Shown: positions 1 through 64,000 of the stretch, one piece after another | Numbering within the stretch: the stretch's first letter is position 1 | Layout: the number at the start of each line of letters is the position of its first letter | Assembly (NCBI RefSeq): GCF_022836435.1 | Contig: NZ_BQXC01000001.1 | Coordinates: 2,182,121-2,246,120 of the forward strand | Length of the DNA stretch: 64,000 bases | Origin: Nitrosomonas sp. PY1 | Lineage (GTDB): Bacteria; Pseudomonadota; Gammaproteobacteria; Burkholderiales; Nitrosomonadaceae | Reading direction: 5' to 3' | Program-made: the position numbers and the translations under genes | Notes under the pieces: generated by a model | Database searches by the model: none | The model's input: only the letters and a program-made list of their open reading frames with translations | Told to the model about the DNA's origin: nothing

Positions 1-920
1 AAGCTGAATACCTCGATTTTCTGCCCAACAACGAAGCGTGCCGCCGATATTTTCCGGTCCATTATCACAACGAATCTTCCTGAGTTTGCCGCGCCATTCG
101 ATAATCCGATCCAGAGCCCGCGTAACGCGTTCTGATGGAAGCGATACATCCACTTCGATTCCCAACCCTTCACGGTTGAAGTCATCCAGCACATTAAAAG
201 TTCGAAAGATCGGCCATTGGTGAGCTGATCAGCCATGAAATCCATCGACCATGTGTCATTGGGCTGTTCTGGCACAGCCAGTGGTTCCGGCTTCTCCCGC
301 TTTAACCGCTCGCGCGGCTTGATCCGTAAATTCAGCTCCGGCTCACGGTAAATACGATACACACGCTTGTGATTCCATCCAAAACCCTTCACATTACGCA
401 AATAAAGGAAACATAAACCAAAGCCCCAGCGCTTGTGGCAAGCCGTCAAACGTAGCAACCAACCGGCGGATTCCTCGTTCTCATCGGTCGATAACGATAG
501 CAGCTCTCAGAAATGTCAAATGTTGCACACGCCAAAACAATACTAACAGACTTGTTCTGCACCAACCACTGTATTATCACCTTGCGCTGTGAGGGCTTTA
601 CCACTTTTCTCCTAGTACCTCTTTCGGCATCTGGCTTTCCGCATACATTCGCTTTAACCGTTTGTTTTCCTCAGCGCCATCACCTTCATTTCCGATAGCA
701 TGACTGCATCCATCCCACCATACTTGTTGCGCCAATTATAAAAACTTGCAGTACCATTCCATACTCTCGGCATAAATCAGTCACAGGAATTCCCCTTCCG
801 CATGATTCAGTATCTGCATGATCTGGCTTTCCGTAAATCGTTGCTTCTTCATCAGTAAAATCCCTCTTCGTCTACGATAGAAAATTCTACTGCTTTGCTC
901 CTCTAATTTTGGGGGGATTA
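1..920 (-). mobile_element. Decayed IS3-family insertion sequence, truncated by the window edge
   Basis: Read on the reverse strand, an orfA-like start lies at 852 (MKKQRFTESQIMQ, the usual IS3 orfA opening). OrfB (DDE integrase) sequence follows toward position 1, including the WSMDFM and CDNGPENIGG motifs that carry the first two catalytic aspartates. The orfA frame is lost soon after its start and stops interrupt the middle. A single-base loss near 206 breaks the orfB frame between GRSF and NVLDDFN. The third catalytic residue lies outside the window. The outer end is probably in the C-rich stretch near 905-930, but I could not fix the terminal repeat. The copy is almost certainly inactive. 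Confidence 0.8.
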
Positions 921-1216
921 CCCCACAACCTGTGCAGAAAACAACAAAAGAAATGCCACGATGAACCCAGGAAAACACACCCAAATCGCGACTGACCAAA
1001 CATATTGTATCACCTGCTTTTATCGGAAGGTGATTTCTAATAAAACTACTCAATTAATCGCTTTATTTTCCGTTTTAATCAATTCGAATCTATGCATGGA
1101 TTTTCAGTTTTCGATTACTTACGTAAAAATAATGCCATTTAATTTTCAATAGATACTGAATCGCTGTACTTAGATTTTCTATACCCTATCGATAAACGTC
1201 ATTTAAAGGAGAAAGT

Positions 1217-1519
1217 ATGCGTAAGTTCTTAACGACTATCATTCTTACATTTCTATGTTCTGGAGTTGCACACGCTGCAACCAACATTAATACCGCCTCG
1301 CAAACCGAGCTTGAATCTTTACAAGGAATCGGTCCCGCTAAAGCAAGAGCAATTATAGAATACCGTGAGAAGAATGGCTCTTTCGCTTCTGTTGAAGATC
1401 TAAAAAAGGTTGATGGTATAGGTGCTGGAACACTAAAACAACTTCACGATGCAATCACTGTAGAAAACGAACAATCTACCGAATCCACTAAAATCAGCAA
1501 AAAAACAGAAAAAGAATAG
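1217..1519 (+). CDS. ComEA-like helix-hairpin-helix DNA-binding protein
   Basis: A 100-residue protein with a signal peptide (about residues 1-20, ending AHA) and one ComEA-type double helix-hairpin-helix. The motif begins NINTASQTELESLQGIGPA and repeats as VDGIGAGTLKQ. Such domains bind DNA backbone; exported single-domain versions are linked to DNA uptake in competent bacteria. The C-terminal 20 residues are polar and Lys/Glu/Ser-rich with no recognisable fold. A good ribosome site (AAAGGAGA, about 1205-1212) precedes the ATG. It appears monocistronic: an IS remnant lies upstream and a strong hairpin follows. A role in competence is inferred from the family only; no other competence genes are in view. 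Confidence 0.85.
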   Translation: MRKFLTTIILTFLCSGVAHAATNINTASQTELESLQGIGPAKARAIIEYREKNGSFASVEDLKKVDGIGAGTLKQLHDAITVENEQSTESTKISKKTEKE

Positions 1520-1532
1520 CGAAATCAAATAA

Positions 1533-1577
1533 ACAACTAATAATTCCATACAGCCTATGTAAGGAATTATTAGTTGT
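1533..1577. terminator. Perfect 15-bp inverted repeat, probable terminator
   Basis: Arms 1533-1547 and 1563-1577 are perfectly complementary with a 15-base loop, directly after the comEA-like stop codon. There is no long T tract on either side, so intrinsic termination is inferred from position and stem strength. Confidence 0.55.
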
Positions 1578-1646
1578 AATGCAATTATCTTTCAACAGTA
1601 GATTGTGTATGTGATAATCTGAATCATCTAGTATGAATTCAATTAC

Positions 1647-2531
1647 ATGTACAGAACCATTGAAAACTTTGTCGGAAACACGCCTCTTGTTAAGCTTAAA
1701 CGATTACCCAACATCACCAGCAACACTATTCTCGCAAAGCTAGAAGGCAACAACCCCGCGGGTTCGGTCAAAGATCGCCCGGCCCTATCGATGATTCTTC
1801 GTGCACAAAATCGAGGTGAAATCACGCACGGAGACACACTCATAGAAGCGACCAGCGGTAATACCGGTATTGCATTAGCCATGACTGCCGCAATTATGGG
1901 ATATAAGATGATATTGGTCATGCCGGAAAATTTGACTATCGAAAGACGCCAATCAATGAGCGCATATGGCGCAGAAATCATCTTGACCCCTAAAAGCGGA
2001 GGCATGGAGCAAGCTCGCGATATAGCCATAAAAATGCGCGATGAAGGAAAAGGTATCATTCTTGATCAGTTTGCAAATCCAGATAACCCATTGGCACACT
2101 ATGAAGGAACCGCACCTGAGATATGGCGTGACACACAAGGAAAAATCACCCATTTTGTCAGCAGTATGGGAACCACTGGAACGATTATGGGTTGTTCAAG
2201 ATTTTTCAAAGAACAGCGAGATGAAATTAAAATTATCGGTGTGCAACCACAAGAAGGTTCACAAATCCCAGGCATTCGTAAATGGTCTCCGGCATATCTT
2301 CCAAAAATCTTCGAACACGACCGAATTGATCAGTTATTACACGTCTCACAGCAAGAGGCTGAACATTTTGCTCGCCGTTTAGCCAGCGAAGAAGGCATAT
2401 TCGCAGGAATTTCATCAGGCGGCGCTTTGGCGGCTGCATTACAAGTATCTTCACAAGTGGAAAACGCCGTTATAGTATTCATAGTGTGTGATCGAGGCGA
2501 TCGTTATTTATCAACCAATGTTTTTTCGTGA
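1647..2531 (+). CDS. cysM: Cysteine synthase B (O-acetylserine sulfhydrylase)
   Basis: A 294-residue PLP enzyme that makes cysteine from O-acetylserine and sulfide or thiosulfate. The family opening (IENFVGNTPLVKLKRLP), the PLP-lysine motif NPAGSVKDRPA (Lys about residue 42), the TSGNTG phosphate/substrate loop and the GTTGTIMG glycine loop are all intact. The pattern and length fit CysM rather than CysK (about 320 residues). The start is the ATG just after a weak purine stretch. It stands alone between the hairpin at 1533 and the tol genes. The C-terminus (GDRYLSTNVFS) is normal for the family. Confidence 0.93.
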   Translation: MYRTIENFVGNTPLVKLKRLPNITSNTILAKLEGNNPAGSVKDRPALSMILRAQNRGEITHGDTLIEATSGNTGIALAMTAAIMGYKMILVMPENLTIERRQSMSAYGAEIILTPKSGGMEQARDIAIKMRDEGKGIILDQFANPDNPLAHYEGTAPEIWRDTQGKITHFVSSMGTTGTIMGCSRFFKEQRDEIKIIGVQPQEGSQIPGIRKWSPAYLPKIFEHDRIDQLLHVSQQEAEHFARRLASEEGIFAGISSGGALAAALQVSSQVENAVIVFIVCDRGDRYLSTNVFS

Positions 2532-2660
2532 TTGATGCAACACCATTGAAAAAGTCTACTAAAAAATAGTATTCAGATTTTGCTGCAAAACCAAGTGATG
2601 ATACGTTTATAGATGATATGCAATCCATTAACAAATTAATTCATCAATCCTTTATAGCGC

Positions 2661-3071
2661 ATGCCAGAAGTTGATTTTTCATTACCTATCCGGGTTTACT
2701 ATCAAGATACGGATGCTGGAGGTGTGGTTTATCATGCAACACATCTTCATTTTCTAGAACGTGCGCGCTACGAGTGGCTTAGAGAATTCGGTTTCACCGC
2801 AAATTCATTAATTGAAAGCCACGGTATCATATTCATGATACGTTCACTCGAAATTGAATATTCCAAGCCTGCAAGGCTCGACAATCTTTTAACTGTAACA
2901 GTCAAAGTTACACATATTGGGCGAAGTCGTATTACGCTATTTCAAGAAATATTGCTAGAAAATACCAAGCTCGTCAGTGCAACAATCCACGTTGTTTGTG
3001 TAGGCGTCACAACATTAAAACCCACCAGTCTTCCAATGCCTTTACGTGAAAAAATCGGGGATATTCAATGA
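2661..3071 (+). CDS. ybgC: Tol-Pal-associated acyl-CoA thioesterase YbgC
   Basis: A 136-residue hotdog-fold thioesterase. The active-site segment YYQDTDAGGVVYHATHLHF contains the conserved Asp and the YH(A/S) signature of the 4-hydroxybenzoyl-CoA thioesterase-like group. It is the first gene of the tol-pal cluster and its stop overlaps the tolQ start by four bases (ATGA), so the two are probably translationally coupled. YbgC proteins act on acyl-CoA or acyl-ACP near the inner membrane; the physiological substrate is uncertain across the family. Confidence 0.93.
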   Translation: MPEVDFSLPIRVYYQDTDAGGVVYHATHLHFLERARYEWLREFGFTANSLIESHGIIFMIRSLEIEYSKPARLDNLLTVTVKVTHIGRSRITLFQEILLENTKLVSATIHVVCVGVTTLKPTSLPMPLREKIGDIQ

Positions 3072-3748
3072 ATACAACAGTAACACAGGATATGTCGTTT
3101 CTACACTTAATCACTGGCGCAAGCCTGCCGGTGCAATTGGTCATGTTGATATTGACCATGATCTCATTTCTATCGTGGTGGCATATCTTTCGGAAGCTGT
3201 TTGTCATTCGCAGAGAAATCAATAAGACAGACGAATTCGAAGATATCTTTTGGCGCGGCGGCGATTTATATTCGCTCTATCAACGCGCCAACAATTCACG
3301 TTATGAATCTGGAAGCTTGGAACGTATTTTTGCTGCGGGATTCGGTGAATTTAATAAACACTCCGAAGATGCCGATACGGAAGTAGTTATGGAAAGTACC
3401 CGAAGAGCAATGCGTGCAACTTATCAGCGTGAAATGGATCGTTTAGAATCTCACTTATCGTTTTTGGCCACAGTGGGGTCCGTCAGTCCTTATGTTGGAT
3501 TACTTGGAACTGTTTGGGGAATTATGAATTCATTTCGCAGTTTATCCAGTATGACACAAGCCACAATCGCACACGTAGCTCCAGGCATAGCAGAAGCACT
3601 AATTGCTACGGCAATGGGATTATTTGCTGCGATTCCTGCCGTAGTAGCTTATAACCGCTACGCCACCGCGACAGATCGATTGGCTACTCGATTTGAAAGC
3701 TTTATGGAAGAGCTATCTAATGTTCTGCAACGACGCTCCTTTCGATAA
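3068..3748 (+). CDS. tolQ: Tol-Pal proton channel subunit TolQ
   Basis: A 226-residue MotA/TolQ/ExbB-family protein. Three membrane segments are visible at about residues 15-37, 135-157 and 172-195, with a long cytoplasmic loop between the first two. The conserved VGSVSPYVGLLGTVWGIM stretch marks the second segment, and the third has the IAEALIATAMGLFAAIPAV pattern. TolQ with TolR converts the proton gradient into force on TolA to keep the outer membrane attached during division. ExbB is the alternative reading, but the ybgC-tolQRAB-pal order decides it. Confidence 0.95.
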   Translation: MNTTVTQDMSFLHLITGASLPVQLVMLILTMISFLSWWHIFRKLFVIRREINKTDEFEDIFWRGGDLYSLYQRANNSRYESGSLERIFAAGFGEFNKHSEDADTEVVMESTRRAMRATYQREMDRLESHLSFLATVGSVSPYVGLLGTVWGIMNSFRSLSSMTQATIAHVAPGIAEALIATAMGLFAAIPAVVAYNRYATATDRLATRFESFMEELSNVLQRRSFR

Positions 3749-3769
3749 TCAATATTAAAGCCATCAGCT

Positions 3770-4183
3770 ATGTCACGCCGATCAAAACATCGTCTTATGA
3801 ATGATATTAATGTGGTTCCCTACATTGATGTCATGCTCGTATTATTAATCATCTTTATGGTCACAGCGCCGATGATTAATCACGGGCAAATCGAACTCCC
3901 TCAGATCGGCAAGTCTTTGACTACTCCTACATTACCTTTGGAAATCATCATCAAAGCCAATGGAGATCTTTATTTGCGAGATCGAACAAAAACTTCTGTA
4001 GAACAAAAACTCAATAAAACAGAATTGATTGAAACAATCAAACAAAAGCAGTCTCAAAATCTTGAACAAGCCGTTGTGATAGCCGCTGACAAAAATGTGC
4101 GTTACGAGGAAATCATTAAAGTGATGGATATACTACAACAACACCAAGTACAGAAAGTAGGTTTGCTAACCCAACAAAAGTAA
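3770..4183 (+). CDS. tolR: Tol-Pal proton channel subunit TolR
   Basis: A 137-residue ExbD/TolR protein. It has a short cytoplasmic N-terminus (NDINVVPYIDVML), one membrane helix at about 18-38 carrying the conserved channel aspartate (about residue 20), and a periplasmic domain ending in a hydrophobic strand (QKVGLLT). It lies 21 bases after tolQ and 10 before tolA, in the same operon. Length and architecture are standard. Confidence 0.95.
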   Translation: MSRRSKHRLMNDINVVPYIDVMLVLLIIFMVTAPMINHGQIELPQIGKSLTTPTLPLEIIIKANGDLYLRDRTKTSVEQKLNKTELIETIKQKQSQNLEQAVVIAADKNVRYEEIIKVMDILQQHQVQKVGLLTQQK

Positions 4184-4193
4184 AACACCTATA

Positions 4194-5123
4194 ATGAGTA
4201 TCAACATACTCCATCTTCACCCTTATTCCGAGCCCAAGAAATTTTTATCTGGCGCGCTAGCATTGCTCATGCATATCATGTTCATTGCTATGATGGTTTT
4301 TGGTTTGAGCTGGAAAGATCCTGCACCAGAAGGCATGATGGTCGAATTATGGAGCGAACTTCCCAAACCTGTTGAAGAATCCACAGTATCTCGGGAACCA
4401 CCGAAAGCCGCACCTCCTTCCGAGCCACTGAAACCAAAACCTACCGAGCCCCCTAAGGTTGAAGTTCCAAAAAAGCCAGAACTCAACAAGCAAACGACTC
4501 CAAAAGAAATCGCTCCACCTATTAAGAAATCTGATATTGAACTCAAACAAAAACCCGAACCGGTTAAAGAGAATAAACCAGATCCAGAAGAACTGAAGAA
4601 AAAAGAGCAGGAAGAAAAATTAAAGAAAATTGAAGCGCAAAAGAAGGAACAGGAACAACAGAAACAAGAATTAGAAAAAAAACAAGCTTTAGAAAAGCAA
4701 AAAGAAATTGAAAAGCAGAAAGAATTACAGAAACAGAAGGAATTAGCCGCACAAAAACAAAAAGAACAAGAAGCGAAAGCACGCCGTGAAGCAGAAGCAC
4801 GGCATGCAGCACAGCAAGCTGCGGCAAGAAATCAAATAGCAGGGGAAATTGCGAAATACAAAGCAATGATCCTCGCTAAAATAAGAAGTCGGATTGTAAT
4901 GCCGCCGGACCTTCCTGGGAATCCGGTGGTAGAATTCAAAGTAACATTATTGCCGGGTGGCGATATCCTTGATGTTAGATTGAGCAAGGGTAGCGGTTAT
5001 CAGGCTTTTGATAGCGCCGTTGAACGCGCCATATTTTTATCCAAACCGTTACCTTTGCCGCCAAATCCTGCTTTATTTAACGAATTTCGTAACTTGAACA
5101 TTACCGTACACTATCGTGAATGA
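4194..5123 (+). CDS. tolA: Tol-Pal energy transducer TolA
   Basis: A 309-residue TonB-like transducer. There is one N-terminal membrane helix (about 19-40) ending in SWKD, then a Pro/Lys-rich segment (about 50-115). A long Lys/Glu/Gln-rich helical region follows (about 115-215), then a C-terminal domain (about 220-309) with the VVEFKVTLLPGGDILDVRL strand region and the AFDSAVERAI helix. The helical part spans the periplasm and the C-terminal domain contacts TolB/Pal. The repeats are low-complexity, so the middle region will align poorly to homologues. Confidence 0.93.
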   Translation: MSINILHLHPYSEPKKFLSGALALLMHIMFIAMMVFGLSWKDPAPEGMMVELWSELPKPVEESTVSREPPKAAPPSEPLKPKPTEPPKVEVPKKPELNKQTTPKEIAPPIKKSDIELKQKPEPVKENKPDPEELKKKEQEEKLKKIEAQKKEQEQQKQELEKKQALEKQKEIEKQKELQKQKELAAQKQKEQEAKARREAEARHAAQQAAARNQIAGEIAKYKAMILAKIRSRIVMPPDLPGNPVVEFKVTLLPGGDILDVRLSKGSGYQAFDSAVERAIFLSKPLPLPPNPALFNEFRNLNITVHYRE

Positions 5124-5169
5124 TTGCTATAATCAGCATACATTTTTGTATCCTATAAATTTATGTGTC

Positions 5170-6468
5170 ATGCTTCCTAATCGACTCAAGCTCCTTTTCT
5201 GCGTGCTTATCCTTTCTTGCAGTTGGATAAGCTCTGCGTCATTCGCTCAATTGAATATCGAGATTTTTGGCGGTGGAGCGTCACGAATCCCGATCGCCAT
5301 TGTTCCTTTTGCAGATGAAAATCGACTACAGCCAAATATCACCTCTGTGATCGGTGCAGATTTACAGCGCACCGGATTATTTAAATTGATAGATACTTCA
5401 GGCGCGTCCCCGCATACTCCCACCGAGGTCGTCTTCCCTGACTGGGTTGATCGCGGTGCTTCAGCATTAGTCATTGGGCGAACGATTGTGATGCCTGGAG
5501 ATCAAGTTGAAATACAGTTTCGCTTGATGGACGTGTCAAAAAAGACTCAGCTAACTGGACTTGGAATCACCGTACCATCCTCTCAATTGCGATCTGCCGC
5601 ACACCGAATTGCGGATATTATCTATGAAGCGCTAACTGGTGATGTTGGCGTGTTTAGTACGCGTATTGCCTATGTGTTAAAACAAGGAAACAAATACGCG
5701 CTTCAAGTAGCAGATGCTGACGGTTATAATGCCCAGTCGATCATTGAATATAATGAGCCGATAATTTCTCCGGCATGGTCGCCTGATGGCACTCAACTGG
5801 CCTATGTATCTTTTGAAAACAAAAAACCGGTGGTTTATGTACAAACACTGGCGACACGGCAGCGACACGCAGTAGCCAATTTCAAAGGAAGCAACAGTGC
5901 ACCAGCCTGGTCACCGGATGGAAGACGTTTAGCCGTAGTATTAACCGGTCAAGGTGGATCACAAATCTTTTTAATCAATACTGACGGAAGCGGTTTACAA
6001 AGGCTTAGCAAAAGCTCTAGCATCGACACCGAACCCAATTTCTCTCCGGATGGACGGTATATTTTATTTACCTCTGATCGAGGTGGTAGCCCGCAAATCT
6101 ACCGCATGGCTGTTGCTCAGTCAGAAAGCTCCCACGCGGAACGTATGACTTTTGAGGGAAATTATAATGTCAGTCCAGACTATAGCCATAATGGCAAAAG
6201 CTATACATTTATTCATCGCCATAACAATCAATTTAATGTGGCCGTGCAAGAAATCGGCTCACGCCAAGTACAGATACTAACCAACTCCAAATTTGATGAA
6301 TCTCCTAGTTTTGCACCAAATGGCAAAATGATTCTGTATGCAACTGAAATTAATGGGCGTGGTATATTGTCTGCCGTATCAAGTGATGGCCAAACAAAGC
6401 AGCACCTATCAGTACAATCTGGTGATATCAGAGAGCCTGCATGGGGTCCGCTGCCGAAATGGAAATAA
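5170..6468 (+). CDS. tolB: Tol-Pal periplasmic beta-propeller protein TolB
   Basis: A 432-residue periplasmic protein. I chose the ATG at 5170 (MLPNRLKLLFCVL) because a normal signal peptide ending SFAQ follows it; the upstream in-frame ATG at 5116 would add 18 residues and overlap tolA. An N-terminal alpha/beta domain is followed from about residue 195 by a propeller with repeated WSPDG motifs (AWSPDGTQLAYVS, AWSPDGRRLAVVL, NFSPDGRYILFTS). TolB links TolA to Pal and outer-membrane lipoproteins. The end PAWGPLPKWK is intact. Confidence 0.95.
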   Translation: MLPNRLKLLFCVLILSCSWISSASFAQLNIEIFGGGASRIPIAIVPFADENRLQPNITSVIGADLQRTGLFKLIDTSGASPHTPTEVVFPDWVDRGASALVIGRTIVMPGDQVEIQFRLMDVSKKTQLTGLGITVPSSQLRSAAHRIADIIYEALTGDVGVFSTRIAYVLKQGNKYALQVADADGYNAQSIIEYNEPIISPAWSPDGTQLAYVSFENKKPVVYVQTLATRQRHAVANFKGSNSAPAWSPDGRRLAVVLTGQGGSQIFLINTDGSGLQRLSKSSSIDTEPNFSPDGRYILFTSDRGGSPQIYRMAVAQSESSHAERMTFEGNYNVSPDYSHNGKSYTFIHRHNNQFNVAVQEIGSRQVQILTNSKFDESPSFAPNGKMILYATEINGRGILSAVSSDGQTKQHLSVQSGDIREPAWGPLPKWK

Positions 6469-6502
6469 CAGAATTGATTTTTTAATGACAGAGGGTAAAT
6501 AA

Positions 6503-7015
6503 ATGAAAAAGTTACTGAGTGTTTCTTTGATTGTTTTGTTATCTGCTTGTGCCAGCCAAACAACCCAGCCTGAGGTGGATGATTTAAATTCAGGCAACAA
6601 CATGGGAAATACGAATTTATCGGGTTCAGGATCCGGTAGACCTAGTTATTTCAACCAGTTGCAAGACCCAAACAGTATCTTATCAAAGCGTACCGTTTAT
6701 TATGATTTTGATAGCTATTCCGTTAAAGGTGAGTATCGGGAAATGGTGCTAGCGCATGCCAGATTGCTTCGTGACAATCCTGATGCTAGCATTATTCTAC
6801 AGGGTAATACTGACGATCGCGGCAGTCGTGAGTATAATTTAGCACTAGGTCAGCGCCGTGCTGATGGCGTCAGAAACATGATGACATTAGCTGGTGCCGG
6901 GGATAATCAAATCGAAGCCGTCAGCTTTGGTGAAGAAAAACCTCGCGCGCTAGGAAGTGGTGAGTCGGCCTGGAGTCAAAACCGTCGTACGGATATTGTT
7001 TATCGGGGTGAGTAA
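6503..7015 (+). CDS. pal: Peptidoglycan-associated lipoprotein Pal
   Basis: A 170-residue outer-membrane lipoprotein. The lipobox LLSACAS places the lipidated Cys at residue 16; a Ser/Gly/Asn linker follows. The OmpA-like peptidoglycan-binding domain runs from about 60 to 170, with YYDFDSYSVK at its start and TDDRGSREYNLALGQRRA containing the conserved Asp and Arg that bind diaminopimelate. A ribosome site (GAGGGTAAA) precedes the ATG. The stop overlaps the ybgF start. Confidence 0.96.
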   Translation: MKKLLSVSLIVLLSACASQTTQPEVDDLNSGNNMGNTNLSGSGSGRPSYFNQLQDPNSILSKRTVYYDFDSYSVKGEYREMVLAHARLLRDNPDASIILQGNTDDRGSREYNLALGQRRADGVRNMMTLAGAGDNQIEAVSFGEEKPRALGSGESAWSQNRRTDIVYRGE

Positions 7016-7932
7016 TGATGCTGATACGTGCTTCTTTGTTGATATTGATACTGTGGTGTAATACTAGCTATGCAGGATTGTTTGGTAATGATGAAGAATT
7101 GGAAGCATTACGTAAACAAATTAGTGCAATGGAAGCACGTATCGCTAAGATGGAACAGGTGCTGAATAATCAAGGTTTAATCGATTTATATAGTAAAGTT
7201 GAAACGCTAGGCATTGAGTTAAACAAACTCAATGGCCAAATCGAAACACTGAACAATGAAAATTCTTTATTGCAGAAAAGGCAAAAAGATTTTTATATTG
7301 ATCTTGATAACCGGCTACGCTCAATAGAAGAATCCGGAGTTAAGCCGGCGACACCTTCTTCAACGGGGAAAAACTCTCGCCGTAGCCAGATCGAATCTTC
7401 ACCGGAAGAGTCGGTAACAACTATTTCAGCTTTATCTCCCGATTCAAACATTGATGAAATCGAAAATGATGCATCGGTTGATTTACCAGAACCCAGCATA
7501 TCTTCTTCTGATCTGATCAATAAGCCAATAGCAACTAACGAATTGATTGCTCCAACTGCGGTAGAAAACGATGCGTATAAACAAGCTTATGGAATGTTTA
7601 AAAATGGTGACTATACAAATGCCATCAAACAGTTTGAAAATTTTTTAATTGACTACCCTAATTCCAGTCTTGCACCGGGTGCTGCCTATTGGATCGGTAA
7701 TGCACGTTATGCCTTACGTGATTATCAATTAGCAATTGACGCACAAAAGAAACTCATTAGCACCTATCCGGGTAGTTTTAAAACTCCCGATGCGCTTTTG
7801 AATATTGCCAGCAGTCAACGGGAATTGGGTGATCGGAAAGCAAGTCAACATACCCTTGAAGATTTGATTGCAAAATTTCCACAAAGCAATGCAGCAAAAA
7901 AAGCCAAACAGCGTTTGACTAATGTCAAATAG
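7015..7932 (+). CDS. cpoB: Cell division coordinator CpoB (YbgF)
   Basis: A 305-residue periplasmic protein with a signal peptide (about 1-20), a coiled coil (about 25-105, EALRKQISAMEARIAKMEQV), a Ser/Pro/Glu linker, and C-terminal TPR repeats (about 188-305, starting AYKQAYGMFKNGDYTNAIK). The start overlaps the pal stop by one base; a second ATG follows immediately and may be used instead. CpoB ties Tol activity to septal peptidoglycan synthesis. The linker is longer than in E. coli. Confidence 0.92.
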   Translation: MMLIRASLLILILWCNTSYAGLFGNDEELEALRKQISAMEARIAKMEQVLNNQGLIDLYSKVETLGIELNKLNGQIETLNNENSLLQKRQKDFYIDLDNRLRSIEESGVKPATPSSTGKNSRRSQIESSPEESVTTISALSPDSNIDEIENDASVDLPEPSISSSDLINKPIATNELIAPTAVENDAYKQAYGMFKNGDYTNAIKQFENFLIDYPNSSLAPGAAYWIGNARYALRDYQLAIDAQKKLISTYPGSFKTPDALLNIASSQRELGDRKASQHTLEDLIAKFPQSNAAKKAKQRLTNVK

Positions 7933-8005
7933 TCTTTCTAGTAGCAAAAGCACTATTAATCTTTTTTACCCTTATCAAAACGTACCTTTTTTACGGTAGT
8001 AGACT

Positions 8006-8662
8006 GTGCAAGCGTTAGAAACCGCAACCTTGCGAATCAGCGAGATATTTCACTCATTACAAGGTGAAACAAGCCGAATGGGATTACCGACTGTTTTCAT
8101 CCGACTAACCGGATGCCCATTGCGTTGTCATTATTGTGATACAGCCTATGCTTTTACCGGTGGTAGCAACTTCACAATCGCACAAATTCTAACGCAAGTA
8201 GCTCAATATAAAACTCAATTTGTTACCGTTACAGGCGGTGAGCCACTCGCACAAAAAGCATGTCTACTGCTACTAACCGCTTTATGCGATGCACAATACT
8301 CGGTTTCCCTAGAAACCAGCGGTGCATTGGATATTTCCGAAGTTGATGCGCGCGTCAGTAAAATCATGGATATCAAAACACCCGATTCTGGCGAATCCGA
8401 GAAAAATAATTGGACAAACCTGAAACACCTGACTCAACGCGATGAAATTAAATTCGTACTATGTAACGAAGAAGATTTTCATTGGGCTTCGCGCATGATT
8501 CAGAACCATCAATTGCAAGAAATCTGTCCGATTCTATTTTCCCCTGTGTATTCTAACTTACCTCCGGAAACGCTGGCTGGTTGGATTTTACGCGATCAAT
8601 TGCCAGTTAGAATGCAAATCCAATTACATAAATTGCTTTGGGGTGAAAGCCCTGGACGTTAG
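8006..8662 (+). CDS. queE: 7-carboxy-7-deazaguanine synthase
   Basis: A 218-residue radical SAM enzyme that contracts 6-carboxy-tetrahydropterin to 7-carboxy-7-deazaguanine in queuosine/preQ0 synthesis. The cluster motif RLTGCPLRCHYCDTAYAF gives Cys-x3-Cys-x2-Cys, with TVTGGEPL as the SAM-binding glycine motif. The start is a GTG at 8006, since no ATG gives the conserved ISEIFHSLQGE opening. The next gene, queC, performs the next step 15 bases downstream, so the two form an operon. Confidence 0.93.
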   Translation: MQALETATLRISEIFHSLQGETSRMGLPTVFIRLTGCPLRCHYCDTAYAFTGGSNFTIAQILTQVAQYKTQFVTVTGGEPLAQKACLLLLTALCDAQYSVSLETSGALDISEVDARVSKIMDIKTPDSGESEKNNWTNLKHLTQRDEIKFVLCNEEDFHWASRMIQNHQLQEICPILFSPVYSNLPPETLAGWILRDQLPVRMQIQLHKLLWGESPGR

Positions 8663-8677
8663 AATCAGCAATACATC

Positions 8678-9355
8678 ATGAAAAAAGCCGTAGTATTGTT
8701 ATCAGGTGGCTTAGATTCAGCAACCACATTGGCTATCGCTCGAAACCAACAATTCAAATGCTATGCGCTGAGTGTTCAGTATGGCCAACGGCATCAATCT
8801 GAATTAATCGCCGCCCAACATGTTGCCCGACAGTTACAAGCTCACGAGCATAAATTGATAACCATAGATTTGTCGACATTCGGTGGATCGGCTTTGCTTG
8901 ATGAATCCATGGCTATCCCAACGAGCGGTACAGCTAATGATACGATTCCCACCACCTATGTTCCCGCAAGGAATACCATTATGCTATCGCTCGCACTTGC
9001 CTGGGCAGAAACCTTAGCATGTCAAGATATTTTTATAGGTGTCAATGCAATTGATTATTCAGGCTATCCTGATTGTCGACCGGAATACATCAAAGCATTT
9101 GAAAAAATGGCCAATTTGGCAACCAAAGCAACGATAGAAGGCAAAAAAATCACCCTACATACACCACTGATTCATTTGTCTAAAAGCGATATCATTCTTA
9201 CTGGCATTGCATTGGGTATTGAATACAGCACAACGATTTCCTGCTATCAAGCCGATGACTCAGGACAAGCGTGCGGGTATTGCGATTCTTGTCGCATTCG
9301 AAATGCCGGATTTGTAGCAGCTGGAATCGCCGATCCAACGCGCTATCGCGCTTAA
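8678..9355 (+). CDS. queC: 7-cyano-7-deazaguanine synthase
   Basis: A 225-residue ATP-dependent enzyme converting 7-carboxy-7-deazaguanine to preQ0. The N-terminal PP-loop [15 protein letters not shown] binds ATP. Near the C-terminus [17 protein letters not shown] supplies the zinc-binding cysteines, followed by RIRNAGF. Length is normal. It partners queE upstream; the other queuosine genes are not in the window. Confidence 0.95.
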
Positions 9356-9477
9356 GCAGCAACTCACACAACATTAGATTACTCAATCATTTCATTATCC
9401 ATTGCATGAATTCGAGTTGCTAATGGTAATATATGGCTCTGGTTGATTTACAAAAATTTCAAAGGATTAGTATCGTA

Positions 9478-10725
9478 ATGTTTGCAAAGAATCACACCCT
9501 AGAAAATATCGACTCCGAAGTTTGGCAAGCGATTAAAGGCGAAGTTAAACGTCAAGAAGAATACATCGAATTAATCGCATCGGAAAATTACGCCAGCCCA
9601 GCCGTTATGGAAGCACAAGGCTCTGTACTGACGAATAAATATGCAGAAGGCTACCCAAACAAACGTTATTACGGTGGCTGTATGTATGCCGACCAAGTTG
9701 AACAACTCGCGATTGATCGATTGAAAGCCCTATTTGGTGCTGAGTATGTCAATGTACAACCACATTCTGGATCACAAGCCAATGCCGCAGTGTATTTGTC
9801 AGCGCTAAAACCTGGTGATACTTTATTAGGCATGTCTTTGGCACATGGAGGGCATTTGACGCACGGTTCCAGTGTCAACATGAGCGGTAAAATTTTTCAT
9901 TCGGTATCCTATGGATTGAAGCCGGAAACTGAATTGCTTGATTATGATGAGGTAGAACGTCTAGCCCATGAACATAAACCAAAAATGATCGTGGCGGGCG
10001 CTTCTTCATATGCACGTATCATTGATTGGAAACGCTTCCGCGCAATCGCTGATGCAGTTGGCGCTTATTTATTCGTTGACATGGCACATTATGCCGGATT
10101 GGTTGCCGCAGGCTTATACCCTAATCCGGTCGGTATTGCTGATTTTGTTACCAGCACTACGCACAAAACCTTGCGCGGCCCTCGCGGTGGTATCATTATG
10201 GCCAAACCCGAGCATGAAAAAGCTCTAAATTCCGCTATTTTCCCGCAAACCCAAGGCGGACCACTAATGCACGTAATCGCAGCTAAAGCCGTTGCCTTCA
10301 AAGAAGCCGCAACGAAAGAATTCCGGAATTACCAAATACAAGTTATTGACAATGCACGCGTGATGGCAAAAGTACTGACACAGCGCGGCTTGCGCATCGT
10401 GTCAGGACAAACCGATTGCCATATGTTCCTAGTTGATTTACGCGCAATGGATCTAACCGGTAAACACGCCGAGGAATCCCTTGAAAAAGCACATATCACT
10501 GTGAATAAAAATGCTATTCCCAACGATCCGCAAAAACCTTTTGTTACGAGCGGTATTCGCGTCGGCTCACCCGCCATTACAACGCGAGGTTTTAAGGAGT
10601 TAGAAGCGGAACAATTGGCTAATTTAATCGCCGATGTGTTAGCAGCCCCCGATAACGATGCTGTTTTGGCAAAAGTCGCAACGGAAGCCAAACAATTGTG
10701 CATGAAATTTCCGGTATACGGCTAA
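9478..10725 (+). CDS. glyA: Serine hydroxymethyltransferase
   Basis: A 415-residue PLP enzyme interconverting serine and glycine with tetrahydrofolate. I chose the ATG at 9478 because AAGGA lies about 11 bases upstream and the product then has standard length; the earlier in-frame ATG at 9433 adds 15 non-conserved residues. Visible signatures are [13 protein letters not shown] near the N-terminus, QPHSGSQAN, and the PLP-lysine motif [14 protein letters not shown] with Lys at about residue 230. nrdR follows closely, an order common in betaproteobacteria. Confidence 0.97.
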
Positions 10726-10766
10726 CAATTTGCCATAAGTCACAGCGTTTTTTAGCTAGTCATGAA

Positions 10767-11228
10767 ATGAAATGTCCGTTTTGCAATGCTGACGATACCA
10801 GTGTCATAGACTCTCGAGATAGCGATGATGGTCACAAAATTCGGCGACGGCGGCGCTGCCAAGGTTGCGATAAGCGATTTACAACGTATGAGTCGGTTGA
10901 ACTCCACTTACCTGAAGTGGTAAAACATGATGGTAGTCGCACAGAGTTTGACCGCAATAAGCTTCTCACCGGCTTTAAACGAGCGCTACACAAGCGCCCG
11001 GTACCGACCAGCTATGTTGACGCAGCAATTGACCGCATTGTGCAAAAACTGCTAAGCACTGGAGAACGCGAGGTGTCATCTCGCAGTATCGGCGAAAGCG
11101 TGATGCAAGAACTTTATCGCCTCGATAAAGTAGCCTATATCCGTTTCGCATCGGTATATAAAAGCTTTCAAGACACTGATGACTTCCGTGATGCGATCCA
11201 GGAAGCAGAAAAGCCCTCTGATGATTAA
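10767..11228 (+). CDS. nrdR: Ribonucleotide reductase repressor NrdR
   Basis: A 153-residue repressor. The ATG at 10767 gives the canonical [17 protein letters not shown] start; longer in-frame openings are not conserved. The zinc ribbon has CPFC and [12 protein letters not shown]. An ATP-cone domain follows (about 46-140: [20 protein letters not shown]). NrdR senses ATP/dATP and represses nrd promoters through NrdR boxes. Here it sits between glyA and ribD, as in many proteobacteria. Confidence 0.96.
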
Positions 11229-11259
11229 GCAATAGCTTTCCCTATTCAACATTACCACG

Positions 11260-12372
11260 ATGTTTTCTGCTGCCGATCATACTTTCATGTCACATGCGTT
11301 GCAGTTAGCTGAGAAAGGATTATATAGCACCACACCCAACCCCCGCGTTGGATGCGTAATCGTTCAAAATGAACATATCATTGCCAGTGGGTGGCATAAA
11401 AAATCAGGCCATCCACATGCCGAAATATATGCGCTGAAAATGGCAGGTGAAGCAGCGCGTGACGCCACAGCCTATGTAACGCTTGAACCATGCAATCATT
11501 ATGGATTGACGCCACCTTGCGCAAGGGCTTTGATAGAAGCCGGAATTGCGAAAGTCAATATAGCAATGGAAGATCCCAATCCAATAGTTGCCGGACGCGG
11601 TCGAGTGCTATTACAACAAGCCGGTATTACAGTAACGACAGGATTATTGGAAGCACAGGCACAAGCGCTCAATATCGGTTTTGTTTCACGCATGACGCGA
11701 AAAAAACCATGGGTACGCTTAAAGATCGCAACCAGCCTCGATGGGAAAATTGCTCTTCGGAACGGTGCCAGTCAGTGGATTACTGGAGAAGCGGCACGAA
11801 TCGATGCTCATCGTTGGCGTGCGCGCTCTTGTGCCATTATGACTGGTATCGGCACGGTCAAATCCGATAATCCGCAACTCACAGTTCGGCACGTTGAAAC
11901 AACTCGCCAGCCGAAAAAAATCGTGCTCGACAGCCAGCTATCCATTCCGCTGAGTACCTCACTATTACGAGATGAATCAGTTATTATCTTCACCACTAAC
12001 CGTCAAAATCAAGGAAAAATATCGCAGCTCACACAATTAGGCGTTCAAGTAATCCTTATGCCTGCAAATAATGGCATGGTCGACCTAGAAAAAATGCTAA
12101 CCCTGCTAGCCACTGATTTTGCTATGAATGAAATTTTGGTGGAAGCAGGAAGCCATCTGAATGGCGCTTTACTTAACGCCAATTTAGTCGATGAAATTAT
12201 CTTATATATAGCACCACATCTACTTGGCGATGATGCGCAAGACATATTTAGGTTACCTGGATTGGTTGACCTTAAACAGAAAAAAACATTAATTTTTGAG
12301 GATATCCGTACAATAGGACAAGATATCCGTATCATTGCGCGCCCAGTTGCTACTGGCGTACAGGTCGTTTAG
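11260..12372 (+). CDS. ribD: Bifunctional riboflavin biosynthesis deaminase/reductase
   Basis: A 370-residue two-domain enzyme of riboflavin synthesis. The N-terminal deaminase domain has the zinc motifs HAEIYALKMAG and PCNHYGLTPPC. The C-terminal reductase domain starts near PWVRLKIATSLDGKIAL and includes ITGEAARIDAHRWRARS and VEAGSHLNGALL. It follows nrdR by 31 bases. Its 3' end overlaps the convergent regA gene by 23 bases, so the last residues are encoded in shared sequence. Confidence 0.95.
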   Translation: MFSAADHTFMSHALQLAEKGLYSTTPNPRVGCVIVQNEHIIASGWHKKSGHPHAEIYALKMAGEAARDATAYVTLEPCNHYGLTPPCARALIEAGIAKVNIAMEDPNPIVAGRGRVLLQQAGITVTTGLLEAQAQALNIGFVSRMTRKKPWVRLKIATSLDGKIALRNGASQWITGEAARIDAHRWRARSCAIMTGIGTVKSDNPQLTVRHVETTRQPKKIVLDSQLSIPLSTSLLRDESVIIFTTNRQNQGKISQLTQLGVQVILMPANNGMVDLEKMLTLLATDFAMNEILVEAGSHLNGALLNANLVDEIILYIAPHLLGDDAQDIFRLPGLVDLKQKKTLIFEDIRTIGQDIRIIARPVATGVQVV

Positions 12373-12913
12373 CTAATTTACGCTGCAAGGTACGGCGATG
12401 CATATTGAGTATTCGGGCTGTCACAGAAACATTGTTATCGTTCTCACTCAAAATACGCTGTATATATTCCCATTCCAGTCGCCCCACCGATAGAGGATTG
12501 GCGCTAATCGACATATCGGAATCGCCACTGGTGCGTTCAAATGCAGCCATGATTTCATCAGCATCGACAGGTTTTGCCAAATAATGCGTTGCACCCAGTT
12601 TAATTGCTTCAATCGCAGTTGCAATACTCGCATAACCCGTTAGCATCACGATTCTGGTACCAGGATCTAGAGCCTTTAATTTCTCAACCAAAACAAGTCC
12701 GGATTCATTCGATAATTTTAGATCCACGATCGCATATTCAGTAGTCGCAGATTCACACAAGCCCAGTGCATCTTCAATACTATGCGCACAGACCACCTGA
12801 AATCCTCGCTTGGTCATGGCTTTCGCCAACACACTACAAAATACCGTATCATCATCCACAATGAGTAGACTGGGGTTCTCTTCGGTACAATCTTCTAAAG
12901 AAATTTGGCTCAT
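12350..12913 (-). CDS. regA: RegA/PrrA/ActR-family response regulator
   Basis: A 187-residue redox response regulator. The receiver domain has VDDD acidic residues (about 19-22), phospho-acceptor Asp64 in AIVDLKLSNESG, and the YLAKPVD lysine. The C-terminal Fis-type helix-turn-helix (VTARILNMHRRTLQRKL) is close to the highly conserved RegA DNA-binding helix. The ATG at 12913 overlaps the regB stop (ATGA). With regB it forms a two-component system controlling redox-responsive genes in proteobacteria. Targets cannot be read from here, but petABC lies in the same window. Confidence 0.9.
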   Translation of the reverse strand: MSQISLEDCTEENPSLLIVDDDTVFCSVLAKAMTKRGFQVVCAHSIEDALGLCESATTEYAIVDLKLSNESGLVLVEKLKALDPGTRIVMLTGYASIATAIEAIKLGATHYLAKPVDADEIMAAFERTSGDSDMSISANPLSVGRLEWEYIQRILSENDNNVSVTARILNMHRRTLQRKLAKRPVRQ

Positions 12914-14181
12914 GATCTTGTTGCAATGAGTGGTAAAATAACTTGTGTGCATGCACCACCTTGTTCAAGGTTAAACAAGCGTACACTTCCACCAAAACGC
13001 TCGATATTAGCATTGGCAAGGAATAACCCAATACCAAAACCCTGCTGCCCAGGTTTCTTACTGGAGAAAAACGCCTCCCCAGCACGTTCCATCGCCTCTG
13101 CTGATAAACCTTCACCATCATCGACAATCTCAAAATGTAATATTTGTGTGGTCCAACTACTCTTGATATCGACACACTTAGAAGAAGCGTCTGCAGCATT
13201 ATTTAGCAAATTAAGAATCGATTGACTAAGCAGCTGATTCTCCATAATTTTAGGTATCGGCTGTACGCCACCACTATGGTAGGTAAATTCCACCGAGGGG
13301 CGTATCAATTTCCACTTATCCAGAATCTGGTTCAAAAATTCATCAACAGGCAATTCGCTACCTTGCTCAGTTCTAGCATGCCCAGCTTTCGCCAGCAAAT
13401 GAGTAAGCGTTTGCTTACAATGCCCGATCTGATCTTTGAGGATACGAACATTGTTCTGGAATTCGGTGTCCTGAGCATAATCTTTCTGTAATTCTCCGGC
13501 AATCACCGCCATCGTGGAAAGTGGCGTCCCTAGTTCGTGTGCCGCACCGGCTGCCAAGGTTCCTAACGCGATAATTTGCTCGTTACGTAAAGCTTGTTCA
13601 CGTGCTTTTGCAAGATCTCGATCACGATCACGAATGGATGAACTCATGAGAACTACAAACCACGCGATAATCACAGTGCTTAATACAAAAGCCAGCCACA
13701 TTCCCGATACGTGCAAAGCAAACTCAATCAAGTGATTTTCATGGTTATGCGGCAATGGAATATAAATAAATAACAGTACTGAATAACAGGCAATGGTAAT
13801 GATCGCCATTACCCAGGTATAGCGCCAGGGTAGCACTGCTGCAGTGATTGTTAATGGCAACAAATACAATGAAATAAATGGATTAGTAGATCCGCCGCTA
13901 AAATAAAGCAGACAACTGAGCGCCACCACATCAACCAATAGTTGTAAAAAAAATTCAATATTAGTCACCGGCCATTTTTGATGCAAGCGTATCCAAGTGA
14001 GAAAATTAACCAATACAAGCAGTACGATCACCACAATCATCTCACCCCACGGGATAACGATATCGATGCTCCAATACATGATTGTCAGCGCTAAAGCCTG
14101 CACTGCAATAGCTATATTGCGGAGCAAAAAAAGACGCTGCAAATTTTTACTGATAGGTAACTTACTCAGCTCACGAAACAT
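12910..14181 (-). CDS. regB: RegB/PrrB-family redox sensor histidine kinase
   Basis: A 423-residue membrane kinase. Five or six hydrophobic segments fill roughly residues 20-190. Within them lies GGSTNPF, matching the GGxxNPF quinone-binding heptad of RegB/PrrB. The phospho-acceptor region reads AAHELGTPLSTM, and the ATPase domain has LLNNAADAS (N box), DDGEGL and GFGIGLFLANANIE (G boxes). I used the ATG at 14181; a GTG three codons upstream is also open. It is co-transcribed with regA downstream. Confidence 0.9.
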   Translation of the reverse strand: MFRELSKLPISKNLQRLFLLRNIAIAVQALALTIMYWSIDIVIPWGEMIVVIVLLVLVNFLTWIRLHQKWPVTNIEFFLQLLVDVVALSCLLYFSGGSTNPFISLYLLPLTITAAVLPWRYTWVMAIITIACYSVLLFIYIPLPHNHENHLIEFALHVSGMWLAFVLSTVIIAWFVVLMSSSIRDRDRDLAKAREQALRNEQIIALGTLAAGAAHELGTPLSTMAVIAGELQKDYAQDTEFQNNVRILKDQIGHCKQTLTHLLAKAGHARTEQGSELPVDEFLNQILDKWKLIRPSVEFTYHSGGVQPIPKIMENQLLSQSILNLLNNAADASSKCVDIKSSWTTQILHFEIVDDGEGLSAEAMERAGEAFFSSKKPGQQGFGIGLFLANANIERFGGSVRLFNLEQGGACTQVILPLIATRS

Positions 14182-14299
14182 GAGAAACACACAATATGGA
14201 TAGCATGCATTTTATAAAATGCAAAACATTAACCGAAATTTGTAACATTAGCCATGCGGCAAATTGTCTCAGGAAAATTAATACGCTGATAGATATCGA

Positions 14300-15529
14300 C
14301 TATTTCGACACTGTCATATTACTCTTTGGCATTAAAACCCACATCTTTCCATTCTGCTTCATTTTACCGGCTTGATTGGTTGCTTCTTCGCCATAACCCC
14401 AGAAGAAGTCGGCACGAACCCCTCCTGTAATAGCGCTACCGACATCTTGCGCCACCATCAATCGATTCAGCGGTTTATTGGTATTAGGCCAAGTAGTGGC
14501 CAAAAATACAGGTGCACCTTGCGGAATGGATTGAGGATCAATGGCAATGCTGCGTCCCGCCGTTAGCGGTACGCCTAAAGCACCAATAGGGCCTGATATG
14601 TCCGCTGGTAGCTCACGAAAAAATACATAGCGAGCATTTTGTTTCAACAACTCGGGTAATTTGCTGGGATTCTTCTTCCCCCATTGCTTTATTCCTTGCA
14701 TGGATGCATTTTCTAGCAACAAATCACCGCGCTGCACGAGTAATTTCCCGATAGAACTATACGGATGACCATTCTGATCTGCATATCCAATTTTAACGAT
14801 CTCGCCATTCTCGAGCATCACTCGACCCGATCCTTGTATCTGCAAAAAAAACAGCTCGATTTCATCATCGACCCATAGAAATTCATACTGACTTAGTAAC
14901 TTAGGGTCTTTCATGATTTCGGCGCGAGTATAATAAGGTACGATTTTGCGCCCATCCAGGCGCCCTCTTAACCGCAAGTCTTTTACTTCAGGGTACAGTG
15001 TGTCTAAACTAATTGTCAGCAACTCGGAAGGTGCGGAATGGATGGGATAACGATATCGCGCTGACGGCTTCCGGCTTCCTTTCAACAAAGGTTCGTAGTA
15101 CCCTGTAACGATTCCTTCTTCAGTATTATCCTTATTGATAATTTGATAAGGAATAAAGTTGTTTCTAAAAAACTTTGATAATGCTGCATGGTCAGGTTTA
15201 CTCAGCGACTTTGCCGCTTGGCAAGACGCTTTCCAAAGCGATTGCTGACTGAGTACACTACAGCTTTTTACAAACGCTTGCCAAGCAGGTAATAAGTCGT
15301 CGCTCTCCCAACCTACAAGCGCAGACCAAGGAACAGGTTTATGGATCGATTTCGTAAATACCTTCCCAGAATCAATTGAGGATGGCGTCTGTATGGCGGT
15401 TGGTACTTGAGGGGTAGGTAAAGTTTCAACAGATTGCGAATCCTTGTCCGTGGGGCTGACTGTACTCGTCGAACAAGCTGCCAGTGACAACAAAGCAATC
15501 AATGAAATGAAATAAGATAGTTTTTCCAT
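14300..15529 (-). CDS. mltA: Membrane-bound lytic murein transglycosylase A
   Basis: A 409-residue lipoprotein that cleaves peptidoglycan glycan strands. I chose the ATG at 15529, which gives a lipoprotein signal with lipobox SLAACST; the open frame upstream is not coding-like. The MltA domain includes TGYYEPLLKGSR and FFLQIQGSGRV, and the C-terminal 3D domain has VAQDVGSAITGGVRADFFWGYG (D, D and D residues of the barrel). Length is standard. It is divergent from the small membrane-protein gene at 15585. Confidence 0.94.
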   Translation of the reverse strand: MEKLSYFISLIALLSLAACSTSTVSPTDKDSQSVETLPTPQVPTAIQTPSSIDSGKVFTKSIHKPVPWSALVGWESDDLLPAWQAFVKSCSVLSQQSLWKASCQAAKSLSKPDHAALSKFFRNNFIPYQIINKDNTEEGIVTGYYEPLLKGSRKPSARYRYPIHSAPSELLTISLDTLYPEVKDLRLRGRLDGRKIVPYYTRAEIMKDPKLLSQYEFLWVDDEIELFFLQIQGSGRVMLENGEIVKIGYADQNGHPYSSIGKLLVQRGDLLLENASMQGIKQWGKKNPSKLPELLKQNARYVFFRELPADISGPIGALGVPLTAGRSIAIDPQSIPQGAPVFLATTWPNTNKPLNRLMVAQDVGSAITGGVRADFFWGYGEEATNQAGKMKQNGKMWVLMPKSNMTVSK

Positions 15530-15584
15530 TAAAATGTAGATACGCTGATTATTGTGTACTTTATTTAAGAGCAAATTTCTAATT

Positions 15585-15698
15585 ATGTGGTGGTTACTAG
15601 TAGTCGAAGCAGCACTCGCGGCTGGATTGTTTATTTTTATCATTTGGTGGACAATGTTTTCTGGCAAGAAAAAGAAAGATGATGAAAATAACTCATAA
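15585..15698 (+). CDS. Small single-pass membrane protein, 37 residues
   Basis: A short open frame beginning MWWLLVVEAALAAG, with one strongly hydrophobic helix (about residues 2-24, ending IIWWTM) and a charged tail (GKKKKDDENNS). This hydrophobic-then-Lys/Asp-rich layout fits an inner-membrane protein with a cytoplasmic C-terminus. It lies in the divergent gap between mltA and the Nif3-like gene, about 56 bases from the mltA start, with only a weak ribosome site (AAGAG). Function is unknown. Composition argues for real coding, but I cannot test conservation. Confidence 0.5.
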   Translation: MWWLLVVEAALAAGLFIFIIWWTMFSGKKKKDDENNS

Positions 15699-15880
15699 TT
15701 CCCAATAACTTGAAACATACTACTATCTCGCTGCTCATAGCCAGCAGTCTGTTAAAGAACGCATTCGAAACAACGATACCAGGCAGAAATAGCTGAAACG
15801 CAGTGTATCTATCAAATGAGCATTTAGGATCATTTTTCAATACCGAGATAAAATATAATTGTAGTCAAACTCGATGCGCA

Positions 15881-16627
15881 TCATACTGGATTATCAATAT
15901 CAATAAACTGATGTTGTATCGAAAATTTTTGTGCCACGTGATCGCCAAGCGCCTGTACGCCATAACGCTCCGTCGCATGATGTCCTGCGGCAATAAATGC
16001 GATTCCGGTTTCGCGTGCTAGATGTACGTTATGTTCAGAAATTTCCCCAGTAATATAGGCATCGACATCTTGTTTCACTGCTGCCTCAAAATAGTTTTGT
16101 GCACCACCCGTGCACCAAGCGATACGGCGAACGATCATATCCGCACTACCGATAACTTGAGGTTTTCGTAATAGTGTTCGAGATATTTTTTCTGTTAACG
16201 CTTTTAACGTAATTGCCCTATTTAGCTCTCCATGAATCATAATGTCCTGTCCACCAAAGCGCCCCGTTTCAATAAACCCCAACTTCTTCCCTAAAAGGGT
16301 ATTGTTGCCGAATTGCGGATGCGAATCGAGCGGCAGATGATAAGCCAATAAATTGATTTGGTGCGCCATTAACAAGCTGATTCTGCGATGTTTCACGCCA
16401 ACAATCCTGGCATCCTCATTGCGCCAAAAATAGCCATGATGCACCAGAATCGCATCGGCTTTAGCGGCAATAGCCGCTTGCAAAAGATCGACAGAGGCCG
16501 TTACACCGCTAACGATATTTTGAATTTCGGGGCGCCCTTCCACTTGAAGCCCATTTGGGCAATAATCCTGGAAGCGATGAATGTCTAATAATTCATTCAG
16601 GTACTTTTCCAACTCATCGCGATGCAT
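15881..16627 (-). CDS. Nif3-like dinuclear metal-centre protein (DUF34/YbgI)
   Basis: A 248-residue NIF3 family protein. Metal-ligand segments are visible: LVHHGYFWRNE (His-His), the DSHPQFGNN turn, and AAGHHATERYGVQ with the C-terminal His and Glu. AAGGAG lies about seven bases before the ATG. Members resemble GTP cyclohydrolase I type 2-like proteins but the reaction is unsettled. Divergent from the HtrA gene, a neighbour relationship frequent in proteobacteria. Confidence 0.9.
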   Translation of the reverse strand: MHRDELEKYLNELLDIHRFQDYCPNGLQVEGRPEIQNIVSGVTASVDLLQAAIAAKADAILVHHGYFWRNEDARIVGVKHRRISLLMAHQINLLAYHLPLDSHPQFGNNTLLGKKLGFIETGRFGGQDIMIHGELNRAITLKALTEKISRTLLRKPQVIGSADMIVRRIAWCTGGAQNYFEAAVKQDVDAYITGEISEHNVHLARETGIAFIAAGHHATERYGVQALGDHVAQKFSIQHQFIDIDNPV

Positions 16628-16706
16628 ATGGGCTCCTTTCTATGCTGCACATAAAATTTGATATACAGCAATGACAGTTTGTTTCATTTAGGGAGGTAAA
16701 GTATTT

Positions 16707-17846
16707 ATGTATAAACATTGGTTAATTTTCACACAAAGTATCACTGTGTTGCTGGCCATTTTTTTTATCGTTTCATCCTTGCGTCCGGATTTGCTATCCT
16801 GGCGACCACGTGGAGAAGTAGTTGTCATCCGAGAATCAACGCCCACGCCCAGTAACGACCGTACCGACAGTTATGCCAAAGCCGCGGAAGTAGCCATGCC
16901 CTCGGTAGTCAATATTTTTACCAGTAAAGAAATTAAAGTTCCTTCGCATCCCTTACTCGATGATCCCGCACTACGAAAATTCTTTGGTGATCCATCAGAA
17001 TCGCGCGCGCGGCGCCGGGCAAATTTGGGTTCTGGAGTTATCGTCAGCTCCAATGGTTATATCTTAACGAATCATCATGTCATTGAGGCAGCGGATGAAG
17101 TTGAAATCGCTATGATTGACGGGAGAAAAGCAAAAGCGACCATCATCGGCACAGACCCTGAAACAGATCTGGCGGTATTAAAAATTGATTTAAGCAATTT
17201 ACCCGCTATTATTTTTGGTCAGTCAGAACAAGTTAAAGTAGGTGATGTCGTATTGGCGCTAGGAAATCCCTTTGGAGTTGGCCAAAGCGTCACGATGGGC
17301 ATTGTCAGCGCACTCAGCCGCAATCATGTGGGTATCAATACCTTTGAAAACTTTATACAAACCGATGCAGCCATAAACCCAGGTAATTCGGGTGGCGCAC
17401 TCACCGACACAGCGGGTAATTTAATTGGTGTGAATACCGGCATCTACTCGAAAACAGGAGGTTCATTGGGTATCGGCTTTGCAATTCCAGCTCATGTAGC
17501 CAAACAAATCATGGAACAAATTATTGAATCCGGTAGCGTCATTAGAGGTTGGCTAGGTGTAAGCATGCAAGATATGACTGAAGAATTGTCTGAGTCGCTA
17601 AATATAAAACAAGTCTCAGGATCGCTGGTTGCAAGCGTGCTTAAAGATGGTCCTGCTGATAAAGCAGGCATCAAACCGGGCGATGTGCTTATTGCTGTTG
17701 AATCGCAGCCGGTTAAAAATGCTGCGGAGATACTCAACTTGGTTGCCGCTCTGGCGCCCGGAAAAACAGTCAATATAACGGTTTTACGCAATAAAGAAGA
17801 GAAGTCCATTCCCATTACCGTCGGTGTACGGCCAAAGCAAAAATAG
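16707..17846 (+). CDS. HtrA/Deg-family periplasmic serine protease (DegS/AlgW-like)
   Basis: A 379-residue trypsin-like protease. A single N-terminal membrane helix (about 5-25) suggests anchoring rather than export. The catalytic triad can be read as His in TNHHVIEAADE, Asp in TDLAVLKID and Ser in NPGNSGGAL (about residue 228). One PDZ domain follows (about 275-370: GWLGVSMQDM, GPADKAGIKPGDVLIAVE). A single PDZ and membrane anchor fit DegS/AlgW, which cleave anti-sigma factor RseA/MucA. DegQ-like general proteolysis is the alternative. GGGAGG provides a strong ribosome site. Confidence 0.9.
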   Translation: MYKHWLIFTQSITVLLAIFFIVSSLRPDLLSWRPRGEVVVIRESTPTPSNDRTDSYAKAAEVAMPSVVNIFTSKEIKVPSHPLLDDPALRKFFGDPSESRARRRANLGSGVIVSSNGYILTNHHVIEAADEVEIAMIDGRKAKATIIGTDPETDLAVLKIDLSNLPAIIFGQSEQVKVGDVVLALGNPFGVGQSVTMGIVSALSRNHVGINTFENFIQTDAAINPGNSGGALTDTAGNLIGVNTGIYSKTGGSLGIGFAIPAHVAKQIMEQIIESGSVIRGWLGVSMQDMTEELSESLNIKQVSGSLVASVLKDGPADKAGIKPGDVLIAVESQPVKNAAEILNLVAALAPGKTVNITVLRNKEEKSIPITVGVRPKQK

Positions 17847-17857
17847 CCTAAAAAATA

Positions 17858-19522
17858 ATGAATAAAAACAATCTAACAGAACAATCATCATCCGGCTTTG
17901 TCACGAAGCTATTTTCTTGGTTGGATACAAACATTCTCTCGCTAGGAAGGGAAATGCGCTTGTCCTACCTACCACCTTTGATGGTATATGTGGCCGCAGG
18001 CATTTCAGGACTGACAGGCATTGTTGGTACCTTTTACGTCAAGGAGAAGCTTGGACTTACACCAGAATTTCTCGCCATGCTAGGTTTCTGGATGATGTTA
18101 CCTTGGGCAATAAAAATGCCTTTAGGACACTTAGTTGATTTGATTTGGCGCTGGAAAAGTATATTAGTGTACCTCGGTGCCAGCCTGATTATGCTCAGCT
18201 TACTGATCATGATCGGCTTGTTGGGACATACAGAAGCTATGGCTGCTAAAGCGCCAGTAGAAACATGGTATATCTTGTCAGCATTGCTAGCACCGGTTGG
18301 TTATGTGCTACAAGATGTCGTAGCTGATGCCATGACAGTCGAAGCGGTACCGCGTATAGATGAGAACGGTGAAAAATTTAACGCCGAAAAACGCAAACTG
18401 ATGCACGTAACCATGCAAACATTAGGTCGTGTAGCGATTATCGGAGGTGGCTTGCTGGTATCGGTCGCGAATGTACTTTTATTACGCGATGCCAATACAT
18501 TATCAGAAAACGAGAAAGAGGGTGTGTATCTATTAGTCTATCAATTGGCTTTAATCATTCCATTAATTTCAATTATGGGCACTATGTTAGCGTCATGGCT
18601 TCACTACCGTGAGCGCAAGCGTCTACATTATCTGGGACATAGTCACCAAGAAATTGCCACACTATTAGACTCTCATACTGAAACACCTCCTATCAATTGG
18701 TGGATCTTAGGAGGTGGATTGGCTTTCACCGTGATGTCTTTAGCTGTAGGCATAAGCCGTATTCCGGCTGGAGAAGAGATCGTTTTTGTTGTATCGATGA
18801 CAATTATAATTTTCTTGATGTGGCGCTTAACCCAAGAATTGGAACCAGAAGCCCGTAACGTCTTAGTCGGTACAGCCATTATGATATTTGTATTCCGGGC
18901 CATTCCAGGACCCGGTGCCGGTTCCACTTGGTGGATGATCGATGAATTGGGATTCGACCAACAGTTTCTGGCTGTTCTGTCCTTAGTGGGTGCAATATTG
19001 ACCTTGTTCGGTATGTTTATTTTCCGCCGCTTCATGGCAGAGCGCTCGATTGCTTATATTATCGTGTTTCTCACCGTTGTCGGTACCTTTCTAACGTTAC
19101 CAATTATAGGTATGTTTTTTGGTTTACATCACTGGACAGCCTCGTTGACCGGTGGCTTTGTAGATGCACGCTTTATTGCATTGATCGATACCGCGCTGGA
19201 ATCTCCATTGGGACAAATTGCCATGATCCCGATGTTGGCTTGGATTGCCAATTCTGCACCGGATAAGCTAAAAGCGACCTTTTTTGCCGTCATGGCCTCG
19301 TTCACGAATTTAGCATTATCGGCCTCGCAGTTAGGAACAAAGTACCTGAATCAGTTTTTTGATGTAAAGCGAGAAATTAAAGATAGCCTTACAGGCCAAG
19401 TCACGATGCCAGCCGATTATAGCGAACTAGGCCAGTTATTGATCACCGCAACGATCATCGGTTTTGTCATACCGTTAATGACAATCTTAATCATCAAACA
19501 TACACGTTTTCAAAGCGCCTAA
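17858..19522 (+). CDS. MFS-type transporter, folate-biopterin (BT1)-like
   Basis: A 554-residue polytopic protein with about 12 hydrophobic segments. It has the feel of the BT1 folate/biopterin family: GFWMMLPWAIKMPLGHLVD near the second helix pair and a long loop region YVLQDVVADAMTVEA carrying an acidic motif. It starts 12 bases after the htrA stop, so co-transcription is likely. No substrate can be inferred; some bacterial BT1-like proteins are annotated only by fold. Confidence 0.6.
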   Translation: MNKNNLTEQSSSGFVTKLFSWLDTNILSLGREMRLSYLPPLMVYVAAGISGLTGIVGTFYVKEKLGLTPEFLAMLGFWMMLPWAIKMPLGHLVDLIWRWKSILVYLGASLIMLSLLIMIGLLGHTEAMAAKAPVETWYILSALLAPVGYVLQDVVADAMTVEAVPRIDENGEKFNAEKRKLMHVTMQTLGRVAIIGGGLLVSVANVLLLRDANTLSENEKEGVYLLVYQLALIIPLISIMGTMLASWLHYRERKRLHYLGHSHQEIATLLDSHTETPPINWWILGGGLAFTVMSLAVGISRIPAGEEIVFVVSMTIIIFLMWRLTQELEPEARNVLVGTAIMIFVFRAIPGPGAGSTWWMIDELGFDQQFLAVLSLVGAILTLFGMFIFRRFMAERSIAYIIVFLTVVGTFLTLPIIGMFFGLHHWTASLTGGFVDARFIALIDTALESPLGQIAMIPMLAWIANSAPDKLKATFFAVMASFTNLALSASQLGTKYLNQFFDVKREIKDSLTGQVTMPADYSELGQLLITATIIGFVIPLMTILIIKHTRFQSA

Positions 19523-19807
19523 TCAAAAGATATTGCTATACAGGAAACGCGATATCAATGAGCGCGTGTCAATCAGATTTGCTTTAAATAGCGATCGGAT
19601 CAATATTTTCGTTTCGTTACTGCTACAATACCGTAGAATAACGTAAGGGCCTCAATAATGCTTACTTCCGCTTACTTCGATGAAATCACAGCTATTCCAT
19701 CAATCCTTCTGTAAATAACCATAAAATTTCTTATAACTCGATTACCAGTTATTAATGTTGGATTCGTGATCTGCTGGCATAACATAATTATGAAGGAGAA
19801 GAGCTAT

Positions 19808-21325
19808 ATGCTTCTTCCAAGAAGTAGTCTTGCTTACGGAATTGTCTAATTGTTGATGGGGTTTTTATCGAGTAATTGTTCTCTTGCATCTGCAATAGAG
19901 GATACGAAAAAGAAGAAGTTTGATCCAATGCAAATTGCTAGTGCGGGTACAAAAAAACTCGATCAGGTGCCAATTATTGCGCAAATTCCTACAACCGGAA
20001 ATGTAAAATTATTCAGCATAACGGAATCAGCCGGGAATATGCGGTTTGACTTCGATATTCTGCCTAAGTTGATAGAAGAGGGAAAATCGCCCTTCTCGAC
20101 GCTTACTCCAGATTGGCTCAAAATAGCCATTGAGCAACGAACACGATACGCCTTGTATGACCATGGTGTTACTCGAAGCATTCCCGGGTTTGACGACATG
20201 GTTCATATGCGTACAAGGTTTTTATTTGAAGTCTTTAAGGCTACGGATCCTCTGAAGTTTACGTTAGAACTCACAGATATGCGTGCGCCATTGGCTCATT
20301 ACGGTCAAGCTCACTCAAATGAATTCGCCAATCACTTCGATTTTACCCGGCTTCACGTCGGTTTGAATTCTCAAAATTTTCTGGGAACAGGATATGCTGC
20401 CAAGTTCGAAGTTGGGCGTTTTGCGTTTGATTTTGGTCATTCTCGCTTGATTGGTGGACACCGGTTTGGTACTTTTACACCCACCTTCGACGGCATGGTG
20501 TTCACGGTCGGCAATGAGTAAGAGAAATGGGGGTTACGCGTCTTCGGCACCCGCCCGTTGACCGCAAGCCGACGCATCTCGACTGGAATACTCCAGCAAC
20601 ATACTTTTCGGGCGCGCAAATTACCAACCGCGATATATCCTGGGCTAATTTCAATATTTATTTTTTTCAGTTAAATGAAGGCCATAAGATGAAACAACGT
20701 AATTTATCAACGACAGGTTTCCCGGTTGTTTGCCAAACCCGTTACGGGTAAATTAGACTATGAAATCGAATCCATGTATCAGTTTGGCGATACCAACCAT
20801 AAACACCATTTTGCGAACCGCCATCATGGTGAGGTGGGTTATTCTTTTAAAACAGCCATGCCTTCTCGGTTGGCTTATTTGTTCGACTATTCATCAGGAG
20901 ATCGTGACCCTGACAAGAACTTCGATATTTTATACGCAAGGCGGCGGGCGGAATACGGGCCAACCGGGTTACTTGGAGCATTTTTTCCTTCCAATCTTAT
21001 GTCACCCGTGGGTTTTCGTGCAACACTGATACCAACGCCAACTGTCCAACTTATGATGGTGAATCGCGCCTTTTGGCTGGCTGATAAATATGGCGCCTAT
21101 GTCGGTAGCGGTCTGCAAGATACAACCGGTAGCGCGGGATCTTTTCTGGGTAATATGCTTGATGTCAGTGTTGGTTGGAGTCCACAATGGAGTTATTGGA
21201 AATACGTAAGCTTCGACGTCGGCTACACTCGCATATTCAAAGGCGATTACTTTGATAAAGTACCACAAAGCCCAGGTTCGGCTGATACCAATTTCGGATA
21301 TATGATGACAACTATCAAATTCTAA
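19808..21325 (+). pseudogene. Broken alginate-export-family outer-membrane protein gene
   Basis: A good ribosome site (GAAGGAGA) precedes the ATG at 19808, but a TAA at 19847 interrupts the signal peptide in frame. The frame then runs 19850-20518 (RTRYALYDHGVTRSIPGFDD, typical of alginate-export beta-barrels), reaches another in-frame TAA at 20519, and shifts near 20550-20560 (PVDRKPTHLDWNTPATYF continues in a different frame). It shifts back near 20715-20730 before LDYEIESMYQFGDTN and ends normally at 21325 with TTIKF. At least two stops and two frameshifts make it non-functional unless heavily recoded. These porin-like proteins are common in nitrosomonads. Confidence 0.85.
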
Positions 21326-21660
21326 AATAGTGGTCGTTTTTTGGTCAAAATAGCAATTAAAAATGCTAAGATTTAGCCGTGCGATGCATCATCAATAGAA
21401 TCTACTTGAGTACTTCAGCGCTTTAAGCTTATCGCTGCATATGATCGGCCGCCTCGAGCCGATCGTACCACTTCCAGTATGATTCGATTCGTGTGCGCAT
21501 GCTCTCCTGACCGCTTTTGCTCTCATTTCCTTCCGGCCGTAACCCCTTTTAAGAAATATGTTTTTACAGAGCAAGTCCAATCTTAGATGTTCTGATAACT
21601 ATCTATGCAGCAAAATTGCTGTGTTAGTTGATGCACGAAAACTCGTCATTTCTATTAGAA

Positions 21661-21749
21661 GAGACCTTTGCAAAAGTCTTTTGGTATATTTTCATGTTAC
21701 TGTTTCTATTGATACTAAATTTTAAGAGATGAGGTTTTGCAAAGGTCTC
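21661..21749. repeat. MITE copy 1, IS5-type terminal repeats
   Basis: An 89-bp element with terminal inverted repeats GAGACCTTTGCAAAA / TTTTGCAAAGGTCTC, flanked on both sides by AGAA (21657-21660 and 21750-21753). It has no coding capacity. The termini resemble IS5-family ends as I remember them. Confidence 0.8.
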
Positions 21750-21916
21750 AGAAATCCTTTTCCTATATCCCATTCGCCTTGTGATTTGCTTGTTCGATGA
21801 GCTAATCAGTATATCCCTCATAGAAAATATAAAGTTAGCTACCTCAGGATAAATACGTAGGTTTTTATACTAAAATTTCTTATAATACTTTAAAATATCA
21901 TGGTTTTTTATAGAAC

Positions 21917-22005
21917 GAGACCTTTGCAAAAGCCTTTTGATGGATCTTCAGGTTACTGTTTTTATTGATATTAAATTTCAAGAAATGGGGTTTTGCAAAG
22001 GTCTC
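21917..22005. repeat. MITE copy 2, IS5-type terminal repeats
   Basis: A second 89-bp copy with the same terminal repeats and about 85-90% identical interior by eye, flanked by AGAAC on both sides (21912-21916 and 22006-22010). It lies 167 bp from copy 1 in the same orientation. Confidence 0.8.
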
Positions 22006-22170
22006 AGAACATCTATTTTTTATTCCGTTCTGTTCTAACGTGATCAATGCAACTAACGATTCATACGGTTTCAACTTTTTCATAAAAACTTGCATCACTA
22101 TATTTTTTATTAAATTTATTACCAAATAAATTGCAATTTACCCTAATATTTGCAATTCAAAGCTTAATTT

Positions 22171-23988
22171 ATGGAATATAGAAAAGATATTCAAATACTT
22201 AGAGGAATATCAGTTCTTTTAGTTGTTCTTTTTCATCTTGAAATTGGCGGCTTTAAGAGTGGATTTTTAGGCGTTGATGTTTTTTTTGTAATTAGTGGTT
22301 ATCTAATGGCCATTCTTTACAATCCTGAACGAAAATGGGATTTTTTTGTAAAACGAGCGCGCCGCCTATTACCCGCCTATTTTGCAATCATAGTGTTGAC
22401 ATTGTTCGCGTGCATACTGATAACCATACCAAATGATTACGATTCTGTCGTCAAGCAAGCACTATTCGGCGCATTTTTTACATCCAATATTGGATATTGG
22501 ATGGAGAACTCCTATTTCAGCAAATCTGCTTTTAATCCATTGCTGCACTTATGGTCGCTGGGTGTTGAAATTCAGTTTTATCTCTTATTACCTTTTCTAG
22601 TTTGGCTTTTTTCTAAATTCCGAGGTAGTTATTTTATTGTCTTATTAGGTTCTCTGGTGGCTTGTCTCTATATGACCGGCGTTTCCCCTAAAACTGCATT
22701 CTTTATGTTGCCATTCAGACTGTGGGAATTTCTTTTAGGATATGGTATCGCTAGATTGGTCTTGCGCGGTACCTTAGGCAAGAACGAGACAATGCGATGG
22801 CTAGGTGTTGTCGGCCTGACACTATTGTTAGCTATTCCCATGATTACAGTCGATGGAAATGCAACTAACTTTATACAAGGACATCCGGGGTTACCCGCAC
22901 TTAGCGTATGCCTAGCAACCGCTTTAATCCTTGGTGTTGGCTTACCATCAGTGGTAGAAAACCTTCGTATTGCGGGCTGGTTAGAAAAACTGGGACAATA
23001 TTCCTACTCGGTCTACTTAGTCCATTTCCCACTCATTGTACTTTTTTTGTACAAACCTTTTTCAGGGACAGTTTTGCATGCGGAAGCATACTGGCAAACT
23101 GCAGCACTTGTCGGTTTGATTATCATCCTTTCTAAGGCAATGTATGCACTTATCGAGAACCCGCTACGATTAGAGCGCAATAATATTCGATATGCCTTAA
23201 TTTCTTGCAGCTTAGCTATTCTGATCTCAGGCCCTTTAGGCACTTTAATACAAGTTATGACGATTCCTGAGAAGGAAATGCTAATTTATAAGGCCTGGAC
23301 AGATCGCTCGGAGTATCGTTGCGGAAAAATTAAGCGCATTCTAGACCCATTAGCAATTAGTTGCGAAATTACTGAACCACTGGATAAGCCAGGACGACAT
23401 ATCATGCTGGTAGGTAACAGTCATGCCGATTCCATCAAAGACACATTCAAGTCAGCCGCTGAAGAAAGAAATCTATCAGTTCGTTTTATAGCCAGCAACA
23501 CTCCGTTAATGAAAAATGGAATCACCCCGGAGAGTCTAATAAAGGAAGCAAAATTGCATCAAATCGATACAATCGTATTTCATTATGCACCGAGCTCAAT
23601 TGATGCGTCGATTATTCAAAAAACAGTGTCTCTTGCCGACGCAGAAAATATATCGAGTGCTTTTATCATGCCAATACCGGTTTGGCGTGACCATATTCCT
23701 ATGGCACTATGGAAACATTTGAAGCTTAATGATCCATTACCGTCAGCAAATCTAACCGATTATCAAATTTACAATCAGACCTTAATTGAAGGCTTAGCCA
23801 CTATAACCAACAAAAAATGGAAAATTTATCAAGTTGCGAACTACTTATGTGCGAATGACTGCAAAATATCAGATGACTCAGGCAGACCACTTTATTTCGA
23901 CTCAAGTCATCTAACGCTCACAGGAAGTGAATATCTGCGAAAAGTTTTTGAACAAATCATTGAAGATGTTATTAATCTAACCAAGTAA
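22171..23988 (+). CDS. OafA/YrhL-type O-acyltransferase with SGNH domain
   Basis: A 605-residue membrane enzyme. The N-terminal acyltransferase-3 domain (about 1-350) opens YRKDIQILRGISVLLVVLFH and continues GVDVFFVISGYLM, with about ten hydrophobic helices. The C-terminal domain (about 400-605) is SGNH-like: LVGNSHADSIKDTF carries the nucleophile region, and DSSHLTLTGSEYL has the Asp-x-x-His of the catalytic triad. Such fusions acetylate O-antigen, peptidoglycan or exopolysaccharide. It is alone, without glycan genes beside it. The two MITEs just upstream may separate it from earlier promoters. Confidence 0.88.
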   Translation: MEYRKDIQILRGISVLLVVLFHLEIGGFKSGFLGVDVFFVISGYLMAILYNPERKWDFFVKRARRLLPAYFAIIVLTLFACILITIPNDYDSVVKQALFGAFFTSNIGYWMENSYFSKSAFNPLLHLWSLGVEIQFYLLLPFLVWLFSKFRGSYFIVLLGSLVACLYMTGVSPKTAFFMLPFRLWEFLLGYGIARLVLRGTLGKNETMRWLGVVGLTLLLAIPMITVDGNATNFIQGHPGLPALSVCLATALILGVGLPSVVENLRIAGWLEKLGQYSYSVYLVHFPLIVLFLYKPFSGTVLHAEAYWQTAALVGLIIILSKAMYALIENPLRLERNNIRYALISCSLAILISGPLGTLIQVMTIPEKEMLIYKAWTDRSEYRCGKIKRILDPLAISCEITEPLDKPGRHIMLVGNSHADSIKDTFKSAAEERNLSVRFIASNTPLMKNGITPESLIKEAKLHQIDTIVFHYAPSSIDASIIQKTVSLADAENISSAFIMPIPVWRDHIPMALWKHLKLNDPLPSANLTDYQIYNQTLIEGLATITNKKWKIYQVANYLCANDCKISDDSGRPLYFDSSHLTLTGSEYLRKVFEQIIEDVINLTK

Positions 23989-24074
23989 AGTTTGAGATTC
24001 CGAAACGGTATACTTATGAGTGAAGACTTTAATTCATTCTTTCTTTCGTATCGTATCGCTCCACATACTAATCA

Positions 24075-24560
24075 CTAATCATTAAGGTGCTCTATCTTTA
24101 CTTTCATAACACCAGAAAGCCCAATTTTTTTCGCTGCGCCACGAGACAAATCAATCACTCTGCCCTTCTTGAAAGGCCCTCGATCATTGACGATCACATC
24201 CACCTGAAGTCCATTTTGTAAATTTGTAACCCTAACACGTGAAGGTAACGGCAAAGTTTTATGCGCAGCAGTAACTCGCTCGGGTATAAAGCGCGTACCC
24301 ATCGAAGTGCGATTACCGAATTCCGATCCGTACCAAGATGCATATCCGATTTCGCGATAACCTTTTGCCGATTTCAAAGGATAATAGGTCACACCAAAAA
24401 TCGTATACGGTTTATTGTATGCGGCCATCAAATTCGGTGCGCGCAATTCAATATTCGATGACTGAAACGGTTTATCGGAAAACAAAGACGCACAGCCGCT
24501 GATTAGAATGCAGATCATTACAATGCAACTTCTGAAATAAACCATAATCAATGAATGCAT
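24075..24560 (-). CDS. rlpA: RlpA-like septal lytic transglycosylase-family lipoprotein
   Basis: A 161-residue (or 156 from the internal ATG at 24545) lipoprotein with lipobox LISGCAS. The double-psi beta-barrel is clear: GYASWYGSEFGNRTSMGTRF, TAAHKTLPLPSRVRVTNL, VIVNDRGPF and GRVIDLSRGAAKKIGL, including the Asp of NDRGPF. There is no C-terminal SPOR domain, unlike long RlpA proteins. Family members cut denuded glycans or act as septal factors. Confidence 0.87.
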   Translation of the reverse strand: MHSLIMVYFRSCIVMICILISGCASLFSDKPFQSSNIELRAPNLMAAYNKPYTIFGVTYYPLKSAKGYREIGYASWYGSEFGNRTSMGTRFIPERVTAAHKTLPLPSRVRVTNLQNGLQVDVIVNDRGPFKKGRVIDLSRGAAKKIGLSGVMKVKIEHLND

Positions 24561-24703
24561 AACATAAACTGAAAGCGTACATTAGATGCACATTATAATC
24601 TTACGAGTATAAATTCTTACAAGATAGAATTGCGTTTCTTATTAGCAAGATTAGACTAATTTTTCATTACATAAGGTTATGTTTTTAGGAGATTTCAAAT
24701 AAT

Positions 24704-25696
24704 ATGAAGGAAATGGAAGTCAAGATTGACGGTGCAATAGCCTGTGAATCCCCCTATGGTATGCGGCGAGAACCTACCTTTGCAGGTGTTTTATCGTTCT
24801 TGCGGCGCAATTACTCTAAAGATCTAACCGGTGCCGATCTGGTCATCAGCGGAATACCATTCGATTTGGGTGTTACCTATCGATCTGGCGCACGTTCCGG
24901 GCCACAAGCCATTCGCCTTGCATCCGCCGAAATCGCTTCGCTCAAACCGTACCCCTGGGGTTTCGATCCCTTCGAGAAATTAGCTGTAATCGATTTCGGT
25001 GATTGTTATCTGGACACACACCACCCTATGTCGACACACCAAGCCATTGTCGACCATGCCCGGCATATATTGAACTCGGGCGCACGTATGCTAACCTTGG
25101 GTGGTGACCACTACATCAGTTATCCGCTACTCAAAGCGCATGCTGAGCGCTTTGGCAAACCGCTTTCACTGATTCATTTTGATGCGCACAGCGATACTTG
25201 GTCTGATGATAGTCAGGAATCTCTCAATCACGGCACCATGTTTTATAAAGCCATCAAGGAAGGCATCATCGATCCAAAGCGTTCGGTACAAATCGGCATT
25301 CGGACTTGGAATGATGACTTCATGGGCATCTCTGTCCTGGATTCGCCCTGGGTACATCGCTATGGTCCTGAAGCCGTAATTGCGGATATTAAGCGCATTG
25401 TAGGACAACATCCTGCTTATCTAACATTCGATATCGATTGCCTCGATCCAGCTTTCGCCCCCGGTACCGGCACTCCTGTTTGCGGTGGATTATCGACAGC
25501 GCAAGCGTTAGCCATCATCCGTGGTCTAACCGGAATGAATTTAATCGGTATGGATGTGGTTGAAGTAGCGCCTGCTTACGATCACAGTCAGATAACAGCA
25601 CTGGCCGCAGCCCATATTGTCTGCGATTTCATTTGTTTGATTGCAAAACAAAAATCGGATGAAGGATTACCACCAATTCATGCTGTTAGCAAGTGA
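24704..25696 (+). CDS. speB: Agmatinase (ureohydrolase family)
   Basis: A 330-residue enzyme of the arginase/agmatinase family. Manganese-binding motifs are GGDHYISYPL, HFDAHSDTW and TFDIDCLDPAFAPGTGTP. The N-terminal GIPFDLGVTYRSGARSGPQ is typical of agmatinases. AGGAG precedes the ATG. It would release urea and putrescine from agmatine. Substrate choice within the family (agmatine versus other guanidino acids) cannot be settled by motif. If the host is an ammonia oxidiser, the urea could matter nutritionally, but that is speculation. Confidence 0.85.
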   Translation: MKEMEVKIDGAIACESPYGMRREPTFAGVLSFLRRNYSKDLTGADLVISGIPFDLGVTYRSGARSGPQAIRLASAEIASLKPYPWGFDPFEKLAVIDFGDCYLDTHHPMSTHQAIVDHARHILNSGARMLTLGGDHYISYPLLKAHAERFGKPLSLIHFDAHSDTWSDDSQESLNHGTMFYKAIKEGIIDPKRSVQIGIRTWNDDFMGISVLDSPWVHRYGPEAVIADIKRIVGQHPAYLTFDIDCLDPAFAPGTGTPVCGGLSTAQALAIIRGLTGMNLIGMDVVEVAPAYDHSQITALAAAHIVCDFICLIAKQKSDEGLPPIHAVSK

Positions 25697-25766
25697 TGAA
25701 AATAACACGCATAGGAACTGAGTACACACTCCGCTTCTTCACCATTCTCATCATTCTTGATGGCCC

Positions 25767-26291
25767 ATGTCTCTGATACAAAGCTTTCCTCCCATTGTTG
25801 GGAAACAAGCAAAAATTCTGATTCTCGGGAGTATGCCGGGAGAAGCTTCTTTGGCTGCAAAACAATATTATGCGCATCCGCACAACGCTTTTTGGCCGAT
25901 CATAACACAGTGGCTGGAAATTCCACTAGAAACATCTTACCAAGAAAAAATTGCGGCGCTACAAGCTTCGTCCATTGCACTTTGGGATGTGTTGAAATCC
26001 TGTCGGCGTACCGGCAGTCTGGATTCTAATATTAAGGCCGACGAGCAAATTATCAATGATTTTCATACATTCTTTGCAACTTATCAAAAAATTACTCAAG
26101 TGATTTTCAATGGCAGTAAGGCGGAAACGTGCTTTAAAAGAAATGTATCGCTTGTTACGAATTTGCACAGATTAAACTTGCTTCGCTTGCCTTCCACCAG
26201 TCCAGCAAATGCTCGTATGTCCTTCGAAGAAAAACGCCACATTTGGCACAAAAATCTTCAGGTAGTGAGAAACCGAGTCCCCAAGTGTTAG
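25767..26291 (+). CDS. DNA-deoxyinosine glycosylase (UDG superfamily family 6)
   Basis: A 174-residue protein of the uracil-DNA glycosylase superfamily. The first motif ILILGSMPGEASL matches the GSMPG signature of family 6 (hypoxanthine-DNA glycosylase), with HNAFWPII next and LPSTSPANARMSFEEK as the second conserved region. These enzymes excise deaminated adenine (hypoxanthine). It lies 70 bases after speB in the same direction. A MUG-type mismatch glycosylase is less likely because of the GSMPG form. Confidence 0.82.
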   Translation: MSLIQSFPPIVGKQAKILILGSMPGEASLAAKQYYAHPHNAFWPIITQWLEIPLETSYQEKIAALQASSIALWDVLKSCRRTGSLDSNIKADEQIINDFHTFFATYQKITQVIFNGSKAETCFKRNVSLVTNLHRLNLLRLPSTSPANARMSFEEKRHIWHKNLQVVRNRVPKC

Positions 26292-26456
26292 CACATTAAA
26301 CAAAGAACTAGAGCCAGATCTGAGCTGCTTATGATATCCATAGTGTCAAACCGCGTGCAAAACTTACCGGGATTTTGGGTAAATCGGCGTTGAAAAGTTT
26401 CCACCCAGGATTGTTAAATACCCGACATTTAGTCGGAGAATTCTGGAGTGATAACA

Positions 26457-27349
26457 ATGGATATTATTGCCGAAGTCAGAAGGCGTCATTTTGTTAGTAA
26501 GGAAAGTATCGGTTCAATAGCGCGTTCATTGGGATTATCACTCCCCACGGTCAGGAAGCATTTACAGACAGAAGCTGAACCGGTATATCGGCGTCGCATT
26601 CAAATTGCACCCAAACTGGGTGAATTCAAGATGTTATTAACGAAATGGCTTGAAGCAGAAGCATTGTTACCCCAAAGGCAACGTCGTACAGCGGTGCGCT
26701 TATATGAAGGTTTGGTTGATGAGGGTTATACAGGTGTTTATGACAGTGTTCGGCGATTTGTTAAACAATGGAAGGCCAGTTACAAGAACACACCTTCATT
26801 AAAGCAAGCCTTTGTTCCTTTGGCGTTTAAGCCTGGTGAAGTCTGTCAATTTGACTGGAGTCAGGAAGTTGTCGAGATCGGCGGTATAGAGCAAGCTATC
26901 AAAGCGGCACATTTGCGTTTTATGGCGGCGTGACCTTGCAGATGATTTATGACAATCCTAAAACGATTGTGGATACCGTTTTTATGGGCAAAGGGCGACA
27001 GTTTAACCGACGGTTTATGGCATTGGCCAATCACTATTTGTTTGAACCGGTAGCTTGTACACCGGCAGCTGGATGGGAGAAAGGTCAAATTGAGAATCAA
27101 GTAGGAAATGTCAGAGAGTGGTTATTTACGCCACGCGTAAAATTCGAGACCCTGGATGATCTAAATCGTTGGTTAGAAAAGCGGTGCCAAGAGCTATCAA
27201 ACAGAAAACACCCTGACTTTTCATCACAAACCATTGCTGAGTGTTTTCAGCAAGAACAGCCATTTTTGAGGCAAATAACCACACCTTTCGCCGGCTACAT
27301 TGAACACCTGTTGAAAGTTTCCAATTCACCGGGATTTGGTGAAATTTGA
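26457..27349 (+). pseudogene. IstA-like transposase, internally deleted and frameshifted
   Basis: Two frames cover what is usually a single protein of about 500 residues. 26457-26933 gives the helix-turn-helix and the first DDE aspartate (GEVCQFDWSQE). 26930-27349 restarts at MIYDNPKTIVDT, which holds the second aspartate, and reaches KGQIENQVGNVREW with the glutamate. Roughly 40 residues between AHLR and MIYDNPK are missing, so the catalytic core cannot form. The C-terminal part is also cut short, running into the istB remnant. Confidence 0.85.
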
Positions 27350-27932
27350 CTGGAATGAAACACTGCTCTCACGCCAGCAAATAGAGCAGCTCGCAACGGC
27401 TGGTTTTATGGATGACGCACATAACCTCATTCTGGTCGGCGGCACGGGAACAGGTAAAACCCATTTGGCCACTGCACTGGGTATCGCAGCTATCCATCAT
27501 GGAAAACGTATAAGATTCTTTAACGCCATTGATCTGGTTAATCTTCTGGAACAAGAAAAACAACTGAATAAAACCGGAAATCTGGCCAAAAGACTCATCC
27601 AATTTGACGCCGTCATCCTGGATGAACTGGGATACCTGCCTTTCCCTGAATCCGGAGGCGCCTTGCTGTTCCATTTAATCAGCCAATTGTATGAGCGTAC
27701 CTCACTCATCATAACTACCAACTTAAAATTCAGTGAATGGGTGCAGGTTTTTGGCGATGCAAAAATGACCACCGCTCTGTTAGACCGAATTACCCATCAT
27801 TGTGACATCATCGAAACAGAAAATGATTCTTATCGAATAAATTTGCTCCGCGCACCCTGCGCCTATCCCCGCGGCAAGACCACGGGGAATTGCAAATTCA
27901 AGCATTGTAAAAAGTGTATAAAAACCGATTAA
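27336..27932 (+). pseudogene. IstB-like helper ATPase lacking its N-terminus
   Basis: The frame begins abruptly in the sequence [16 protein letters not shown]. The usual N-terminal region of about 70-90 residues is absent. The ATPase core is present: Walker [14 protein letters not shown], Walker [13 protein letters not shown], then [15 protein letters not shown] and [12 protein letters not shown]. The C-terminus is intact. It overlaps the istA remnant by 14 bases at a deletion junction. Confidence 0.85.
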
Positions 27933-27996
27933 CCAAATATACCAGGTGGAAACTTTTCAACGCCGATACCTGGAAAGTTTTCAATGCCGATTGACA

Positions 27997-28185
27997 GCAG
28001 ATAGCCATATTTATGGGCCAACTTATACAGTTAATGGTATCTCGCATCAAACATTGAATACTCCGTCTGACGTAGCCAGCGGAGATTACACAGGCAAGAC
28101 CTTCGATAAGGTGACAACGAATTGGCTGAACCATCCGGGCAGCAATTTGTTAACCGTGACGACTAGGCCAACGTCGTGGCAGTAA
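27997..28185 (+). pseudogene. C-terminal fragment of an unidentified protein
   Basis: Directly after the IS21 right end an open frame continues (SHIYGPTYTVNGISHQ, then DYTGKTFDKVTTNWLNHPG) to a stop at 28185, 12 bases before the adenine methylase. It looks like the 3' end of a gene interrupted or truncated by the IS. A phage structural protein is possible given the neighbour, but I recognise no domain. Confidence 0.4.
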
Positions 28186-28197
28186 AAAGAAAGGAAT

Positions 28198-28965
28198 ATG
28201 CATAAAAATTATCCATTTATCCCTTGGATCGGAGGAAAACGAAGACTGGCCAAAACCATTCTGCCTTTATTTCCAAAACACACCTGCTATGTTGAACCCT
28301 TTTGCGGTGCAGCCGCGCTATTCTTTATGAGGGACCCGGCTGAAGTTGAAGTGATAAACGACATTAACGGAGAACTGGTGAATATGTATCGGGTGGTCAA
28401 ATACCACCTGGATGAGTTTGTTAAGCAGTTTCGTTGGGCGCTAGTAAGCAGGGAGATGTTCGGTTGGTTAAATGTTACGCCGTGTGAAACGCTCACAGAT
28501 ATCCAGCGCACCGCACGATTCTATTATTTGCAGAAGATGTCGTTTGGAAGCAGGGTTTCCAGCCGCACTTTTGGCATCGCAACAACGAGCGGTCCAAAAT
28601 TGAACCTGCTTAGGTTAGAGGAGGATTTAAGCCAAGCACACATCAGGTTGTCACGGACATTTATCGAGCATCTTGCATGGCAGGAGTGCGTATCCAAGTA
28701 TGATCGGGATCACGCGTTATTTTATTGCGATCCGCCGTATTACGGCACAGAGGGCTATGGCGTCGAGTTCGGGTTAGATCAATACCACCAATTGGCAGAG
28801 TTGGCTAAATCCATCGAAGGAAACATGATTATTTCAGTAAACGACATCCCAGAAATGCACGAAGCATTCGATGGACTGACTATTAATACAGCGGAAGTTT
28901 TCTATGCGGTTGGCGGCGGTAATAAAAGAGCAAAGCGCAGCGAATTGATTATCAGAAATGTTTAA
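28198..28965 (+). CDS. dam: DNA adenine methylase (Dam/D12 class)
   Basis: A 255-residue class alpha N6-adenine methyltransferase. The SAM site FIPWIGGKRRLAKTI plus VEPFCGAAALFF and the catalytic ALFYCDPPYYGTEGYG (DPPY) are intact. A GAAAGGAATATG ribosome site precedes it. It has no linked restriction gene and sits between debris and an integrated element, as phage-borne orphan methylases often do. Target site (GATC or other) cannot be read from sequence. Confidence 0.88.
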   Translation: MHKNYPFIPWIGGKRRLAKTILPLFPKHTCYVEPFCGAAALFFMRDPAEVEVINDINGELVNMYRVVKYHLDEFVKQFRWALVSREMFGWLNVTPCETLTDIQRTARFYYLQKMSFGSRVSSRTFGIATTSGPKLNLLRLEEDLSQAHIRLSRTFIEHLAWQECVSKYDRDHALFYCDPPYYGTEGYGVEFGLDQYHQLAELAKSIEGNMIISVNDIPEMHEAFDGLTINTAEVFYAVGGGNKRAKRSELIIRNV

Positions 28966-29091
28966 AAATTAACCGTTAAATCAGTAAATCCCCAGTACCA
29001 AATAAAACGAAAATTAGTACCAAATAGCGCGGCACGTTACAGAATGACACAATTTTGACACAAGTGGAAAATTAGAAGAAGACAAAATCAA

Positions 29092-29155
29092 TATAACTCA
29101 TTGATTTTATGGTACCTACACCAAGAATCGAACTCTGGACCTTCTGATTACAAAT
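29092..29155. repeat. Left attachment-site repeat (partial tRNA-Thr copy)
   Basis: Matches 38613-38676 over 64 bp with four differences. It contains the TpsiC-arm-to-anticodon part of tRNA-Thr but diverges at AAATTC, so it cannot make a tRNA. Confidence 0.85.
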
Positions 29156-29274
29156 TCTAAAATGTAGTGTTTTACATTGTTTTAATATTTTTGAATAACC
29201 GGTAATGTCATTGTTTTGTATTGATTTTATATATTAGGTTGTTTTAAACTCTTACCCATAGTTTTACGCCTACT

Positions 29275-29304
29275 GTCTACATAGTGTCTACATGGCGCCT
29301 ACAT
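29275..29304. promoter_or_regulatory. Three 11-bp-spaced GTCTACAT repeats (integrase arm-type sites?)
   Basis: GTCTACAT at 29275, GTCTACAT at 29286 and GCCTACAT at 29297 lie exactly 11 bp apart, 18 bp before the integrase ATG. The same motif occurs as a pair near the other end (38568-38586). Integrase or excisionase binding is inferred. Confidence 0.55.
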
Positions 29305-29321
29305 GAAAGGAGATTGAAGCA

Positions 29322-30593
29322 ATGACCACACCCCAAACGCTTCCACAAAAAATCACGAAATCCTATGTAAACAAATTGTCTACACCAGAAACTGGTCAAG
29401 CCTTTGTTCGTGATTCGGAACTAAAAGGTTTTGCGGTGCGCGTTACTTCTGCCGGCGCAAAATCATTTATTCTCGAAAAGAGAATTGATGGCAAAGTGAA
29501 ACGACTGACGCTAGGCCGCTACCCTGAATTAACTGTTGAGCAAGCCAGAAAGAAAGCGCATAAATTACTTGGCCATATTGCCATTGGCCGGAATCCTGTC
29601 GCTGAAAGAAAGCAAGAATCCTTACAAGGCACGACACTGAAACAAGCTTTCGATGATTTTGTTAAAACGCGAAAAAATCTCAAAGAACGGACGCTCTATG
29701 ATTATCGGCGAGTGATGTCTATTATTTTTACTGATTGGCAGGATAAGCCAATGATTAATATCAATAAGGATATGGTTAGCAAGCGCCATAACAAAATAGG
29801 TTCAGAGCGAGGCGAAGCCTATGCCAATCTGTCGATGCGTTTTTTACGCGCCTTGTTTAATTTTGCCATTGCGCAATACGAAGATGGCAACGGCAAATCC
29901 ATTCTGCATGAAAACCCGGTTGTCCGCCTTACCCAAACTCGCGCCTGGTATCGAGTAGATCGCCGCCAGACTGTTATTAAGCCACATGAACTCAAACCCT
30001 GGTTCCAAGCAATCATGAACTTAAAAAATGATCCGCTCAGCCAAAACCGTGAAACCATTCGGGATTATTTACTGCTAGTAATCTTTACAGGATTAAGACG
30101 AGAAGAAGCTGCCAGCATGACCTGGGATAATGTCGACCTACAATCCAAGACCCTGAAGGCAACCGATACAAAAAATCATTTGGATCACACCCTGCCCTTA
30201 TCTGATTTTCTTTACGACTTGTTACAGCAAAGAAAAAATAACGCGACCAATGAATACGTATTCCAAAGAGCCAGCGGAACCGGATATGTTTCCGAGCAGC
30301 GCAAGCAAATCGCCAAAGTCATCAAGGAATCTGGTATTTCATTCACGATTCATGATTTACGCCGTACATTCTTAACTGTAGCGGAAAGTCTCGATATCTC
30401 AGCCTATGCAGTGAAACGTTTGGCCAATCACAAAATGAGCAACGATGTTACAGCCGGGTACATTGTTGCCGATGTAGAACGGCTACGACAGCCTATGCAA
30501 AAAATTACCGACTATATTCTCAAGTGTGCTGGTTACAAACCATCAGCGACAGTAACTGATTTCCCTATAAAGAACTTACAGGGCAATACTTAA
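29322..30593 (+). CDS. int: Tyrosine recombinase / integrase
   Basis: A 423-residue P4-type integrase. The N-terminal arm-binding (DUF4102-like) domain shows RDSELKGFAVRVTSAGAKSF and RLTLGRYPELTVEQARKKA. A SAM-like core-binding domain follows (about 105-190). The catalytic domain (about 220-405) has Arg in FTGLRREEAASM, His-x-x-Arg in TIHDLRRTFL, the second His in LANHKMSND and the nucleophile in TAGYIV (about residue 379). GGAG lies before the ATG. It sits beside the left attachment repeat and reads into the element. Confidence 0.93.
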   Translation: MTTPQTLPQKITKSYVNKLSTPETGQAFVRDSELKGFAVRVTSAGAKSFILEKRIDGKVKRLTLGRYPELTVEQARKKAHKLLGHIAIGRNPVAERKQESLQGTTLKQAFDDFVKTRKNLKERTLYDYRRVMSIIFTDWQDKPMININKDMVSKRHNKIGSERGEAYANLSMRFLRALFNFAIAQYEDGNGKSILHENPVVRLTQTRAWYRVDRRQTVIKPHELKPWFQAIMNLKNDPLSQNRETIRDYLLLVIFTGLRREEAASMTWDNVDLQSKTLKATDTKNHLDHTLPLSDFLYDLLQQRKNNATNEYVFQRASGTGYVSEQRKQIAKVIKESGISFTIHDLRRTFLTVAESLDISAYAVKRLANHKMSNDVTAGYIVADVERLRQPMQKITDYILKCAGYKPSATVTDFPIKNLQGNT

Positions 30594-30622
30594 AATATAC
30601 GTCATTGACGGATTTGTTAATT

Positions 30623-30943
30623 GTGTTTACTATTGTTGAAACTGAAATTTTTGAACGGCTGTGGCCACACTACTGGACAGATCAAGTACATGATGAATTT
30701 ATAACCTTCATTACAGAGAATCCAGAAACCGGTGATGTCGTCAAAGGTTCTGGCGGCATGCGCAAAGTACGCTGGAGTCGAACAGGTTCTGGAAAATCCG
30801 GCGGTGTGCGTGTCATTTATTTTAACCGTCTGGCTAATGGCGAAATCTGGTTGGTCTTTATTTATGCAAAAAACAAACTGGACTCAATCAGCGCAAAGAC
30901 TTTAAAGGAAATAAAACATGAAATCGAAAAAACCATTGACTGA
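30623..30943 (+). CDS. RelE/HigB-type toxin
   Basis: About 106 residues of the HigB2/RelE family. I chose the GTG at 30623, giving VFTIVETEIFERLW as the family opening; a TTG six codons upstream is also open. The core GGMRKVRWSRTGSGKSGGVRVIYFNR and EIWLVFIYAKNKLDSIS are typical of this mRNA-interferase group. It overlaps the antitoxin gene by 26 bases, toxin first, the order seen in HigBA and NadS-linked systems. Confidence 0.85.
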   Translation: MFTIVETEIFERLWPHYWTDQVHDEFITFITENPETGDVVKGSGGMRKVRWSRTGSGKSGGVRVIYFNRLANGEIWLVFIYAKNKLDSISAKTLKEIKHEIEKTID

Positions 30944-31226
30944 CGTAGAACTGGAAGCATGGGAAAACAGCCGGGACTTAAGCTCTGAGTTACTTGAATC
31001 TGTGCGTCAGATGAAAGCTGGAAAAGGTCGCGTTGTCATGTCGCCGGTCATCTCTGCACGCAAAAAAACGGGACTATCTCAGGCTGAATTCGCCAAACTG
31101 CTAAACGTATCTGTGCGGACATTGCAAGAATGGGAACAAGGCCGCCGTCAACCCAGTGGAGCAGCAAAAACACTGATTACCATTGCCGAACGACACCCTG
31201 ATATTTTGAAGGAAATCGCTGCATAA
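30918..31226 (+). CDS. HTH-XRE antitoxin (HigA/NadS-like)
   Basis: A 102-residue antitoxin. The C-terminal XRE helix-turn-helix reads TGLSQAEFAKLLNVSVRTLQ followed by EWEQGRRQPSGAAKTLI. The N-terminal part (about 1-45) would hold the toxin. Its start lies inside the toxin gene, so translation is coupled. It probably represses its own promoter upstream of the toxin gene. Confidence 0.85.
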   Translation: MKSKKPLTDVELEAWENSRDLSSELLESVRQMKAGKGRVVMSPVISARKKTGLSQAEFAKLLNVSVRTLQEWEQGRRQPSGAAKTLITIAERHPDILKEIAA

Positions 31227-31258
31227 CCTTCATCTCATTGCCACCGCAAAGCGGCTTG

Positions 31259-31431
31259 CCCTTGACAGGCTGCCGCCGCCCAAGAAAATACTAACTGAGG
31301 GATTGAGGCACTGGCGTTTTTATATTCCTTCTGTTCCCACTTCAAAGTACGTCTGATTCTTCCAGACCAATCCACAAAACCTCAATCCTTCATACCAAAC
31401 CGCACTTCGGGCGGCGGCAGCCTGTCAAGGG
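31259..31431. repeat. Large nested inverted repeat (23-bp outer arms, 9-bp inner arms)
   Basis: Perfect 23-bp arms (31259-31281 and 31409-31431), GC-rich against an AT-rich background, enclose perfect 9-bp arms GGATTGAGG/CCTCAATCC (31300-31308, 31380-31388). A small hairpin GTCTG/CAGAC (31351-31367) sits at the centre. The outer stem would extend (TTGCCACC...) but for a 15-base insertion in the left arm carrying its own CCGC-AAA-GCGG hairpin. It may be a replication-origin fold, a structured RNA, or the end repeats of a lost insert. No open frame lies inside. Confidence 0.7.
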
Positions 31432-31524
31432 TGGCAAATCAAATACCAAATGCAATTTTCTCAAGTGTGGAGGCCCTTAGCCGTCAATTGAATATATTCA
31501 ATTACCACCGCAAATAAACCCGCT

Positions 31525-32196
31525 ATGTTTCTCGATGATAACCCAGATTATCAAACAGTCTGGCAATTAGCCCATATCTGGGTTGATGCCGAACCAGACG
31601 AAACCGATACCAGCGCGATTTCCCCCAAGCTTAGAGAACATATTATTCGGCTAATGCTTGCCATACGTAATAGAAAGATTTCTGCAAGAACCCGCAAACG
31701 ATCAATTTTTATTGATGATTCCATTATCTCTCTGATAGCAGATATTCCTCATTATCTAAAAACCCTGAACTGCTTATTAAAAGATGCTATTAATAAAGCC
31801 TATCTGGATTCGCTGTATGTCAAGCGTGAAGAAGTAATTGATTTGTGCATCAGATCTCATTACGACCCACCGTCTTGCTGGATGCCCAAACATCTACCTG
31901 ATGGACAAATAATTACGAAGGAAGCTAAAAATTACCGGCCAGCTAATGAAATAGAAGATAGGATTCGCTGCCAAGCAATAGCTAGTGCGTTATGGGAGCT
32001 TGATTCGACTATTCATCCGATCCATATAGTTCGATCAAAAATAATTCAGCAAATTGGCAATGGCAGAACTTATGATGATGAAACGGTCAAGGAATGGATT
32101 AAAAACGTTGATCCACAAAAGAAGCGCAAAAAAGGCGCTCCTCCAAAGGTTCAATATAAAATTGAACTGATAAAAGATCCTCAGCTTGAAGATTAA
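31525..32196 (+). CDS. Conserved-looking protein of unknown function on the element
   Basis: A 223-residue, probably cytoplasmic, protein with no signal or membrane helix. It is Asp/Glu-rich at the N-terminus and ends in a basic stretch (PQKKRKKGAPPKVQYK). The middle (EVIDLCIRSHYDPPSCW, ANEIEDRIRCQAIASALWEL) looks helical. Position between toxin-antitoxin and AlpA/replication genes suggests a role in element biology, but I recognise no family. Confidence 0.65.
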   Translation: MFLDDNPDYQTVWQLAHIWVDAEPDETDTSAISPKLREHIIRLMLAIRNRKISARTRKRSIFIDDSIISLIADIPHYLKTLNCLLKDAINKAYLDSLYVKREEVIDLCIRSHYDPPSCWMPKHLPDGQIITKEAKNYRPANEIEDRIRCQAIASALWELDSTIHPIHIVRSKIIQQIGNGRTYDDETVKEWIKNVDPQKKRKKGAPPKVQYKIELIKDPQLED

Positions 32197-32345
32197 CAGC
32201 GCAATTAATTGTTATTTGATTTTAGTCTGAAGACGCCAAGCCACATCGCCACTCACTTTAGAGATCTGCCATTCCTGAGGGAGACTTTTAATTACCCCTC
32301 AGTCAACTGACCCTTTTTTATTTCTCGGTGAGTTGCAGGATGATC

Positions 32346-32372
32346 AATTCCATTTCAATCACAAATGGAATT
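32346..32372. promoter_or_regulatory. Operator-like perfect palindrome before alpA-like gene
   Basis: AATTCCATTT (32346-32355) and AAATGGAATT (32363-32372) are perfectly complementary with a 7-base spacer. It ends four bases before the chosen ATG at 32377 and swallows the upstream ATG at 32365, which favours the downstream start. Confidence 0.6.
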
Positions 32373-32376
32373 AATC

Positions 32377-32571
32377 ATGCATGATCTTTTACTCACTACT
32401 AAACAAGCTGCACAAATCTTAGGCGTAAGCACCGCATTTCTGGAACGAGACCGCTGGGCCGGGGCGCGGGTGCCCTTCGTCAAGATAGGCTCCCGAGCAG
32501 TTCGATATCGTCATAGCGATCTGCTTGCCTATATTGAATCCTGCACACATTATTCAACTAGCCAGTACTGA
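32377..32571 (+). CDS. AlpA-like / MerR-type excisionase-family DNA-binding protein
   Basis: A 64-residue winged-helix (HTH_17-type) protein reading [20 protein letters not shown] then [19 protein letters not shown]. AlpA proteins activate integrase or act as excisionase; in satellite elements they often govern excision and early genes. I prefer the ATG at 32377 over 32365 because the palindrome overlaps the latter. It precedes the replication gene by 7 bases, so the two are probably co-transcribed. Confidence 0.78.
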
Positions 32572-32578
32572 GATCTTT

Positions 32579-34288
32579 ATGCACTCCTCAGTACATGATA
32601 GCGGGGAACTGTCCAGCCCTGGTGAACGCATCGCCGAACGCATATTAAGCTTACTCGATGAACCCGATGCCAGTGATAAACGCTGGCGTGCGCCAATATT
32701 TCGGCAATTGCCTAAGCGATTCGCAGAGATTGTTGCCTATGACTACAAAGAAACCTATATCTTTGATGGCAGGCAATGCGCCAATCTCGGCTTGCTTAAA
32801 GCCTATGGTGAAATTACCAGAAATAATATACCAATTAATGCTACCGATGAAGATCTGAAAGATTTAGCAAAAAATATTGTTAGAGAAATGCAGCAAATCA
32901 GCCGCATTTATCCAAATCTCGAATACAAACTCTCACGGATGATTCATCGAGCACAGAAGTATGACATTAATAAAGCACTGCTTGAAGACTCAACTATTAC
33001 GGCAATCGGTATTTATACCCGCCTCACCGATGAACTATGGTGGCTACAACGATTGCGCAAGAATCATGCGCAAAAACTAGAACAAGATGCCATACGTATA
33101 GGACTGGTTCATCAGCGAGCAAGCCGGTATGTGAGCGATGAGACATTGACAAGGCGCAGAGAACAGAAAAAACGTATTCGCCGCATTCTCGATGGTTTAT
33201 TCGCCACTAATGAACTCGGCCAGTGCTTCACATTAAGCGAACTTGCCGATTTGGGCCTTGCAAATCCTCGCATTCGTCGCAGCGAATTGATGGTGCGCAT
33301 ATTCGGCTTTGAATACATTGCTAACGAGCTAGGACACATCGGCGAATTCTATACCATCACTTGCCCCTCCAGAATGCATGCCCGGCATTCGGGCACTGGA
33401 AAACAAAATTTAAAGTATGACGGCACCAATCCTAAACAAGCGCAAAAATACTTGAATCAAGTCTGGTCAAGAATTCGCGCCAAACTCAAAAGAGACAATC
33501 TTCCCGTGTATGGCTTCCGTATAGCGGAGCCGCAACATGATGGCACGCCACATTGGCATATGCTGTTATTTATGCCGCCTGAGCAAATAGAAAAAGTTAG
33601 GGAAATCATCCGGCATTATGCCCTGCAAACCAATGGGGACGAGCCCGGCGCCCAAGAGCATCGCTTCAAAGCCATTCCCATCGATAAAAGCAAAGGCACT
33701 GCGGTTGCTTATATTGCTAAGTACATTTCTAAAAACATTGATGGTCACGGTCTTGAACAAGACATCGATGGCAGTCCTATTCAAGAAGCTGCGGAGCGAG
33801 TCGAAGCATGGGCCTCAACTTGGGGTATCCGGCAATTTCAGCAAATCGGTGGCGCGCCGGTTTCAATCTGGCGCGAGCTTAGAAGGATTAGTGAAGCTCC
33901 CGAAGGTGTTCTGGATGAAGCACAACAAGCAGCCGATCAGAGAAAATGGTGGCGATTTGTTCAATTGATGGGAGGAGCTACGGCCAAACGCAAAGACAAC
34001 CCTATCAAACTCATGAAAATCGACTCAAAAGAACGAGGCAAATACGGTGATCCCATCGGCAAGAAAATCTGTGGCGTTGAAACTGAATCTGTCCAGTTAC
34101 CAACACGAATGCATCATTGGCGAGTAACAAAAATTATCAGTGAAACAAATTCGACTGAGCGGCGAAGTGCAAAGCGCCCGAGCGGGAGCGACGCGAGGAG
34201 CGACCGCGAGGCCGCATTTGCGGCGCAGCCGCCTTGGAGTTCTGTTAATAACTGTACGCAAGAAAGTAATAAACTGATAAAAAACTGA
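32579..34288 (+). CDS. P2 GpA-type rolling-circle replication initiator
   Basis: A 569-residue HUH endonuclease of the phage replication gene A family. I chose ATG 32579; an upstream TTG in frame overlaps alpA. The metal-binding HUH motif is [11 protein letters not shown] (about residue 323) and the paired tyrosines are in [12 protein letters not shown] (about 377 and 381, the Tyr-x3-Tyr spacing of P2 A protein). The C-terminal tail is Arg/Ser/Ala-rich and encoded by a strikingly GC-rich tract (about 34150-34240), ending [14 protein letters not shown]. It should nick the element's origin. Confidence 0.88.
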
Positions 34289-34346
34289 AAAGAAGAGGGC
34301 TGCATAACTTTTGCCCCCCTCTGTAACTGCCGTCATTACAATAAAC

Positions 34347-34583
34347 TCAATGCTTCCTATCTATAGGAGGCTTAGGGTCGTTACCATAGCTGTCACTATC
34401 TCGAATAGTCCCATCTTTCCGATGGATTACAACTTCGACTTTCTCGCGCCTTGCCTGCTCACGTGCTCGATCAATTGCTTGCTTTTGTGTATCAACTACA
34501 GAGCCGACGCGTTGCGCATTTTCTTTCCTAGTAGCCCAACCATTTGTATGTGGAACAACATGGATATCACGTTTTTTACTCAT
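34347..34583 (-). CDS. DUF2188 domain protein
   Basis: A 78-residue basic protein of the DUF2188 type: HVVPHTNGWATRKENAQRV, QKQAIDRAREQARREK, VVIHRKDGTIRDSDSYGNDP. The family is small, widespread on mobile elements and chromosomes, and of unknown function. Here it is opposite to the replication gene. Confidence 0.82.
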   Translation of the reverse strand: MSKKRDIHVVPHTNGWATRKENAQRVGSVVDTQKQAIDRAREQARREKVEVVIHRKDGTIRDSDSYGNDPKPPIDRKH

Positions 34584-34655
34584 AATAAATTTCCTATATT
34601 AGTTTCTATAATGTATCAGATAACAGAAAAAAACCGCTATCCGATACATATCAGG

Positions 34656-34826
34656 CTATGCGTAGCTTGAGAGCTTCCAAGTAACTGCTTTGCCAGAATA
34701 AGGCGGCATTGTGTTGTTTTTGGCAATTGGCGCAGTTGTACTAGGTGTTCCAACAACAACCCATACGCCGCTTTCTGGACATTTCTCACCTGTACGAGCG
34801 GTAGTACCTAATGGAGCTTTTTGCAT
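34656..34826 (-). CDS. Small protein of 56 residues on the element
   Basis: A short frame starting MQKAPLGTTARTGEKCPESG, with VWVVVGTPSTTAPIAKNNTM and ending SGKAVTWKLSSYA. AGGAA sits about eight bases before the ATG. It is in the same orientation as the DUF2188 gene 72 bases downstream, so they may share a transcript. The GEKCPESGVW segment resembles a knob of a beta-rich small protein (loosely YjzC-like); that is a weak impression. Function unknown. Confidence 0.55.
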   Translation of the reverse strand: MQKAPLGTTARTGEKCPESGVWVVVGTPSTTAPIAKNNTMPPYSGKAVTWKLSSYA

Positions 34827-34972
34827 ATCACGATTCCTATTAAAAGTTTAAGAAGTAGCGCCTCTAACTAAAAGTTCGGTATAGGAGCACAAATAATATT
34901 ACCATATAAAATTCCTGTTGCAAAATAAAATAAATACGTCTACTCTGAACTTATTTATTGGAGAGTTGGTAA

Positions 34973-35293
34973 ATGGCTTCATTGCTAGGGGAAAAAATTC
35001 GTACGGAAAGAAAGCGTTTGAAACTAACGCTTGAAGAACTTGCAGAAAAAACAAACTCAAGTAAGAGCTACATCTGGGAATTAGAGAATCGCCCTACTGT
35101 AAGGCCTTCAGCAGAAAAAATTGGCAAAATTGCAGAAGTATTCGGGGTTCCTGTGGAGTATCTTTTGAATGATGAGAGGCTAAATCTGACAGAATCGGAT
35201 GTTGATCAAGTATTTTTTCGCAGAATTACTCAGCTTGATCCGGTGAAACGAGCGCAGCTAGAAAAATTCTTAAAGGCAATTGACGATGAGTGA
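34973..35293 (+). CDS. XRE-family transcriptional regulator paired with ImmA-like protease
   Basis: A 106-residue protein with an N-terminal XRE helix-turn-helix (EKIRTERKRLKLTLEELAEK, SSKSYIWELE, FGVPVEYLL) and a short acidic C-terminal dimer/degradation tail. GGAGAG precedes the ATG. The stop overlaps the next gene by eight bases, so the two are coupled. It likely represses its own operon and perhaps element genes; cleavage by the partner would relieve repression. Confidence 0.83.
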   Translation: MASLLGEKIRTERKRLKLTLEELAEKTNSSKSYIWELENRPTVRPSAEKIGKIAEVFGVPVEYLLNDERLNLTESDVDQVFFRRITQLDPVKRAQLEKFLKAIDDE

Positions 35294-36176
35294 CCCCAAG
35301 ACTCCAACTGCTTGGGGTATTCAACTATCAAAATTGTGGTTGCTGTGCGAGAAAAGCTTCCCTGTCGATGTAAAGCAAATTGCACTCGAGGTGACTAAGA
35401 CCAGATTTTCTGATCCTATCGGGATTATAAAAGGGCACAATATTTCTGGTGTTGATGGAATGTTATCTAAGCGCAAAAAGGGGGACTGGTGCATTTCATA
35501 TGATGAAACTGTCAACATTCCTGGAAGAATTAATTTTACTCTTGGACACGAGTTTGGCCATTATCTACTGCATCGTAAAAATAGAGAAAATGGTTTTCGA
35601 TGCAGCCAAGAGGAAATGCTTAATTACGAAAGTGGAGAGTCAAGGAAATTTGAATCGGAAGCAAATAAATTTGCTTCCTATTTGTTAATGCCGGCATCTG
35701 ATTTCAGAGATCAAATCAATGGGCAACTTGTCACTTTAGATTTGCTAGGGCACTGTGCTAATCGTTATGGCACTTCATTTACGGCCACAGCACTCAAATG
35801 GATTGAGCTTACCGAGCAAGCTGCGTTGTTAGCGGTAGCACGTGATGGCTTTATTTGCTGGTCTTATCCGAGTCGTCGAGCACGTCTTCTTCATGCTAAT
35901 TTGCCGCCCGGAACACCAGTACCGCAATCATCACTTGAGCGACTGAATACTGCTTTTGATGTTAACCAGAAAAATCACGGCTTTCGTGTTCGCCCTGGTG
36001 TCTGGCATCCCGAATTAGAAGCTGAAGAATTTGTAATAATTTCTGATCATTTCGACATGGCTATTTTCTTAGTGCAGTTTCCATACTCTGGAATGGTTGA
36101 GCAAATGGAAGAAAAAGAATCTGATGCATTCACATTCTTAGTCGATAGATCCGCAGGATTTAATTGGAAAAAATGA
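35286..36176 (+). CDS. ImmA/IrrE-family metallopeptidase
   Basis: A 296-residue zinc peptidase. The catalytic HEFGHYLLHRK (His-Glu-x-x-His, about residue 88) is intact, with ESEANKFASYLLMPASDF supplying the downstream Glu. I chose ATG 35286; a TTG two codons earlier is open. ImmA cleaves the ImmR-type repressor in ICEBs1; related HTH-peptidase pairs (COG2856) also behave as toxin-antitoxin or stress switches. The remainder (about 180-296) is less conserved and may sense a signal. Confidence 0.86.
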   Translation: MSDPKTPTAWGIQLSKLWLLCEKSFPVDVKQIALEVTKTRFSDPIGIIKGHNISGVDGMLSKRKKGDWCISYDETVNIPGRINFTLGHEFGHYLLHRKNRENGFRCSQEEMLNYESGESRKFESEANKFASYLLMPASDFRDQINGQLVTLDLLGHCANRYGTSFTATALKWIELTEQAALLAVARDGFICWSYPSRRARLLHANLPPGTPVPQSSLERLNTAFDVNQKNHGFRVRPGVWHPELEAEEFVIISDHFDMAIFLVQFPYSGMVEQMEEKESDAFTFLVDRSAGFNWKK

Positions 36177-36446
36177 TGTGTGCTTTTTACCTCGTACCCC
36201 CGTACTCTGGAAAGCAGTAGCCTTATGATTTTGTTACGGTAAATTTGTTCGTCAATGTCTATATAGTATTTGCATCAGTGTGAATTGATTTTAAGATTTA
36301 TTGCAACTTGCTGTTTATGTGGCGCTGCTGGGCTTTTAATTTTTAACATTGACAGCAACTCATCAACTGAATACTATAAGTAGCACATTGCTACTACTAA
36401 TTTCACAAAATTACCGCATTAAACATTGATTTTTGGAACATAGAGC

Positions 36447-37340
36447 ATGAATGAAACAAGACAAGCACTCGATTTATTTGATACAGATAGTACACTTCTT
36501 GACGCTCAATGGACTGAAAACACTAAAAATCGTTGCGATTTACATGTCGGTGATGCGCGTCTTCTTCTAAAGCATATGTCTGATGGGTATTTCAATTGCA
36601 TCGTAACTTCTCCCCCATATTGGGGACTACGGGATTATGGAGTTGAAGGACAGATAGGCGCAGAAACTACTGTGGATGAATATATTGCAGATCTAGTACT
36701 TCTGTTTCGTGAAGCTAGACGGACTTTGTCCGATGATGGCACCCTGTGGTTAAACATTGGGGACAGCTACACATCGGGGGGGCGCACTTGGCGTGACGCC
36801 GACTCAAAAAATAAAGGTCGAGCGATGGGATACAGAGCTCCTACTCCAGAAGGACTCAAACCCAAAGACTTGATTGGCATCCCTTGGAAGCTGGCTTTTG
36901 CGCTCCAAGCTGATGGCTGGTATCTCCGCACAGACATCATATGGAATAAACCTAATTGTCAGCCTGAGAGCGTAAAGGATCGTCCGACTCGCTCTCACGA
37001 ATACGTGTTTCTTTTTTCGAAATCTGAAAAATATTACTATAACTGGCAAGCAGTCATGGAACCAGCATCCAGTCTGAAACAGGAATCAAAGAATCGCCGC
37101 ACCGTTTGGAATATTACAACTGAGCCTTATCTTGGTAGTCATTTTGCGGTATATCCTCGAGCCCTCGTGCGCCTTTGTGTGATTGCAGGTTCCCGTGAAA
37201 AAGGCCGCGTCCTAGATCCATTCTTTGGTACAGGCACAACGGGGGTGGTTTGTAACGAATTGAACAGAGATTGTGTTGGGATTGAACTGAATGCTGAATA
37301 TGCAGGATTGGCACGCGAACGTCTGCTAAAAGGTTGCTGA
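36447..37340 (+). CDS. Type II DNA methyltransferase, N4-cytosine class (beta), partner of SmaI-like enzyme
   Basis: A 297-residue methyltransferase with class beta motif order: catalytic motif IV CIVTSPPYWGLRDYG near residue 55 and the SAM site DPFFGTGTTGVVCNELNRDC near 257-276. The Ser-Pro-Pro-Tyr form is usual for N4-cytosine enzymes. It is convergent with, and overlaps by 15 bases, the restriction gene. By analogy with SmaI it should protect CCCGGG, which is inferred from the partner. Its own promoter must lie in the 270-base AT-rich gap upstream. Confidence 0.85.
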   Translation: MNETRQALDLFDTDSTLLDAQWTENTKNRCDLHVGDARLLLKHMSDGYFNCIVTSPPYWGLRDYGVEGQIGAETTVDEYIADLVLLFREARRTLSDDGTLWLNIGDSYTSGGRTWRDADSKNKGRAMGYRAPTPEGLKPKDLIGIPWKLAFALQADGWYLRTDIIWNKPNCQPESVKDRPTRSHEYVFLFSKSEKYYYNWQAVMEPASSLKQESKNRRTVWNITTEPYLGSHFAVYPRALVRLCVIAGSREKGRVLDPFFGTGTTGVVCNELNRDCVGIELNAEYAGLARERLLKGC

Positions 37341-38084
37341 TCCAAAGGCCCAAGTTGCATGAACTTTACAAAGATTTTTTCGTAGCCCCTTGATCTGGAG
37401 TTTACGTTCAGTCCCGCCATCGAAATAAAGAGCATATTTCAATTGCCCGGCAGCCTCCCTGACATAGCCGTAACCAGGTTTAGGATTCTGCCTACTGTCT
37501 TCGCGAATTTCAAGCTGACAGTTTGATGCTTCAACCATCAATGCTTTTGGAATCTCTACAAGTTCATAAAGTACATGGCAAGGGTCTATATCGAGACACC
37601 GCAGTGTGAATATGCGTGCGTAACTTTGCATGTGTTCAAGAAAAAGATCACGCAGTAAGTGAAGCTTCCATTCGCCCTTGCCAAGTTCCATCCACTTGCT
37701 GATGTGAATCGAATCTACTTTAATATTAGCTGCTGCTTCGGTTTTTAGGCTAACTGGCGTACCATCAATGGTTATGTCATGGCCGCGATTAGTTCTACTC
37801 TTCACGAGTTGTGCAGAAACGCCAGAATCATTAAGTGAGGCTTCAAATGCAAATTCAAAACGATCTTTACTCAATGCCTGGCGACTTCCCATGTGATGAA
37901 TCAGGAGACGGTCACCAAGATTATCCAACACTGCTTGCGTAACGATATCCGAATCTGAAGCTCGCCAGAATTTGTGTGGTACTCCTAAAGCTAAAATTGT
38001 TGCTTTAATCCATTGTAGCTGTGTTGGTGTGAGGCGGCGTAGTGCGTCGACAATTTCACCAATTTCTTTTTCAGTGATATTCAC
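37326..38084 (-). CDS. Type II restriction endonuclease resembling SmaI
   Basis: A 252-residue enzyme. Segments such as GDRLLIHHMGSRQALSKDRF, GHDITIDGTPVSLKTEAA, SKWMELGKGEW, YELVEIPKAL, PKPGYGYV and LYFDGGTERKLQIK match what I remember of R.SmaI at collinear places, and length is close (about 247 for SmaI). The PD-(D/E)xK-type core is plausibly Asp103 in GHDITID with Glu/Lys around LKTEA (113-117). It overlaps the controller gene by four bases (ATGA). Specificity CCCGGG is inferred, not shown. Confidence 0.82.
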   Translation of the reverse strand: MNITEKEIGEIVDALRRLTPTQLQWIKATILALGVPHKFWRASDSDIVTQAVLDNLGDRLLIHHMGSRQALSKDRFEFAFEASLNDSGVSAQLVKSRTNRGHDITIDGTPVSLKTEAAANIKVDSIHISKWMELGKGEWKLHLLRDLFLEHMQSYARIFTLRCLDIDPCHVLYELVEIPKALMVEASNCQLEIREDSRQNPKPGYGYVREAAGQLKYALYFDGGTERKLQIKGLRKNLCKVHATWAFGSATF

Positions 38085-38347
38085 TCATCAAGCTCCGTCT
38101 GCGAGCTATTTGATGGGTTTTCGCATTTGGTGAGTAATTTAGGAACGCTTATGCCTAAAGTTTCCGATAAAACCTCAAGCGTACTGAGAGTGACGTTCCG
38201 CTCATGACGTTCAACTGACCCAATGTATGTACGATGTAAACCGCATTGTTCAGCCAATTCTTCTTGAGAAAGTCCTTTTTTCTTTCGAAATAGTTTGATG
38301 TTCTCCGCAAGAGTCCCGCGAAGAGTGTCACTCGATTTTCTGACCAT
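38081..38347 (-). CDS. Restriction-modification controller protein (C protein, XRE type)
   Basis: An 88-residue helix-turn-helix protein: ENIKLFRKKKGLSQEELAEQ, CGLHRTYIGSVERHERNVTL, STLEVLSETLGISVPKLL. Short XRE proteins fused by overlap to a restriction gene are C proteins, which delay endonuclease until methylation is established. It is directly upstream of the endonuclease gene and downstream of two C-box-like repeats. This fits the established C-then-R operon pattern. Confidence 0.88.
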   Translation of the reverse strand: MVRKSSDTLRGTLAENIKLFRKKKGLSQEELAEQCGLHRTYIGSVERHERNVTLSTLEVLSETLGISVPKLLTKCENPSNSSQTELDE

Positions 38348-38392
38348 ACTCTAACCTTACAGCTAATCAGATTCAGATTGTCTGCAAATGAT

Positions 38393-38417
38393 GACCATAA
38401 GTCGACCGACTATAAGT
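38393..38417 (-). promoter_or_regulatory. Tandem C-boxes upstream of the controller gene
   Basis: On the reverse strand ACTTATAGTC (38417-38408) is followed after GGTCG by ACTTATGGTC (38402-38393). This matches the known C-protein operator layout (ACTTATAGTC-type repeats). It sits about 46-70 bases before the C start. Confidence 0.75.
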
Positions 38418-38567
38418 AGCAATTAATACTTCTAAATTTCGGAAAGATGGATAAAGGATGATAAATTGCATCCAAAATAAGATGTGTTGCTGCAGTACCT
38501 TGCTAACAATGATCTTCAACGATGAAAGCTGTAAATTATTTTTTTTATCATTGCTTATTAAGCTAAC

Positions 38568-38586
38568 GTCTACATATTGTCTACAT
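38568..38586. promoter_or_regulatory. Two 11-bp-spaced GTCTACAT repeats at the right end
   Basis: GTCTACAT at 38568-38575 and 38579-38586, same sequence and spacing as the repeats before the integrase, and 27 bp from the right attachment repeat. Probably integrase arm sites. Confidence 0.55.
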
Positions 38587-38612
38587 AGGTATTATACATT
38601 TATAGGATAATT

Positions 38613-38676
38613 TATAACTCATTGTTTTTATGGTGCCGACACCAAGAATCGAACTCGGGACCTTCTGATTACAAAT
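38613..38676. repeat. Right attachment-site repeat within tRNA-Thr
   Basis: Includes 18 bp of 3' flank and 46 bp of the tRNA 3' half up to the anticodon loop. It pairs with 29092-29155. Confidence 0.85.
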
Positions 38677-38706
38677 CAGCTGCTCTACCATCTGAGCTAT
38701 GCCGGC
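38631..38706 (-). tRNA. tRNA-Thr (anticodon UGU)
   Basis: A 76-nt tRNA with encoded CCA. It reads GCCGGCATAGCTCAGATGG at the 5' end, anticodon loop TTTGTAA (TGT at its centre), TpsiC arm GTTCGATTC, and acceptor closing with one G-U pair. The 3' half is the integration target of the element to its left. Confidence 0.93.
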
Positions 38707-38732
38707 AATATACTTCGGAGTTTCTAGAACTG

Positions 38733-39155
38733 TTACTTAACAATCCGTAAATGGTTTCTCTTACTAGTACTTCCAGATGAATTAGCTATTGAAGTCAAAC
38801 CAGTATCTTCAGTAACTGGCAATCGGTTTTCATTATCTGCATCTAAAGAGAACAGTATCCCTTGATTAGTTTCCTTAGCAAATATTCCTTTTATTGCTGT
38901 CATAGGAATTTCAAGCTCTCTGGAAACTCCATTAAAACGTGCAGAAAAATAGATAAATTCATTATCAATGATTAAATCATTAACTGCTTTGTTGCTGATG
39001 TTAAAGATTATTTCATCATTATTGAAATACTTTCCCGGCATGTCTAGTTCAGGAAAAACAATTACAGATATATAAGGTGTAAAACTATTATCTACACACC
39101 ATTCGTATATTGAACGGATCAAATAAGGTTTATTGGAACTGTTTTTTAATTTCAT
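38733..39155 (-). CDS. sspB: ClpXP specificity-enhancing factor SspB
   Basis: A 140-residue adaptor that tethers ssrA-tagged proteins to ClpXP. The substrate-binding domain shows YLIRSIYEWCVDNSFTPYI, IIFNISNKAV and FSARFNGVSRELEIPM, with IFAKETNQGILF at its end. The C-terminal XB motif that docks ClpX is short (KRNHLRIVK). It overlaps sspA by four bases. The sspA-sspB order after petC is conserved in betaproteobacteria. Confidence 0.93.
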   Translation of the reverse strand: MKLKNSSNKPYLIRSIYEWCVDNSFTPYISVIVFPELDMPGKYFNNDEIIFNISNKAVNDLIIDNEFIYFSARFNGVSRELEIPMTAIKGIFAKETNQGILFSLDADNENRLPVTEDTGLTSIANSSGSTSKRNHLRIVK

Positions 39156-39751
39156 TTACGCATTACTTTTTCCGATGCAGACAAGGCATCAATAAATAGT
39201 GGTCGACTGAATAATCGTTCGGAATATTTAAGTAATGAAGCAGCCTGTTTTGGCAAGCGTATCTCAAAATGCTCTAAGCGCCACAATAGCGGAGCAATCG
39301 CAACATCCAACATCGAAAACTCATCTCCAAGCATGAATTTCTGCTTGTCAAAAATAGGAGATAGCATTGTTAGATTATCAGTAAGAACTGTTCGTGCCTC
39401 GCTGATCGCTTTCTGATCGCTACCATCGAATGCACCAATATAACAGAACAATTCTTGCTCAAAGCGATACAGCATTAATCGCGCACGCGCACGCATCACA
39501 GGGTCGGCTGGCATTAATTGCGGATGCGGAAAGCGGTCATCAATATATTCATTAATGATATTAGATTGATACAAAACCAGATCTCTTTCAACAAGAACCG
39601 GCGCTTTACCGTGTGGGCTAATTAATGCCAAGTCTTCAGATTTACTATTTGGATCAACATCAATTACTTGGAAATCCATGTCCTTTTCATGCAAAACAAT
39701 CCTGCAACGATGACTATATGGACAAGTAACCGTTGAAAACAACGTCATCAT
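39152..39751 (-). CDS. sspA: Stringent starvation protein A (GST fold)
   Basis: A 199-residue GST-fold protein that binds RNA polymerase in E. coli. The N-terminal thioredoxin-like domain (MMTLFSTVTCPYSHRCRIVL, HGKAPVLVERDLVLYQSNII) and the helical C-terminal domain (from about 85) are complete. The start may be either of two adjacent Mets. It is in one operon with sspB, and its upstream gap to petC is short (57 bases). Confidence 0.92.
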   Translation of the reverse strand: MMTLFSTVTCPYSHRCRIVLHEKDMDFQVIDVDPNSKSEDLALISPHGKAPVLVERDLVLYQSNIINEYIDDRFPHPQLMPADPVMRARARLMLYRFEQELFCYIGAFDGSDQKAISEARTVLTDNLTMLSPIFDKQKFMLGDEFSMLDVAIAPLLWRLEHFEIRLPKQAASLLKYSERLFSRPLFIDALSASEKVMRK

Positions 39752-39808
39752 AACTTCTTTTCTCTTACTATACAGTATGAATGAAAAAATCGAGAAATCA
39801 CAAATGGA

Positions 39809-40537
39809 TTAGTGTATGTCTTTCCAGTATTCTCTTTTTAATACATATGACAAGATAAGCATACCAAACAGGAAGGCCATTACCATTAATCCTATTTCCT
39901 TACGCGAATTCGCATGCGGCTCACCCAGATAAACCAAATAATTAACCAAATCGCCTACGAATTTATCATATTCTGCTGAGGTCAATTCACCCGATTTCTC
40001 CAACGATAAGGTTTTCTGTTCGCCTTTGTCACTTGTTTTTGTAATTAATTTTTGCTCACCTTGCAATCCATAAAGAACATGAGGCATTGCTGCTCGATCG
40101 AAAACCAAATTATTCCAACCGGTTGCAGTAGCTTCATCGCGATAAAACGCACGTAAGTAGCTATATAACCAGTCAGCTCCTTTCGCACGAGCAATTACCG
40201 ACAAATCAGGAGGTACAACCCCAAACCACTCCTCAGCTTCTTTCTTACGCATCGCAGATTCCATCAAACCGCCGACTTTCTGCCCCGTGTATATCAGTTT
40301 ATTGAGAATCTCCTCATTACTTAAACCGATGTCTCTATGACGGTTATAGCGCATAAAACTCGCTCCATGACAAGTCAAACAGTAATTTACGAAGTTTTCA
40401 GCCCCTCTTTGCAAAGAAGCATTATCCGTAATATCTACCGGAGCTTTATCCAAAGGAATGGCAGATTCTGCAGCAAATAGCTTAAATGAAGCCAGGCAAA
40501 AAACAAATACAATAGCACCAATTATTATCTTCTTCAT
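39809..40537 (-). CDS. petC: Cytochrome c1 of the bc1 complex
   Basis: A 242-residue membrane-anchored c-type cytochrome. It has a signal peptide (about 1-23), a heme site YCLTCHGASFMRYNR, axial-ligand region near AAMPHVLYGLQG, and a C-terminal anchor helix (LMVMAFLFGMLILSYVL). It accepts electrons from the Rieske protein and passes them to soluble cytochromes. It follows petB by four bases. Confidence 0.95.
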   Translation of the reverse strand: MKKIIIGAIVFVFCLASFKLFAAESAIPLDKAPVDITDNASLQRGAENFVNYCLTCHGASFMRYNRHRDIGLSNEEILNKLIYTGQKVGGLMESAMRKKEAEEWFGVVPPDLSVIARAKGADWLYSYLRAFYRDEATATGWNNLVFDRAAMPHVLYGLQGEQKLITKTSDKGEQKTLSLEKSGELTSAEYDKFVGDLVNYLVYLGEPHANSRKEIGLMVMAFLFGMLILSYVLKREYWKDIH

Positions 40538-40541
40538 TTTT

Positions 40542-41792
40542 TTACTCTTTCGTCAATCTTTTAGGCTCAGGTTTAACTTTATCTATTTTGCTATACCAAG
40601 GCATCAAAATAAAGAATGCAAAATAAATAACCGTGAAAATTTGTGCTAATAATGTATACATCGGTGTTGGAGATTTTGTTCCCAACCATCCTAGCACAAA
40701 GAAACTTATTACAAAAAGTGTCAATGCTACTTTAAAGTACGGACCTTTGTACCGTATAGATTTAACAGGACTCCTATCTAACCATGGCAAGAAACAAAAA
40801 ATAACCACAGAACCCGCCATTAAAATCACCCCCCAAAGCTTCGCATCGATCCCTAAGAAATTGACGGTCACCGCACGGAGCATCGAATAGTAGGGTGTGA
40901 AATACCAAACTGGTGCAATGTGGTCTGGTGTTTGTAGCGTATTAGCAGGTATGAAATTATTATACTCAAGAAAATATCCACCCATTTCTGGAGCAAAGAA
41001 AATGATTCCACAGAATATAATCAAAAATCCCACAACACCGACTATATCTTTTACTGTGTAGTAAGGATGAAACGGTATGCCATCAACAGGAATCCCTGTT
41101 TTTGGATTTTTGTTATTTTTAATCTCGATGCCATCCGGATTGTTTGAGCCTGTTTCATGCAATGCCAAGATGTGTACAAAAACCAAGACTACCAAAAGAA
41201 TTGGCAGCGTAACCACATGGTAAGCGAAGAAACGATTGAGCGCCGCATCAGATAAAGTAAAATCCCCCAACAACCATTGTTGCAAGGTCTCTCCTATTAC
41301 TGGAATGGCACCGAACATACTCACGATTACCTGAGCTCCCCAATAGGACATTTGCCCCCACGGCAAAATATAGCCCGTGAATGCCAAACTCATCAGAATA
41401 AAAAATATTCCCATGCCAACAAGCCATAAAAGCTCACGGGGTTTTCTATATGAGCCGTACATCATGCCGCGAAACATGTGCAAATAAACCACGATAAAAA
41501 ACATTGAAGCACCGGTAGAGTGCATATAGCGGATTATCCACCCATATTCCACGTCACGCATAATATATTCAACAGATGAAAAAGCTAAGCTTGCATCTGG
41601 TTTGTAGTTCATAGTCAAGAAAATTCCTGTAATCAGCTGATTGACTAGAACTAATAATGCTAACGAACCAAAGTAGTACCAAAAATTAAAATTTTTCGGT
41701 GCATAGTATTCCGATAGGTGTGCTTTCCAATTTGATGTCAATGGAAAGCGTTTATCGACCCACGCAATCATCGAATTAAATAAGTTACTCAT
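40542..41792 (-). CDS. petB: Cytochrome b of the bc1 complex
   Basis: A 416-residue polytopic subunit. Heme-ligand helices are visible (RYMHSTGASMFFIVVYLHMF and FAYHVVTLPILLVVLVFVHI), together with GYILPWGQMSYWGA and the Qo-site PEWY-equivalent region reading PVWYFTPYYSMLRAV. It is adjacent to petA without a gap. Together petABC make ubiquinol-cytochrome c reductase, which in ammonia oxidisers also matters for reverse electron flow. Confidence 0.96.
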   Translation of the reverse strand: MSNLFNSMIAWVDKRFPLTSNWKAHLSEYYAPKNFNFWYYFGSLALLVLVNQLITGIFLTMNYKPDASLAFSSVEYIMRDVEYGWIIRYMHSTGASMFFIVVYLHMFRGMMYGSYRKPRELLWLVGMGIFFILMSLAFTGYILPWGQMSYWGAQVIVSMFGAIPVIGETLQQWLLGDFTLSDAALNRFFAYHVVTLPILLVVLVFVHILALHETGSNNPDGIEIKNNKNPKTGIPVDGIPFHPYYTVKDIVGVVGFLIIFCGIIFFAPEMGGYFLEYNNFIPANTLQTPDHIAPVWYFTPYYSMLRAVTVNFLGIDAKLWGVILMAGSVVIFCFLPWLDRSPVKSIRYKGPYFKVALTLFVISFFVLGWLGTKSPTPMYTLLAQIFTVIYFAFFILMPWYSKIDKVKPEPKRLTKE

Positions 41793-42398
41793 TTATGCCG
41801 CTCCGCTTTCAGATCCAATTAATAATTGAGTGTCGCTTAGGTATGTATGAGGAGGAACCACCAAATTGGTTGGAGCAGGAACATGCTTGTAAACCCGACC
41901 AGCCAAATCAAACTTCGATCCATGGCATGGACAGAAAAAACCGCCCAACCAGTCAGAACCAAGATCTGCAGGCGCAATATCTTTTCTAAATACTGGAGAA
42001 CATCCTAAATGAGTGCACACACCTTCGACAACAAGGGTTTCTGGTTTTATGGAACGTGTACGATTTTGAGCATACCCGGGTTGTTGTTTCTTTTCTGAAT
42101 GTGGATCAGCCAATTGATCTTCAATTTTTGTCAAATTCTCTAACATTTCAGGGGTCCGCTTCAAAACCCACACAACTTTTCCACGCCATTCAACCGTCAA
42201 TAACATTCCCAATTCGAGCTTGGAAATATCAACTTCTACCGGTGCACCAGCTGCTTTAGCTCGCTCGCTAGGCATCATGCTTAATAAAAAGGGGGTTGCA
42301 ATCGCAGCCCCCGCAACCCCACCTGCAACAGAAGTGACAGTAACCAGAAACTTTCGTCTGCCACTCATCCTATTGCTTATACTAAAACTATCCGCCAT
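41793..42398 (-). CDS. petA: Rieske iron-sulfur subunit of the bc1 complex
   Basis: A 201-residue Rieske protein starting at ATG 42398 (a G-rich ribosome site lies about ten bases before it). It has a Tat-like N-terminus (SGRRKFLVTVTSVAGGVAG) and the 2Fe-2S motifs CTHLGCSP and FFCPCHGSKFDLAGR. It leads the petABC operon. The redox two-component pair RegBA elsewhere in the window is a candidate regulator, by family knowledge only. Confidence 0.95.
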   Translation of the reverse strand: MADSFSISNRMSGRRKFLVTVTSVAGGVAGAAIATPFLLSMMPSERAKAAGAPVEVDISKLELGMLLTVEWRGKVVWVLKRTPEMLENLTKIEDQLADPHSEKKQQPGYAQNRTRSIKPETLVVEGVCTHLGCSPVFRKDIAPADLGSDWLGGFFCPCHGSKFDLAGRVYKHVPAPTNLVVPPHTYLSDTQLLIGSESGAA

Positions 42399-42709
42399 GT
42401 TCAACCATTCCCCCCATTAGTGTTTCAGGAAAGTTCTGTCAAAACAGATGCCTATATTATCCGTCAATACGCATTGATCTAAATATTATGATCTATACTG
42501 TAATATTTACAAATTTGACAGAGCGACAGAGCATATCCCTAACTATAAAGACTCGAAGTATATCATAACCATTACGGCGTAAAAGCTATATTAGATCATC
42601 GCAAAACTAGCCTAGCGAATTATTGATACGTGACATACCCTGCCCTATTCCGCATTCTACTGCAGAATAATAGCAAGGTAGATTAAGCTCGGTGAGCTCA
42701 GTGTATGAG
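42399..42709. other. Upstream region of petABC
   Basis: AT-rich intergenic sequence that must contain the petABC promoter on the reverse strand. I see no convincing -35/-10 pair, small RNA or repeat. Confidence 0.4.
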
Positions 42710-42907
42710 TTAATGCAAATCCAGAGAATCTATAGAAATATCGTTATCTTCGTCGGAATCATAGTAGTCATTCGATGCTTCGTATTCCTCTATAATCTCC
42801 GCAAACCGACCTTCCGGAATCTGACTATCCATAATTGCATCGTTTGCATCATTCAAATCGTCTTCGGAGTAAAGCTCATCATCTTCAAAAGTAAGTTCCT
42901 TATTCAT
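42710..42907 (-). CDS. Small, extremely acidic protein of unknown function
   Basis: A 65-residue frame (from ATG 42907; a GTG lies just before) with a GGGGGT ribosome site. Runs of Asp/Glu dominate: TFEDDELYSEDDLNDAND, EIIEEYEASND, DSDEDNDISIDSLD. There is no basic cluster, signal or membrane helix. It may be a disordered regulator or metal-binding peptide. The opposite strand has a hydrophobic frame that I take as its shadow. Confidence 0.45.
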   Translation of the reverse strand: MNKELTFEDDELYSEDDLNDANDAIMDSQIPEGRFAEIIEEYEASNDYYDSDEDNDISIDSLDLH

Positions 42908-43425
42908 CACAGTCTACCCCCTAGTATATTTTAAGGTAGTACATTGATATCACATATCAATATCCCAAGAATCAAGAATAAATTATATTTTTTACCCGTA
43001 ATTCACTTCTATCTTCTTTGATGGTGTTTATGATGCGATAGTTTCTTGCTTCATCTTGTTTCAGTATGTGAGAAATATCTCATTTGAAACTCACAACGCA
43101 AATTATTACTTTGCTTAGTTCACACTACACCTCTTTTTAATAATTTTTATTCGCCACTTCAATCTGAAATAAATCATTAAAGAAAGCCTTTGCGCGGCAA
43201 AGACAAAATAAAAAGCTTGCCGCAGAATTGAATAGCCTTACAAAGATCTCTATTAATCTCGAAAACACGATTGCATATAGTTATGATATAACATATCATA
43301 ATCAAAATCTTTTGGTATTCTCAATACAAGTAACAAACGACTAACAATCAAATAAAAATTTTGTTCATAAAACTACATATACTTATCTAAAGCTATAGAT
43401 ATTATTTATGTAATCAATAAATCAA
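42908..43425. other. Long intergenic region before the TonB receptor
   Basis: Strongly AT-rich, without a gene I can support. It contains the palindrome at 43281-43301. Confidence 0.45.
43281..43301. promoter_or_regulatory. Perfect 9-bp palindrome, candidate Fur/Zur-type operator
   Basis: TTATGATAT (43281-43289), spacer AAC, ATATCATAA (43293-43301). Located about 125 bases before the TonB receptor ATG. AT-rich dyads of this size suit Fur-family repressors; no metal is implied by sequence alone. Confidence 0.45.
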
Positions 43426-45708
43426 ATGAGCCAATGCAATGGCAGTATGCTAACTAATCGAAGCTTAATCAGCTCATTTTCAATCCAACGACCCAGAAGA
43501 TATTTTGTGTATGCATGTATTTTCTTGGCGATTGGAATCGCTAATCAAGCCTTCCCAGCTGAAAATGCATCAAAAAAAAATGATTCTGAAAGAACCGCAT
43601 CAGATTATGCGCAGAGTAAACCAAATGTTGAATTGAAACCAATCACAATTATTGGAGATAACCCCACGCTTCCTGCAGCAGATACAAAATCTACCGTATT
43701 GAAAGGCAGAGCATTACACATACAACAAAACGATACACTGGGTCGAACACTAGAAAGAGAGTTGGGTGTCAGTAATGCTTCTTTCGGACCGGGAGTCGGA
43801 GTACCGGTAATCCGCGGCTTGACCGGATCAAGAGTACGCACACTACAAAACGGTATTGGCAGTCATGACGCTGCTAGCTTAAGCCCTGATCATGCAGTAG
43901 CCATTGAGCCTCTGTTCGCCGAACAAATCAGAGTTCTGCGAGGACCCGAAACGATCCGTTATGGCGGTAATGCAATAGGTGGCGTGGTTGATGTAATTGA
44001 TAATCGCATTCCAGAACGCGCTCCAAAAAATCAAATCGATGGCGCAGTGGATAATCGCTATGACACGAATGGCAACGGCACTAATTCCGCAATTAAATTG
44101 AACTTAGGAAAAAATTCTCTCGCGCTCAGCTTGGGTGGTTTATTTCGTCAACGCAATGACATCAGAACTCCCGGCAAAGCAATCAACGAAGCTTTCCTGC
44201 AACAATTTGACGCAAACGAATTTCAAAACTCTACAGGAAAAATTCCCAATACCGATAGCCAGGTGACTAGTGGTTTCGCAGGAATATCCTGGCTAGGCAC
44301 ACATGCGATGGCTGGAATGTCGATTAGCCATATTACCAATCATTATGGTGTACCCAGCGGAACACATGGAGAACATGAACATGCTGTTGAATTGAATCCC
44401 GTTTTACCACGCTCCAGTGACTCAAGCTCTAGCCAGCCTTCTCTGTCGAATATTCGCCTAAATATGCACCAATCACGCTATGATTTTAAAACTGAGTGGT
44501 ATGAACCGATACGCGGAATCGAGCGCATTATTTTCCGCTATGGCTTGGTCGATTACCAGCATCGTGAAATTGAGAGCAGTCAACCTTTTACTCTATTCAA
44601 AAATAACGCAGGTGAAGGCCGTTTTGAAATTGATCATAAGTTATCGCAGCAGTTTACTGGCACACTAGGAGCGCAATGGATCAGCCGCGATTTCTCTGCT
44701 TCTGGGGTGGAAACCTATGTGCCCAAAACCAAGCAACAATCACTAGGCTTTTATACCACGCACAAATACACATGGAATGATTGGATCTTTAGTGCCGGTA
44801 TGCGAGGTGAATTATCAAGCGTAAATCCTAAAATTGCACAGCAAAGATTGGATGGCAATGCATTGCCTCCAGTAAATTTACCAAACGATTTTCATTATCA
44901 GGCCATATCCGCCTCTACAGCCGCACAATGGAATCCTTTCAAGGACATGTCTGTGCTATTGTCGTTGAATCGTGGCAAGCGATCACCGGATATACAGGAA
45001 TTATTAGCACTCGGACCTCACTTAGCTACACGTAGTTTTGATATTGGAAATATTGAATTGGGTAACGAAACAACGAATATGATTGATTTAAGCCTGAATT
45101 GGCAGACTCGTTATTTTAGTACACGTGTAAACGGCTACTACAACCATATCAATAATTTTATCTATCAACGCAACACCGGATCGTTTTACGAAATAGATAG
45201 CGAAGAAATCCATCAGAGTTGCGTCGATGCAGCTGAATGCGTCAATATCCTTGCATATGATCAACGCAATGCAGTTTTCACGGGATATGAAGCTGAAATC
45301 AAAACCATGTACCCTGTACCTCAGGGCGATTTTTCGATGACGGTATTTTCTGATTATACTCGTGGCCGTTTCACGCAAGGTAATCGAGACAGCGTGCCAC
45401 GCATGCCACCGTTACGCTATGGTTTTGAACTGGGATTTAGCAATAACGTGTGGAATGCCGCTTTGAGATATACTCGTGGAGAAGCGCAAAATCACCCAGG
45501 AGAAAATGAAATTCGCACCCATAGTTATCATTTACTAACAGCCAATTTAGACTACCAATTAAAAATGGGGCGGTGGGGAGATCTATGGTTATTTGCTAAA
45601 GCATCAAATTTGTTAAACGATGAGATCCGAAATTCTGTTTCTTTTTTAAGAAATTTCGCTCCGGAACCTGGAAGAAGTTTCATCTTCGGTGTTCGTGCCA
45701 CTTTCTAG
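43426..45708 (+). CDS. TonB-dependent outer-membrane receptor (ZnuD-like)
   Basis: A 760-residue receptor with a signal region (about 25-47, ending AFPAEN), a TonB-box/plug domain (SFGPGVGVPVIRGLTGSRV, EQIRVLRGPETIRYGGNAIG) and a 22-strand barrel ending in the aromatic-terminal SFIFGVRATF. A plug/barrel loop reads SGTHGEHEHAVEL, a short His/Glu-rich segment recalling zinc receptor ZnuD. The start could also be the ATG at 43447. Substrate is not proven; zinc, siderophore or other metal are all possible. Confidence 0.87.
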   Translation: MSQCNGSMLTNRSLISSFSIQRPRRYFVYACIFLAIGIANQAFPAENASKKNDSERTASDYAQSKPNVELKPITIIGDNPTLPAADTKSTVLKGRALHIQQNDTLGRTLERELGVSNASFGPGVGVPVIRGLTGSRVRTLQNGIGSHDAASLSPDHAVAIEPLFAEQIRVLRGPETIRYGGNAIGGVVDVIDNRIPERAPKNQIDGAVDNRYDTNGNGTNSAIKLNLGKNSLALSLGGLFRQRNDIRTPGKAINEAFLQQFDANEFQNSTGKIPNTDSQVTSGFAGISWLGTHAMAGMSISHITNHYGVPSGTHGEHEHAVELNPVLPRSSDSSSSQPSLSNIRLNMHQSRYDFKTEWYEPIRGIERIIFRYGLVDYQHREIESSQPFTLFKNNAGEGRFEIDHKLSQQFTGTLGAQWISRDFSASGVETYVPKTKQQSLGFYTTHKYTWNDWIFSAGMRGELSSVNPKIAQQRLDGNALPPVNLPNDFHYQAISASTAAQWNPFKDMSVLLSLNRGKRSPDIQELLALGPHLATRSFDIGNIELGNETTNMIDLSLNWQTRYFSTRVNGYYNHINNFIYQRNTGSFYEIDSEEIHQSCVDAAECVNILAYDQRNAVFTGYEAEIKTMYPVPQGDFSMTVFSDYTRGRFTQGNRDSVPRMPPLRYGFELGFSNNVWNAALRYTRGEAQNHPGENEIRTHSYHLLTANLDYQLKMGRWGDLWLFAKASNLLNDEIRNSVSFLRNFAPEPGRSFIFGVRATF

Positions 45709-45806
45709 CCATAGATCATACCAATCAAATTTAGGTATCCTGATATGATAGCAAGTTGATCTCAAATAGAGAGCCTTCCAGAGAATGAATAAATCAGGTA
45801 TGTGTC

Positions 45807-47765
45807 TCATACATTACTCTCGAGCCAAGCTTGGAACATTAATACGTCCCACAAATGATATTGCCAATTTCTTTTGCCGCTGGAATGTTCCAACCATTTC
45901 TGACGAATAGGCGTTGGATTGAAAAAACCTTCTCGCCTCAAACGCGACTCATCCAGTAAATTCTCAGCCCAATCCCGCAGCGGCCCACGTAACCACGAAT
46001 CAATAGGTACGCCAAATCCCATTTTAGGGCGATCAATCAGCTCTCTTGGAACATACTTGTACAGTAATTGCCGCAATAGCCATTTTGTATCACTATTTCT
46101 TACTTTATAACGCATCGGCAACCGCCAAGCAAACTCATAAACACGATGATCAATAAGTGGCACTCGTGTCTCTAAGCTAACCGACATCGCTGCTCGATCT
46201 ACCTTAACTAGGATATCATTTGGTAAATAGCTGATCGAGTCGAGAAACATCATTTGTTCTACAAGCGACGATAATCCTTGTGGATCAAAATGGGTCAACT
46301 GCGTATCCGGTTCACGCATATTCAAAACAATTTCCTCAGGTTGCCAATGTGTCACAACGGATCGGTAAAGCAAAGCACCAGATTCACAACCCAAGAAAGT
46401 TGCGCCTTTATGCAATTTATTACCTAATGCTAACAAGCGATGCTTTTTAGGAATAATACTCGAAATCAAACCATACATTTGATCCCAATTGGAGGGTGGA
46501 ATCAACAAAATAGCTTGTGCAATGATTTTGCGCAAACCGACTGGCATTGCAGAAATTTTATCCCAAACACCTTCCGCAAAAGCATACCGATTGTAACCAC
46601 AAAAAAGCTCATCACCACCGTCTCCCGATAAAGATACAGTTACTTGTTGGCGTGCTAATTTTGAGATTAAGAATGTTGGTATCTGAGAAGAATCTGAAAA
46701 CGGCTCATCGTATATTGCCGGAAGCTTGGGAATCACATTCATTGCATCTTCGGGAGACACATACAGTTCAGTATGCGCAGTACCGAGATGACGTGCAACT
46801 TCGCTAGCAAAAAAAGCCTCATCGTATTCTTTTTCATTAAAACCGATCGAAAACGTTTTAACCGGCCGACCAGATTGTGCTTGCATTAATGCCACAACTG
46901 TCGATGAATCTATGCCCCCGGAAAGAAAAGCACCCAACGGCACATCCGCCATCATCTGCCCAGAAACTGATTGCTTTAATGTCTTTTCCAGTGCGCTCAC
47001 TGCCTCTGTATCGGAACTAAACCGATAAGGATCTGCAACACCGATTAAAGCAGCTTCTTTCGCTGACCAATAAACGAATGGCACAGGTTTCTCTCTTCGG
47101 TGCAGAATTTCTTGGGTAAATTCAAGCCATGTACCCGGAATCAATTTTGCAATATCGTGGTAGATCGAATAGGGCGCAGGAACATAGTTATGCCTCATGA
47201 GCAAACCCAACACATTTCGATTAATTTCGCCTTTAAACCCTGGAATTTTCCGTAATGCCTTAAGCTCCGAACCGAAAACCAATAGATCGCCGAAAAAACC
47301 ATAATAAAGTGGCTTTTCACCCATCCTGTCTCGCGTTAATATTAACTTTCGCTCCTGCTTGTCCCACAGTGCAATCGCAAACATACCGACAGTCTTTTTC
47401 AGTGTAGCTTCAACCCCCCAATACTCAAATGCTGCCAGTAACGATTCGGTATCCGCATGCCCACGCCAGTTGGGTGCTCGCCCACACTTTTCCAACTCTT
47501 CCCGGAGATCCAAATGATTGTAAATTTCACCATTGAAAATAATAACAAAACGGCCACTAGCGGAAATCATGGGTTGATGGCCTGCAGGAGATAAATCTAT
47601 GATAGACAAACGCCTGTGAACAAACCCTATTGAGGCATCTTTGTCCACCCAGACACCCATATCATCAGGGCCTCGATGGGCGATAGCACTGCCAGCTTGC
47701 TTCAATATTTCTTCTATGTCATTGGGTAAAAAACTTGCACTCAATACACCCGCTATTCCACACAT
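45807..47765 (-). CDS. asnB: Asparagine synthetase (glutamine-hydrolysing), exopolysaccharide-linked
   Basis: A 652-residue two-domain enzyme. The N-terminal glutaminase begins with the catalytic Cys2 (MCGIAGVLS), with HRGPDDMGVW and GEIYNHLDLREEL. The synthetase domain has the PP-loop GAFLSGGIDSSTVVAL and SLSGDGGDELFCGYNRY. It is the last gene of the glycan cluster, 150 bases from the glycosyltransferase. Many such homologues in polysaccharide loci amidate sugars or peptides rather than aspartate. Confidence 0.9.
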   Translation of the reverse strand: MCGIAGVLSASFLPNDIEEILKQAGSAIAHRGPDDMGVWVDKDASIGFVHRRLSIIDLSPAGHQPMISASGRFVIIFNGEIYNHLDLREELEKCGRAPNWRGHADTESLLAAFEYWGVEATLKKTVGMFAIALWDKQERKLILTRDRMGEKPLYYGFFGDLLVFGSELKALRKIPGFKGEINRNVLGLLMRHNYVPAPYSIYHDIAKLIPGTWLEFTQEILHRREKPVPFVYWSAKEAALIGVADPYRFSSDTEAVSALEKTLKQSVSGQMMADVPLGAFLSGGIDSSTVVALMQAQSGRPVKTFSIGFNEKEYDEAFFASEVARHLGTAHTELYVSPEDAMNVIPKLPAIYDEPFSDSSQIPTFLISKLARQQVTVSLSGDGGDELFCGYNRYAFAEGVWDKISAMPVGLRKIIAQAILLIPPSNWDQMYGLISSIIPKKHRLLALGNKLHKGATFLGCESGALLYRSVVTHWQPEEIVLNMREPDTQLTHFDPQGLSSLVEQMMFLDSISYLPNDILVKVDRAAMSVSLETRVPLIDHRVYEFAWRLPMRYKVRNSDTKWLLRQLLYKYVPRELIDRPKMGFGVPIDSWLRGPLRDWAENLLDESRLRREGFFNPTPIRQKWLEHSSGKRNWQYHLWDVLMFQAWLESNV

Positions 47766-47914
47766 TTAAGCAAATCCTAGTTATTTAAAAAAAGAAAATT
47801 CGAAGTAAGCATCAGTATTCCAAATCATCAGAAAGATATGCTGACGCCACGCACTCTTTTTCTGCTTTCGCTCTATTCCAAAATTAATTAGCCTCCTAGA
47901 AATGGATAAGTGCA

Positions 47915-49036
47915 TTACCTTTTGACGCGATCGAACAGCTTATCCCACATCGCCAAAACACTCTCTACCGAAAAGCGCTCGCGGACATCGACCGCTTTTT
48001 GTGCCATGCGCTCACGCCGCTTATCATCCCCCATCAATTGATCCAGCGCTGATGTCAACGCCGTCACATCACCCACTGGATTCACCAACAACCCATCTTC
48101 ACCATCACGAATAATATCGCGCGGACCCGTGTCGCAATCATAACTTACCACCGCGCACCCATGCGCCATCGCTTCAACCAATGTATTCGGGAATCCTTCA
48201 AAGCTTGAACTCATCACATATAAATCTGCACGCGCATACCAATCGCCCACATTACCCACTCCACCCGGTAAATGCACGCGTGATTCCAAACCCAACGCTT
48301 TAATTTGCGATTCCAACGCCCCTCTCAGCGGCCCTTCCCCAAGAATCACCAGGTCCCAATCCCCATAACGCTTCGCAAGCGTTGCAAACGACATCAAACA
48401 ACAGTCAAATTGCTTTAATGCTATCAATCGCCCTACCGCCAAAAGAAGTCTACGTTTATCCGCAAGCAGCGTAAGCGGAACCAACCTAGGCTCAAAAGCC
48501 GATAGTGGATATGAAACTGGGTTAGGAACGACCGTACCTTTAGCTCGTGGAATTGCGCTCTGTAACCAACTCAACCCTTTATGGGTTTGCATAACCACCG
48601 ATGATGCATACGGGTAAGTCAATTTCCGAAGCAATTCATAGAATCGACCAATGGACCTTACAGGTGGATAAGTTCTTTCTGAAACAACCACAGCATATCC
48701 ACTACCCCACGCAGCCAGTATCGTGGCGACATTTACATTGGTAAGAAAAGAGAGCACCACATCAGGTTGGATTGTTTTAATCAAATGCCGTAGCGCAAAA
48801 AGACGCTTGAACTGAACAAACAGACCGAGCCGATCAAAATTCCCCACCAGATCAGATAAATAACACAATTGAATTTTGTCTGACAGCGCATAAAAACACT
48901 CTCCGCGCTTCGAATACGTCACCACAAGCGTTACTTGGTATCCACGCTCAACCCATGCGTTTGCCAAGTTTGCAGCAACCCGCTCAGCGCCTCCGCTACT
49001 CATTGCACTCACACAAAAAAGAATTTTTCTAGCCAT
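47915..49036 (-). CDS. Group 4 glycosyltransferase A (mosaic)
   Basis: A 373-residue GT-B-fold enzyme. The N-terminal domain starts KILFCVSAMSSGGAERVAAN and the C-terminal donor-binding domain has GEGPLRGALESQIKALGL and SSFEGFPNTLVEAMAHGCAV (E-x7-E motif). I use ATG 49036; a GTG lies one codon before. Its first 356 bases match glycosyltransferase B, its last 468 match B and C, but its centre (48411-48680) differs, reading SVVMQTHKGLSWL where B has SIVVQTKMGMQW. Confidence 0.9.
   Translation of the reverse strand: MARKILFCVSAMSSGGAERVAANLANAWVERGYQVTLVVTYSKRGECFYALSDKIQLCYLSDLVGNFDRLGLFVQFKRLFALRHLIKTIQPDVVLSFLTNVNVATILAAWGSGYAVVVSERTYPPVRSIGRFYELLRKLTYPYASSVVMQTHKGLSWLQSAIPRAKGTVVPNPVSYPLSAFEPRLVPLTLLADKRRLLLAVGRLIALKQFDCCLMSFATLAKRYGDWDLVILGEGPLRGALESQIKALGLESRVHLPGGVGNVGDWYARADLYVMSSSFEGFPNTLVEAMAHGCAVVSYDCDTGPRDIIRDGEDGLLVNPVGDVTALTSALDQLMGDDKRRERMAQKAVDVRERFSVESVLAMWDKLFDRVKR
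47943..48410. repeat. 468-bp near-identical block, copy in glycosyltransferase A
   Basis: Equivalent copies lie at 50416-50883 and 51714-52181. Only scattered single-base differences are visible between the three. It encodes the donor-binding domain. Confidence 0.9.
48681..49036. repeat. 356-bp near-identical block, start of glycosyltransferase A
   Basis: Matches 51154-51509 (start of B) with few differences. It is absent from C. Confidence 0.88.
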
Positions 49037-49082
49037 CACAGGAAATTTATCATTCTCAATTCAATTGTTAGAAAAATTCTCA

Positions 49083-50345
49083 TCAAGCGCATCTTCGGTC
49101 GGAAGAAATAAGCTCACGTTCCTTAGCCATCAAGGCTGCTAGAGTAATAATTCCAACAGTTTCACTTAACAAAGTATTGCTGAAGAAACCCAGAAATGCA
49201 AAATATACGGCAATCAAAATAAATGCGACACCAAACTCAGAACCCTGACGAGATGAAGCACGACGATACAAGCGTATTCCTTTGAACAAAATAATCCCCA
49301 TGAAAGTGGCATAAAGAATTCCGCCCCATATACCTTGCTCAAACATTAACTGCAAATACATATTATGCGGTGGGTGAGGAAAACCCCATGCTGGAAAGGT
49401 TTCATCCAGTTCCCTCATACCGTACCCTACAAGAGGGTTCTCAGTAAATCTTTGCCAAGCCAATTCGGCAACATATCTCCTCTCCTGTGCGCTTTCATCG
49501 TTCGACTCTTTACCCATCGTCTCAAAAAACTGTAACCGTCCTGCTACATTATCATGGTTAATTTCTGTGGAACTTAATCCTATTGAAAATAGCGTAGCGC
49601 CAATAATGGATACAAAGGGTACGACAACTAATAATATTAGCAAGGTTTTCTTATTAAAATGGCCACGTAGAATCCATACCAAAGATACTAATATCGCTAG
49701 CAGCATAGCCGAACGAGAAAATGTCGGGAACACTCCCATTCCCATAACCAGAATCAGAAAAATACGCCAACGCATCGCAATAAAAGGCATGATAGCGATA
49801 CACATGATCACCAATAGCCCACCTGCAATATTGGCATTAACGAAAAAACCAGCTGCTCGACCAGGATTACTTCCTTTTTGATCTGCCGGAATAAATGTAA
49901 ATGGCACAAGATAATCTATCCAAAAACATACCGCAGCAAACAAAGCACACCCGAACCAAACAGCTACAAGTCGCCGAAAATCGACCCCTGCAGTCAACAC
50001 AAAACAAGCTGAAAAAAGTAATAACGCGAGAAACCGGCTACGCCATGATCGATCTTCGGCCGAAAAATAACCTGCATCGACAAATACGACCCACAGCAAA
50101 CCCGATAGCGCATAAACTAGAAACCAATAAAACATTGGCTCAGACAATAACAACTTCACTATTTTCGGCTTCAGGAAAACAAAAGCTGCAGCCATGATCC
50201 ATGCGATCACATAATACCAAGTCGTTTCTGGCCCACCAAATCTATAATGATAAATGGGCCAATTCGTAAAAAAAACTATTACTAGCCCTATTAAGCTTAA
50301 AGAAGCCAACCAATGAACATTATTTTTATCGTTATTTAGCGACAT
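49083..50345 (-). CDS. O-antigen ligase / polymerase (Wzy/WaaL family)
   Basis: A 420-residue membrane protein with about ten to twelve helices. The periplasmic-loop motif with GYGMRELDETFPAWGFPHPP and HNMYLQLMFEQGIWGG is the usual Wzy_C signature. It is likely the polymerase of the repeat unit made by the neighbouring enzymes; a ligase role cannot be excluded since both share this domain. Confidence 0.83.
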   Translation of the reverse strand: MSLNNDKNNVHWLASLSLIGLVIVFFTNWPIYHYRFGGPETTWYYVIAWIMAAAFVFLKPKIVKLLLSEPMFYWFLVYALSGLLWVVFVDAGYFSAEDRSWRSRFLALLLFSACFVLTAGVDFRRLVAVWFGCALFAAVCFWIDYLVPFTFIPADQKGSNPGRAAGFFVNANIAGGLLVIMCIAIMPFIAMRWRIFLILVMGMGVFPTFSRSAMLLAILVSLVWILRGHFNKKTLLILLVVVPFVSIIGATLFSIGLSSTEINHDNVAGRLQFFETMGKESNDESAQERRYVAELAWQRFTENPLVGYGMRELDETFPAWGFPHPPHNMYLQLMFEQGIWGGILYATFMGIILFKGIRLYRRASSRQGSEFGVAFILIAVYFAFLGFFSNTLLSETVGIITLAALMAKERELISSDRRCA

Positions 50346-50357
50346 AATGAATTATCA

Positions 50358-51509
50358 TCAAGTTGAACGATGCCGATTTTTCCCTTGCTGCGCTATTATT
50401 TTGCTAAAAACTTCATCCCACATCGCCAAAATACTTTCTACCGAAAAGCGCTCGCGGACATCGACCGCTTTTTGTGCCATGCGCTCACGCCGCTTATCAT
50501 CCCCCATCAATTGATCCAGCGCTGATGTCAACGCCGTCACATCACCCACTGGATTCACCAACAACCCATCTTCACCATCACGAATAATATCGCGCGGACC
50601 CGTGTCGCAATCATAACTTACCACCGCGCACCCATGCGCCATCGCTTCAACCAATGTATTCGGGAATCCTTCAAAGCTTGAACTCATCACATATAAATCT
50701 GCACGCGCATACCAATCGCCCACATTACCCACTCCACCCGGTAAATGCACGCGTGATTCCAAACCCAACGCTCTAATTTGCGATTCCAACGCCCCTCTCA
50801 GCGGCCCTTCCCCAAGAATCACCAGGTCCCAATCCCCATAACGCTTCGCAAGCGTTGCAAACGACATCAAACAACAGTCAAATCGTTTTTGATCCGCTAA
50901 GCGCCCTACTCCCAATAATAATTTACGCCCGTCCGCAAGCAATGTTTGTGGAGCTAACTTAGGCTCAAACACCGATAATGGATAGGGAATCGGATTGGGA
51001 ATAACAGAGCCTTGTGCGCCTCGAATATTCTCGATTATCCATTGCATGCCCATTTTTGTCTGCACAACAATCGACGCTGCATAAGGATAGGTAAGCACAC
51101 GCAATATGTTATAAAACCGACCAACTGGTTCCATAGGTGGATAGATTCGCTCAGAAACAACCACAGCATATCCACTACCCCACGCAGCCAGTATCGTGGC
51201 GACATTTACATTGGTAAGAAAAGAGAGCACCACATCAGGTTGGATAGTTTTAATCAAACGCCGTAGCGCAAAAAGACGCTTGAACTGAACAAACAGACCG
51301 AGCCGATCAAAACTCCCCACCAGATCAGATAAATAACATAATTGAATCTTGTCTGACAACGCATAAAAACACTCTCCGCGCTTCGAATACGTCACCACAA
51401 GCGTTACTTGGTATCCACGCTCGACCCATGCATTGGCCAAGTTTGCAGCAACCCGCTCAGCGCCTCCGCTACTCATTGCACTCACACAAAAAAGAATTTT
51501 CCTAGCCAT
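50358..51509 (-). CDS. Group 4 glycosyltransferase B (mosaic)
   Basis: A 383-residue GT4 enzyme. Its start is the ATG at 51509, and the first 356 bases are nearly identical to glycosyltransferase A. A central part unique to it (KMGMQWIIENIRGAQG) is followed by a stretch shared with C (PNPIPYPLSVFEPKLAPQTL) and the common 468-bp 3' block. Acceptor choice probably lies in the N-terminal and central parts, so A and B may act on similar acceptors. Confidence 0.9.
   Translation of the reverse strand: MARKILFCVSAMSSGGAERVAANLANAWVERGYQVTLVVTYSKRGECFYALSDKIQLCYLSDLVGSFDRLGLFVQFKRLFALRRLIKTIQPDVVLSFLTNVNVATILAAWGSGYAVVVSERIYPPMEPVGRFYNILRVLTYPYAASIVVQTKMGMQWIIENIRGAQGSVIPNPIPYPLSVFEPKLAPQTLLADGRKLLLGVGRLADQKRFDCCLMSFATLAKRYGDWDLVILGEGPLRGALESQIRALGLESRVHLPGGVGNVGDWYARADLYVMSSSFEGFPNTLVEAMAHGCAVVSYDCDTGPRDIIRDGEDGLLVNPVGDVTALTSALDQLMGDDKRRERMAQKAVDVRERFSVESILAMWDEVFSKIIAQQGKNRHRST
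50416..50883. repeat. 468-bp near-identical block, copy in glycosyltransferase B
   Basis: See copies at 47943-48410 and 51714-52181. Identity with C continues beyond the block to about 51012. Confidence 0.9.
51154..51509. repeat. 356-bp near-identical block, start of glycosyltransferase B
   Basis: Matches 48681-49036. Confidence 0.88.
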
Positions 51510-51664
51510 ACTGGAAATTAATCCCTCATTGACTTCGTTAAAAAATTCGCATCATGCATGCTTAGCGGTCTCTGCTTTTTTCTAAACGTTAAAAATACTC
51601 AAATTTGGAATATCAACAATACGAAATCTGACAATATGAGACACAAAATACACAGCACATTCAA

Positions 51665-52801
51665 TTACTTCAAATACGTCGCCGACTTAGCAACGACCTT
51701 GATAAAAAGGCTATCCCACATCGCCAAAACACTCTCTACCGAAAAGCGCTCGCGGACATCGACCGCTTTTTGTGCCATACGCTCACGCCGCTTATCATCT
51801 CCCATCAATTGATCCAGCGCCGATGTCAACGCCGTCACATCACCCACTGGATTCACCAACAACCCATCTTCACCATCACGAATAATATCGCGCGGACCCG
51901 TGTCGCAATCATAACTTACCACCGCGCACCCATGCGCCATCGCTTCAACCAATGTATTCGGGAATCCTTCAAAGCTTGAACTCATCACATATAAATCTGC
52001 ACGCGCATACCAATCGCCCACATTACCCACTCCACCCGGTAAATGCACGCGTGATTCCAAACCCAACGCTTTAATTTGTAATTCCAACGCCCCTCTCAGC
52101 GGCCCTTCCCCAAGAATCACCAGGTCCCAATCCCCATAACGCTTCGCAAGCGTTGCAAACGACATCAAACAACAGTCAAATCGTTTTTGATCCGCTAAGC
52201 GCCCTACTCCCAACAATAATTTACGCTCGTCCGCAAGCAATGTTTGTGGAGCTAACTTAGGCTCAAACACCGATAATGGATAGGGAATCGGATTGGGAAT
52301 AACAGAGCCATTGGCTCGCGGAATCTCATTCTGCAACCAAGTTAATCCCTTATGCGTTTGCATAACTATCGAAGCTGCATGGGGATAAGTCCATTGACGA
52401 ATCTGATGCCAAAATCGATTCAGGGGAAACATCGGAGGATAAACACGTTCGGAACCCACGACCGGAATGCCCAGACGAATACCCGCCAAGATAGCAAGTG
52501 CGGCACTGATTGTCATCATACCCAACACAACATCCGGTTTAATTCTGCAAAGCACCCTACGCAATCTTAAGATACGGTTTAAGTTTGCAAAAATTGCCTT
52601 AAAAATATTTGAAGACTCTCTAGCAAGATTAAGTGAAATATGCGTAATACCGACATTCATCTGATAGAAATCAGTAGATTTATCTTCAAGCGTAATCACT
52701 GTTACTTGATTACCGTGCTTCAGCCATTCATTCGCTAAGTTAACAACAGTACGTTCAGCTCCCCCTCGACGTAAAGAATGGATAAAAATTACAATATTCA
52801 T
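51665..52801 (-). CDS. Group 4 glycosyltransferase C (mosaic)
   Basis: A 378-residue GT4 enzyme; ATG 52801 (MNIVIFIHSLRRGGAERTVV) gives the standard opening, 13 bases after the flippase stop. The N-terminal domain is unrelated at nucleotide level to A and B, while the 3' 468 bases are nearly identical to theirs. SIVMQTHKGLTWLQNEIPRA resembles A, and the following segment resembles B. Confidence 0.9.
   Translation of the reverse strand: MNIVIFIHSLRRGGAERTVVNLANEWLKHGNQVTVITLEDKSTDFYQMNVGITHISLNLARESSNIFKAIFANLNRILRLRRVLCRIKPDVVLGMMTISAALAILAGIRLGIPVVGSERVYPPMFPLNRFWHQIRQWTYPHAASIVMQTHKGLTWLQNEIPRANGSVIPNPIPYPLSVFEPKLAPQTLLADERKLLLGVGRLADQKRFDCCLMSFATLAKRYGDWDLVILGEGPLRGALELQIKALGLESRVHLPGGVGNVGDWYARADLYVMSSSFEGFPNTLVEAMAHGCAVVSYDCDTGPRDIIRDGEDGLLVNPVGDVTALTSALDQLMGDDKRRERMAQKAVDVRERFSVESVLAMWDSLFIKVVAKSATYLK
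51714..52181. repeat. 468-bp near-identical block, copy in glycosyltransferase C
   Basis: Third copy. Identity with B continues to about 52310. Confidence 0.9.
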
Positions 52802-52814
52802 ATCAATGCGTAGA

Positions 52815-54143
52815 TTAAATGAATCGCCGCGAAGCAATATAAAGACAAGCAGTCGACCATACGTACATCAATCCAGTTGACAGAGCAATTCCTGATACTC
52901 CCATCAAATCGGGCAGAAATAGATTGCCGATGATTTTAATGAACAAATTCGTAACCGTAAAAAACGCAATGACATTATAACGCTCATGGCTTGCTAATAA
53001 CTGCACGAGAACCAATCCCGCATAAAAAAATGGCACTTGAATCAATCCCCAACGCAATACATCCGAAACGCTTTGCGTATCCGCGGCGCTAAATTGTCCT
53101 CTTTCAAAGAGAATAGCGATAACCCAGGGTGAAAGTATCCAAAATATCAAAAGCACCCCCAGTCCAAGCAAAAACATCCACCCGCACCACTGCAACGCGG
53201 TTTTCTTAAGATCGCCTTCACCTTTTGCATGCATATCTGAGAACACAGGCAAAACCGCCCTACCAATTGCCATTGCTCCTAGACTCAACAAAAGCGCAAG
53301 TACACGATTGGAGTAACTCAGAGTGGAGATAGCACCAACCCCTAGATTAGCCGCAGTAAATTGATCGATGATTATGGAAAAACTCATTAACGTTTGACTA
53401 ATCGCCAATACTCCGATGGCATTCCAGAAACCTTTCCACGCAGGCGATTGAAAAGTGAAACGAGGTAATTTTAGTTGGTTACTTTGCATCAAAGGAATCG
53501 ACAGTGCCACCAGTTGAAACACCACGCCTATCAATGTCCCCCAAAGTAAAGGCTCAGTCATCCAAGTAGATGGCAAAAATAACACCACAAAAATCACTAA
53601 TGCAGGTATCGCTTCGAAAAGCGTATTTCGGTGATGCCCATTAGCTAACATCCATGCAGAAAACAAATTGATCACAATCCCCAGCAATCCGATTGACGCT
53701 AATCCCGTTGCAAAATTATCGGCCAAATGCTGTGTAGAAATAGGTAATCCTGTCCAATTCGCTCTCAGGATATATGGGAATGAAAAGTAAATAAGAATAC
53801 TGAGAAGAATGCCTAGAACAATCGTAAATCCAAATACTTCATTCCTAAATTGCTGGATATCTATCGCATTGCTTACTTTCAAACGAGCCAGAAGTGGCAC
53901 CAAAACAATGGATAAAACACTAAACCAAACCGATACAGGCCAATTAATCAGGGAGAAAACCAAAACATACGCATCTACAATCTCGCTAATGCCATAGCGC
54001 CACGCAATTGCCATTTCCTTGGCTGCACCGGCTAGCCTACCTATCAAAACAAAAGCGCTCACCAATAAAAAACTGCTCGCGATTCGACGATGATATGATT
54101 CTGGATTGGTAATGTGATGGCGAATGCGACTAAAAAAAGCCAT
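52815..54143 (-). CDS. MurJ/Wzx-like lipid-linked glycan flippase
   Basis: A 442-residue membrane protein of the MviN/MATE superfamily with about 12-14 helices. It has SSFLLVSAFVLIGRLAGAAK near the N-terminus, a MurJ-like feel, and LPVFSDMHAKGEGDLKKTAL in the middle. In this cluster it probably flips the polysaccharide repeat unit rather than lipid II. MurJ proper is usually about 510 residues and elsewhere on the chromosome. Confidence 0.82.
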   Translation of the reverse strand: MAFFSRIRHHITNPESYHRRIASSFLLVSAFVLIGRLAGAAKEMAIAWRYGISEIVDAYVLVFSLINWPVSVWFSVLSIVLVPLLARLKVSNAIDIQQFRNEVFGFTIVLGILLSILIYFSFPYILRANWTGLPISTQHLADNFATGLASIGLLGIVINLFSAWMLANGHHRNTLFEAIPALVIFVVLFLPSTWMTEPLLWGTLIGVVFQLVALSIPLMQSNQLKLPRFTFQSPAWKGFWNAIGVLAISQTLMSFSIIIDQFTAANLGVGAISTLSYSNRVLALLLSLGAMAIGRAVLPVFSDMHAKGEGDLKKTALQWCGWMFLLGLGVLLIFWILSPWVIAILFERGQFSAADTQSVSDVLRWGLIQVPFFYAGLVLVQLLASHERYNVIAFFTVTNLFIKIIGNLFLPDLMGVSGIALSTGLMYVWSTACLYIASRRFI

Positions 54144-54222
54144 AAGGATTACAATTTATAGTGTTATCAAGCTTTTTAGGAATAATAAAAATCATCAGCA
54201 GAAACAAAAGAAAGCATGATAA

Positions 54223-55233
54223 TTAAGGTCGATTAATATAGCTTCGATACCAATCCACCCATTTTCTGATTCCAACCGCAAGTTCGGTTTTTGGTTCAAA
54301 ATGGATATCACGTTTGAGATCTTCAACATCAGCATAAGTAGCAATCACGTCACCTGGTTGCATGGGCAGCAAATTCTTTTTAGCGGTTCGCTCTAAAGCA
54401 TCTTCGATTATTTTAATAAAAGTAATCAATTCTACAGGTTGATGGTTACCGATGTTATAAACCCGATAAGGCGCATAACTAGAACCTGGATTAGGCGCAT
54501 CGGTTTTAAAGTGCAAATCAGATGATGCAACACGATCCAGAACGCGAACAGTCCCCTCAGCAATGTCATCCACATAGGTAAAATCACGCTGCATTTTGCC
54601 ATGATTGAATACATCGATAGCGCGATCCTCAAGAATAGCACTCGTGAATAACCAGGGAGACATATCCGGACGCCCCCAGGGACCATAAACCGTAAAATAA
54701 CGCAACCCTGTAGTTGGTAATCCATACAAATGGCTATAGGTATGCGCCATCAATTCATTGGCTTTCTTAGTAGCCGCATACAGACTCACCGGATGATCAA
54801 CACTATCATCAACGGAAAAAGGCATCCGAGTATTTGCCCCATATACACTGGATGAACTCGCATACACTAGGTGTTCTACTTCATTATGACGGCAACCCTC
54901 AAGTATATTGCCAAAACCAATCAAGTTGGTTTGCATATATACATGTGGATTCTTTAGAGAATATCGAACACCAGCTTGTGCCGCGAGATTAATGACCCGC
55001 TGCGGCTTTTCTTTGGCAAACAAATCTTCAACGACTTTTCGATCGGCGATATCGCCTTGCGTAAATTTAAAATTGAGATAGTCAACCAGTTGTCCAAGCC
55101 TGGCGTGTTTGAGACGTGGATCATAATAGTCATTGAAATTATCAATTCCTATCACCTCATCACCCCGTTTAAGCAAAACCTGCGCAACATGCATACCGAT
55201 AAAACCAGCAACACCCGTTACCAGAACTTTCAT
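54223..55233 (-). CDS. NAD-dependent epimerase, probably UDP-glucuronate 4-epimerase
   Basis: A 336-residue short-chain dehydrogenase-type epimerase; ATG 55233 gives MKVLVTGVAGFIGMHVA (Rossmann GxxGxxG). The catalytic Ser-Tyr-x3-Lys is seen as YASSSSVYGANTRMPF and LYAATKKANELM. TGLRYFTVYGPWGRPDMS is typical of the UDP-GlcA epimerase branch. It is four bases after ugd, whose product UDP-glucuronate would be its substrate. Confidence 0.86.
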   Translation of the reverse strand: MKVLVTGVAGFIGMHVAQVLLKRGDEVIGIDNFNDYYDPRLKHARLGQLVDYLNFKFTQGDIADRKVVEDLFAKEKPQRVINLAAQAGVRYSLKNPHVYMQTNLIGFGNILEGCRHNEVEHLVYASSSSVYGANTRMPFSVDDSVDHPVSLYAATKKANELMAHTYSHLYGLPTTGLRYFTVYGPWGRPDMSPWLFTSAILEDRAIDVFNHGKMQRDFTYVDDIAEGTVRVLDRVASSDLHFKTDAPNPGSSYAPYRVYNIGNHQPVELITFIKIIEDALERTAKKNLLPMQPGDVIATYADVEDLKRDIHFEPKTELAVGIRKWVDWYRSYINRP

Positions 55234-55237
55234 AGCA

Positions 55238-56566
55238 TTAATTTCTTCCGATCGAATAATAAACAAAACCACGGCGTTTCATGGCTTCTACACCGAATAA
55301 ATTGCGACCGTCAAAAATGACAGGATTAATAAGCTCGGCTTTAACGAGATCGAAATCTGGCACGCGAAATTGTTGCCATTCCGTAACAACAATCAACGCA
55401 TCTGCATTACGTAATGCTTGCTCTTTAGTTCCCATAAGAATCAAATCGTCACGTTGACCATAGATACGCTGACACTCTTTCATCGCTACTGGATCAAAGG
55501 CTTGCACTTTTACACCCGATTCCCAAAGCGCTTCGATCAACGTGCGGCTAGGCGCTTCTCGCATATCATCGGTATTTGGCTTAAAACTGAGCCCCCACAC
55601 AGCCATAGTTTTACCGGCAAGCGCGTTAGCATTGCCAAAATGTTGTTTGATTTTCTCGAATAATTTATTTTTTTGACGATAATTAACGGTTTCTGTTGCT
55701 TTAAGCAGCTCGGCATCATAGCCAACTTGCTCAGCAGCCTTTTGCAATGCTTGCACATCTTTAGGAAAACAACTACCACCATAACCACAACCCGGATAGA
55801 TAAAGTGATATCCAATACGGGGATCTGCGCCGATACCGTTACGCACCTGCTCAATATCCGCACCTAGCTTCTCTGCAATATTGGCCAATTCATTCATAAA
55901 GCTTATCTTGGTTGCCAGCATCGCATTGGCTGCATACTTTGTCAGTTCTGCACTTTCAACATCCATAAATAAAGTGCGTTCATGATTGCGGTTAAATGGT
56001 TCATACAGTTCAACCATACATTCTTTCGCTTTTATCGAACGGGTTCCAATGATAATACGATCCGGCTTCATGAAATCATCAACAGCCGCGCCTTCCTTTA
56101 GAAATTCCGGATTGGAAACCACATCGAATGGAATTTGTTTGCCGCGCTCAGTCAATATCTGGTTGATTTTTGCTTGGACTTTTTTTGCCGAGCCCACCGG
56201 AACTGTCGATTTATTTAGCACTACTTTATAATCCTGCATGTTTCGAGCGATGACCTCAGCAACCTTTAAAACATGCTGTAAATCGGCAGATCCATCTTCA
56301 CTCGGTGGAGTGCCCACGGCAATAATTTGTATTTCACTATGGTCAATAGCTTTTGCTGCATCCGTAGTAAAATGCAAGCGTCCTTCGCGCACGCCACGTT
56401 CAACGATGTTTTCAAGTCCAGGCTCCCATATTGGCAAGATGCCTTTATTCAAATTGTCGATCTTATTCTGATCAATATCGACACAAAACACATTGTGACC
56501 AACCTCTGCCAAACAGCTACCAGTAACTAAACCAACGTACCCTGTACCAAAGATACTAACTTTCAT
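55238..56566 (-). CDS. ugd: UDP-glucose 6-dehydrogenase
   Basis: A 442-residue enzyme oxidising UDP-glucose to UDP-glucuronate. The NAD site is [20 protein letters not shown], the catalytic Cys lies in [18 protein letters not shown], and [19 protein letters not shown] and [16 protein letters not shown] are conserved. It is the first gene of the reverse-strand glycan cluster, preceded by a 300-base gap. Confidence 0.96.
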
Positions 56567-56869
56567 TACTATTACTCTCTAGTCGTAATTCCAAATAAAG
56601 TACTCCACCGCAAACGGTAAAGAATTAAACTCGGAAGAGATTAAATAAAAAACCAACCAAAATGCATACAATAATATTTACTATGGAGATAAGTGCCGAA
56701 TCAATAAGGAACCTAAGGCAGTAAATACATCCTGTTTGCTTAAAGAACAGCTTGAGGCTTTAATTAGCTCACTCTAAAAGGTATGGAAGTATTCCATAAA
56801 ATACTCCATCAATCAAAATTTTATCGATTCAGGATAGTGAAACCAAGACCAAGTCTTCAAAATTAGATT
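56567..56869. other. Promoter-bearing gap upstream of the glycan cluster
   Basis: AT-rich region that must hold the ugd promoter on the reverse strand. ATGGAA-GTA-TTCCAT (56783-56797) is a clean dyad, followed by another half-site AATACTCCAT. No gene is seen. Confidence 0.45.
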
Positions 56870-57964
56870 TTACTTCAAAGAAAGACTCTCTAAAGCTTTT
56901 TGGTGATTCCACTTACCATGAAATAAGTGGCCCTTTTTTTCAGGTGTACGATCACTAGTCCAAGTCAGGTAGTTACCATCCGGTGTAAATACTGGCAAGC
57001 CATCAAAGCCTTCTAGATCAGTTACTCGTACTGGGTCTTTTTTGCCGTCTGTATCCACGATATAGAGCTCGAAATTGCGGTGCCCGTGTAAATTGGTAGT
57101 AAAAATAATGTATTTTCCTGAAGGGTGATAGAAAGGCGCCCATGACAATTTATTCAAATGGGTAATCTGCTTCTGATCGGTGCCATCAATGTTCATAGTA
57201 AAGATCTCAGCTTCCCGACCATTATCAGAGAAGCGTCGCCACACGATTCTCTTTCCATCCGGACTAAAAAAAGGTCCACCGTCATAGCTTTTGGTTTGTG
57301 TTAAGCGCTTCACATTCGAGCCATCCGCATCCATGATATAAATATCAATCAACGCAGAAGGATTCGCTTTAAATAAGGCCGCCTCTTCATCAGACAATTT
57401 TTCCGCATATGCACGTCGATTGGAAGCAAAAGCAATCTTTTTACCATCAGGTGACCACGATGCTTCCGCATCATAGCCCAATGTTCGGGTTAAATTCTTG
57501 ATTCCTCCACCCGTAAAATCAGTTTCATAAATATCATAATATTCATCGTAATCCCAGGCATAAGAGTGCTGCACACCAGATTTCCTTTGCTCAATCTCAG
57601 CTTTCATTTTATTTTTTGCTTCAGGATCCTCATGTGTAGATGAGAACAATACTTTATCTTGCTTTGGATGAATCCATGCGCAAGTCGTTTTTCCAGTACC
57701 CGGCGATACCTGATTTACATCACCGCTAGCAATATTTTTCAGAAAAATTTGATAAAATGGATTGTCATCGGAAACTTCTGCTTGGTAAATCATCCACTTC
57801 ATATCGTCACGATAGTAAGCTTCGCCAACCCTTTTTTCTTTGGTAGAGAGCTGATGCTCATCCGTAATAAATCCAATAGTATCCGCATAAGCTTGAGTAT
57901 AGCCAGTTGCGGTTATCAATAAAATCAGCAGTATTTTTGAGTCTATCCTTAAAACGCTCATCAT
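56870..57964 (-). CDS. TolB-like WD40/PD40 beta-propeller protein, exported
   Basis: About 364 residues (from ATG 57964; a longer frame to 57982 is open without a ribosome site). A signal peptide ends near YTQAYA. Repeats such as SWSPDGKKIAFASN, FFSPDGKRIVWRRF and VFTPDGNYLTWTSD match PD40 blades, probably six. It lacks the TolB N-terminal domain. Similar proteins in the environment are annotated as biopolymer-transport or peptidase-like propellers. No partner is adjacent. Confidence 0.75.
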   Translation of the reverse strand: MMSVLRIDSKILLILLITATGYTQAYADTIGFITDEHQLSTKEKRVGEAYYRDDMKWMIYQAEVSDDNPFYQIFLKNIASGDVNQVSPGTGKTTCAWIHPKQDKVLFSSTHEDPEAKNKMKAEIEQRKSGVQHSYAWDYDEYYDIYETDFTGGGIKNLTRTLGYDAEASWSPDGKKIAFASNRRAYAEKLSDEEAALFKANPSALIDIYIMDADGSNVKRLTQTKSYDGGPFFSPDGKRIVWRRFSDNGREAEIFTMNIDGTDQKQITHLNKLSWAPFYHPSGKYIIFTTNLHGHRNFELYIVDTDGKKDPVRVTDLEGFDGLPVFTPDGNYLTWTSDRTPEKKGHLFHGKWNHQKALESLSLK

Positions 57965-58051
57965 CTCTAACAATCCCTTCATAAAATAAATCTTGAGAAT
58001 TCCTTCTGGTCTTACCGTTTTACACTCATGCCTTAACGCAAACCCACATCA

Positions 58052-59050
58052 TTATTGCGAATGAATCTGATCGAATGTGCCACCTTCTGCAAAATGAGTT
58101 TTGTATGCGCTTTTCCATCCACCAAACGCTTCATCGATTTTAAATAATTCGATCCTTGGGAACTGATCAGCATATTTTTTAGTAATACCCGCATGCGTAG
58201 GGCGATAAAAATGCTTAGCCGCAATTTCCTGTCCCTCTTCGGAATAAAGGTATTCCAGATAAGCTTCAGCAATTGATCGTGTACCTTTTTTATCAACCAC
58301 TTTATCAATAATTGCAACAGGAGGTTGCGCAAGAATACTTAACGATGGAACAACGATCTCAAATTTATCAGCACCGCCTTCCCTCAAAGCTAACAATGCT
58401 TCATTTTCCCAAGCGATAAAGACATCGCCGACTCCCCGTTCCACAAAAGTTGCCGTTGCACCTCTTGAACTGGAATCCATGACCGGTACATTACCGTAAA
58501 TATTTCTGACAAATTCCTTAACTTTCTCTTCACCAAATTTACGCTTACCATACTCCCACGCCGCCAAATAGTTCCATTGTGCACCACCAGAAGTTTTCGG
58601 ATTTGGCGTAATCACTTCGATACCGGAGCGCGCTAAATCATCCCAGTCTTTAATTTCTTTCGGATTACCTTTTCGTACCAAAAAAATAATCGTCGAAGTA
58701 TAAGGCGTACTTTGCAGCGCTAAACGTTTCTGCCAACTCTCAGGCAATAATTTTGCCTTCCCGGCAATGTTATCAATATCGTTTGCAGAAGCTAATGTAA
58801 CAACATCCGCCTCCAAACCTTCTATTACTGAACGAGCTTGCTTACCGGAGGCACCATGTGCTTGTTGAATAGTCGAGATCTCCTGTGTTCTCTCTTGCCA
58901 ATACTTGGCAAAAGCCAAATTAAATTCCTGATAAAGCTCGCGGGTCGGATCATAGGAAACATTTAGCAATGTTTTTCCAGAAAACACCATGTTGCTGACT
59001 AACATACTTGTGACAACGAAACTCGCGATTAACCATTTTTTTATGGCCAT
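58052..59050 (-). CDS. Sulfate/thiosulfate ABC transporter substrate-binding protein
   Basis: A 332-residue periplasmic protein with a signal peptide (about 1-25). Family stretches are TLLNVSYDPTRELYQEFN, GASGKQARSVIEGLEADVVT, PNPKTSGGAQWNYLAAWEYG and DSSSRGATATFVERGVGDV. It matches Sbp/CysP. The permease and ATPase genes are not next to it, which is unusual for cys loci. Confidence 0.92.
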   Translation of the reverse strand: MAIKKWLIASFVVTSMLVSNMVFSGKTLLNVSYDPTRELYQEFNLAFAKYWQERTQEISTIQQAHGASGKQARSVIEGLEADVVTLASANDIDNIAGKAKLLPESWQKRLALQSTPYTSTIIFLVRKGNPKEIKDWDDLARSGIEVITPNPKTSGGAQWNYLAAWEYGKRKFGEEKVKEFVRNIYGNVPVMDSSSRGATATFVERGVGDVFIAWENEALLALREGGADKFEIVVPSLSILAQPPVAIIDKVVDKKGTRSIAEAYLEYLYSEEGQEIAAKHFYRPTHAGITKKYADQFPRIELFKIDEAFGGWKSAYKTHFAEGGTFDQIHSQ

Positions 59051-59140
59051 AATTTACCCTCCAAAAGAGATAAATGATCAGTATTAGACACATGACAAGC
59101 TCAAGATAATCAATGTGTAATAGCGTAGCAGATTTTCATT

Positions 59141-60376
59141 TTACGCTTTTATTGATGCTGCTATTTGATCGATGCGTGCAGCGCGAACCTTATGTTGTAT
59201 TGTATCGGGTAGTTTTCTGGGGTCAGAATTCGTTTCACGTATTGCACTTGCAATCGCACCTGCATCCACAAGCTTTGCTGCTACTAACGCTTGCTGTAAA
59301 CGTGGCAGTTGCGGGTACGGTTTTTCTGCATATCCTGGGCGTCCATAAAAATCACATGCACACGCTTGTAAAAATTCCTCAAATCGCTGCGGTTTCCGAT
59401 AGGCATCGGTTGCCTGCAACATATCAGCCATAGTTGCAGGCTTCAGTTCATCCGCGCGATGGACATTGCCATGATAACGCGCCACCAGTAACGCCAAATC
59501 CCGGCAATTTTTCGGCACACGTATTCGATCACAGAGTTTTTCAGTCAAACCAACGCTACGCGCTTCGTGATCGATATGGCGCGGCCATAACTCTCGCGGC
59601 GTTGCAGCTTTACCGAGATCATGCGTCAATGCTGCGAAACGAACGGTCAATGGGTATTCTTTTTTTGCAGCATAATCAATCACCAACATAATATGAACAC
59701 CCGCATCTATCTCGGGATGAGCATGTTCAGGCTGTGGAACACCAAATAACGCATCCACTTCAGGTAAAATACACGCCAATGCACCACAATTACGCAAAGT
59801 TAAAAACATCCTCGACGGAATATCTGCCATTAAGCCCCTTGCCAGCTCTTGCCAAACACGTTCAGCGACCAGTGCATTGACCTCGCCGTTTTGCACCATA
59901 TCCTTCATGAGCAACAACGTTTCAGGGGTTACTTGGAAATTAAACCGTGCAGCAAATCGAGCAACGCGCAAGATTCTAACCGGATCTTCAGAAAATGCCG
60001 GACTGACATGTCGTAAGATACCTGCTTTTAAATCCGATACACCATTAAATGGATCAATAATTTGACCTGCTTGATCTTTAGCAATGGCATTGATCGTTAA
60101 GTCGCGACGAGCCAAGTCTTCTTCTAAAGTAACTTGAGGAGACGTTAAAACCTCAAATCCTTTATATCCTCGAGATGTTTTCCGTTCTGTACGTGCAAGC
60201 GCATATTCTTCATGGGTTTCTGGGTGCAGGAAAACAGGAAAATCCTTCCCAACCGGACGATAACCCAAGCGCACTAAACTCTCGGGGGTCGCACCTACTA
60301 CGACGTAATCTCGATCTTTCACCGGCAGCCCTAGGAGTTCATCACGAACAGAACCACCTACCCGATAGATTCTCAA
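59141..60376 (-). CDS. cca: CCA-adding tRNA nucleotidyltransferase
   Basis: A 411-residue class II enzyme that adds or repairs the tRNA 3' CCA. The head domain has YRVGGSVRDELLGLPVKDRD with the catalytic Asp pair and ARTERKTSRGYKGF. An HD-type phosphohydrolase domain follows (VRFAALTHDLGKAATP), so it is the multifunctional form. Start at ATG 60376. Confidence 0.95.
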   Translation of the reverse strand: MRIYRVGGSVRDELLGLPVKDRDYVVVGATPESLVRLGYRPVGKDFPVFLHPETHEEYALARTERKTSRGYKGFEVLTSPQVTLEEDLARRDLTINAIAKDQAGQIIDPFNGVSDLKAGILRHVSPAFSEDPVRILRVARFAARFNFQVTPETLLLMKDMVQNGEVNALVAERVWQELARGLMADIPSRMFLTLRNCGALACILPEVDALFGVPQPEHAHPEIDAGVHIMLVIDYAAKKEYPLTVRFAALTHDLGKAATPRELWPRHIDHEARSVGLTEKLCDRIRVPKNCRDLALLVARYHGNVHRADELKPATMADMLQATDAYRKPQRFEEFLQACACDFYGRPGYAEKPYPQLPRLQQALVAAKLVDAGAIASAIRETNSDPRKLPDTIQHKVRAARIDQIAASIKA

Positions 60377-60435
60377 AAGCTATCCAACCCGAAGATAATA
60401 AATTCAAAAAAGCTGCTTAAAAGCTACCAATTACA

Positions 60436-60906
60436 TTATTGTTTATTCTCAAAATTTTTATACCATAAATCGTAAATCTCGGCAGGCCACAACGATTTAA
60501 TCCAAACAATAACATCATCAATTTGCTGTTCTGTGAGCTTATCTTCCCATGCCGGCATAGATCCAATTTCTGGAGGGGTGCCTTTCAAAATCGTCTTCTT
60601 CAAGACATCAGTAGAATGATGCCAGGCGTGCGCGGTTCCATCCAAAGGAGGTGGAGGATATTTACCATCCGGATTGGGTTTACGCCAATCTGGCGTACCC
60701 ACGCCATTTGGCCCGTGACAACCCGAGCAATTGGCCGCGTACACTTTCTCACCACGCATGATTTGTGCGGTATCAAAATTTTGCTGGATCATCACGGTAG
60801 GCTGACTATCTCTTATACCTGGCAACGAACTAAAAGTTGTTGCTTCTTTACACCCCAAGAATGATGCCATCACAAACACGAGCACCGCTAAATAATACTT
60901 AGGCAT
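60436..60906 (-). CDS. c-type cytochrome, lipoprotein
   Basis: About 156 residues from ATG 60906 (MPKYYLAVLVFVMASFLGCK, lipobox FLGC). One heme site NCSGCHGPNGVGTPDW and a distal methionine region (GSMPAWEDKLTEQQIDDVIVW). It lies 9 bases after the DUF411 gene, same strand, so both are likely in one transcript. Electron carrier by family; partner unknown. Confidence 0.87.
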   Translation of the reverse strand: MPKYYLAVLVFVMASFLGCKEATTFSSLPGIRDSQPTVMIQQNFDTAQIMRGEKVYAANCSGCHGPNGVGTPDWRKPNPDGKYPPPPLDGTAHAWHHSTDVLKKTILKGTPPEIGSMPAWEDKLTEQQIDDVIVWIKSLWPAEIYDLWYKNFENKQ

Positions 60907-60915
60907 GCAATCCAA

Positions 60916-61458
60916 CTACGGCTTTAATCGCATCACGGAACTATTCTTTTCAGCTTCGGCTGCTACAGGTTGAGCTTTTTCAGCTTGCTTTGCATAGGGA
61001 TCGTAACGATTATAGATAGTGGTATCCTTGCGCAACTGGCCAGGTTCTTTAATTAACAATACATTATATGGATCAACGCGAGAACCCTCCATGCCAGGCG
61101 TTCCGTGCGGCATATCTGGCACAGACAAGCCGACTGCCCTGGGTTTTTCTTTTAATAAGCGCATGATATCAGCAGCCGGTACATGGCCTTCAATGGCATA
61201 CCCATTAACCAGTGCGGTATGACAAGAGCCCAGTGTTTCAGAAATACCTGATTTCTTACGAATGTCTTTATTGCCAATATCGTGTGTATTCACGGTAAAT
61301 CCATTTTCACGCATGTGATCGACCCATTTGCTGCAACAGCCACACGTGGGACTTTTATATACCTCTACGGTAGCAGTCGCGATCGCTTGCGAGGCCATAC
61401 CCAACAAACCGATTGCGAATATTGATCGGATATACCGAGAAAAATCTTTTATCTTCAT
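60916..61458 (-). CDS. DUF411 metal-binding protein, exported
   Basis: A 180-residue protein with a signal peptide (about 1-28, ending AIA). The DUF411 core shows YKSPTCGCCSKWVDHMRENG, ETLGSCHTALVNGYAIEGHV and AVGLSVPDMPHGTPGMEG, all carrying Cys or Met ligands. Members are linked to copper/silver handling. The C-terminal extension (about 135-180) is polar and not part of the domain. It is first in the operon with the cytochrome. Confidence 0.88.
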   Translation of the reverse strand: MKIKDFSRYIRSIFAIGLLGMASQAIATATVEVYKSPTCGCCSKWVDHMRENGFTVNTHDIGNKDIRKKSGISETLGSCHTALVNGYAIEGHVPAADIMRLLKEKPRAVGLSVPDMPHGTPGMEGSRVDPYNVLLIKEPGQLRKDTTIYNRYDPYAKQAEKAQPVAAEAEKNSSVMRLKP

Positions 61459-61761
61459 TTGCTCTCCAAAATTATTGATGTCCCATAAAAACCACGTAGC
61501 CTATTTATAACCACCATGTATTCTACGTAAAACTGATCGCGCTCCGCTTAAAAGTACTTGAATACTTGCTGGTATAATTAACCGCTTCACCGGGTTGGGA
61601 TCTTATGTTTTCTACCCGTTTACGAATAATTTTTAATTCAAACATCTGCCACTTATTAGAATTAGGTCATGCTAAATTGTTCCACGCGATTTGTCTAATG
61701 TTGTGTAACGTACTCCACAGACTGTGACGTTGGTAGCAATATCAATCACACAATAATATCC
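61459..61761. other. Divergent upstream region with an extended -10-like promoter
   Basis: TGGTATAAT (TG at 61570-61571, TATAAT at 61573-61578) reads forward, 180 bases before ttcA, a good extended -10. The -35 is weak. Nothing else is recognised. Confidence 0.4.
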
Positions 61762-62676
61762 ATGCAAAATAAACAGCAATATAACACCAATAAGCTTCAA
61801 AAACGCTTGCGTCGACAAGTAGGTACAGCCATTGCCGATTTCAATATGATTGAGAAAAATGACAAAGTCATGGTGTGCCTATCGGGTGGTAAAGACAGCT
61901 ATGCTTTGTTAGACATTCTACGCAACCTACAGGCGCATTCACCAGTACCATTCGAATTGGTCGCCGTCAATCTGGATCAGAAACAACCTAGGTTTCCCGA
62001 GCAAGTATTACCCAACTACCTAATGAGTATCGGCGTACCTTTTCATATCGTCGAGCAAGATACTTACAGCGTTGTTAAGCGGGTTATCGCTGAAGGCAAA
62101 ACAACTTGCAGTCTTTGTTCGCGATTACGTCGCGGTGTATTGTATCGCGTGGCAACTGAATTAGGAGCAACCAAAATCGCACTGGGCCACCACCGCGATG
62201 ATATCCTGCAAACATTATTCTTAAACATGTTTTACGGTGGCAAATTAAAAGCCATGCCTCCGAAACTCGTCAGTGATGATGGAAAGCATATCGTCATTCG
62301 CCCATTAGCTTACTGCAAGGAAAAAGATCTGGCAGCTTATGCTGAAATTGCTGATTTTCCAATTATTCCTTGTAATCTATGCGGATCACAACCCAACTTG
62401 CAACGCCAAGTTATTAAAGAAATGTTACAGCAGTGGGATAAAAAATTTCCTGGACGACTGGAAACCATGTTTCGCGCCCTTCAAAACATTCAGCCTTCTC
62501 ATTTAGCTGATGCCACTCGCTATGATTTTATTAACCTGAGAGCACATGGTAAACCACAAGTAGATGGAGACATTGCATTTGATGAAGAATTATTTGAACC
62601 GAATATCGAAGAATTGGTGGTTTTATCGGAATCGGAAGAAAGAATTGAAAATAGTTCAGCTATTTCTGGAAAATAA
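61762..62676 (+). CDS. ttcA: tRNA 2-thiocytidine(32) synthetase
   Basis: A 304-residue ATP-dependent enzyme that thiolates cytidine 32. The PP-loop [15 protein letters not shown], Cys pair [31 protein letters not shown] and the third Cys in [16 protein letters not shown] (iron-sulfur site) are intact. Its end overlaps the convergent DUF2784 gene by 21 bases. Confidence 0.95.
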
Positions 62677-63045
62677 CGTTTGGTTTCCATTCGAATGGAC
62701 AGGCACCCATTTGAGCGTCATCACGACTAAACCAGCAAACACAACATAGACGACCGTCAATACGTTTTCGGATACATCATAAAACATGATTCGGTGCAGC
62801 CATTGCTGAATAAAACTGCCTTTCTCGTTGACTTGGCGTAAAGCATTCTCCCATGACGTCAACGGACATACAACGCCCAACAAAGATTCAATCACGACCA
62901 ATACAATCGCTGCAAGATGTAAATAGCGAAACCAAGCTGACCTGACAAAAACCCACTTAAACCATGCTCCCAACCAAATAAGCGGTAGACTTCCAACGAC
63001 AAACAAAACATAGAGAAAATGGGTAACCAGTATTAAATCAGCCAA
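62656..63045 (-). CDS. DUF2784 small membrane protein
   Basis: A 129-residue protein with about four hydrophobic helices: [40 protein letters not shown], and two C-terminal helices ([20 protein letters not shown]). [13 protein letters not shown] is characteristic of DUF2784. Function unknown. It is convergent with ttcA. Confidence 0.88.
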
Positions 63046-63130
63046 TACCCTGCTTCCATATCAGTTTTATAGAAACTTGGGAACCGCATCCAAGCCAACT
63101 TCACTATATTATTGGCTTGGTTTAAAATCA

Positions 63131-63478
63131 TCAATAACTTCCCGTAGCAGTAGCCTGAATTTCCATATCATTTTTGATAGATTTTATACCATCGATCTTA
63201 CGCGCAACCTCGATAGCCTTATCCATATCATCTCGTGAATTGACATAACCGCTTAATTCAACGTGTCCTTTCTGAGTTCTAACATTGATATCAAAAGGCC
63301 TCAAAGACGGTTCATCCAGAATAGCTTCATAAATCTTAGTCGTAAGGCTCACATCATGATATTTCTCTTCCATACCGGCTGGGCTTGATGTAGACGCACA
63401 ACCGGAAAGAAAAACCGGCAGCACCAGTAAGAAAAGAACGATAAAACCACTAGGTCGCAGCACGATAAGTATCTCCAA
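63131..63478 (-). CDS. BON-domain lipoprotein
   Basis: A 115-residue lipoprotein (lipobox LSGCAS) with one BON domain (about 45-110): SLTTKIYEAILDEPSLRPFD, TQKGHVELSGYVNSRDDMDK, ARKIDGIKSIKNDM. BON domains bind phospholipid membranes; OsmY-type proteins carry two. The end TATGSY is complete. Confidence 0.88.
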   Translation of the reverse strand: MEILIVLRPSGFIVLFLLVLPVFLSGCASTSSPAGMEEKYHDVSLTTKIYEAILDEPSLRPFDINVRTQKGHVELSGYVNSRDDMDKAIEVARKIDGIKSIKNDMEIQATATGSY

Positions 63479-63717
63479 ATGAAATATTTCATCTCATTAC
63501 TTCTTAGCTTTGTATTGTGGCTACTTTGAATACATTTCCCATCTTACCTTACGTGCTTTACTTAAAAATCTAATAAATAGAAAATAAGTATAAGGCCAAA
63601 CAATTCGTTGTACGCCGATAACAAAGCGTCGCATTCTTTCATGAAATATTACATGATAATACTAAACAATGAAAATAGATCGACCCAGAAACTCCGTAGA
63701 ATCAAAATTTCTATTCA

Positions 63718-64000
63718 TTAAGATTGTCGATTACTCGATTGTTCTTTTAGCAAAGGTACAATTTGACTCTCCAGTTTCTTCAGATTGATTCTCCCTAAGT
63801 AACTATCCACTATTTCTCCTGCACGATTCAAGACGATCGTGTAAGGTAGCGCTGACCGCTGATTACCTGTCGCTTCCAACAGTGGCCAAGTACTCATACC
63901 TCCAACCAGCACAGGATAATTGATGCCAAATTCCTTGCTGAACATTTGGACTTTATCTAATTGATCGATGGCAATCCCTACAATCACCAAACCTCGTTCA
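63718..64000 (-). CDS. Redoxin/TlpA-like thioredoxin-fold protein, N-terminus beyond the window
   Basis: The frame stays open to the window edge (the last visible residues are ERGLVIVGIAIDQLDK). The visible 93 residues give the C-terminal half of a peroxiredoxin/TlpA-like domain: EFGINYPVLVGG, ALPYTIVLNRAGEIVDSYLG, ending LKEQSSNRQS. The catalytic Cys pair would lie outside. A signal peptide cannot be judged. Confidence 0.75.
   Translation of the reverse strand, partial: ERGLVIVGIAIDQLDKVQMFSKEFGINYPVLVGGMSTWPLLEATGNQRSALPYTIVLNRAGEIVDSYLGRINLKKLESQIVPLLKEQSSNRQS

Follow-up and report, generated by a model that had tools for sequence, protein, structure and literature searches.

Several described systems resemble the locus analysed here. 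PICMI are small satellites of the Vibrionaceae that lack capsid-remodelling genes and carry an integrase gene, an AlpA regulator, and a replication gene, followed by defence genes up to the integration site; the accessible part of their description suggests a rolling-circle mechanism like that of plasmids (PMC10803314). I55-type islands of Pseudomonas are transferred with a jumbo phage, according to the available portion of the report (PMC12595487). Some defence islands of E. coli have an integrase and no known means of moving, as far as the accessible text describes them (PMC10121019).

Within 64,000 nucleotides of Nitrosomonas sp. PY1 DNA (the window), we analysed a 9.5-kb element that shares with PICMI, as described in the accessible text, small size, genes for an integrase, AlpA, and replication, defence genes at the far end, and the lack of capsid-remodelling genes. 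The integrase and AlpA families that define PICMI (PF00589 with PF05930 or PF12728) are represented by PF00589 and PF12728 (HTH_17). By contrast, PICMI encode a DUF3987/DUF5906 primase and integrate at fis, whereas the element lies at tRNA-Thr and encodes a GpA-type HUH initiator (PF05840) with its own origin; the scanned element proteins gave no match to the primase families. The element and its relatives also differ from PICMI in having tRNA targets, the extra gene U, and sometimes HigBA. Like the I55 islands, the element has AlpA, an integrase of the tyrosine type, and an RNA gene with direct repeats as its site; in both, the defence cargo includes a type II restriction-modification (R-M) system and genes for autonomous transfer are lacking. 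Those islands differ in their tmRNA target, in about 18 kb common to the three islands alone, and in an alpA gene at the 3' end, and neither "gpA" nor "endonuclease" occurs in the portion of the main text available for them (PMC12595487).

The element is bracketed by 64-nt direct repeats at 29092-29155 and 38613-38676 (60 of 64 positions identical, 9521 bp apart), as the preliminary description had stated. An intact tRNA-Thr(TGT) gene, the integration target, was placed at 38631-38706 on the minus strand by tRNA prediction and Rfam, which returned only the tRNA and one sub-threshold match at the same place. The element lies at the 3' end of this gene, and the repeat thus consists of the tRNA 3' 46 nt plus 18 nt. 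In 11 of 20 same-genus loci, picked from 61 same-genus genomes, the DNA of the left flank runs straight into an intact tRNA, which is the empty site that the preliminary description had proposed to look for. By this comparison, the left copy (attL core) is evidently the displaced chromosomal tRNA 3' end and the right copy (attR core) the element's own; at the sole difference between copies outside the tRNA, the left copy matches the letter of one empty site (L252). Just inside both ends, a repeat search found 9-nt repeats (TGTCTACAT/CGYCTACAT) at 11-bp spacing on the plus strand, three on the left (29274, 29285, and 29296; 29274-29304) and two on the right (38567 and 38578; 38567-38586), which are putative Int arm sites. 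A 9-mer common to both arms was present in 25 of 27 elements, 15 of them with at least 3 copies, compared to 56% and 22% of 702 mismatched pairs, a null that is not clean because the motif is common to the whole family. With an integrase, tRNA 3'-end repeats, and an empty site in relatives, the locus qualifies, on sequence, as a tRNA-targeted integrative island.

The tRNA part of the displaced repeat carries three substitutions, and the insertion may therefore be old. These three mutated positions could also point to a defence island that does not move and whose Int and GpA are remnants, and degraded copies of the element are indeed known (an Int fragment in L036 and a GpA fragment in L043). 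However, the window has open frames for Int, U, AlpA, and GpA together with the origin and arm repeats, and related backbones with other cassettes occupy the same tRNA-Thr (L066, L077, and L082), so that we regard an immobile island as improbable.

The genes that the preliminary description had listed were confirmed by family scans, in which 12 element proteins were compared to Pfam and 10 to PHROGs (the methyltransferase and controller in Pfam only). On the plus strand, a tyrosine integrase of 423 aa (29322-30593; PF13356, PF00589), whose relatives hold the same place, is followed by an optional slot with a HigB/RelE-like toxin of 112 aa (30605-30943; PF06296, 6e-7; phrog_5869) and a HigA-like (XRE/MqsA-like) antitoxin of 102 aa (30918-31226; HTH_3, MqsA_antitoxin). 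Next on this strand are backbone protein U of 223 aa (31525-32196), which is conserved at this place in relatives, an AlpA-like HTH_17 regulator of 68 aa (32365-32571; PF12728, 2.4e-10), and the GpA-type HUH rolling-circle initiator (32579-34288; PF05840, 1.9e-86; phrog_91, 1e-169). The preliminary description had seen no capsid, tail, or conjugation genes, and the scanned proteins likewise gave no match to families for capsid, tail, terminase, relaxase, or T4SS, apart from weak PHROGs matches of the antitoxin helix-turn-helix to phrog_1668, a tail assembly family (1.8e-4), and phrog_57, a family of terminase small subunits (1.8e-3).

The assignment of GpA-type replication held up. The HWH and YxxxY residues of GpA are invariant across 10 aligned proteins, and the motif CTTGGAGTTCTGTTAATAACTGTAC at the gpA 3' end (34233-34257, plus strand) matches the site annotated as rep_origin in phage 186. 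Since 101-locus counts include 7 contigs (L037, L038, L040-L042, L044, and L045) repeated among L061-L140, the origin was recounted on 94 distinct loci, of which 86 carry the 25-nt motif at the gpA 3' end with at most 5 mismatches and 8 do not. Among these 8 is the repeat-bracketed element L067, in which similarity ends inside the motif. Depending on the locus, the core of the motif falls within gpA, in either of two frames, or downstream of its stop codon. Comparison thus identifies the site as a rolling-circle origin, at which initiation is predicted to occur.

A GpA initiator with an origin in gene A is shared with P2-like phages (Peduoviridae) such as 186, the record of which also has a tRNA att site flanked by predicted Int arm sites, and window GpA is about 41-43% identical to that of P2-like phages over three quarters of its length. 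A P2-like prophage remnant that lost its structural genes and acquired R-M would account for this P2/186-type GpA and origin, and such reduction occurs, as shown by Kosakonia phage Kc166BP (L059), whose 6-kb record consists of P2-like early genes. Yet the rest of the comparison argues strongly against a remnant, which we consider very improbable. In a FastTree phylogeny of GpA frames of at least 450 aa, the window falls in a set of 55 rows (support 96) that contains 0 structural-gene loci, and 48 such loci occur in a separate phage set of 57 rows. Phage-186 structural genes were matched in 0 of 1 window (22-kb stretch), in 0 of 20 and 2 of 80 loci from genomes, and, among viral loci, in 60 of 80; the 22-kb stretch gave 0 matches to portal, capsid, terminase, and tail, and the P2 capsid family was found in 0 of 61 same-genus genomes. 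No counterpart of the 186 genes for virion structure, lysis, CI/CII, and B (Ogr-type) was found in the element, the annotated 186 genome names no counterpart like U or AlpA, and other genomes have the same gene order with paired att repeats. P2 integrases are of a different type from the Int of the window. P4-like satellites are marked by Psu, Sid, Delta, and an alpha primase, none of which is named among the general Pfam and PHROGs matches of the element proteins. As in phage satellites, there is no complete virion gene set of the element's own.

Alternatively, the element may be a plasmid that integrates, or a mobilisable element, and owe its movement to conjugation in trans rather than to phage particles. 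No terminase, capsid-modifying, or packaging genes were found in it, GpA is an HUH nuclease with a fold common to many relaxases, and a distant GpA occurs in a 9.1-kb Klebsiella plasmid record (L060). Both this plasmid and Kc166BP are circles that, like the element, bear GpA without annotated structural genes, but their GpA falls in the phage tree set and their other genes are P2-like early genes. Against conjugation in trans, the scanned element proteins gave no match to a relaxase family, which marks ICE and IME with or without a T4SS, and PICMI, which come closest in architecture among systems whose mode of transfer has been tested, are phage satellites in the accessible account (PMC10803314). 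We therefore judge this alternative rather unlikely. No GpA above 60% identity was found in the matching phage (324) or plasmid (69) records, and the best viral-contig GpA among the matches listed was 44% identical; thus, nothing in these records places the element in particles or as a free plasmid.

The preliminary description had suggested a recurring, unnamed class, and comparison of loci indicates that one exists. Its block runs from Int through U of about 220 aa (or a stand-in), AlpA, and GpA to a rolling-circle origin, and an exchangeable cassette follows next to the tRNA. In a set of 82 loci (window, L039, and L061-L140, excluding L036-L038 and L040-L055), a related Int lies upstream of GpA on the same strand in 43, mostly in Beta- and Gammaproteobacteria; 27 of the 43 have flanking repeats spanning 5.8-12.8 kb, and 22 of those 27 are at a recognised tRNA. 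As a control, a repeat pair flanks GpA in 34/82 loci, compared to a non-flanking pair in 4/82 and any pair in 7/80 viral loci. Of the 36 loci that have Int and at least 4 kb of upstream sequence, 29 have AlpA and 33 the origin motif. These genes are not simply unlinked in relatives, which would have spoken against an element, but a related integrase is missing from 22 of the 58 loci in which GpA is preceded by at least 4 kb. GpA, whole or partial, occurs in 38 of 61 same-genus genomes and is full-length and of the window type in 17. The open-licence literature, as far as its text was accessible, yielded no description or class name for GpA-bearing islands without structural genes.

The conserved block had been given as integrase-GpA-XRE/ImmA, which was incorrect. 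Among 101 loci, ImmA was matched only in the window and weakly in L140 (32%, 114 aa), so that XRE/ImmA is cargo, and its proposed role as a maintenance switch received no support. By blastn, the window and L069 match continuously over 29105-34272 (81%) and again over 38567-38676, with no match between; they have in common a 5.2-kb backbone plus att and no cargo, and the cassette thus begins just past the origin. In the window, the cassette encodes a DUF2188 protein (34347-34583, minus strand; PF09954), an XRE regulator (34973-35293, plus; HTH_3), an M78/ImmA-like metalloprotease (35280-36176, plus; PF06114), and an R-M system of an N4/N6 DNA methyltransferase (36447-37340, plus; PF01555), a SmaI-family endonuclease of 252 aa (37326-38084, minus; PF17411, 2.9e-73, model positions 3-240 of 240), and an XRE controller (C) protein (38081-38347, minus; HTH_3). 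With all three components predicted, this is a SmaI-type R-M system with CCCGGG as its putative specificity, evidently one among many cassettes. Of the other proposed layers of maintenance or defence, R-M and toxin-antitoxin are thus both present, but the former is exchangeable and the latter optional, with HigB matched in 10/82 loci.

Of the 63 cassette ORFs that reach 80 aa, 30 were run through PADLOC; these 30 come from 24 of the 26 elements outside the window that carry Int and are bracketed by repeats (all except L093 and L111). The window's own cassette was scanned in Pfam and PHROGs. Defence models were matched in the cassettes of 14 of these 24 elements, including a Cas9 system with a CRISPR array. 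At E<=1e-40, 11/30 cassette proteins matched compared to 2/20 flanking proteins (one-sided Fisher p 0.03), and at 1e-5, 15/30 compared to 5/20 (p 0.07); defence matches are modestly enriched relative to flanking genes. Cargo that does not resemble defence genes also occurs, such as GGDEF/EAL in L112 and a carbamoyltransferase in L132.

Together, these results favour, with a probability of about 0.78, a small integrative element of a recurring family that is excised by Int and AlpA, replicates as a rolling circle through GpA, carries a swapped cassette, and is transferred by another element or DNA uptake. Most likely it excises, replicates, and moves with outside help much as PICMI do, with GpA replacing the primase. 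The integrase would recombine the two tRNA 3'-end copies and release a 9.5-kb circle, as the att anatomy suggests, with AlpA as likely activator or excisionase. GpA would then nick the conserved origin at the gpA 3' end and so drive P2-type rolling-circle replication. U and AlpA may be regulatory, and HigBA would stabilise the element. The cassette between origin and tRNA, often anti-phage and here a SmaI-type R-M system, appears to be exchanged among elements. Because no capsid or conjugation genes were found, transfer must depend on another element or DNA uptake; our first guess at a helper, which has an even chance of being right, is a phage that is not P2-like. The earlier reading as a satellite- or plasmid-like element is thus supported by gene content, with the satellite sense, which entails packaging and transfer by a helper phage, a candidate. 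Somewhat short of even odds, we tentatively suggest a new satellite family of Beta- and Gammaproteobacteria that uses P2-type GpA and its origin instead of a primase and non-P2-like helpers to shuttle defence systems, in one case Cas9 CRISPR with its array, between tRNA genes. Since the family has a recognisable replication module (initiator and origin) and a fixed cassette slot, GpA, origin, AlpA, and Int together provide a search handle for such elements; unknown cassettes in the same slot may predict new defence genes, and the family could be used to test the routes by which defence genes spread among ammonia oxidisers and related bacteria.

Protein U was modelled by AlphaFold2 with pLDDT 80 and pTM 0.54. 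It matched no family in Pfam or PHROGs, its best PDB structure (E 2.9) and viral (E 1.1) matches were not meaningful, and nine U stand-ins from other elements had no detectable homology to it (hhalign probability 0.8%). Upstream of U lies a conserved noncoding hairpin region of about 200 nt (31238-31440) with 23-bp perfect arms (31259-31281 and 31409-31431), a candidate single-strand origin or ncRNA that might, speculatively, serve second-strand synthesis. This inverted repeat is single-copy in its own genome, which rules out a dispersed repeat. In the 61 same-genus genomes, 14 of 15 strong matches to a hairpin model, some of them sequences used to build the model, adjoin an A1 GpA match (the exception is G418 C16), and the hairpin thus belongs to the element.

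Direct repeats of 64 nt (identity 60/64, spacing 9521 bp) delimit the element at 29092-38676, and the right one overlaps an intact tRNA-Thr(TGT) gene (38631-38706, minus strand). A query that fuses the left flank with the right repeat and tRNA gave an unbroken alignment over the junction in 11 of 20 loci picked from 61 same-genus genomes (L224, L240, L252, L254-L258, L264, L265, and L270). The site is thus unoccupied in these 11 loci, two of which (L255 and L265) contain a further, partial tRNA copy at another place. The outside flank common to same-genus loci spans only ~50 nt (29042-29091). As judged from sequence, insertion at tRNA-Thr is exact, and the left repeat, with three substitutions within its tRNA part, is the displaced chromosomal copy. 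Just inside the ends lie five 9-nt repeats with 11-bp spacing, three at the left and two at the right; the record of the P2-like phage 186 gives predicted integrase arm sites in equal numbers (3 and 2), and the 9-nt repeats of relatives sit at distances similar to those in the window.

All genes named in the preliminary description are present. The tyrosine integrase (Int) is of the Arm-DNA-bind_3/Phage_integrase type, the HUH rolling-circle initiator GpA matches PF05840 (1.9e-86) and phrog_91 (1e-169), and the endonuclease spans the SmaI model (2.9e-73). In an alignment of 10 GpA proteins, neither the HUH histidines nor the two YxxxY tyrosines vary. CCCGGG, which we take to be the SmaI site, occurs twice in the 64-kb window compared to ~6 expected from base composition, and is absent from the element.

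We strongly disfavour the reading of this element as a P2 prophage, since 186 structural genes were not found in it, nor the P2 capsid family in 61 same-genus genomes, and its GpA stands apart from the phage set. In tblastn searches, eight 186 structural proteins matched nothing in the 22-kb stretch of the window that was searched, and nothing in 20 loci (7 of them repeated contigs). The same proteins matched 2/80 genomic loci (L113 and L133), where single absences are weak because many loci are short contigs, compared to 60/80 viral loci; the test therefore works. The P2 capsid family was not found in any of the 61 genomes of the genus, and a control among 14 detected it in E. coli. Of the 61, 38 contain GpA (complete, partial, or belonging to a second family) and 17 contain full-length GpA of the window type (>850 bits). 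The tree of 162 GpA proteins built with FastTree has long branches and a sample drawn by similarity to the window; in it, the window falls within a 55-row set (support 96) without structural-gene loci, and 48 of the 56 structural-gene loci belong to a separate 57-row set (support 99). GpA identity was below 60% in all matching phage (324) and plasmid (69) records, and the best viral contig, among the matches listed, reached 44%. A second GpA family in the genus (L053, at C1:2469000-2488999 of the genome that contains the window, L046, L051, and L052) consists of 570-aa ORFs as called, ~40% identical to the window GpA, with recurrent neighbours of 137-139 and 361-385 aa; flanking repeats were not found at these four loci.

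GpA is present in 47/399 genomes of the order. A scan of named genomes gave 287 relatives; the 80 best were retained, and family counts refer to 82 loci (the window, L039, and L061-L140). Hosts by name include Nitrosomonas, Nitrosospira, Nitrosovibrio, Methylovorus, Methylophilus, Methylophaga, Pseudohongiella, Sedimenticola, Thalassotalea, and Colwellia. A related integrase precedes GpA on its strand in 43/82 loci. Of these, 27 are bracketed by repeats scoring at least 26, with a recognised tRNA (Thr, Leu, Lys, Asn, or Met) at 22 of the 27 and sizes of 5.8-12.8 kb. As a control, repeat pairs flanked GpA in 34/82 loci and did not flank it in 4/82, and any pair occurred in 7/80 viral loci. Where at least 4 kb lies upstream of GpA (58 loci), Int is present in 36 and absent from 22; the 36 include 29 with the regulator AlpA (HTH_17) and 33 with the origin motif. 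The typical order is att, Int, an optional slot (HigBA or others), the ~220-aa protein U or a stand-in, AlpA, GpA, origin, cassette, and tRNA. The window aligns with L069 at 29105-34272 (81%) and 38567-38676, and the cassette between is without a match. Related backbones with different cassettes also occupy tRNA-Thr in L082, L077, and L066; sspB/GST neighbours are common to the window and L082 (L037 is the same contig as L082). We conclude that the family combines a fixed backbone with an exchanged cassette. The recurring class proposed earlier stands as a backbone with swapped cassettes, but the proposed block had included XRE/ImmA, and ImmA lies outside the backbone.

Comparison with phage 186 locates the origin. 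At the gpA 3' end is the 25-nt motif CTTGGAGTNCTGTYAATAACTGTAC (34233-34257 in the window), and the 186 rep_origin (28576, per the record) falls within the same sequence, one letter different. Among 94 distinct loci, the motif has at most 3 mismatches in 78 and 4 or 5 in 8 more; a 13-nt core (one mismatch allowed) occurs in 63/94, an earlier count of 70/101 having taken in repeated contigs. This core lies inside the reading frame in 46 loci (two frames, 30 and 16) and past the stop in 17. Being conserved in differing frames and even beyond the stop, the motif must be kept as DNA. The other eight loci lack the motif. The L050 sequence differs from it by 7 mismatches, the genes of L083 and L095 are shortened, that of L105 stops at a contig end, and no comparable cause was seen for L067, L087, L088, and L119. 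In L067, whose repeat-bracketed element has a gpA without the motif (L067:5045-7048), similarity to the window ends at 34237, within the motif, and the frame continues.

The noncoding region of ~200 nt before U (31238-31440) folds into a long hairpin (RNA z-scores of -9.9 and -7.5 for the plus and minus strands) and has no Rfam family. It is alignable in 11 Nitrosomonas-clade elements (L064 without the 3' arm), with few compensatory changes (4/43 pairs), and a comparable repeat was not found in the gammaproteobacterial elements examined. The hairpin model matches 16/61 same-genus genomes, 15 strongly; 14 of these 15 adjoin an A1 GpA hit, 13 of them ~1.1 kb upstream. Within the genus, the region occurs almost only beside the window-type GpA family, and is a candidate second-strand (single-strand) origin or ncRNA.

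PADLOC was applied to 30 cassette proteins from 24 repeat-bracketed elements other than that of the window, and matched 15 proteins in 14 elements at E<=1e-5. The matches were to a PARIS/AbiL-like ATPase (L039), NsnA/PD-T4-2 (L062 and L097), Lamassu LmuB together with an AriAB-like ATPase (L066), type IIG R-M (L067), PD-Lambda-4 (L069), Avs2 (L071), a CBASS cyclase (L073), CBASS E1-E2 (L080), partial Shedu (L102), Cas9 (L103), a retron-type RT (L104), Upx (L106), and a partial SIR2 protein (L108); Pfam added a NACHT protein (L078). Some cargo in L112 and L132 is not defence-like. Among 20 flanking chromosomal proteins, 5 matched, 3 weakly; the cassette excess gave p 0.07 at 1e-5 and one-sided p 0.03 at E<=1e-40 (11/30 compared to 2/20). 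Large cassette proteins at L065:7096-12036, L077:6452-8248, L082:11736-13106, L096:11793-15560, and L100:11839-13401 had no PADLOC match, and no Pfam match except a weak pre-toxin match in one of two L065 proteins; because of their slot, they are candidates for unknown defence systems. At L103:11806-17990, the element of Methylovorus mays (GpA-bearing, 10.1 kb, at tRNA-Lys, bracketing repeats 47/47) carries Cas9, Cas1, and Cas2 together with a CRISPR array. The array comprises 22 exact repeats with a 67-nt unit, and one of its spacers is present twice.

In the working model, Int and AlpA would excise the element, GpA would amplify it by rolling circle, HigBA would stabilise it, and the SmaI-type R-M would restrict incoming DNA. 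Among the systems compared here, the nearest with tested transfer is the PICMI satellites of Vibrionaceae, which combine int, AlpA, and a primase with defence genes placed close to the att end (PMC10803314). The window element has the same layout but another replication enzyme; it lacks the primase and the fis site that characterise PICMIs, and therefore is not one. As reported for the Pseudomonas island I55, a phage can carry an RNA-gene island with type II R-M (PMC12595487).

Beside the element, a unit with a D12 methyltransferase (28198-29042) is insertion-like and ends sharply at ~29042; it looks like a separate mobile piece, because its end matches C1:711294-711658 of the same genome (93%) and other genomes. 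At the tRNA-Thr site of L263 (same-genus genome G183), the tRNA 3' end is present as three successive copies, which suggests that the GpA element is followed in tandem by a second island. The tRNA-Thr beside sspB looks like an integration hotspot. In G420, another same-genus genome, the tRNA-Thr/sspB site on contig C10 is empty, and a GpA copy at C13:356901-366401 is flanked by two partial tRNA-Thr copies, possibly marking a secondary integration site.
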